From positions 1-24,487 of the IMG/VR virus record IMGVR_UViG_3300018080_000575: a stretch of DNA of 24,487 nt; one strand, 5' to 3'. Position 1 is the stretch's first letter. The number at the start of each line of letters is the position of its first letter. A model generated the notes under the pieces. The model saw only the letters and a program-made list of their open reading frames with translations. It was not told the origin of the DNA and did not search any database. This document shows positions 1-24,487 of the stretch, one piece after another. The translations under genes were made by a program, and so were the position numbers. The stretch is from a virus.

Positions 1-1
1 A

Positions 2-133
2 CAATTACTTAAGGAAAACCGTATACTAGAAAAAGATTATAATGATTATATTAATAATCGTATTACGTTAGTTGAATTATTTAATAAGAATGATATTAAG
101 TTCAAATATAGGTATAATATGTCTGAGGATTGA
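2..133 (+). CDS. C-terminal end of an unidentified protein (possibly portal), 5' partial
   Basis: An open frame enters from the left edge and ends at a TGA at 131-133, giving 43 visible residues. They are rich in Asn, Lys, Tyr and Ile and look helical and charged, ending in YNMSED. No domain can be recognised in so short a tail. In this type of virus the gene just before the head protease is usually the portal protein or a minor head protein, so portal is a guess from position only. The following 104 bases to the next start hold no gene but carry putative control elements. Confidence 0.5.
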   Translation, partial: QLLKENRILEKDYNDYINNRITLVELFNKNDIKFKYRYNMSED

Positions 134-150
134 TTTTTAGACAATCTGAC

Positions 151-209
151 AGACTTTAAATAGATACAGATGTAAATAGTATTGTGATGTTAAAAATGGC
201 TTAAAATCC
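151..209 (+). promoter_or_regulatory. Putative promoter/control region with shared elements (copy 1 of 3)
   Basis: A TATA-like TTTAAATA lies at 155-162, overlapping AGACTT at 151-156. TGGCTTAAAA follows at 197-206, before the start at 238. The same set of elements occurs before 9638 and 17278. An archaeal TATA box at 155-162 would place transcription start near 185, so TGGCTTAAAA would lie in the 5' leader. The role is inferred from recurrence and position only. Confidence 0.35.
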
Positions 210-237
210 ATTTATGTTAATAATTAGGGTGATATTG

Positions 238-483
238 ATGTCAAATGAAGACTGTGGAGACGGAGATGCATTTATAAAATATAGTGTTAAGGAAAAGCTA
301 GAGAGCATAGAAGAAAAATTAGATAAACATCTTGAAAAAGAAGAAAGACAGGATAAGGCAATATCAACAAATAGAGCAAATATAGCTAAAAATAGCACAA
401 GCATATCATACTTAAAAGGATTTTGTGTATTGATTATTGGCACTATCCTCACAAGTATCATAAAAATCTGGCTATTTCCATAG
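238..483 (+). CDS. Small coiled-coil protein with C-terminal membrane anchor (XhlA/holin-like)
   Basis: The product is 81 residues. The start at 238 is chosen because AGGGTGA (226-232) stands five bases upstream; an in-frame ATG at 214 has no such site. Residues about 20-60 are highly charged and helical with heptad-like spacing (KLESIEEKLDKHLEKEE). Residues about 58-80 form one hydrophobic segment (FCVLIIGTILTSIIKIWLF), so the protein is a tail-anchored membrane protein. This arrangement resembles XhlA-type phage membrane proteins that accompany holins. Here it sits between a head gene and the head protease, not beside a lysin, so a lysis role is uncertain. Membrane tethering of head assembly is another possibility. 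The next gene starts 13 bases downstream with a similar ATGTCAAATGAA beginning. Confidence 0.7.
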   Translation: MSNEDCGDGDAFIKYSVKEKLESIEEKLDKHLEKEERQDKAISTNRANIAKNSTSISYLKGFCVLIIGTILTSIIKIWLFP

Positions 484-495
484 AAGGTGTTAATT

Positions 496-3294
496 ATGTC
501 AAATGAAAGTATTAAAATTCCCTTTAAAATAAAGGGTGAATTTAAGATACCAGATAATATTAAAACTAAAAGCTCAAAGCGTATCATTGCTGGATATGCT
601 TCCATAGTAGAGCTAGATGTTTACGATGAAATAATTCCACATGAAGCATTAAAAGAAGGATTAAAAACATTAATAAGTGATGAGCACTATGCTAATCTTA
701 TGTTATCACACTCTGATATACAAGTTGGTAAAATATTGAAGAGTTGGGGTAAATTAAAAACCCATGTTGATAAGAAAGGATTATTCATAGTTGCAGAATT
801 AAGAGATGATATTAATGCTGCTAACGATGCTTGGGAGATGATACTCTCTGGTGAGATGAGGGGTTTTTCCATAGGTGGCGAAGTCATAAAAGAACATGGT
901 GAAGCAACCAAGGGTGGAAGAGAATGGACTGTTTTAGATAAGATAAATTTATTTGAAGTGAGTATTTGTTCATTTCCTGCGAATGAAAAGTCAGGATTTA
1001 TTGTCATTTCAAAAAGTATTAAATCATATGAATGTGAATGTTTAGATTGTGGAGACACGGTAGAATCTAATGAACACTGTAAGGATATTGAATGCCCTAG
1101 TTGTGGTGGAGAGATGAGAAGAGTTGATAGACAAGGGGATGGAGATAAAAAATCCAAATCTAAACTTGTCACTAAATCACCTGCATGTAGACAAGAAGAC
1201 GAAACTAAAGATGAATGTGTATCTCGTAAGATTCCTGAAATAATGGATGAGGGATATGACCAAGACCAAGCAATTGCTATGGCAAATAGTATGTGTAGCA
1301 CAGCATGTAGTGATAAATCAAAATCATGTGAGATTGATAGTGGTGACTATTCTAAATATGAAAATCATTATATAAAAATAAATAAAGATTTGCCAGATGA
1401 TTTTTATAAACTTGCTAATCAACGGAGAAAATCAGTATACAGTCCAGAAATGATTCTATATAAGAAATTCTTAGGTGCACAACCAAAAGATATGTATATA
1501 AATAGACTTAGTATCCCTATGGCTCTCATGGGAAGTTATTTATATGCTCATAAAAGCATTTTAGGTGATGACCCACTAGAAGTCCGTAGATTTGATTATG
1601 AGGGCGAATGTCCACCTGTATATTTTGATATAAAGTTAAATTCTAAAAAAAGTGATAGTTTATTATTAGATGGAATTGCATTTTATAAAAATAAAACTAT
1701 TTATAAAGTTTATCCTACATTGGGTGGCATACAAATAGAAATAATTACTAACCGTAAAGATAAGAGTAGAAATAATAAAATAATGTCTGATATTCATAAA
1801 TGGGTAAAAGAAAATAATTTCTTGAGAGGAGAAAAATTTACAATATACGGTGAATTTATTACTGTTAGTAAAAAAAGTTGGGATGATATTTTCATTAATA
1901 AAAATATTAGGAAGTCTGTTGAGAGAGCAGTAAAGATAGCCAACAAAGAAGATTTTGTTAGTAGAGGAATGTTATTTTGCGGTCCTCCAGGAAATGGTAA
2001 AACATTAACTGGTAAAATAATGTTTAATAATCTTAAATGTAGTTGTATATGGATTACTGCTAAAGATTTTTCTGATGGAATATATGATGCAAGTAAAATT
2101 ATTGGAGAAGCATATCGTCTTGCAAAGTTACTTGGACCAACAGTAATTTTTATGGAAGATATTGATAATTGGTTATCACCAAAAACTATTGATGCATTAA
2201 AAACAGAAATGGATGGATTAAGTGAAAACCGAGGAGTTTTGACAATACTCACATCAAACAATCCAGATAGTTTACCTGATGCGTTGTTAGATAGACCAGG
2301 AAGATTTCATGATATATTAATGTATGAAGCTCCCAACAGTGATGCCAGAAAGAATATGATTAAGGGAATGGTAGAAGTCTCAGATAAAGTTCTTGAAGAT
2401 ATAGTGAAACAAACAAATGGATATAGTGGTGCGTACATAAAAGAGTTAATTGATTTAGCAAATCTTATTTCTGACGAAGATGAAATAAAGATTGAAGAAG
2501 CATTACACAAATCACTTACTAAGATAGAACATCATAAGAATTTAGTTGCCAATATTAGGCAAAATAAAAATGTTAAAGAAGAATTGTCAAATGACGATGA
2601 AGAAAAAAGCGAAGAAGTTAAAATAGATATGAAAACAAAAGAGGGATGTACTATGTCTAAAGACAAGAAAGAAGATGTTAAAGACAACATCAAGAAAGAT
2701 GAATCTGTGGAAGATGATGTGAAAGACACTAAATCTGAAGAAACAGAGGAATCAGAGGAAACCTCTACTAAAGAAGAAGAGGAAGATAGCGAACCAGCGT
2801 TTAATTTAAATGATGTTATGCAACGTTTGGAAGCTGTCGAAGGAACTGTCCGTCAAATATTAGAGGGTAGTGAAGAAGAGGCTGAAGATGAAGACGAAGA
2901 AGATGAAGAAGACTATGAAGAGGAGGAGAAATCTGACTCTGATAAAGAAGATAAACCAGATAATGACGTTGAGAAAGAAAATGAAGAATCTGATAAACCT
3001 GAAAAAGATGAGGAAGAATCAGGTGAAAAAGAGAAATCTGTAGAAAAATCTAAAGATAAAGATGATGAGGAAATTAAAGTTCTTCAGAAATCAATATCTG
3101 ATAAAGATGAACATATTAAAGAACTGGAAAAAACTGTTAATAAACTCAATGCTAAAATTAAAGAGCTTGAAGAAACAGAAGAACCAGCTAAAACTGTTAT
3201 TAAGAAAGAAGATGACTTCGATGATGATGTTGAAGATGATAAAGTCATAGTGAAACGTCAAGGCAAAGAAATCTTCTTAGATGATTGGGAATAA
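496..3294 (+). CDS. Fused head-maturation protein: XkdF/HK97-like prohead protease + zinc ribbon + BCS1-like AAA+ ATPase + acidic scaffold
   Basis: The product is 932 residues from ATG 496, which AAGGTG (484-489) precedes; an in-frame GTG at 487 overlaps that site. Residues about 15-170 match an XkdF/HK97-type prohead serine protease, with His72 in LMLSHSD, Ser125 in GFSIGG and a C-terminal SICSFPAN strand. C182/C185 and C200/C203 form a zinc ribbon. Residues about 232-268 carry a Cys-rich CVSRKIPEIMDEG...DQDQAIAMA segment. An AAA+ domain follows: Walker A GPPGNGKT 496-503, Walker B VIFMEDID 550-557 (ED order as in BCS1), sensor TSNN 586-589, and DRPGRF 599-604 with likely arginine fingers. 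The region from about 690 to the end is Glu/Lys/Asp-rich coiled coil, as expected of a scaffold. The usual family protease is roughly 200-400 residues, so the ATPase is extra. The gene lies directly before the decoration and capsid genes. Protease and ATPase calls are strong; their joint role is inferred. Confidence 0.88.
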   Translation: MSNESIKIPFKIKGEFKIPDNIKTKSSKRIIAGYASIVELDVYDEIIPHEALKEGLKTLISDEHYANLMLSHSDIQVGKILKSWGKLKTHVDKKGLFIVAELRDDINAANDAWEMILSGEMRGFSIGGEVIKEHGEATKGGREWTVLDKINLFEVSICSFPANEKSGFIVISKSIKSYECECLDCGDTVESNEHCKDIECPSCGGEMRRVDRQGDGDKKSKSKLVTKSPACRQEDETKDECVSRKIPEIMDEGYDQDQAIAMANSMCSTACSDKSKSCEIDSGDYSKYENHYIKINKDLPDDFYKLANQRRKSVYSPEMILYKKFLGAQPKDMYINRLSIPMALMGSYLYAHKSILGDDPLEVRRFDYEGECPPVYFDIKLNSKKSDSLLLDGIAFYKNKTIYKVYPTLGGIQIEIITNRKDKSRNNKIMSDIHKWVKENNFLRGEKFTIYGEFITVSKKSWDDIFINKNIRKSVERAVKIANKEDFVSRGMLFCGPPGNGKTLTGKIMFNNLKCSCIWITAKDFSDGIYDASKIIGEAYRLAKLLGPTVIFMEDIDNWLSPKTIDALKTEMDGLSENRGVLTILTSNNPDSLPDALLDRPGRFHDILMYEAPNSDARKNMIKGMVEVSDKVLEDIVKQTNGYSGAYIKELIDLANLISDEDEIKIEEALHKSLTKIEHHKNLVANIRQNKNVKEELSNDDEEKSEEVKIDMKTKEGCTMSKDKKEDVKDNIKKDESVEDDVKDTKSEETEESEETSTKEEEEDSEPAFNLNDVMQRLEAVEGTVRQILEGSEEEAEDEDEEDEEDYEEEEKSDSDKEDKPDNDVEKENEESDKPEKDEEESGEKEKSVEKSKDKDDEEIKVLQKSISDKDEHIKELEKTVNKLNAKIKELEETEEPAKTVIKKEDDFDDDVEDDKVIVKRQGKEIFLDDWE
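2653..3294 (+). CDS. Probable nested scaffolding protein from an internal in-frame start
   Basis: ATG 2653 is in frame with the 496-3294 gene. GAGGG at 2641-2645 precedes it with seven bases of spacing, like other starts in this window. It would yield a free 213-residue protein beginning MSKDKKEDVKD. The product is almost entirely charged and acidic, with long Glu/Asp runs at about 70-100 and a heptad-rich coiled coil at about 150-185, ending in GKEIFLDDWE. Phage lambda makes its scaffold Nu3 the same way, from an internal start inside the C protease gene. The product would form the internal core on which the capsid assembles and then be degraded by the protease domain. That it is made separately is inferred from the start site. 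Confidence 0.5.
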   Translation: MSKDKKEDVKDNIKKDESVEDDVKDTKSEETEESEETSTKEEEEDSEPAFNLNDVMQRLEAVEGTVRQILEGSEEEAEDEDEEDEEDYEEEEKSDSDKEDKPDNDVEKENEESDKPEKDEEESGEKEKSVEKSKDKDDEEIKVLQKSISDKDEHIKELEKTVNKLNAKIKELEETEEPAKTVIKKEDDFDDDVEDDKVIVKRQGKEIFLDDWE

Positions 3295-3309
3295 AATAAA
3301 AAATATAAA

Positions 3310-3326
3310 AAGGTGAAAAAGATATG
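3310..3326 (+). promoter_or_regulatory. Translation start site identical to that of the capsid gene
   Basis: The 17 bases AAGGTGAAAAAGATATG, comprising ribosome-binding site, spacer and start codon, recur exactly at 3757-3773 before the capsid gene. The match to the 16S rRNA 3' end (AAGGTGA) is strong and the spacing is the same in both. Confidence 0.7.
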
Positions 3327-3746
3327 GCATTTACTTCATTGGAAGGAACTAAAATAATTGTGAAAGAGGAAGGCACTAATTACATGAACTTCATTGCATC
3401 TGGTACTATTGTTGCAGGTCAAGCTGTGAAAATTGCTGGTGCAGCAAGTGGTTCAGACCAAGCGAAAGTTCAAGAAGCAGGGTCTACTCCAGAATCTAGT
3501 TTTATTGGTGTTGCAGGATTTGATGTGACATCTGGTAATCGTGTAATTGTAGTTGTTAAAGGAAATAAAGTTTGGTCAAGGGCAAGTGGAAGTGTTTCTG
3601 CTGGAGATATTGTGACTGCATGTGATGGTGGTTACTTTAAGACATCTACATTCGGTGGAGGTTCTGGTAGTGGTAACATTCTTAGTCACGGAATTGCACT
3701 TTCAGATGCATCAGATGATGGTGTCCTTAAAATATTGTTACAATAA
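3324..3746 (+). CDS. Capsid decoration/cement protein (DUF2190-like)
   Basis: The product is 140 residues, small and rich in Gly, Ser, Val and Ala, and predicted to be all beta. The pattern GTIVAGQAVKIAG (about 28-40), then FIGVAGFDVTSG (about 62-73), then a SVSAGDIVTACDGGYFKT segment (about 92-110) is typical of DUF2190-type capsid cement proteins, which bind the outside of HK97-fold shells. Position supports this: it directly follows the protease/scaffold gene and directly precedes the major capsid gene, and it has the same translation start site as that gene, as expected if the two are needed in similar amounts. No signal peptide or membrane segment is visible. A head-fibre protein is the alternative. 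Confidence 0.75.
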   Translation: MAFTSLEGTKIIVKEEGTNYMNFIASGTIVAGQAVKIAGAASGSDQAKVQEAGSTPESSFIGVAGFDVTSGNRVIVVVKGNKVWSRASGSVSAGDIVTACDGGYFKTSTFGGGSGSGNILSHGIALSDASDDGVLKILLQ

Positions 3747-3756
3747 TTGTATTAAG

Positions 3757-3773
3757 AAGGTGAAAAAGATATG
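3757..3773 (+). promoter_or_regulatory. Strong translation start site of the capsid gene
   Basis: AAGGTGAAAAAGATATG ends in the capsid start codon at 3771-3773. It is an exact copy of the sequence at 3310-3326, implying matched translation of the decoration and capsid proteins. Confidence 0.7.
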
Positions 3774-4736
3774 ACTAAAAAATTGCCAAAAATGCTTGAA
3801 TATTATAACGCAACTCCCTCAGAGAGAAAAGCTATCCGAAATACTGAATCATTTAAGAAAACCGTTCTTGCTGGTATGCCAAAATCCAAGAAAGAACTGT
3901 TACTTACTGAAGCAGCAGAAGAAGATACTTTACTCCAAGAGGAAGTTCTAAAAACTATTGTTGAAGGTGCTCGAAGATGGAGATGTATGCGAGACTTACT
4001 TCCTATCGAAAAAACTAACACTAACTCAGTTCGTGTAGTTTATCAAGATAGTGCATCAGGTTTTGCTGCTGAAATTCCAGAAGGGGGTAAAATACCTGTT
4101 AACCATGATTCGTTCAGTTATACTACAATCAACATTAAGAAATATGGTGATAGACCAACCATCACTGAAGACCTTATTGAAGATTGTCTCTGGGACAGGG
4201 TAGCTCTTGAATTAGACCGTCTTGGAGAACGAATGGAGAATACTTTTAATCGAGAATGTATGGATGCGATGCTTAGCAGCTCTCCAAATACATCAAATGC
4301 TACTGCTGGTGGACTTACTCCTAAGAACATTGCAACTGCAATTAAAAATGTTAAAGTGAACGGTTATATGCCAACACATCTTGTACTTCATCCAACTGCT
4401 GATGGCGAGTTAATGCAAAGTGATTATTTACTTAAAGCTAACGAGTCTGGCTCTGATAGGCTGTTACGAAATGGAGATGTTGGTGAACTATTCGGTCTCA
4501 GAAAATTCATTTATTCAATTGAAAATGGTAACTGGAATGATACTGATGGTTCTGGCTATTATGCATGGGTAGGAGACCCAAGTAGATATGCTAAAGTTAT
4601 GATGCGAAGAGAAATTTCATTTAAGAAATACGAAGACCCAATCTATGATTTAATTGGTATTTCAGCAACTATGAGATTTGGTGTTGGAAAATTACAAAAC
4701 GATGCAGGAGAATTCATAGTTAACGCATCATCTTAA
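3771..4736 (+). CDS. Major capsid protein, HK97 fold
   Basis: The product is 321 residues. An N-terminal arm (1-60) is charged and helical and may be trimmed by the upstream protease. The segment from about 85 to 140 (FAAEIPEGGKIPVNHDSF, then TINIKKYGDRPTITEDLIED) matches the extended loop and start of the spine helix of HK97-fold capsid proteins. It is followed by a long helix (RVALELDRLGERMENTFN) and an Ala/Asn-rich A-domain region, with THLVLHPTADGELMQSD (about 200-217) a common A-domain strand. The length is normal for the family. It directly follows the decoration gene, has a strong AAGGTGA site and is followed by a T-rich terminator, all fitting a very highly expressed structural gene. 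Archaeal tailed viruses use the same fold. Confidence 0.9.
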   Translation: MTKKLPKMLEYYNATPSERKAIRNTESFKKTVLAGMPKSKKELLLTEAAEEDTLLQEEVLKTIVEGARRWRCMRDLLPIEKTNTNSVRVVYQDSASGFAAEIPEGGKIPVNHDSFSYTTINIKKYGDRPTITEDLIEDCLWDRVALELDRLGERMENTFNRECMDAMLSSSPNTSNATAGGLTPKNIATAIKNVKVNGYMPTHLVLHPTADGELMQSDYLLKANESGSDRLLRNGDVGELFGLRKFIYSIENGNWNDTDGSGYYAWVGDPSRYAKVMMRREISFKKYEDPIYDLIGISATMRFGVGKLQNDAGEFIVNASS

Positions 4737-4739
4737 ACA

Positions 4740-4788
4740 TATTTTCTTTTTTTCTATATTTTTTGTTCTTTAATTTTCTCTCTCTTAA
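4740..4788 (+). terminator. T-rich archaeal-style terminator after the capsid gene
   Basis: Immediately after the capsid stop codon comes a pyrimidine tract with repeated T-runs (T7 at about 4751, T6 at about 4759, then TTTTCTCTCTCTT). No inverted repeat able to form a stem precedes it. Archaeal RNA polymerases terminate at such T-runs without a hairpin. Read-through could still feed the next genes, which have no clear promoter of their own. Confidence 0.6.
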
Positions 4789-4818
4789 TGAATGTTCTAC
4801 CATAATGGAGGTAATTAT

Positions 4819-5064
4819 ATGATACATGGAAGAGGTCAACAATACTGGCAACGCAAAGAATACCAGGATAAACGAAATAAAATGCTGTTAGATAGGTATA
4901 GTTATGATGAAGATGAACAAGATTTACATGATATTTCATTTCCAGATGGTGGTGGTAGAACAGACCCAGAAGTAACCTACGAAATTAAACAAACCAACTT
5001 AACTAAAGCTAAACAAACTTCAAAGAAAATTGATATTAGAGATGTTCCTTGGTATGGATATTAG
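4819..5064 (+). CDS. Small hypothetical protein between capsid and connector genes
   Basis: The product is 81 residues. The start at ATG 4819 is chosen because GGAGGT (4807-4812) lies six bases upstream; an earlier in-frame ATG at 4792 sits inside the T-rich tract. The protein is hydrophilic. The first 30 residues are basic and aromatic (YWQRKEYQDKRNK), the middle is acidic (SYDEDEQDLHD), and it ends DVPWYGY. There are no membrane segments, cysteines or recognisable motifs. Its position between capsid and head-tail connector genes suggests a minor head or neck component, but the function is unknown. Confidence 0.7.
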   Translation: MIHGRGQQYWQRKEYQDKRNKMLLDRYSYDEDEQDLHDISFPDGGGRTDPEVTYEIKQTNLTKAKQTSKKIDIRDVPWYGY

Positions 5065-5075
5065 GAGTAATTATT

Positions 5076-5483
5076 ATGACATACTCACCTAGTTTAGTTC
5101 AGATAACAGATATTCGTAATACATTCACTCCAGCACTAGACTCTGATGATGTTTCTGATAATGAAATACTTGCACAGATTGAAATAACAGAAACTTATAT
5201 TAAATATGCTTGGTATAATGGTTCAATGCCATCTGCTGCTGAAGGTAAAGTACCTGCATGGTGTATGGTAATATCAAAAATACTAAATAGTAACTCAAAT
5301 ATATATAAGAAATATGCTGTTCCGTCAAGAATGAAATTAAATGATGAAACAATAGACACTCCCCAACATGGTACAGGTAATCATAAAACTGTAAAGGAAG
5401 TTGCTAATTCATGGGAAGATATGGCTTTACAAATATTAAAAGCAAATTGTACAAGTTGGAAAGTTCGTAAGGTTAATAAATAG
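5076..5483 (+). CDS. Head-tail connector (adaptor) protein
   Basis: The product is 135 residues from ATG 5076, with AGGAG at 5063-5067; this start leaves 11 bases after the previous stop. The N-terminal part (QITDIRNTFTPALDSDDVSD, then NEILAQIEITETYIKYAWY) has the pattern of gp6/gp15-type connector proteins: a short loop of the form 'D.D..I...I..A...I' followed by helices. The rest is helical with a Cys-containing AWCMVISKIL segment. It lies just after the capsid region and before stopper and tail-completion genes, the usual place for the adaptor that forms a ring under the portal. No catalytic motif is present. The call rests on pattern and order. Confidence 0.7.
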   Translation: MTYSPSLVQITDIRNTFTPALDSDDVSDNEILAQIEITETYIKYAWYNGSMPSAAEGKVPAWCMVISKILNSNSNIYKKYAVPSRMKLNDETIDTPQHGTGNHKTVKEVANSWEDMALQILKANCTSWKVRKVNK

Positions 5484-5493
5484 GTCAATGTTG

Positions 5494-5748
5494 ATGTGTG
5501 GAATTATAATGGTTTATAGAAGACCAAATGAAAAGTATCCGAGAAATTGGAACAGACTTAGATTTGTTATCTTTAAAAGAGACCATTATATGTGTCAAAT
5601 ATGTGGAATCAAATGTGATTCCGAAACATTATCAAGAAGACCTAATTGCCACCACATAATACCTATTAGTAAAGGTGGAAGTCATAGTTGGGATAATTTA
5701 ACTACATTGTGTGATAGATGTCATAGAATAATGCATGGGATAATATGA
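5494..5748 (+). CDS. HNH endonuclease
   Basis: The product is 84 residues from ATG 5494, which AGGTCA (5482-5487) precedes at the usual spacing; ATG 5488 and 5509 are alternatives. The HNH fold is complete: C34 and C37 (CQIC), catalytic-site pair H53-H54 in CHHIIPISKGG, Asn in SWDNLTTLC, C73 and C76, and H77 in CDRCHRIMH. The paired CxxC motifs bind structural zinc, and the His/Asn/His set binds the metal that cuts DNA. It overlaps the next gene by ATGA (5745-5748), so it is embedded in the connector operon. It could be a homing-type selfish gene or a packaging-associated HNH nuclease such as those found near terminases. Which of the two cannot be decided here. Confidence 0.9.
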   Translation: MCGIIMVYRRPNEKYPRNWNRLRFVIFKRDHYMCQICGIKCDSETLSRRPNCHHIIPISKGGSHSWDNLTTLCDRCHRIMHGII

Positions 5749-6065
5749 GTGCTTATAAATCTTGGTTAACTGATTCGGCTGATATATATACTAGAACTCC
5801 ATCAACTAATGCATTAAATGAAGATATTATGTCATGGAGTAAAACATATTCTGATGTACAGTGTAGATTTTTTCATGTTACTTATGAAGAAGTAAAGGAA
5901 AGGATAGGTGAATGGGACAATATTGAATACCGAGTTTATTTTCTTTCAGGTCAGACTATCACTACAGAAGATAGAGTTAACTATGAAGGAAATGACTATG
6001 AGGTAATCAAAGTATTCACTGACACAGAAGATTATTATAAACACGCATTTATTCGAAGGCTGTAA
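5745..6065 (+). CDS. Head-tail stopper/joining protein
   Basis: The product is 106 residues. It opens with a short N-terminal segment (DSADIYTRTP) and continues as a small beta-barrel-like protein: DVQCRFFHVTYEE, then YRVYFLSGQTITTEDRVNYEGNDYEVIKVF. The element 'DRV.Y.G..YEV..V' is characteristic of SPP1 gp16-like stoppers (phage head-tail joining family), which plug the connector after DNA packaging. The start codon overlaps the HNH stop codon (ATGA), implying translational coupling, and the next gene begins four bases after its stop. Length and position both fit. Confidence 0.75.
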   Translation: MSAYKSWLTDSADIYTRTPSTNALNEDIMSWSKTYSDVQCRFFHVTYEEVKERIGEWDNIEYRVYFLSGQTITTEDRVNYEGNDYEVIKVFTDTEDYYKHAFIRRL

Positions 6066-6069
6066 TAAT

Positions 6070-6543
6070 ATGGGTATGTTCATAATAGATATAGATGTTA
6101 AAGGAGTTAATCAAGTAAGAACTGCATTTAAATTAAAGAATGCACAAATGGTTAACACAACAATAAATGCAACTCATAGAGTTATGGATGAAATAGAAAA
6201 AAATGCAAATGAGATTGTTTATAGAGATTATAAAACATATTCTCATGGACACTCCACTCCACCCATAGAAAAATCATGGGTACATGAAAAGGGTAAATAT
6301 TATAGTAACTATGGTTACGTAACAAGGCTCAGAAATGATTCTGAACACGCTGCTGCTGTAGAATTTGGAGTTCCACATATAATATATCCAAAGAATGCAA
6401 TGAAGCTACATTTGGGTAATGGAGTCTTTAAAGAATCAGTTCGTGGACAGGATGGTAAGTTTTATCTTACAAATGCAATAAATATGACTGACCAATACTT
6501 AGATATATTTGCTAGAGAACTAAGAGGAATAATAGGTGTATAG
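6070..6543 (+). CDS. HK97 gp10-like tail-completion protein
   Basis: The product is 157 residues. The core AAAVEFG at 94-100 followed by VPHIIYPKNAMKLHL is the hallmark of the HK97-gp10-like family (YVEFG..PH.I.PK.AK.L). A helix from about 25 to 55 begins the fold, and a helical C-terminus (ITMT-like DQYLDIFARELRGI) ends it. Members act at the head-tail joint during tail completion. It sits between the stopper and the tail-terminator gene, the standard order. The start at 6070 has only weak complementarity upstream (AGGCTGT), so translation is probably coupled to the preceding gene. A second in-frame Met at codon 3 is possible. Confidence 0.8.
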   Translation: MGMFIIDIDVKGVNQVRTAFKLKNAQMVNTTINATHRVMDEIEKNANEIVYRDYKTYSHGHSTPPIEKSWVHEKGKYYSNYGYVTRLRNDSEHAAAVEFGVPHIIYPKNAMKLHLGNGVFKESVRGQDGKFYLTNAINMTDQYLDIFARELRGIIGV

Positions 6544-6545
6544 AT

Positions 6546-6947
6546 ATGACTCGACCAAGTTATATAAACAATTTAAGAGATTTATTAGTTGCTGATTCAA
6601 CACTTACAGGCTTAGTTAGTGCTAGTAGTATAAATGTTTCATGGAAAAAGAAAGATATCCCGTTTCCTTGCATAGTAATTACGCAAATCGGTGCAAGGGC
6701 TGTAGGAAGATTAGGTATAGCTCAATCCGATTCTGGAGAAAGGATGGTTGATGAAAACGTCACATTCAGAATAGATATTGCTTCAAGGACAAGCATATCT
6801 AATATAAATGACATAGCAGATGCTATTAATGATATATTAATGGTTGAAGGTTATGAAAAAATGGGAGAAATAGATACATTCGATGAAAATAAAAATACAT
6901 ATATAAGAACTTTAACTTTTAGATTAGTAGATGTTTATTCTTATTAA
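6546..6947 (+). CDS. Tail terminator/completion protein
   Basis: The product is 133 residues. It starts with a helix (YINNLRDLLVADSTLTGLV), then strands around WKKKDIPFPCIVITQIG and DENVTFRIDIASRTS, a helix (NINDIADAINDIL) and a last strand (RTLTFRLVDVYSY). This alpha-beta layout, with 'P.I.I...G' and 'F.V.I.S' strands, is typical of gpU/gp17-like tail terminators that cap the tail tube. It is the last gene before the tail-tube genes and starts two bases after the previous stop (GGTGTATAGATATG). The 72 bases that follow are purine-rich and hold no gene. Confidence 0.7.
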   Translation: MTRPSYINNLRDLLVADSTLTGLVSASSINVSWKKKDIPFPCIVITQIGARAVGRLGIAQSDSGERMVDENVTFRIDIASRTSISNINDIADAINDILMVEGYEKMGEIDTFDENKNTYIRTLTFRLVDVYSY

Positions 6948-7019
6948 ATTGTTGAGAGAGAAAATAAAAAGAAGAGGAAAATAGAAATTGTTTAAGAAAT
7001 AAAAGAAGGTGTAAATAGA

Positions 7020-7457
7020 ATGGGAACGTCAATTTTAACAGGAAAGAAAGCAAAGATTCAAATTGGTGGAACTAACAATAGTCATTCGGTATACGGTATA
7101 TCAGAATTCTCCATAGTATTCAATCGGGGTACAAATGAACAACCATTGCTCGGTGCTGAAGGTAATGAATATTACGAAGGTCCGTTATCAATTGAAGGGT
7201 CTTTAACTTGTTGTAAGTTTGCTGCAAGTGGTAATAGTAAGTTACTGGATTCTATCGTGAGTGGAAGTATTGTATCTATATCTGGTGCTGTGAGTGGTTC
7301 TACGGATATTAGATGGTTTTTACATTCATGTCAGGTAACTTCATACAACGTTTCTGCTGGTGATGCTGGTACTATCTCAGAAGCATCAATAGATTTCGTA
7401 TGTCTTAATCCACATCAAGTGTCTTATGATAGTGATACAGGTAAGGTGAATGACTAA
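7020..7457 (+). CDS. Tail tube protein, first paralogue
   Basis: The product is 145 residues with AAGGTGT upstream. It is beta-rich and Gly/Ser-rich, with the pattern SEFSIVFNRGTNEQPLLG (about 28-45), SIEGSLT (about 57-63) and YNVSAGDAGTISEASIDFVCLNP (about 112-134). The same three blocks occur in the same order in the next gene, so the two are tandem paralogues. The blocks fit a single-domain beta-sandwich tail-tube protein. Position between tail terminator and tail-assembly chaperone is where the major tail protein lies. It overlaps the next gene by one base (TAATG). One copy may be the tube and the other a variant or decorating subunit. Confidence 0.75.
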   Translation: MGTSILTGKKAKIQIGGTNNSHSVYGISEFSIVFNRGTNEQPLLGAEGNEYYEGPLSIEGSLTCCKFAASGNSKLLDSIVSGSIVSISGAVSGSTDIRWFLHSCQVTSYNVSAGDAGTISEASIDFVCLNPHQVSYDSDTGKVND

Positions 7458-7930
7458 TGGCTGCTGTACAAGGTACTACTCACTCTGGTAAAGATGTTGC
7501 TATAGAAATTGGTCTTTCAGGTCAAACAGGTAAGTCAAATAGCACTCTTGCTGTGGGTGATTGGTCACTTACAATAGATAGAGGAACAGTAGAAGTTCCG
7601 TTAACTGGTGAAGAAGGTAACTACAGAACACAAGGAGCTATCAGCGTAGAGGGTTCAGTTACTTCTGCAAAACTTGGTAAAGATGCTGCTGGTATATTCT
7701 TAGATTCAATTATAAACGGTAATAAAGCACATCGTATGTGGATTTCTGGCTCATGTGGTTCAGATTCACTCGGATTCTACTTTAGTAGCATAATGATTAC
7801 TGGATTCACTGTGGATGCAGGAGATGCTAATACAGTGTCTATGGGTTCAGTTGATTTTATGGTTCTAAATCCAGCAGATGTGAATGAAAGTGCTCCATCA
7901 GGACAATCAAGAGTTTGGGTAAAAGCTTAA
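7457..7930 (+). CDS. Tail tube protein, second paralogue (likely major tail protein)
   Basis: The product is 157 residues. It has the same blocks as its upstream neighbour: GDWSLTIDRGTVEVPLTGEE, SVEGSVT and FTVDAGDANTVSMGSVDFMV followed by LNPADV. The family is beta-sandwich tail-tube proteins that stack into the tail. AAGGTGAATGA lies just before its start, inside the end of the first copy. A run of ten Ts follows the gene, as after the capsid gene, so this is probably the more abundant of the two products. It ends RVWVKA. Which copy forms the tube cannot be decided from sequence alone. Confidence 0.78.
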   Translation: MAAVQGTTHSGKDVAIEIGLSGQTGKSNSTLAVGDWSLTIDRGTVEVPLTGEEGNYRTQGAISVEGSVTSAKLGKDAAGIFLDSIINGNKAHRMWISGSCGSDSLGFYFSSIMITGFTVDAGDANTVSMGSVDFMVLNPADVNESAPSGQSRVWVKA

Positions 7931-7941
7931 ACCCATCTGTT

Positions 7942-7957
7942 CTTTTTTTTTTATTTT
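7942..7957 (+). terminator. T-run archaeal-style terminator after the tail-tube genes
   Basis: Ten consecutive Ts at 7943-7952 followed by ATTTT, twelve bases after the second tube gene. No stem-forming sequence precedes it. This is the longest uninterrupted T-run noticed in the window and fits hairpin-free archaeal termination. Confidence 0.65.
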
Positions 7958-7974
7958 AAGTAGGAGAAGATATA

Positions 7975-8220
7975 ATGATTCTTAAAGTAGCATGGGATGA
8001 TGGTAAATCAACAATCATTGATGATATATCATTAGTTGATTATAACAAATATAGACGTAGTGACTTACAAGAAGTAGATATACAAGGTAATCCTAATAGA
8101 GATATTGTTTATGAAATAGTATATAGTAAGAATAACGAAGATAAAAAAGAAAAAATATATATTGCTGCTAGATTTTTTATCATGAATGATAATGGTCGCA
8201 CAATAGATGTAATAAAATAA
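7975..8220 (+). CDS. Small hypothetical tail-region protein
   Basis: The product is 81 residues, with GGAGA in the leader and a start 44 bases after the tube gene. It is predicted to be mostly beta: MILKVAWDDGKSTIIDD, then DIVYEIVYSK, then EKIYIAARFFIMND. It is charged, with no cysteines, membrane segment or signal. It lies between the tail-tube genes and the tail-assembly chaperone and is spaced 13 bases from the latter, so it is part of the tail operon. A minor tail component or assembly factor is likely from position alone; no family is recognised. Confidence 0.7.
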   Translation: MILKVAWDDGKSTIIDDISLVDYNKYRRSDLQEVDIQGNPNRDIVYEIVYSKNNEDKKEKIYIAARFFIMNDNGRTIDVIK

Positions 8221-8233
8221 AGGAGTAGATATT

Positions 8234-8698
8234 ATGAATAAAGAAGAAAAAGAGAAAAAAGAAAAAGAATTAAGAGAAAAATCAAAGAAAGAAAATAAAG
8301 TTTCAGCTAAAGATTTATCAAAGCAATTAGCAACTAGGGAGATTCTTGAACGTGATTATAAAGAAGATATTATTTATGTTAAATTTAAATCATCTACACA
8401 GACTGAACGTTATGTTGAGGCTCTTAAACCATCTAATAAACAAATGAGTCAAATCATGACTTTGTTCGCTAAAGCACAAAAATTCCAAGAATCACAAGAT
8501 GCTGATTCAATTGAAGAATTAAATAAAGTTTATCTGGATATGGCTAAATTAGTAGGTGCATTAACTACTGATAAAAATTTAGATTCTAAATTCTGGAATG
8601 AATACACATCCAACTCAACGCTTAATGACTTTGTGATGAACCTAGTCACTACAGCACAAGGAGTAACTAAAGAAGAATTAGATTCCTTTCGTAAATAG
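8234..8698 (+). CDS. Tail assembly chaperone, upstream part (gpG-like)
   Basis: The product is 154 residues with AAAGGAG upstream. The first 30 residues are almost all Lys and Glu. The rest is helical (NKQMSQIMTLFAKAQKFQE, then VYLDMAKLVGALTTDKNL, then FWNEYTSNSTLNDFVMNLVT), as in gpG-type tail chaperones that bind the tape measure during tail assembly. It is placed between tube and tape-measure genes, the canonical site. The frame ends TCC TTT CGT AAA TAG, and an unstarted open frame continues in +1 for another 81 codons, the arrangement of the G/GT frameshift pair of lambda-like phages. The Lys/Glu-rich start is unusual. Confidence 0.75.
   Translation: MNKEEKEKKEKELREKSKKENKVSAKDLSKQLATREILERDYKEDIIYVKFKSSTQTERYVEALKPSNKQMSQIMTLFAKAQKFQESQDADSIEELNKVYLDMAKLVGALTTDKNLDSKFWNEYTSNSTLNDFVMNLVTTAQGVTKEELDSFRK
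8684..8698 (+). other. Probable +1 programmed ribosomal frameshift site
   Basis: Zero-frame codons are TCC TTT CGT AAA TAG. Phe-tRNA on TTT (8687-8689) can re-pair with TTC (8688-8690) in the +1 frame, a known type of +1 slip, giving ...DSF-VNSPYG. The +1 frame is closed by TAG at 8679-8681, so the shift must occur between 8682 and 8695. A -2 shift would give the same downstream frame but has no obvious slippery run. Confidence 0.6.
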
Positions 8699-8936
8699 TC
8701 CTTACGGTATACTTGAATTTGAACTATGTAAGTTCTTTCAAACAACTCCCGATGAAATAGGGCGAAAAAGAAAAGAGAATCCAATTGGGATGTATTTCAT
8801 AGAAAAGTCATTACTTGAACGTCTTAAACATAATGGTGGAAGTAATCCGCAAGGATTAACTAATACTAATGATGATGGATTGAAAAGTAGGAATATGTCA
8901 GAAATCCAAAGACGTATTAAGTATGGCAACAAATAA
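8691..8936 (+). CDS. Tail assembly chaperone, frameshift extension (gpT-like)
   Basis: There are 81 codons in the +1 frame relative to the upstream gene, with no start codon or ribosome-binding site at its beginning. The first residues are VNSPYGILEFELCKFF, then QTTPDEIGRKRKENP, MYFIEKSLLERL and a Gly/Asn-rich linker, ending EIQRRIKYGNK. The 'ELC..F..TPDEI' block is typical of the C-terminal half of tail chaperones (Cys, aromatic, PDEI). The frame would be made only as a fusion to the upstream product. An ATG near its middle would cut off the conserved block and is an unlikely start. It fills a stretch that otherwise looks like a 240-base gap. Confidence 0.65.
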   Translation, partial: VNSPYGILEFELCKFFQTTPDEIGRKRKENPIGMYFIEKSLLERLKHNGGSNPQGLTNTNDDGLKSRNMSEIQRRIKYGNK

Positions 8937-9076
8937 GGTATTTATAATAACAACCTAAACGCACAGTATTTTACATTTTGATGATAACACTATCGCTTTA
9001 GGGTTGATTATACATTACCTCTGTCTTATTTTTGTTATTGATTAATTAACGATAGATTTAGGAAGGAGCAGATTAT

Positions 9077-9499
9077 ATGAATGATTATAAAAATAAGCAA
9101 TTAGAAAATATTAAAAAACTTAAGGATAAAAATAATAAAATATATATAAGACAAAATGGTAATAAGGTACATTCAGGAATGGATGTGTGGGTAGGAGTAA
9201 ATAAATTTCCTACTTATATGATTAATGCAGGTATTAAAGATATTACTTTAGAAGCTACCTCAGAGAAATGCACACTCACAATTAATTTTATATATGATTA
9301 TATTAAACCTTTAGTGATATCTAATGAGCCTAGATTAGATTTAGTAGCTGATTTCAGAGATTTTACATTGATATCTAATGGATGCGTTGGTGGTAATCGT
9401 TTATATTTCAATGACAAAGAAATTAAATCAACTGCTGAAATAAAAGCTGCATTTGGTGATTCAGAAACAATATCTGAATTAGAAGTTATATTTTGTTAA
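9077..9499 (+). CDS. Hypothetical tail-region protein before the tape measure
   Basis: The product is 140 residues with GGAAGGAG upstream. The first 30 residues are Lys/Asn-rich. The rest is predicted beta: DVWVGVNKFPTYMI, DITLEATSEKCTLTINF, RLDLVADFRDFTLIS, GGNRLYFNDKE, with a short helix and a final strand ELEVIFC. Three cysteines do not form a zinc motif. No family is recognised. It is separated from the chaperone gene by 140 bases without a gene and from the tape measure by 138 bases carrying putative control elements, so it may be its own transcription unit. Confidence 0.7.
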   Translation: MNDYKNKQLENIKKLKDKNNKIYIRQNGNKVHSGMDVWVGVNKFPTYMINAGIKDITLEATSEKCTLTINFIYDYIKPLVISNEPRLDLVADFRDFTLISNGCVGGNRLYFNDKEIKSTAEIKAAFGDSETISELEVIFC

Positions 9500-9504
9500 A
9501 AGGG

Positions 9505-9590
9505 CTATAAATAGATTTTAAGACATTTATGATGCGATGAGACTTATTGTACCTAATTATTGTTAAAGCCTCCCAAATTGGCTTAAAACC
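9505..9590 (+). promoter_or_regulatory. Putative promoter/control region before the tape measure (copy 2 of 3)
   Basis: TATAAATA lies at 9506-9513, preceded by GGC, and is a good archaeal TATA box. AGACTTA lies at 9540-9546 and TGGCTTAAAA at 9579-9588. The elements are in the same order as before 238 and 17278, with different spacing. Transcription start is predicted near 9537, so the last element would be in the leader. Confidence 0.4.
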
Positions 9591-9637
9591 ATGTTTAAAT
9601 TAAAAATAATAATATAGATTGATTAGAAAGTGATATA

Positions 9638-12600
9638 GTGACGAATGTCGGCACAATTAGTGTTTTGATTACTGCGAGAACAGGTCAATTCACAAAAGGA
9701 ATTACTCAGGCAACTGCTGTCTTAAATACGTTTGCAAGAAATGCAGGTAGGATTGCAGGAGCTATTACTGCACCAACTAAGAATGTAGAAGGACTTGGCT
9801 CTGCATTAAGTAAGAATCAATCTAAACTCACTGACTTTGGTATGACAGGTGTACAAGCTGGAAAACAAATGGGTCAGATGGGTAAAGGTATGGGTCAAGC
9901 TGCAAATGCTATTGGTAATAATGTAGGTAAGGCACAAAATAGTTTATTAAGTTTACAATCATTTGTTGGTAAGATTTCTCACTATATTACATTTAGTATA
10001 GGTGTTCAGATGGTTATGGGAATCAAACGTGGTTTCCAATCATTGATAGATACAACGATAGAATTTGAGAAACAGGCTGTGAGAACAGCAGGTGTGGCTG
10101 GTAGATTAGGTGGTGCATTTGATAAAACAGTTGAAAATCTACAACAGGTATCTAGGACTCTAGGTGCAACTACAATTTTCTTCGCAACAGATGCAGTTAA
10201 TTCTATGTATGATTTAGCTAGTGCAGGATTTGATATAGCAGATGCTATGGAAGACGTTACAAATGGAGTTAATGTTATGACTCCTATCCTTGAATACGCT
10301 GCTGCACAACAAATAGAGTTAGCAGATGCTACGGAAAGTGTAGCAAAGGCATTAAAGATGTTTGATGAAGATTTAAGTGCAACAAAATCCACAGTGGATA
10401 CATTTACTGCTGCGATTGCTAATTCTTTCTTGACTGCTGACAAACTATCTGATGCTCTTAGATATTCTGGAGCTATGGCTCATACATTAGGTCTTAATTT
10501 GCAAGAGACTGTAGCTGGTGCAATGGCATTGGCTGATGCTGGTTTAACTGGTTGTTATGATAATGAAACTAAAGTATTAACCAATGAAGGTTTTAAATAT
10601 TTTAAAGATTTAAATAAGAGTGAGAAATTCTTAACATTAAATCTTAAAACTGGAAAAATGGAATGGCAAGAAGCATATGATTATATAGAGTATGAGGTTG
10701 ATAGACCAATTTATAGATTAAAAAATAGACATTTAGATTTATTTGTTACACCTAACCATAATATGGTTGTAAGACCTAGAGGAAAAAATGATTTCCAAAT
10801 TATGAGAGCAGACGAAGTATATGGAAAGGATGTAGAATATAAATTAGCAGGGAGTTGGCATAATAGAAAAAAGAATTTTAAATTACCTAGTATAAAATCT
10901 AAGTTTAGTACATACACTAAGAAATCCAAAGCATTAGAAATAAATGGGTTATTGTGGGTTAGATTCATGGCATTTTATCTTGCAGAAGGGCACTACACTG
11001 GTAATGTACATAATAGCAACTACGGAGTGTTTGTATCACAGAAGAAGAATGGAAAAGCATATAAAATCATAAAAGAAACATTAGATAAATTACCATTTGA
11101 TTATAAATATCAAAAAAATGGTCAGTTTAGGATTAATAATAAGCAATTGCATTCATATGTTAAACAGTTTGGTAGGTCTTATGATAAATATATTCCAGAA
11201 TGGGTAAAAGAAAATAGTAAAGAATATTTAGAAGAGTTTTATAGAATATATAATCTATGTGATGGAGATAACCAAGGTAATATTTATACATGCTCACCTA
11301 CAATCATTAATGACTTAATTGAGATATTAATTAAGATTGGTTATGGAGCTAAGATTTATAAACATAGGGAAAAAGGAGAAAAACATTGGATTAAAGACCA
11401 TTATGGTACATGTAAATATGACCAATATATTATATATGTAAATAAGAATCATACAACTCCACGCTTTGCAAGAAAGGAATATACTAATTGGCATAAAGGT
11501 AGATATGGGGATAGTTGGGGTAAATCAATAAAAGAAGAATGGAAACATTATAAAGGTAAGGTGTATTGTGTTACAGTTCCAAATCATACATTAGTAGTAG
11601 AAAGAAATGGTAAAGTACAAATATCTGGTAATTCCCAAGCAGGTCAGCGTTTAAATATGATTTTGACTAAATTAATTGACCCAACAGAAGAAGCAAGGAG
11701 AACGTTAACAAGATTAGGTATAACTATTGAGGATATCAATCCTGAACTTCACTCATTTACAGAAATATTATATACATTAGAAGCTGCTGGATTTAAAGCT
11801 GCTGATGCTGCAACTATGTTTCGTGCTAGAACTGCTGGTGCTGCTGCTATGTTAGTTAATAGTGCAGATGCAGTAGGACAATATATTAGAGTTCTTAACG
11901 GTGCAAGTAATATCACATCAGAATTAGCAGAGAAACAGAGAGATACTCTTTGGGGTACTCTTAAATTAGTAGCTGCTGCTTTTCAAGATGTAGGAATAGG
12001 ACTAGGACAATTATTAATTCCAATATTTAAAACATTTGCTAGTTTTTTAAAAGGAGTAGTTGTACCTGTACTTAAAGGTACTGTAGAAAGCATCAAAGTA
12101 TTATATGAAATTTTAAAACCAATAGCTCCAGCATTAAAAGGAGTTGCAGTTGGTTTAGCTATTGCTACTGCTGCATTTGTAGCATATAAGTTATCAACGA
12201 TATCTGCCACAAAATCAACATTACATTTTTTTGCTGTATTAGCTGCTAATCCTCTTACATGGATTATTAGTGCAATAGGTGCTGTAATAGCATTATTTAT
12301 CCACTTTGCAAAAAAAACAGGGGGACTATCTAATATAATGGATGGGTTATCAGATGTAATATCTGGTGTTTCAAGTGCAGTTATGGCATTCATAGATGCA
12401 CTTAAACCCGTTGCAGATGTCATTGGTAAAGTATTGCTATATACAACTCCGTTAGGTTTATCTTTAGTCCTCCTATCAAAATTATTTAAAGATAATAATA
12501 CAGAATTAGCCCGTGCAAGGAAATTCTATGACCAAATTTCAGATGAAGTTAAGGAATACGAAACATCATTAGGTGCATTAGAAGATAAGCTAGAAGAACA

Positions 12601-15052
12601 AAAAAGATTAGAAGAAGAAATAATTGAACTTCAAAAAGATGAGACAGCAAGTATCGATGAGTTATCAGAGAAAAAAGGTGAATTAAAAGAAGTAACTGAG
12701 GAAGTAGAAGCAGCAGAGAAAGATTTCTTAGCAACAACTACTGAGCTAGTAAGAGAAATACAAAAATTATCAGAAGATTTGGATATTTATGCTAATAAAT
12801 TTGCAGACATTATTGAAATCAGTAACAAAATAACAAATGCTGAAGCGGATAGAGCAGATGTAGAAGAAGAAATTCTTGATTTGCAGGAAGAATATAATAA
12901 AGCAGTTGCAGATTATGGACTCACATCATTAGAAGCAACAGAAATTTTATCTAAATTAGCAGATAAAGAACAAGAAATTATAAAGATTGATAAACAAATT
13001 GCAGAATTATCAGACGATAAAACAGAAGCAATGAAAGAAGAAGAGAAACAACTTAATAAACTTAATAGTACAGAAAGAACTTATGCTGATATAATACAAA
13101 CAGTTCTTGATGGAGAAGATAAATTATCTGATTTACGAGTCAAGAAAGCTAAATTAGCAGCTAAACAAAACGTTTTAATATCAACTAGAAATAAATTTGA
13201 AGGTTATTTTGAAGAGCAAGTTAACGCACTAAGAGATGCAGAAACAAAATTATATGAAATAGAAGCTAAGTTATATCAACTTAGATACGGTCAAATAGAT
13301 TCATATAGAGATTTATTTGATGCTATAGCTTCACAAGGAGTTGCATCTAAAGAAGTTATTGAAGCATATAGAAATATGGAAATATCGCAAGGTAAAGCTA
13401 AGAAAGAACAAATCGACTATTCTAAAGTATTGGAAAGGTTATCAGATGCTAATAGAGAAAAGGCAATGGAATGGACACAGGCATATGTTGAAGCTGTTAG
13501 TGATGGAGCTACACATTCAGAAGCTATGATAAAAGCAAATTCAGAATTAGGATACACATTAAGTAACGTAAGTGGAGTAACTAATTCAGTAAGAAAAGAG
13601 ATTATGGAGTATGCAGAAGCACAAGGATTGGCTAATAAACTAGCCAGTGAATTTAGAGGGACATCACTTAATCTTGCAGAAGATTTAGTTAATTCAGGTC
13701 AAGCATCTACAGAGGTTGCTAAGGCATATTATACATTACTTAAAAATTCAAATGATTTAGAAAAAAGTGAGAATGAATTAATTAAGGTAGAAGATGATGC
13801 AGTAGATGCATCTAAGGACTTAATTAAAACTACTGGTAGGCTATATAATTATTATGAAAATATAGAAGGATTAGAAGATGATAGAACTGGCATCGTTATG
13901 AATATGGTTGATGCTATGAACTTATCAAACAGAGCAGGAGAAACCCAAGCAGATGTATTAGATAGTCTTAATTATTTCTACGGTACAAATAAAGAATCAT
14001 TAGAAGAATTTGATGAAGCAGAAGTTGTAGCAGCATTATCAGCGATGCGATTAGCTGACTCATTAGATTACTTAAAAGGAAAGAAATTAGCAAAGGATGA
14101 TATTCTTCCAGAACTTCCATTGGATGATTGGGATACATTCATATCACTTGCATATGAAACAGCGCAAGAACAAAATGTATTTGATGACCTTACATCATCA
14201 CTCACTGGATTAGATGAGGATATTGCAGCTTTAGTTAAATCGTTATCTGGATTTGATGATATCATAATAGGATTAACAATAGATAACCCTGCTGATGAAC
14301 CTACATGGTGGGAAGAAGTTAAATCTACATTTCAAGCAGGATGGAAAAGTATACTTGAAGGTACTGACCCGTTAGGCATAGGGGATTGGTGGAGTCATGT
14401 AACTGAAACACTAAGTAAAGGATGGGAAAATATTACAAAGGGCTTAGACCCATTAAATATTAAAGATTTATTTGTTGGTGGATTCAAATGGTTTTCTGAA
14501 CAATTAATAAATTCTGCTAATGGAATTATAACAGTTGCAGATATAATTGCTGGTGGATTTGGATGGCTTAAGGATAGATTAGTAGATACATTAACAGGAA
14601 TTATTGACATAGGTAGCATGATAACTGGTGGAGTTTCTGGTGCTGTAGATACAGTGTCAGGATGGTTTGGTGGACTATTTGGTGAGAAAGGCATTGTTGC
14701 TGCTGCAAGAGGTATCACTGAGACTAGAGGACCGACACCTGCAATTATTGGTGAGAATGGTGCTGAAGCAGTTGTTCCACTACAAGGAATTAATAGAAGA
14801 AACGGTTTAGAAATTCTAAAACGCATTATACCAGAACACTTTCCAGAATTGACACCAATGGAATCAGGAAGCATAGTTTCATCATCATACGGTGGTGTTA
14901 AGACTAACCCAAGTGGACCTGCAACAGTAGTACAAGGAAATAAGGAATATCATATACATGGTGATATAAATGTGTATGGTGTACAGGATGTAGATGAGTT
15001 CATGGATGAGCTTATGAGAGAACTAGAAGAAAGAAAGCGTATGGTGGAATAA
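9638..15052 (+). CDS. Tail tape-measure protein (TP901-type) interrupted by an intein
   Basis: The product is 1804 residues before splicing and 1444 after. The start is GTG 9638 with AAAGTGAT upstream; no nearby in-frame ATG exists. The TP901-type core lies at about 130-305 and 666-790, with the conserved ALADAGLTG / SQAGQRLNM block split by the intein. Hydrophobic segments at about 788-891 match the membrane-active region of tape measures. A long Glu/Lys coiled coil runs from about 971 to 1218. Helical stretches follow, then the classic PAIIGENGAEAVVPL motif at about 1701-1715. The protein sets tail length and is threaded through the tube; mature length predicts a long tail of the order of 200 nm by the usual 1.5 angstrom per residue rule. 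Its stop overlaps the next start (TAATG). Confidence 0.92.
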   Translation: MTNVGTISVLITARTGQFTKGITQATAVLNTFARNAGRIAGAITAPTKNVEGLGSALSKNQSKLTDFGMTGVQAGKQMGQMGKGMGQAANAIGNNVGKAQNSLLSLQSFVGKISHYITFSIGVQMVMGIKRGFQSLIDTTIEFEKQAVRTAGVAGRLGGAFDKTVENLQQVSRTLGATTIFFATDAVNSMYDLASAGFDIADAMEDVTNGVNVMTPILEYAAAQQIELADATESVAKALKMFDEDLSATKSTVDTFTAAIANSFLTADKLSDALRYSGAMAHTLGLNLQETVAGAMALADAGLTGCYDNETKVLTNEGFKYFKDLNKSEKFLTLNLKTGKMEWQEAYDYIEYEVDRPIYRLKNRHLDLFVTPNHNMVVRPRGKNDFQIMRADEVYGKDVEYKLAGSWHNRKKNFKLPSIKSKFSTYTKKSKALEINGLLWVRFMAFYLAEGHYTGNVHNSNYGVFVSQKKNGKAYKIIKETLDKLPFDYKYQKNGQFRINNKQLHSYVKQFGRSYDKYIPEWVKENSKEYLEEFYRIYNLCDGDNQGNIYTCSPTIINDLIEILIKIGYGAKIYKHREKGEKHWIKDHYGTCKYDQYIIYVNKNHTTPRFARKEYTNWHKGRYGDSWGKSIKEEWKHYKGKVYCVTVPNHTLVVERNGKVQISGNSQAGQRLNMILTKLIDPTEEARRTLTRLGITIEDINPELHSFTEILYTLEAAGFKAADAATMFRARTAGAAAMLVNSADAVGQYIRVLNGASNITSELAEKQRDTLWGTLKLVAAAFQDVGIGLGQLLIPIFKTFASFLKGVVVPVLKGTVESIKVLYEILKPIAPALKGVAVGLAIATAAFVAYKLSTISATKSTLHFFAVLAANPLTWIISAIGAVIALFIHFAKKTGGLSNIMDGLSDVISGVSSAVMAFIDALKPVADVIGKVLLYTTPLGLSLVLLSKLFKDNNTELARARKFYDQISDEVKEYETSLGALEDKLEEQKRLEEEIIELQKDETASIDELSEKKGELKEVTEEVEAAEKDFLATTTELVREIQKLSEDLDIYANKFADIIEISNKITNAEADRADVEEEILDLQEEYNKAVADYGLTSLEATEILSKLADKEQEIIKIDKQIAELSDDKTEAMKEEEKQLNKLNSTERTYADIIQTVLDGEDKLSDLRVKKAKLAAKQNVLISTRNKFEGYFEEQVNALRDAETKLYEIEAKLYQLRYGQIDSYRDLFDAIASQGVASKEVIEAYRNMEISQGKAKKEQIDYSKVLERLSDANREKAMEWTQAYVEAVSDGATHSEAMIKANSELGYTLSNVSGVTNSVRKEIMEYAEAQGLANKLASEFRGTSLNLAEDLVNSGQASTEVAKAYYTLLKNSNDLEKSENELIKVEDDAVDASKDLIKTTGRLYNYYENIEGLEDDRTGIVMNMVDAMNLSNRAGETQADVLDSLNYFYGTNKESLEEFDEAEVVAALSAMRLADSLDYLKGKKLAKDDILPELPLDDWDTFISLAYETAQEQNVFDDLTSSLTGLDEDIAALVKSLSGFDDIIIGLTIDNPADEPTWWEEVKSTFQAGWKSILEGTDPLGIGDWWSHVTETLSKGWENITKGLDPLNIKDLFVGGFKWFSEQLINSANGIITVADIIAGGFGWLKDRLVDTLTGIIDIGSMITGGVSGAVDTVSGWFGGLFGEKGIVAAARGITETRGPTPAIIGENGAEAVVPLQGINRRNGLEILKRIIPEHFPELTPMESGSIVSSSYGGVKTNPSGPATVVQGNKEYHIHGDINVYGVQDVDEFMDELMRELEERKRMVE
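10553..11632 (+). mobile_element. Intein with LAGLIDADG homing endonuclease in the tape-measure gene
   Basis: This is 360 residues, in frame, occupying precursor residues 306-665. Splicing block A starts at Cys306 (CYDNETKVLTNEGF). Block B is TPNH at 371-374. The endonuclease has two LAGLIDADG-type motifs: FMAFYLAEGH (443-452) and FYRIYNLCDGDN (534-545), each with its acidic residue. Block F contains VTVPNHTLVVERNGK with His650. The C-terminus is ISGN665 followed by Ser666 as the first extein residue. The penultimate residue is Gly rather than the usual His, which other inteins tolerate. Removing it rejoins LADAGLTG to SQAGQRLN, the conserved tape-measure motif. The element is richer in Lys, Tyr and Asn than its host gene, a sign of separate origin. 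Confidence 0.95.
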
Positions 15053-16452
15053 TGGTAGATTTTACAGTTGAATTGTATTCTGGTCAATCTGCTACTAAAC
15101 GGATGACTATCACTAGAGATTCAAGAGTCAGCGGAAATATTAACTATTTTAATTTTATTAAATCCAATGACACTATGTATCAGACTGGTGTTGTTAAATT
15201 ATATAACATTAAAGAAGAGCCAGTAATAAATGATAAAGTCACAATTGATATTAATGGTACTAATAAATTCACTGGATATGTCAGAGCAGTTGATAGGGTA
15301 TTAGAAAAGAGTGATACTAGAGTAGTTCGTCTGATAGGCAAAACATATGATTTATGGAGAGAACCTATTGCTAGTGGCAATGCGGAATATGGCAATGATT
15401 ACACAAGTAACATAATTAAAGACATATTAGATACATATACAAGTATTGATACTACTCTTATGCCAACAGATTCAGGTCAGATTATTAGTGGTAAGAGAAC
15501 TTATCTATATTTCTCTGTTGGAGATGCAATAGAAACTGTATCTGAATATGATGATTATAGATTCTTTATAGATAAGGATGATAAGTTTCATTATTATAAG
15601 CCATCAACTAATCAAAAAACCATAACCGAAAGTAATCTTATAAAAGTAAAAGATATCAAAAAGAATGATAAGGATATATGGAATCATATCATTGTTGTTG
15701 GTTCTGGGAATATAGTTTCACAGGTTTCTAACCAAACAAGTATAGATACTTATGGTAAATACTTAAAGATAATTAGAGATTATAATATAAATAAAAGCGG
15801 AGATGCTACATCATTAGCTAATAAATATCTTACAGAATATGCTACTCCAGTCTATGAAGGAACTATATTAATAGATGGAGATGAAACTTTAGATTTAGAA
15901 CAAGAAGTTGAACTTAGTTTTACAAATTTAAATATAACTGGTAATCATGAAATAACTAGCTTAAAGCATAAATTTGACGAGATGGGATTTACAACAGAGT
16001 TAAGATTTGGAAGAGCACCATTTAATCCATCAATAGATGTTAAAAATTTAAATATTAGGATGGTAAAGTCTGAGAAAAAAATAACTGAAATTCAAGGAAC
16101 TAGCTATACTAGAAATTCAACAATGCCATCAGTTAATGTTACTATAAGTGCATTTCCTACATATTATGATGTTCCAGCTACGAATGACCAGTTGATTACA
16201 TTAGTACATCATATAAAATTAAGTGGTAATACTGGTTCATCGACTATAAAACATACATGTTGGGATGGGTCATCAGTGTATTACTTTAGTGGTCAGGTAC
16301 AATTAATTAATAATAATGCTGGTGTCATGGAAGAAAGACGTTCAATCACATTCTTAGCTAAAGCAGGTTCACGATGGCATATTAGTCGTTTAACTACAAG
16401 TGGTAATGTATCTACAAAAGCAACAATAGTTAATTTGACGGTGAATGGATAA
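15052..16452 (+). CDS. Baseplate hub/tail-tip protein
   Basis: The product is 466 residues, overlapping the tape-measure stop by one base. Residues about 1-100 contain beta strands ending in KFTGYVRAVDR and RVVRLIGKTYDLWREPI. Next comes IIKDILDTYTSIDTTL, then GDAIETVSEYDDYRFFIDKDDKFHYYKP (given in shortened form: GDAIETVSEYDDYRFF). This order (barrel, 'G.....I..IL', 'FY.D..G.l.F') is the pattern of gp27/gpD-type hub proteins at the tail tip. The last 110 residues (from about 350) form a separate beta-rich domain with Trp and Ser/Thr, perhaps sugar-binding. No peptidase motif was found. It lies right after the tape measure, the expected place. Confidence 0.65.
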   Translation: MVDFTVELYSGQSATKRMTITRDSRVSGNINYFNFIKSNDTMYQTGVVKLYNIKEEPVINDKVTIDINGTNKFTGYVRAVDRVLEKSDTRVVRLIGKTYDLWREPIASGNAEYGNDYTSNIIKDILDTYTSIDTTLMPTDSGQIISGKRTYLYFSVGDAIETVSEYDDYRFFIDKDDKFHYYKPSTNQKTITESNLIKVKDIKKNDKDIWNHIIVVGSGNIVSQVSNQTSIDTYGKYLKIIRDYNINKSGDATSLANKYLTEYATPVYEGTILIDGDETLDLEQEVELSFTNLNITGNHEITSLKHKFDEMGFTTELRFGRAPFNPSIDVKNLNIRMVKSEKKITEIQGTSYTRNSTMPSVNVTISAFPTYYDVPATNDQLITLVHHIKLSGNTGSSTIKHTCWDGSSVYYFSGQVQLINNNAGVMEERRSITFLAKAGSRWHISRLTTSGNVSTKATIVNLTVNG

Positions 16453-16661
16453 TGATAAGCAAGATTTGTACAAAGTGCAAAAAAGAATATCCAGCAACAG
16501 TGGAATATTTCTCAAAACATCCAGAAACAAAAGATGGTCTTAAATCGCACTGTAAGTATTGTAGGAGAAGGGCACAAAAAGAATATTATAATGAAAATAT
16601 AAAACATAGATTTATGGTAAATCAAATTGTAGAACAAGTATATCATAATAGTGGTGATTAA
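16452..16661 (+). CDS. Small zinc-finger protein
   Basis: The product is 69 residues and overlaps the hub stop by one base (TAATG). C6/C9 (CTKC) and C34/C37 (CKYC) make a four-Cys zinc site, followed by a basic helix RRRAQKEYYNENIKHR. The spacer YPATVEYFSKHPETKDGL followed by KSHC is the form seen in many small phage zinc proteins and in the recognition part of some HNH proteins, but no HNH catalytic residues are present. DNA or RNA binding is likely from the basic helix, though its position among tail genes is odd for that. It overlaps the next gene by 11 bases. Confidence 0.75.
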   Translation: MISKICTKCKKEYPATVEYFSKHPETKDGLKSHCKYCRRRAQKEYYNENIKHRFMVNQIVEQVYHNSGD

Positions 16662-17055
16662 AATTTCTCATACTAAAGCTCTAAATATATATTACAGTGG
16701 TCAGGTTGTTTCTGGTAATACAAATTATATTACTGTAAAGTGTTCTGATTGGACTGATGATAAGTGGACTGTATCTTTAACTTTGGTTATGAATACATCT
16801 GATAGAAATACATTATTTGATAATATAACTCCAGGTGCATATAGGCAATTATTTGAAGTATTAGCAGATAAGTATTTTGCAGATACAACATTCACATCTG
16901 GCAATACATTAATACTTAATCCTGTATCTGGAAGTAAACTACATAATATGTATGATGATACAACTATAGCTGTTAAATCTATAGATGATTATCCCACAGG
17001 TAGTAAGAATCCTAATGATATCTGGGGAGTTAAATTAGTAGGAGTGAAGTTATAA
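16651..17055 (+). CDS. Small tail protein sharing a domain with the protein encoded from 23844
   Basis: The product is 134 residues from GTG 16651 or GTG 16654. No ATG is available near the start, and it overlaps the previous gene. It is predicted to be beta-rich. Residues 29-92 (VKCSDW, then LFDNITPG, FEVLAD and DTTFTSGNTLILNPV) align without gaps with residues 108-173 of the partial protein at the window end, with 25 of 64 positions identical by direct count. The match continues weakly to the C-terminus. The pair therefore forms a small paralogous family on both sides of the giant adhesin gene. A role as tail-fibre base or adaptor is inferred from position. Confidence 0.75.
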   Translation: MVIKISHTKALNIYYSGQVVSGNTNYITVKCSDWTDDKWTVSLTLVMNTSDRNTLFDNITPGAYRQLFEVLADKYFADTTFTSGNTLILNPVSGSKLHNMYDDTTIAVKSIDDYPTGSKNPNDIWGVKLVGVKL

Positions 17056-17201
17056 TGAGTAAAAAATGTTGTGGAAAAGAAATGGATGAATACTATTCAG
17101 TTTTTATTTGTCATGATTGTGGTAAACAAAAGTGGAAGAAGTTTGCTATAGATTATGCTAAGGATTTACAGAAACATATGAATAAGCCTGAAACTAAGTA
17201 A
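17055..17201 (+). CDS. Tiny zinc-ribbon protein, 48 residues
   Basis: ATG 17055 overlaps the previous stop (TAATG), with GGAGTGAAG upstream as ribosome-binding site. The protein has C5, C6, C19 and C22: KKCCGKEMDEYY, then FICHDCGKQKWKKF. The GK after each Cys pair is the knuckle form of a zinc ribbon. The C-terminus is a short basic helix ending NKPETK. It is the last gene of the run that starts at 9638. Function is unknown; small zinc ribbons of this type are common in viral genomes and may bind nucleic acid or a partner protein. Confidence 0.75.
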   Translation: MSKKCCGKEMDEYYSVFICHDCGKQKWKKFAIDYAKDLQKHMNKPETK

Positions 17202-17207
17202 GGCTGG

Positions 17208-17256
17208 TATATTTACATTCATGAGACTTAAAACTTCTCAGAATGGCTTAAAATCA
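17208..17256 (+). promoter_or_regulatory. Putative promoter/control region before the giant adhesin (copy 3 of 3)
   Basis: TATATTTA at 17208-17215 is a possible TATA box. AGACTTA (17224-17230, continuing AAA) and TGGCTTAAAA (17244-17253) follow as two similar CTTAAAA-type direct repeats 20 bases apart. The start codon at 17278 has GAGG at 17264-17267. This is the tightest copy of the three. Confidence 0.4.
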
Positions 17257-17277
17257 ATATTATGAGGTTTAAAGAAA

Positions 17278-20200
17278 ATGTGGTTAGTAGTAGGATTAGT
17301 AGCATTCCTAGTATCTATTCTATTTGTAGGATGGGTATTTCAGGAAGAGATTAAGAAAGCATGGAAGAATAACAAAAAGAAAATCGTAGCTGTAGCTATG
17401 GCTTCCTCTGCTGCATCAGGTGGCTTAATGATGCTTCCAGATAGTGCATTAGAGGATATGGAGATGACTCTTATAGATTCATTAGATGTCTATGAGAAGT
17501 TTGGTTTTGATGTGGACAAAATAGAAAAACCGTATATATATGAGAAAGAAATATTATGCGAAGGACATATGCCTTTTGTTGTACAACTAAATTTATCGTC
17601 TGATATATATATGGATAAAGCAGATTCTAGTAATTTACTTAGAACTACCCAAGATTATGATAAAGTCTCTTTTAAAAATAAATTACTTATTGATGATTTT
17701 GAATATAAAATATTAGTAAAGAAGGATTATTCGTATGACATTCCAGTATATGAAGAGGTAGAGAAAAAAATATCTATATTTAATAATACTACCCAGAAAT
17801 CAGAATTTATACTAAAAACAGAAGAGATTGTTACTGACTACGAAACAATTGAAGATTACAAATATGTTTGGGAAGATTTATCTAGCTATGAACAATTATT
17901 AAAATCTAAAAATGCATTAGTAATTGATATTGTTGGATATACTAAAGCTCAAATTGGTAAACGTAAAGTAGATATTATTCCAACACTTAGTTTTGAAAAA
18001 CAAGCTAAAACATTCCCACAGTATGCGTGGTGGAATTCAAACTGGTTATTTTATAAATCTATTACATGGGATACTTCACAAATTCCAAGTGAATTACATA
18101 ATGTACCTATCCTCATTAATATTACTGACACAGATTTAAGAGATAATGCTCAAGCTGATGGTGGAGATATTGCATTTGTTTCACACAACAATTTAACACA
18201 ATATTACCATGAAATTGAAGAATATGATTCTACAACTGGATATTTAGCTGCATGGGTCAACGTCACATCGATAAATACAACCATACCAATTATTGGAATG
18301 TATTATGGGAATGCAGGTGCAGCAGACCAATGGGATGCAGCAAATACATGGAATGATAACTATTCTTGTGTATTACATATGAACCAAGACCCAACAGGTG
18401 GTGCTGATACATTTACTGATAGTACAGGAAGTGGTAATGATGGTACTCCTGTAAACTTAGATGCTGCTGATTCAATTACTGGTATTGCATCTAATTGTAT
18501 TAACTTTGATGGTGGTGGAGAAAGATTATCTCTTGATTCAAGTGCTGCTACATTCGGTACTTATGATAAAGGAACTTTTGAATGTTGGGGATTACCTGAT
18601 GCTGATTCAGGTTATTATTATACTTTAAATGATTATGATGATGCAGCAGATTATATATATCATGCCATTCGTGCATCTAATGATTATGTTACTGCTGATA
18701 TAGGTGATGGGGGGAGTTGGCGATTTGATGGTGATACAGATGTTGCTACTGGAAAGTTTGTACATGTTGTAGGTGGTAGTTATGGAAATGGTGTTGGTAA
18801 TAATTTCCTTTATACTGATGGATTGGAAAATTCACTAACATTTTTACAAGGTTCTAATGATGGTACTCATTGGGATGATACAGATGGTGGAGAGGATACA
18901 TTTTCATTAGGTGGATTATATCGTGCTTCACCAATTTGGAGTACAATTACAATTGATGAGTTTAGGGTATCCACAACTGTTAGAAGTGCTGATTATTATT
19001 TATTACTATACAATAATGGGGCTAATGCAAGTGATGGGGGATTTTACACTTTAGGTTATGAGATAGGATTTGGTTTCACAAATGAAAGTCCAACAGATGA
19101 TAGTACAAATCAACAAATAATACCTAGAGTAAGTATAGACGTTGAAGAAAGTACAGGAGCATCATTTGATTTAACATTCGCATCTAACTATTCTGGTTCA
19201 TGGACAAACTATCAAACAAATACATCATGTTCTAACGGAACATATACTTGGGACTTTACAGGTGCAAATGTTTGTTTACAATCATATTGGTGGAAAGTAT
19301 ATAAAGATAACGGTACAGATAATGTTACAAGTAGAATATATAAATTTACAACTGGACCTGCTCCATCAGTACAAGAGTTAATAAGTCCACAAAATGAAAG
19401 TATATGGATAGATTTTAGTCCAACATGCACAGTAAATGTAACTGCTAACCCATATTTTGATAGTGTAAATGTTTCCTTTTCATCTAATTATTCAGGAAGT
19501 TGGATAACATATAAGACAGATACATATGTTACAGTAGATACAACATCTAGTTGGGACTTTACAGGTGCAAGTGACGGATTAACTACATATTGGTGGAAAG
19601 TAATAACATCTAATGGAACATATTCAAATACATATATTTATCACTTTACAACAAAAGAAGATATAAGTGATTGGCAATATTACAAACAATTTGATATATG
19701 TGATGGAAATAATTCTAATTATAACTTATTAATAAATGTAACTAATAGTAGTGGTGGCGATATTAATTGTGAAAGTCATGCTCAAGCTGATTTCGATGAT
19801 ATTAGATTTTATAGAGATGATACAACATCTAATTTGTCATACTATATTAGTGAAGTTTCAAATAGTAACTATGCTATATTTATAGTTACTTTGCCTACAG
19901 ATATAACAGTTAATGATACATTAAGAATTTATTATGGATATGTTGGCACAGGAAATATTAGTGAAGACGACAGAATCTATGAAGGTACACTGTTACATAG
20001 TGATGATTTTTCTACTGACCCAAGTTTATCTGGTAGTGGACAGGATTGGTATATAGGTATTAATGGGACTAATAGCACAACAGGATTAAATTGGATATTT
20101 GATTATGAACAATTAGATGGAACATATAATTCATTTGGTCCTTATGGCAAATTATACCTTCAAAATACCACTGAGAGTGATGATACAGGATTATATTTAC

Positions 20201-23200
20201 ATGATGACTTAGATACAGATGGTAGTGAAGGTTGGTCATTTGGAGATACTGGTGGGAGTGAAACATCCACATGGAAGGGTTATTACCAAGATGAATGGTA
20301 TACAATTCAAGCTAAATCATCAGGCATTGGAACTGCACAAGGTGAATGGTTTCATGCAAATTCTACAGGAGAGAATTATACAACTGGTGGCACATTTAAT
20401 GTAGTGAGTCATAATGTATTTGACCGTATTCACTTCCATTTAGATGATTCTGGTGGTGGTTTTTCTTTGGTAACTGGAGAATGGGACAATACAAATGAGG
20501 ATATTCATTTCCGTTGGGAACGAACTGATTTATCTTTATATCAAGAATATAGATTTGATAATCTATATGTTTATGATATATTAACAACGTATGTATGTAA
20601 TGTACAAAATGAGATAAATACTAAAACTCCAAATTTAGATTCTCCCTCTCCAGCAAATAATTCAATAGGTGCATCAATAGACACAGATTTAGGAGTTTCT
20701 ATTACACACCCCCTAGGCATATCTAACGATATAGAATATAGAACAAATGCATCTGGAAGTTGGGAAACTATTGATACAGCTACTAATATCGTTAATGGTA
20801 GTTCATCAATAACAACATCTGGTTACTTCACTGAATATAATACTAAGTATTGGTGGAGTGCCAATGCAAGTGATGTTGACGGATATTGGGATAATGAAAC
20901 TTATAATTTTATTACAGAGTTCAATACAACTGGATACAATTATAATGAAATAATTACAATTGACTCAACTTATGTAGATGCAGATATTACTGATTTTGTA
21001 GTACCAGTAGAAATAAATCATACGATATCACAGTATTGCGATAGCGGCAATTCTATCCTATTTACAACATCATCAGGAGGATTACTTTATCATGATTTAG
21101 AATTCTTTAGTGATAATGTACCATCATATTGTCATGTTAGAATCCCTGCATCAGAAACAATTACATCAGCTAGTGATTATACATTTAAATTATATTTTAA
21201 TAATAGTAATGCAGTATCAACTGCAAATGCAACTGAAGTTTGGGAGAATTATGAGATGGTTTATCATTTCTCTGAAGCATCAGGAGATATTATTGATAAA
21301 ACAGGCAATACATACAATGCTACTGTTGCTTACAATCCAACATATAGAGCAGGAGGACAATTTGGTTATTCTATGGACTTTGATGGTTCTGAAGACTTTT
21401 GTGCAATACAAAATAAATCATACTCATCTACAACACTATCAGATATGTTAGTTCTTGCCATAGTTAAAAGTGAAACTACATTTACTGGAACTGTAAGAGA
21501 GGTATTTTCATTTGATGAAAGTGATTACTATAGTATATCTACAGACAGTGATAGTGAACATCCTATATGGACTACAGAAAATGATGCATTGGAGGGAGAT
21601 GAAGACGTTACAAATAATACATGGGTAACATTAACAGGTGTATTTAATTCAGGAACGAGATATTTGTATATTAATGAATATCAAAATCAAAGTGATGTTG
21701 TTGCAAATACATTTGGTAGTGGTAATACAAGATATGGCTTTATTGCAGAGGGGTCTGATGCAACATCGTTTAATGGAACTATAAGTAACACTCCATTTAA
21801 TGGTAAGATTGATGAGATTATAGTTAGAGAATCAATTCCATCTGAATTGGATGCTTGGGTGAAACTTAAACATAATCTTTATAATGGTAATGCAATCTCT
21901 GGTGTGGATAATACATGGGGAGAGCCAGTATTGAATAGTGCTTCTCCATCAAACGGTACAACATGTGTAGAATATGCAGTTGATATTACTGTTGATATAT
22001 CTGACCCAGATAATGAGAATATGGATGTTCATATATTTTCAAACTACACAGATGCAGAATGGATAGAAGTTGCAACAATAAATGATGTAACAGATGGCGA
22101 ATATACTGCTACTGACATAACAGAATTTAGTAATTCTGATACAAAATACTGGTATGCAGTCAATGTTAGTGATGCAACTGGAAATTCATTAAATGAGACT
22201 AGATATTTTACTACAGCAGATAATCAAGCAGTTAACACATATTATCCTAGTAATACTTCAACTGACATAGATTATTTACCTACATTATTCTTTAATGTAA
22301 CATCGACTTGTGATGTGGATGCTAGTGTTAGTTTTTATGAAAATACAACAGGAAGTTGGGTATTGATAGAAACTGATACTGGAATTAACTCTGGTAATGG
22401 AGCAAGTTGTACATACGATGAGGTATTAGAAGGAGATACTATGTATTGGTGGAAAGTTGTTGTTGATAATGGGTATGATGATACTACAACTTATATTTAT
22501 CATTTCACAACTACAGCAAATCCAACTGCTGAAGTTAGTTATCCAACACATCAAACAATGGATGTAGAAAAATCCCCGACAGTATCAGTGTGGGCTAATG
22601 AATCTGATGGGAGGGATTTAAAAGTTACATTTTATAGATGGACAGGTGCAAGTTATTCACAATCCCAAGTAAATGATTCTGTTTCAAGTGGCACATTAGT
22701 AGAATGGATTTACGCAGAAGCCAATACAGCAGATACATTATATAACTGGTCAGTAAAGGTACAAGCATATGAGGATACTACATTGTGTGGATATATACAA
22801 GTATATAAAGAATTTACAACTGCTGAAGCTCCTGTAATTGATAGTTATGTTCCTTCTGATGGAACATGGTATTGGAGTGTAAAGCCAGTATATTTCAATG
22901 TAACAATTTCTGACCCTAGTGGTTTAACAATGGATATTGAATTACATAATGGTAGTGGCTTTACAGATTTATTCAACTCATCATCTAGTGTTAGTAATGG
23001 AACAGTTAGTCATACAAATAATACTTGGGTAGATGACTATGACACAATACATTGGTCAATATCTGTTGTAAATTCGAAAGGATTTTATACTAATGATACA
23101 ACTCCATATTTCTATAGGGGAAGAGCAGCGAGTGCATTATTTACATCAACTAACTTACCTGTAACAAATACTCCAGTTAGTTTTACAGATTCGTCAACAA

Positions 23201-23844
23201 ATGCTACATCATGGGATTGGGACTTTGGTGATGCAAACACATCAACTAATCAAAATCCTAATAATAATTATAGTTATATGGGAAATTATACAGTAAATTT
23301 AACTATTAATGATGGGGAAACATATTGGCAAACTGTATATTATGAAACTTATATTTATATAGGATATAACCAAACAATAAGTAGTGGAGAAGATTACTTT
23401 ATTTGGATGGGAAATACATCCACAATTACAGATATTAATACAACTATCGGAACTTCTAATTATACTTATTATTGGGATGGAAGTACATGGAATAATACAG
23501 GAACACTTTCAGTTCCACAGTTTAGTGTACTTAAGAAAAATAATTCATGGACTGCATCATTTAGAACTCCTGCTAATCACACAGTAGATTATTCTGCTAA
23601 AAGAAATGTATCACTCAGTACAGGATGGAATGTTGAAGTATGGACTAATAATACTGCATCTACAACGAAAAGTATTTCAACTGGAATTCCACAATCAGTT
23701 CCAGAATTTGTATCATATTGGGATGGTTCAGCATGGGTAAATTATATTGCAACTAAATCACCTGATAGCTATAGTAGAACTGTTAATTTATATGATATCA
23801 TCATTATTGCTATGGATGATAGTGACCATTGGGTGGAGATATAA
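17278..23844 (+). CDS. Giant membrane-anchored adhesin/receptor-binding protein with DUF2341, LamG-like, Fn3/Ig-like and PKD domains
   Basis: The product is 2188 residues. Residues 1-21 are a hydrophobic helix followed by a Lys-rich stretch and a second hydrophobic segment (about 37-54), so it has a signal anchor or signal peptide. About 60-245 is an unrecognised N-terminal region. DUF2341-like domains lie at about 250-365 (starting WWNSNWLFYKSI), 798-905 and 1218-1328; LamG-like domains follow the first and third. Seven Fn3/Ig-like repeats with YWWKV or similar strands lie at about 596-795, 1115-1215 and 1548-1945. A PKD domain (SWDWDFGDA) covers about 1948-2022. The last 165 residues repeat YYWDGSTWNN/SYWDGSAWVNY. 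Dozens of N-x-S/T sites suggest glycosylation. The domains typically bind glycans or surface layers, so a host-binding role fits. Confidence 0.85.
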   Translation: MWLVVGLVAFLVSILFVGWVFQEEIKKAWKNNKKKIVAVAMASSAASGGLMMLPDSALEDMEMTLIDSLDVYEKFGFDVDKIEKPYIYEKEILCEGHMPFVVQLNLSSDIYMDKADSSNLLRTTQDYDKVSFKNKLLIDDFEYKILVKKDYSYDIPVYEEVEKKISIFNNTTQKSEFILKTEEIVTDYETIEDYKYVWEDLSSYEQLLKSKNALVIDIVGYTKAQIGKRKVDIIPTLSFEKQAKTFPQYAWWNSNWLFYKSITWDTSQIPSELHNVPILINITDTDLRDNAQADGGDIAFVSHNNLTQYYHEIEEYDSTTGYLAAWVNVTSINTTIPIIGMYYGNAGAADQWDAANTWNDNYSCVLHMNQDPTGGADTFTDSTGSGNDGTPVNLDAADSITGIASNCINFDGGGERLSLDSSAATFGTYDKGTFECWGLPDADSGYYYTLNDYDDAADYIYHAIRASNDYVTADIGDGGSWRFDGDTDVATGKFVHVVGGSYGNGVGNNFLYTDGLENSLTFLQGSNDGTHWDDTDGGEDTFSLGGLYRASPIWSTITIDEFRVSTTVRSADYYLLLYNNGANASDGGFYTLGYEIGFGFTNESPTDDSTNQQIIPRVSIDVEESTGASFDLTFASNYSGSWTNYQTNTSCSNGTYTWDFTGANVCLQSYWWKVYKDNGTDNVTSRIYKFTTGPAPSVQELISPQNESIWIDFSPTCTVNVTANPYFDSVNVSFSSNYSGSWITYKTDTYVTVDTTSSWDFTGASDGLTTYWWKVITSNGTYSNTYIYHFTTKEDISDWQYYKQFDICDGNNSNYNLLINVTNSSGGDINCESHAQADFDDIRFYRDDTTSNLSYYISEVSNSNYAIFIVTLPTDITVNDTLRIYYGYVGTGNISEDDRIYEGTLLHSDDFSTDPSLSGSGQDWYIGINGTNSTTGLNWIFDYEQLDGTYNSFGPYGKLYLQNTTESDDTGLYLHDDLDTDGSEGWSFGDTGGSETSTWKGYYQDEWYTIQAKSSGIGTAQGEWFHANSTGENYTTGGTFNVVSHNVFDRIHFHLDDSGGGFSLVTGEWDNTNEDIHFRWERTDLSLYQEYRFDNLYVYDILTTYVCNVQNEINTKTPNLDSPSPANNSIGASIDTDLGVSITHPLGISNDIEYRTNASGSWETIDTATNIVNGSSSITTSGYFTEYNTKYWWSANASDVDGYWDNETYNFITEFNTTGYNYNEIITIDSTYVDADITDFVVPVEINHTISQYCDSGNSILFTTSSGGLLYHDLEFFSDNVPSYCHVRIPASETITSASDYTFKLYFNNSNAVSTANATEVWENYEMVYHFSEASGDIIDKTGNTYNATVAYNPTYRAGGQFGYSMDFDGSEDFCAIQNKSYSSTTLSDMLVLAIVKSETTFTGTVREVFSFDESDYYSISTDSDSEHPIWTTENDALEGDEDVTNNTWVTLTGVFNSGTRYLYINEYQNQSDVVANTFGSGNTRYGFIAEGSDATSFNGTISNTPFNGKIDEIIVRESIPSELDAWVKLKHNLYNGNAISGVDNTWGEPVLNSASPSNGTTCVEYAVDITVDISDPDNENMDVHIFSNYTDAEWIEVATINDVTDGEYTATDITEFSNSDTKYWYAVNVSDATGNSLNETRYFTTADNQAVNTYYPSNTSTDIDYLPTLFFNVTSTCDVDASVSFYENTTGSWVLIETDTGINSGNGASCTYDEVLEGDTMYWWKVVVDNGYDDTTTYIYHFTTTANPTAEVSYPTHQTMDVEKSPTVSVWANESDGRDLKVTFYRWTGASYSQSQVNDSVSSGTLVEWIYAEANTADTLYNWSVKVQAYEDTTLCGYIQVYKEFTTAEAPVIDSYVPSDGTWYWSVKPVYFNVTISDPSGLTMDIELHNGSGFTDLFNSSSSVSNGTVSHTNNTWVDDYDTIHWSISVVNSKGFYTNDTTPYFYRGRAASALFTSTNLPVTNTPVSFTDSSTNATSWDWDFGDANTSTNQNPNNNYSYMGNYTVNLTINDGETYWQTVYYETYIYIGYNQTISSGEDYFIWMGNTSTITDINTTIGTSNYTYYWDGSTWNNTGTLSVPQFSVLKKNNSWTASFRTPANHTVDYSAKRNVSLSTGWNVEVWTNNTASTTKSISTGIPQSVPEFVSYWDGSAWVNYIATKSPDSYSRTVNLYDIIIIAMDDSDHWVEI
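19070..19675 (+). repeat. Tandem 303-base repeat encoding Fn3/Ig-like domains
   Basis: Two units of 303 bases (101 codons) lie within the adhesin gene; their outer limits are approximate. Two landmarks show the period: TTGGGACTTTACAGGTGCAA at 19248-19267 and 19551-19570, and TATTGGTGGAAAGT at 19285-19298 and 19588-19601. The DNA-level identity implies a recent duplication. TATTGGTGGAAAGT also recurs once more at 22444-22457 in another domain. Confidence 0.75.
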
Positions 23845-24487
23845 TGACAACTCCATTTCCATTTCCAGCGTATGGGAATGTCAATGATAATAATGGAAAT
23901 CCTAAATCTGGACTAACAGTTACATTTTATGCTCCTGCTGGTCAGGTATCAGCTACTACAGATGCAAATGGTTACTTTCAAGCAGATTTACAAAGTATAG
24001 CTAGTGATGGAGATACAATATATGTTTCTGGAAATACTTCTAATTATTTTGGCTCTTCAAGTTATGTTTTAGATGTTAATGACTTATCACATGATTTTTC
24101 ATTTGATTTAGATAAAGAATATACAGATTTAAAGATATATTATGGGAGTGGTCTTAGTAGCTATGTTAGAGTATGGTGCAATGATTGGAGAACGCACAAT
24201 AAGGAATTATCTATCACAACAGTCCTATCAAAAGCCCAATTAGATAATATACGGGATAATATAAAACCTGGAGGAGTTAAGAAACTCATGGAAGTATTGG
24301 GTGAGATTACATATGTTGATACTACATATAATGGAGGGAACACATTAAAATTTACTCCTGTGGATATAGACAGTTCTGATTTAGCTACATATAGAAGAGA
24401 GACAACTGCTTATGTTAAAGCTATTGCCATTTCCCCAATGGAAGGACAGCAAGAGTTCATAGTTAAATTCAATTGCTTCATATCAGG
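23844..24487 (+). CDS. Tail-fibre-associated protein, 3' partial, with carboxypeptidase-regulatory-like domain
   Basis: At least 214 residues are visible, and the gene runs off the right edge. It overlaps the adhesin stop by one base (TAATG), with GGTGGAGAT upstream. Residues about 8-75 (YGNVNDNNGNPKSGLTVTFY, then TTDANGYFQADL) are a carboxypeptidase-regulatory/transthyretin-like beta-sandwich, often found in surface adhesins. Residues about 108-173 (VWCNDW, then IRDNIKPG, MEVLGE and DTTYNGGNTLKFTPV) match the small protein encoded at 16651-17055. No signal peptide is seen. Coupling to the adhesin suggests that it attaches or assembles it on the tail. The rest of the protein is unknown. Confidence 0.75.
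   Translation, partial: MTTPFPFPAYGNVNDNNGNPKSGLTVTFYAPAGQVSATTDANGYFQADLQSIASDGDTIYVSGNTSNYFGSSSYVLDVNDLSHDFSFDLDKEYTDLKIYYGSGLSSYVRVWCNDWRTHNKELSITTVLSKAQLDNIRDNIKPGGVKKLMEVLGEITYVDTTYNGGNTLKFTPVDIDSSDLATYRRETTAYVKAIAISPMEGQQEFIVKFNCFIS

Follow-up and report, generated by a model that had tools for sequence, protein, structure and literature searches.

A 24,487-base IMG/VR virus record, analysed over its full length and referred to here as the window, includes a gene in which an S78-type prohead protease and a Bcs1/YjoB-like AAA ATPase module are encoded as one protein. The fusion is carried by a large uncultured tailed-virus group, which suggests that an energy-driven helper is built directly into head assembly. 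The single parts of this protein are already known, as is the idea that phage BCS1 ATPases have a part in head assembly (PMC7824862). New with respect to the literature and the isolated phages searched are the fusion itself, the near-universal link of the ATPase to the protease, and the location of the module, probably by insertion, between the protease core and a C-terminal motif; the literature search found no paper on this fusion.

The fusion gene and its neighborhood

The gene (nucleotides 496 to 3294, plus strand) reads as one frame through 932 codons, from the ATG at 496 to the stop at 3294, with no internal stops and with the ribosome-binding-like sequence AGAAGGTG immediately 5′ of the start codon. 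The encoded 932-amino acid protein (106 kDa) consists of the S78 prohead protease, a zinc-ribbon-like segment, the Bcs1/YjoB-like N-domain of about 165 residues, the AAA ATPase domain and an acidic tail. The proposal that protease and ATPase are joined in one frame, made before from the letters alone (the sequence-only reading), proved to be real, as the frame is unbroken and the same architecture recurs in relatives.

The protease core (residues 26–178, nucleotides 571 to 1029, plus strand) matched Pfam Peptidase_S78, PF04586, with an E value of 2.9e-16 and 60.5 bits against a curated cut-off of 21, and PHROG 80 with an E value of 8e-19; it was modeled with a pLDDT of about 90. The profile search therefore confirmed the HK97-like half of an assignment previously worded as XkdF/HK97-like, while the XkdF half was rejected, since PF14550 was absent from the Pfam scan of the window protein at E values up to 0.1. 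The protein also missed the cut-off of the NCBI equivalog TIGR01543 (55.3 bits vs 59); because the latter is a stricter subfamily model, we claim membership in S78 and do not claim the equivalog. His72 and Ser125, the two residues singled out earlier, were kept in 44 of 44 and 45 of 45 relatives carrying the protease, and Glu154 in 45 of 45.

Residues 180–210 (nucleotides 1033 to 1125, plus strand) resemble a zinc ribbon. Profile matches to DUF7129 and rubre_like_arch agree with the ribbon named in the sequence-only reading, but they are weak, with E values of 0.0076 in Pfam and 5e-5 in NCBIfam, neither of which reaches the cut-off. A ribbon resembling that of the window is also present in the relatives L072 and L034. 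The short helical segment that follows (residues 237–275, nucleotides 1204 to 1320, plus strand) matched PHROG 2423 (E 0.0014) and the ordinary protease L005. At the other end of the protein, the tail (residues 693–932, nucleotides 2572 to 3291, plus strand) is partly helical and as acidic as had been described, with 100 acidic and 42 basic residues and a pI of 4.2; the full-length structure model has predicted helices at residues 666–703 and 853–893. This tail may act as a scaffold.

The fusion gene is located just 5′ of the major capsid gene (nucleotides 3771 to 4736, plus strand; Pfam Phage_capsid_4, E 3.9e-12; PHROG 10, E 8.9e-16), with one small gene intervening (nucleotides 3324 to 3746, plus strand) that codes for a probable cement or decoration protein (Pfam Phage_cement_2, E 4e-4, short of the cut-off). 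Head-tail adaptor and neck genes are found at nucleotides 5745 to 6543 of the plus strand (PHROG 763, E 0.0012, and PHROG 5, E 3.1e-9), and a tape-measure gene at 9638 to 15052. As a consequence of this downstream set of cement, capsid, adaptor, neck and tape-measure genes, the fusion gene occupies the place expected of an HK97-type protease. The tape-measure gene includes an apparent intein at about residues 305–660 (Pfam Intein_splicing, E 0.0025). Neither a tRNA nor an Rfam match was found within the window.

The Bcs1/YjoB-like ATPase module

The module consists of an N-domain (residues 301–455, nucleotides 1396 to 1860, plus strand) and the AAA ATPase domain with its small domain (residues 456–690, nucleotides 1861 to 2565, plus strand), the latter matching Pfam PF00004 at residues 492–607 with an E value of 3.5e-19. 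Walker A Lys502 and Thr503, Walker B Glu554 and Asp555, the sensor Asn588, and Arg600 and Arg603, which are the two arginines of the DRPGRF motif, were conserved in 55 of 55 aligned relatives. Judged by these residues and those of the protease, both enzymes of the fusion look active. In the relatives no hydrophobic 19-residue stretch scored above 1.9 (55 members), and the module is soluble and has no membrane segment.

The region of residues 290–475, which spans 185 to 201 residues in all 55 relatives, had been described as resembling no domain that could be named. With respect to sequence this description stands: the N-domain had no convincing Pfam match, no BCS1 N-domain family was matched across the 55 members, and a search by sequence against the PDB returned no chain up to an E value of 5. 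Its predicted fold, on the other hand, resembles the N-domains of Bcs1 and YjoB. An AlphaFold2 model of the domain alone, built on a 55-row alignment (pLDDT 91.5, pTM 0.80), aligned to Bcs1 in nine PDB entries with VIA-align Z values of 4.9 to 6.0 over 88 to 121 residues, and the matched part was always the Bcs1-specific domain that precedes the AAA domain, but common arrangements can also give Z values of 5–6. A Foldseek search of the PDB with just this domain found nothing below 1e-3.

The comparison of the full-length model was more telling. In Foldseek YjoB occupied ranks 1 to 3 and Bcs1 ranks 4 to 10, followed by Rix7, p97, proteasome Rpt and FtsH. VIA-align gave a Z value of 21.6 over 355 residues (model 279–679) and 17% identity for YjoB, and 19.4 over 342 residues (model 285–682) and 15% identity for Bcs1; the ATPases of the proteasome, p97 and FtsH aligned over about 215–260 residues, which correspond to the ATPase part only. 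Since a difference in Z of 1 or less is treated as a tie, the argument for Bcs1 and YjoB rests on the joint coverage of N-domain and AAA domain. The root-mean-square deviations of these alignments are large (7.6 to 9.8 angstrom), which a rotation of one domain against the other would account for. From these models we concluded that N-domain and AAA domain together are a Bcs1/YjoB-type module at the level of the predicted fold, the level at which the earlier label "BCS1-type" is right.

The module is not, however, mitochondrial Bcs1. By sequence profile alone the AAA domain is nearest to Cdc48/p97, the small domain matched AAA_lid_3 (AAA_lid_3-like in 27 of 55 relatives) and not a BCS1 lid, and there is no membrane segment. 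Mitochondrial Bcs1, a heptameric translocase of the folded Rieske protein, shares with the window protein a beta-rich N-domain directly before the AAA domain, but it has a transmembrane helix, found in none of the 55 members, and no protease. Because the N-domain has no sequence match to a BCS1 profile or PDB chain, the module may be said to work like Bcs1 rather than to be Bcs1. The Bacillus subtilis protein YjoB is reportedly a soluble hexameric AAA+ chaperone that has an internal chamber and prevents the aggregation of certain proteins. Like the window module, YjoB (PDB 7w42, 7w46) aligns through both N-domain and AAA domain and has no membrane segment; unlike the window protein, it is cellular and has neither a protease nor a head-gene context.

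Distribution in relatives and origin of the fusion

Viral contigs were scanned with the window protein, with alignments of the ATPase module, and then with a wider profile, which found relatives on at least 204 IMG/VR contigs, the best 80 of which were kept. In 76 of the 89 non-redundant relatives having both N-domain and AAA domain, the protease is in the same frame, so that the search of viral metagenomes for this domain order found it repeatedly. A frameshift or an assembly error joining two genes was one possible explanation of the window protein. No such defect was found in the window, overlapping broken frames exist in a few relatives (L036, L063 and L157), and the recurrence of the fusion in dozens of divergent, independent contigs from many metagenomes leads us to reject chance or assembly error as extremely improbable.

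The 13 unfused relatives keep the two genes close. In L063 and L157 the protease is in an overlapping upstream frame; in L014, L054, L060, L062 and L068 its gene is immediately downstream; and in L072 it is downstream after one intein-bearing gene. L029, L025 and L150 are closely related, and the next gene, identified in L029, codes for an S78 protease (Pfam E 3e-9; PHROGs). The N-terminus of L048 lies outside the available sequence, and L184 is a standalone relative on a bacterial-MAG contig that has no head genes. Thus, in all unfused viral relatives with flanking sequence the protease either overlaps upstream or is the next or second gene downstream. On the tree, four changes between the fused and unfused states are needed, one of which is forced by well supported branches. 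The capsid profile located a major capsid gene downstream in 52 of the 63 loci with at least 1.5 kb available, at a median distance of 126 bases; it failed in L014, L029 and L054, yet PHROGs gives a major head protein a few genes on in these three.

The location of the ATPase gene between portal and protease in L014 and L029, and the standalone relative L184, could be taken to mean that the module serves some other task, such as portal or terminase remodeling or an anti-host function, and that its fusion to the protease merely allows it to be released by cleavage. We consider this quite improbable, since the association with protease and capsid genes has persisted despite great divergence and the tree shows few rearrangements.

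In the genome collection the sole close relative is located on a 3.4-kb scaffold of a Cloacimonadota MAG, and a scan of 125 Cloacimonadota genomes added one further relative, which is distant and standalone. On a Cloacimonadota MAG contig, L185 (5455-6927) codes for a standalone protein with N-domain and AAA domain near primase-like and recombination-like genes, a neighborhood that is possibly a phage early region. Among the matches listed for isolated phages and plasmids, records had the AAA part or the protease part and never both, and no record covered 80% of the query. A CobS/CobT-like AAA protein with a vWA partner in haloviruses was considered as a counterpart and rejected, as it involves different genes in an accessory region.

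The protease of the fusion seems to be split by the module. Behind the AAA domain, at the start of the acidic tail, 34 of 55 relatives have a sequence that matches the motif KEGRVLSxKN in its loose form, the window protein itself having a degenerate version. When the consensus of the stretch containing this motif was compared with 50,697 phage records, 11 matched, and in nine of these the hit fell within a gene for a head or capsid maturation protease; the match to Geobacillus phage GBK2 had an E value of 9e-5 and the others were weak (E 0.07–1). In three of the matched records, where the gene order is portal-protease-capsid, the protein has about 230–310 residues and its protease core is immediately followed by the motif. 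The GBK2 protease, an HK97-type prohead protease, shares with the window family the S78-type core, the C-terminal GRVLS..N motif and this gene order, but it has no ATPase module and its motif directly follows the core. Because the motif is located after the AAA domain in the fusions and directly after the core in ordinary phages, the module was probably inserted between the core and the C-terminal motif, and the fusion may be an example of an enzyme inserted within a prohead protease.

Insertion into an ancestral protease gene had been proposed before on the basis of base composition; the main support for the insertion now comes from the split motif. The earlier remark that the ATPase stretch is more AT-rich than its flanks is partly right (G+C content of the N-domain, 0.265; AAA domain, 0.308; protease, 0.318; tail, 0.329), and the module is lower in G+C in 41 of 45 fused relatives. 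At third codon positions, however, this is the case in only 27 of 45, which indicates that the low G+C content is mostly due to amino acid composition. It was consequently rejected as a sign of recent insertion and lends the insertion little support.

Proposed role in head assembly

The head proteases of tailed phages are generally regarded as ATP-independent, the S78 proteases of ordinary phages work without an ATPase, and ATPase-free S78-type proteases were present in the ordinary phage records examined. One explanation for the ATPase of the fusion, along the lines of the parallel drawn in the sequence-only reading, is a machine comparable to FtsH or Lon, in which the AAA ring would unfold scaffold or capsid tail segments and, inside the prohead, hand these over to the attached protease. 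As in FtsH, Lon and other AAA proteases, ATPase and protease are on one chain in most members, and by sequence the AAA domain is closest to p97, the proteasome and FtsH. Pore loop 1 is mixed: the strict aromatic-hydrophobic-Gly motif is present in six of 55 relatives and a looser resemblance in many, Y, H or W occupies the usual aromatic position in about half, and glycine is found in 29 of 55; the loop of the window protein differs. An argument against threading based on the lack of a pore loop was dropped, as the looser K/H/Y-x-G forms are common. Nevertheless, the window protein has no HExxH, the M41 zinc protease signature, and belongs to a different protease class; the order from protease to ATPase is opposite to that of FtsH; the N-domain is of another type, with a Bcs1/YjoB-like predicted fold; the two enzymes are encoded by separate genes in L014, L029, L054, L060, L062, L068 and L072; ordinary S78 proteases do without an ATPase; and Bcs1 moves folded cargo (PMC12219900). 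This mechanism is hence not our leading model and seems unlikely. The removal of scaffold suggested in the sequence-only reading may nonetheless be among the tasks of the module.

We favor a tethered Bcs1/YjoB-type AAA ring chaperone that is carried on the prohead protease chain and acts on capsid or scaffold proteins, a reading to which we give not quite even chances. Since the module is tied to the protease between the core and the C-terminal motif, it would be expected to accompany the protease into the procapsid, which is why we favor a tethered chaperone. The fusion chain would enter the assembling procapsid together with the scaffold, and the module would thereby be held where capsid and scaffold proteins crowd. 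The AAA domains would form chambered rings, which would spend ATP on holding, folding, moving or releasing folded head proteins; cutting of the scaffold and the tether by the protease would follow, as in other phages. Ring formation, ATPase activity, the location inside the prohead and the nature of the clients are all inferred here. Bcs1 forms a ring, and a concerted change driven by ATP carries a folded protein through its two vestibules (PMC12219900; PMC11143374). More tentatively, this widespread uncultured tailed-virus lineage could possess a built-in, ATP-driven chamber of the Bcs1 type that remodels or loads folded head proteins, making capsid maturation energy-driven from within.

Standalone BCS1 ATPases of jumbo phages have been proposed to aid head or virion assembly (PMC7824862). 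They are, like the window module, phage-encoded AAA proteins of the BCS1 type, but they are not described as fused to a head protease, and it is by this description that they are set apart. The finding that the AAA chaperone nearly always shares a chain with the protease is strong genetic support for this published proposal, for which a single purified protein and a single procapsid preparation now offer a test. A viral AAA family for which PHROGs has only matches of unknown function or generic AAA is also connected with head assembly by this finding.

A related explanation, which we regard as rather improbable, is that a Bcs1-like ring loads the procapsid with folded proteins, either internal or ejected ones, in line with the proposal for the standalone phage proteins. 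The folded cargo of Bcs1 and the jumbo-phage proposal speak for such a loader, as does L072 (2674-7161), where a 1495-residue protein combines a metallo-beta-lactamase fold, an ATP-dependent DNA ligase (Pfam E 1.9e-27, with the KIDG motif present), a zinc ribbon closely resembling that of the window, and the same ATPase module. Its linker LKADDLGQITSPHGDPLPWPV (KADDLGQ..SP.GD.LP) resembles the start of the capsid protein of that virus, IKADDLGQLDSPSGDDLPRPI, and the likeness is possibly a shared protease-cleavage or targeting tag. Against a loader, neither a cargo gene nor a common signal was found in the window, the membrane segment is absent, and most relatives have no extra enzyme.

Other variants were observed among the relatives. 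In L054 (4552-7140) and L060 (5311-7146) the fusion partner of the ATPase is a domain with a weak match to ligases (Pfam E about 2e-5), in which the catalytic lysine motif is seemingly missing. The capsid profile identified two capsid-like genes, usually in tandem, 3′ of the fusion in L028, L080, L026, L087, L089, L034, L053 and L106. In L018, L015, L013, L046 and L030 the capsid matches fall into separate segments spaced by roughly 1.3 kb or more, which suggests that the capsid gene carries inteins or introns. The version of the fusion in L100 (4765-10770) has 2002 residues and ends in a long repetitive C-terminal extension.
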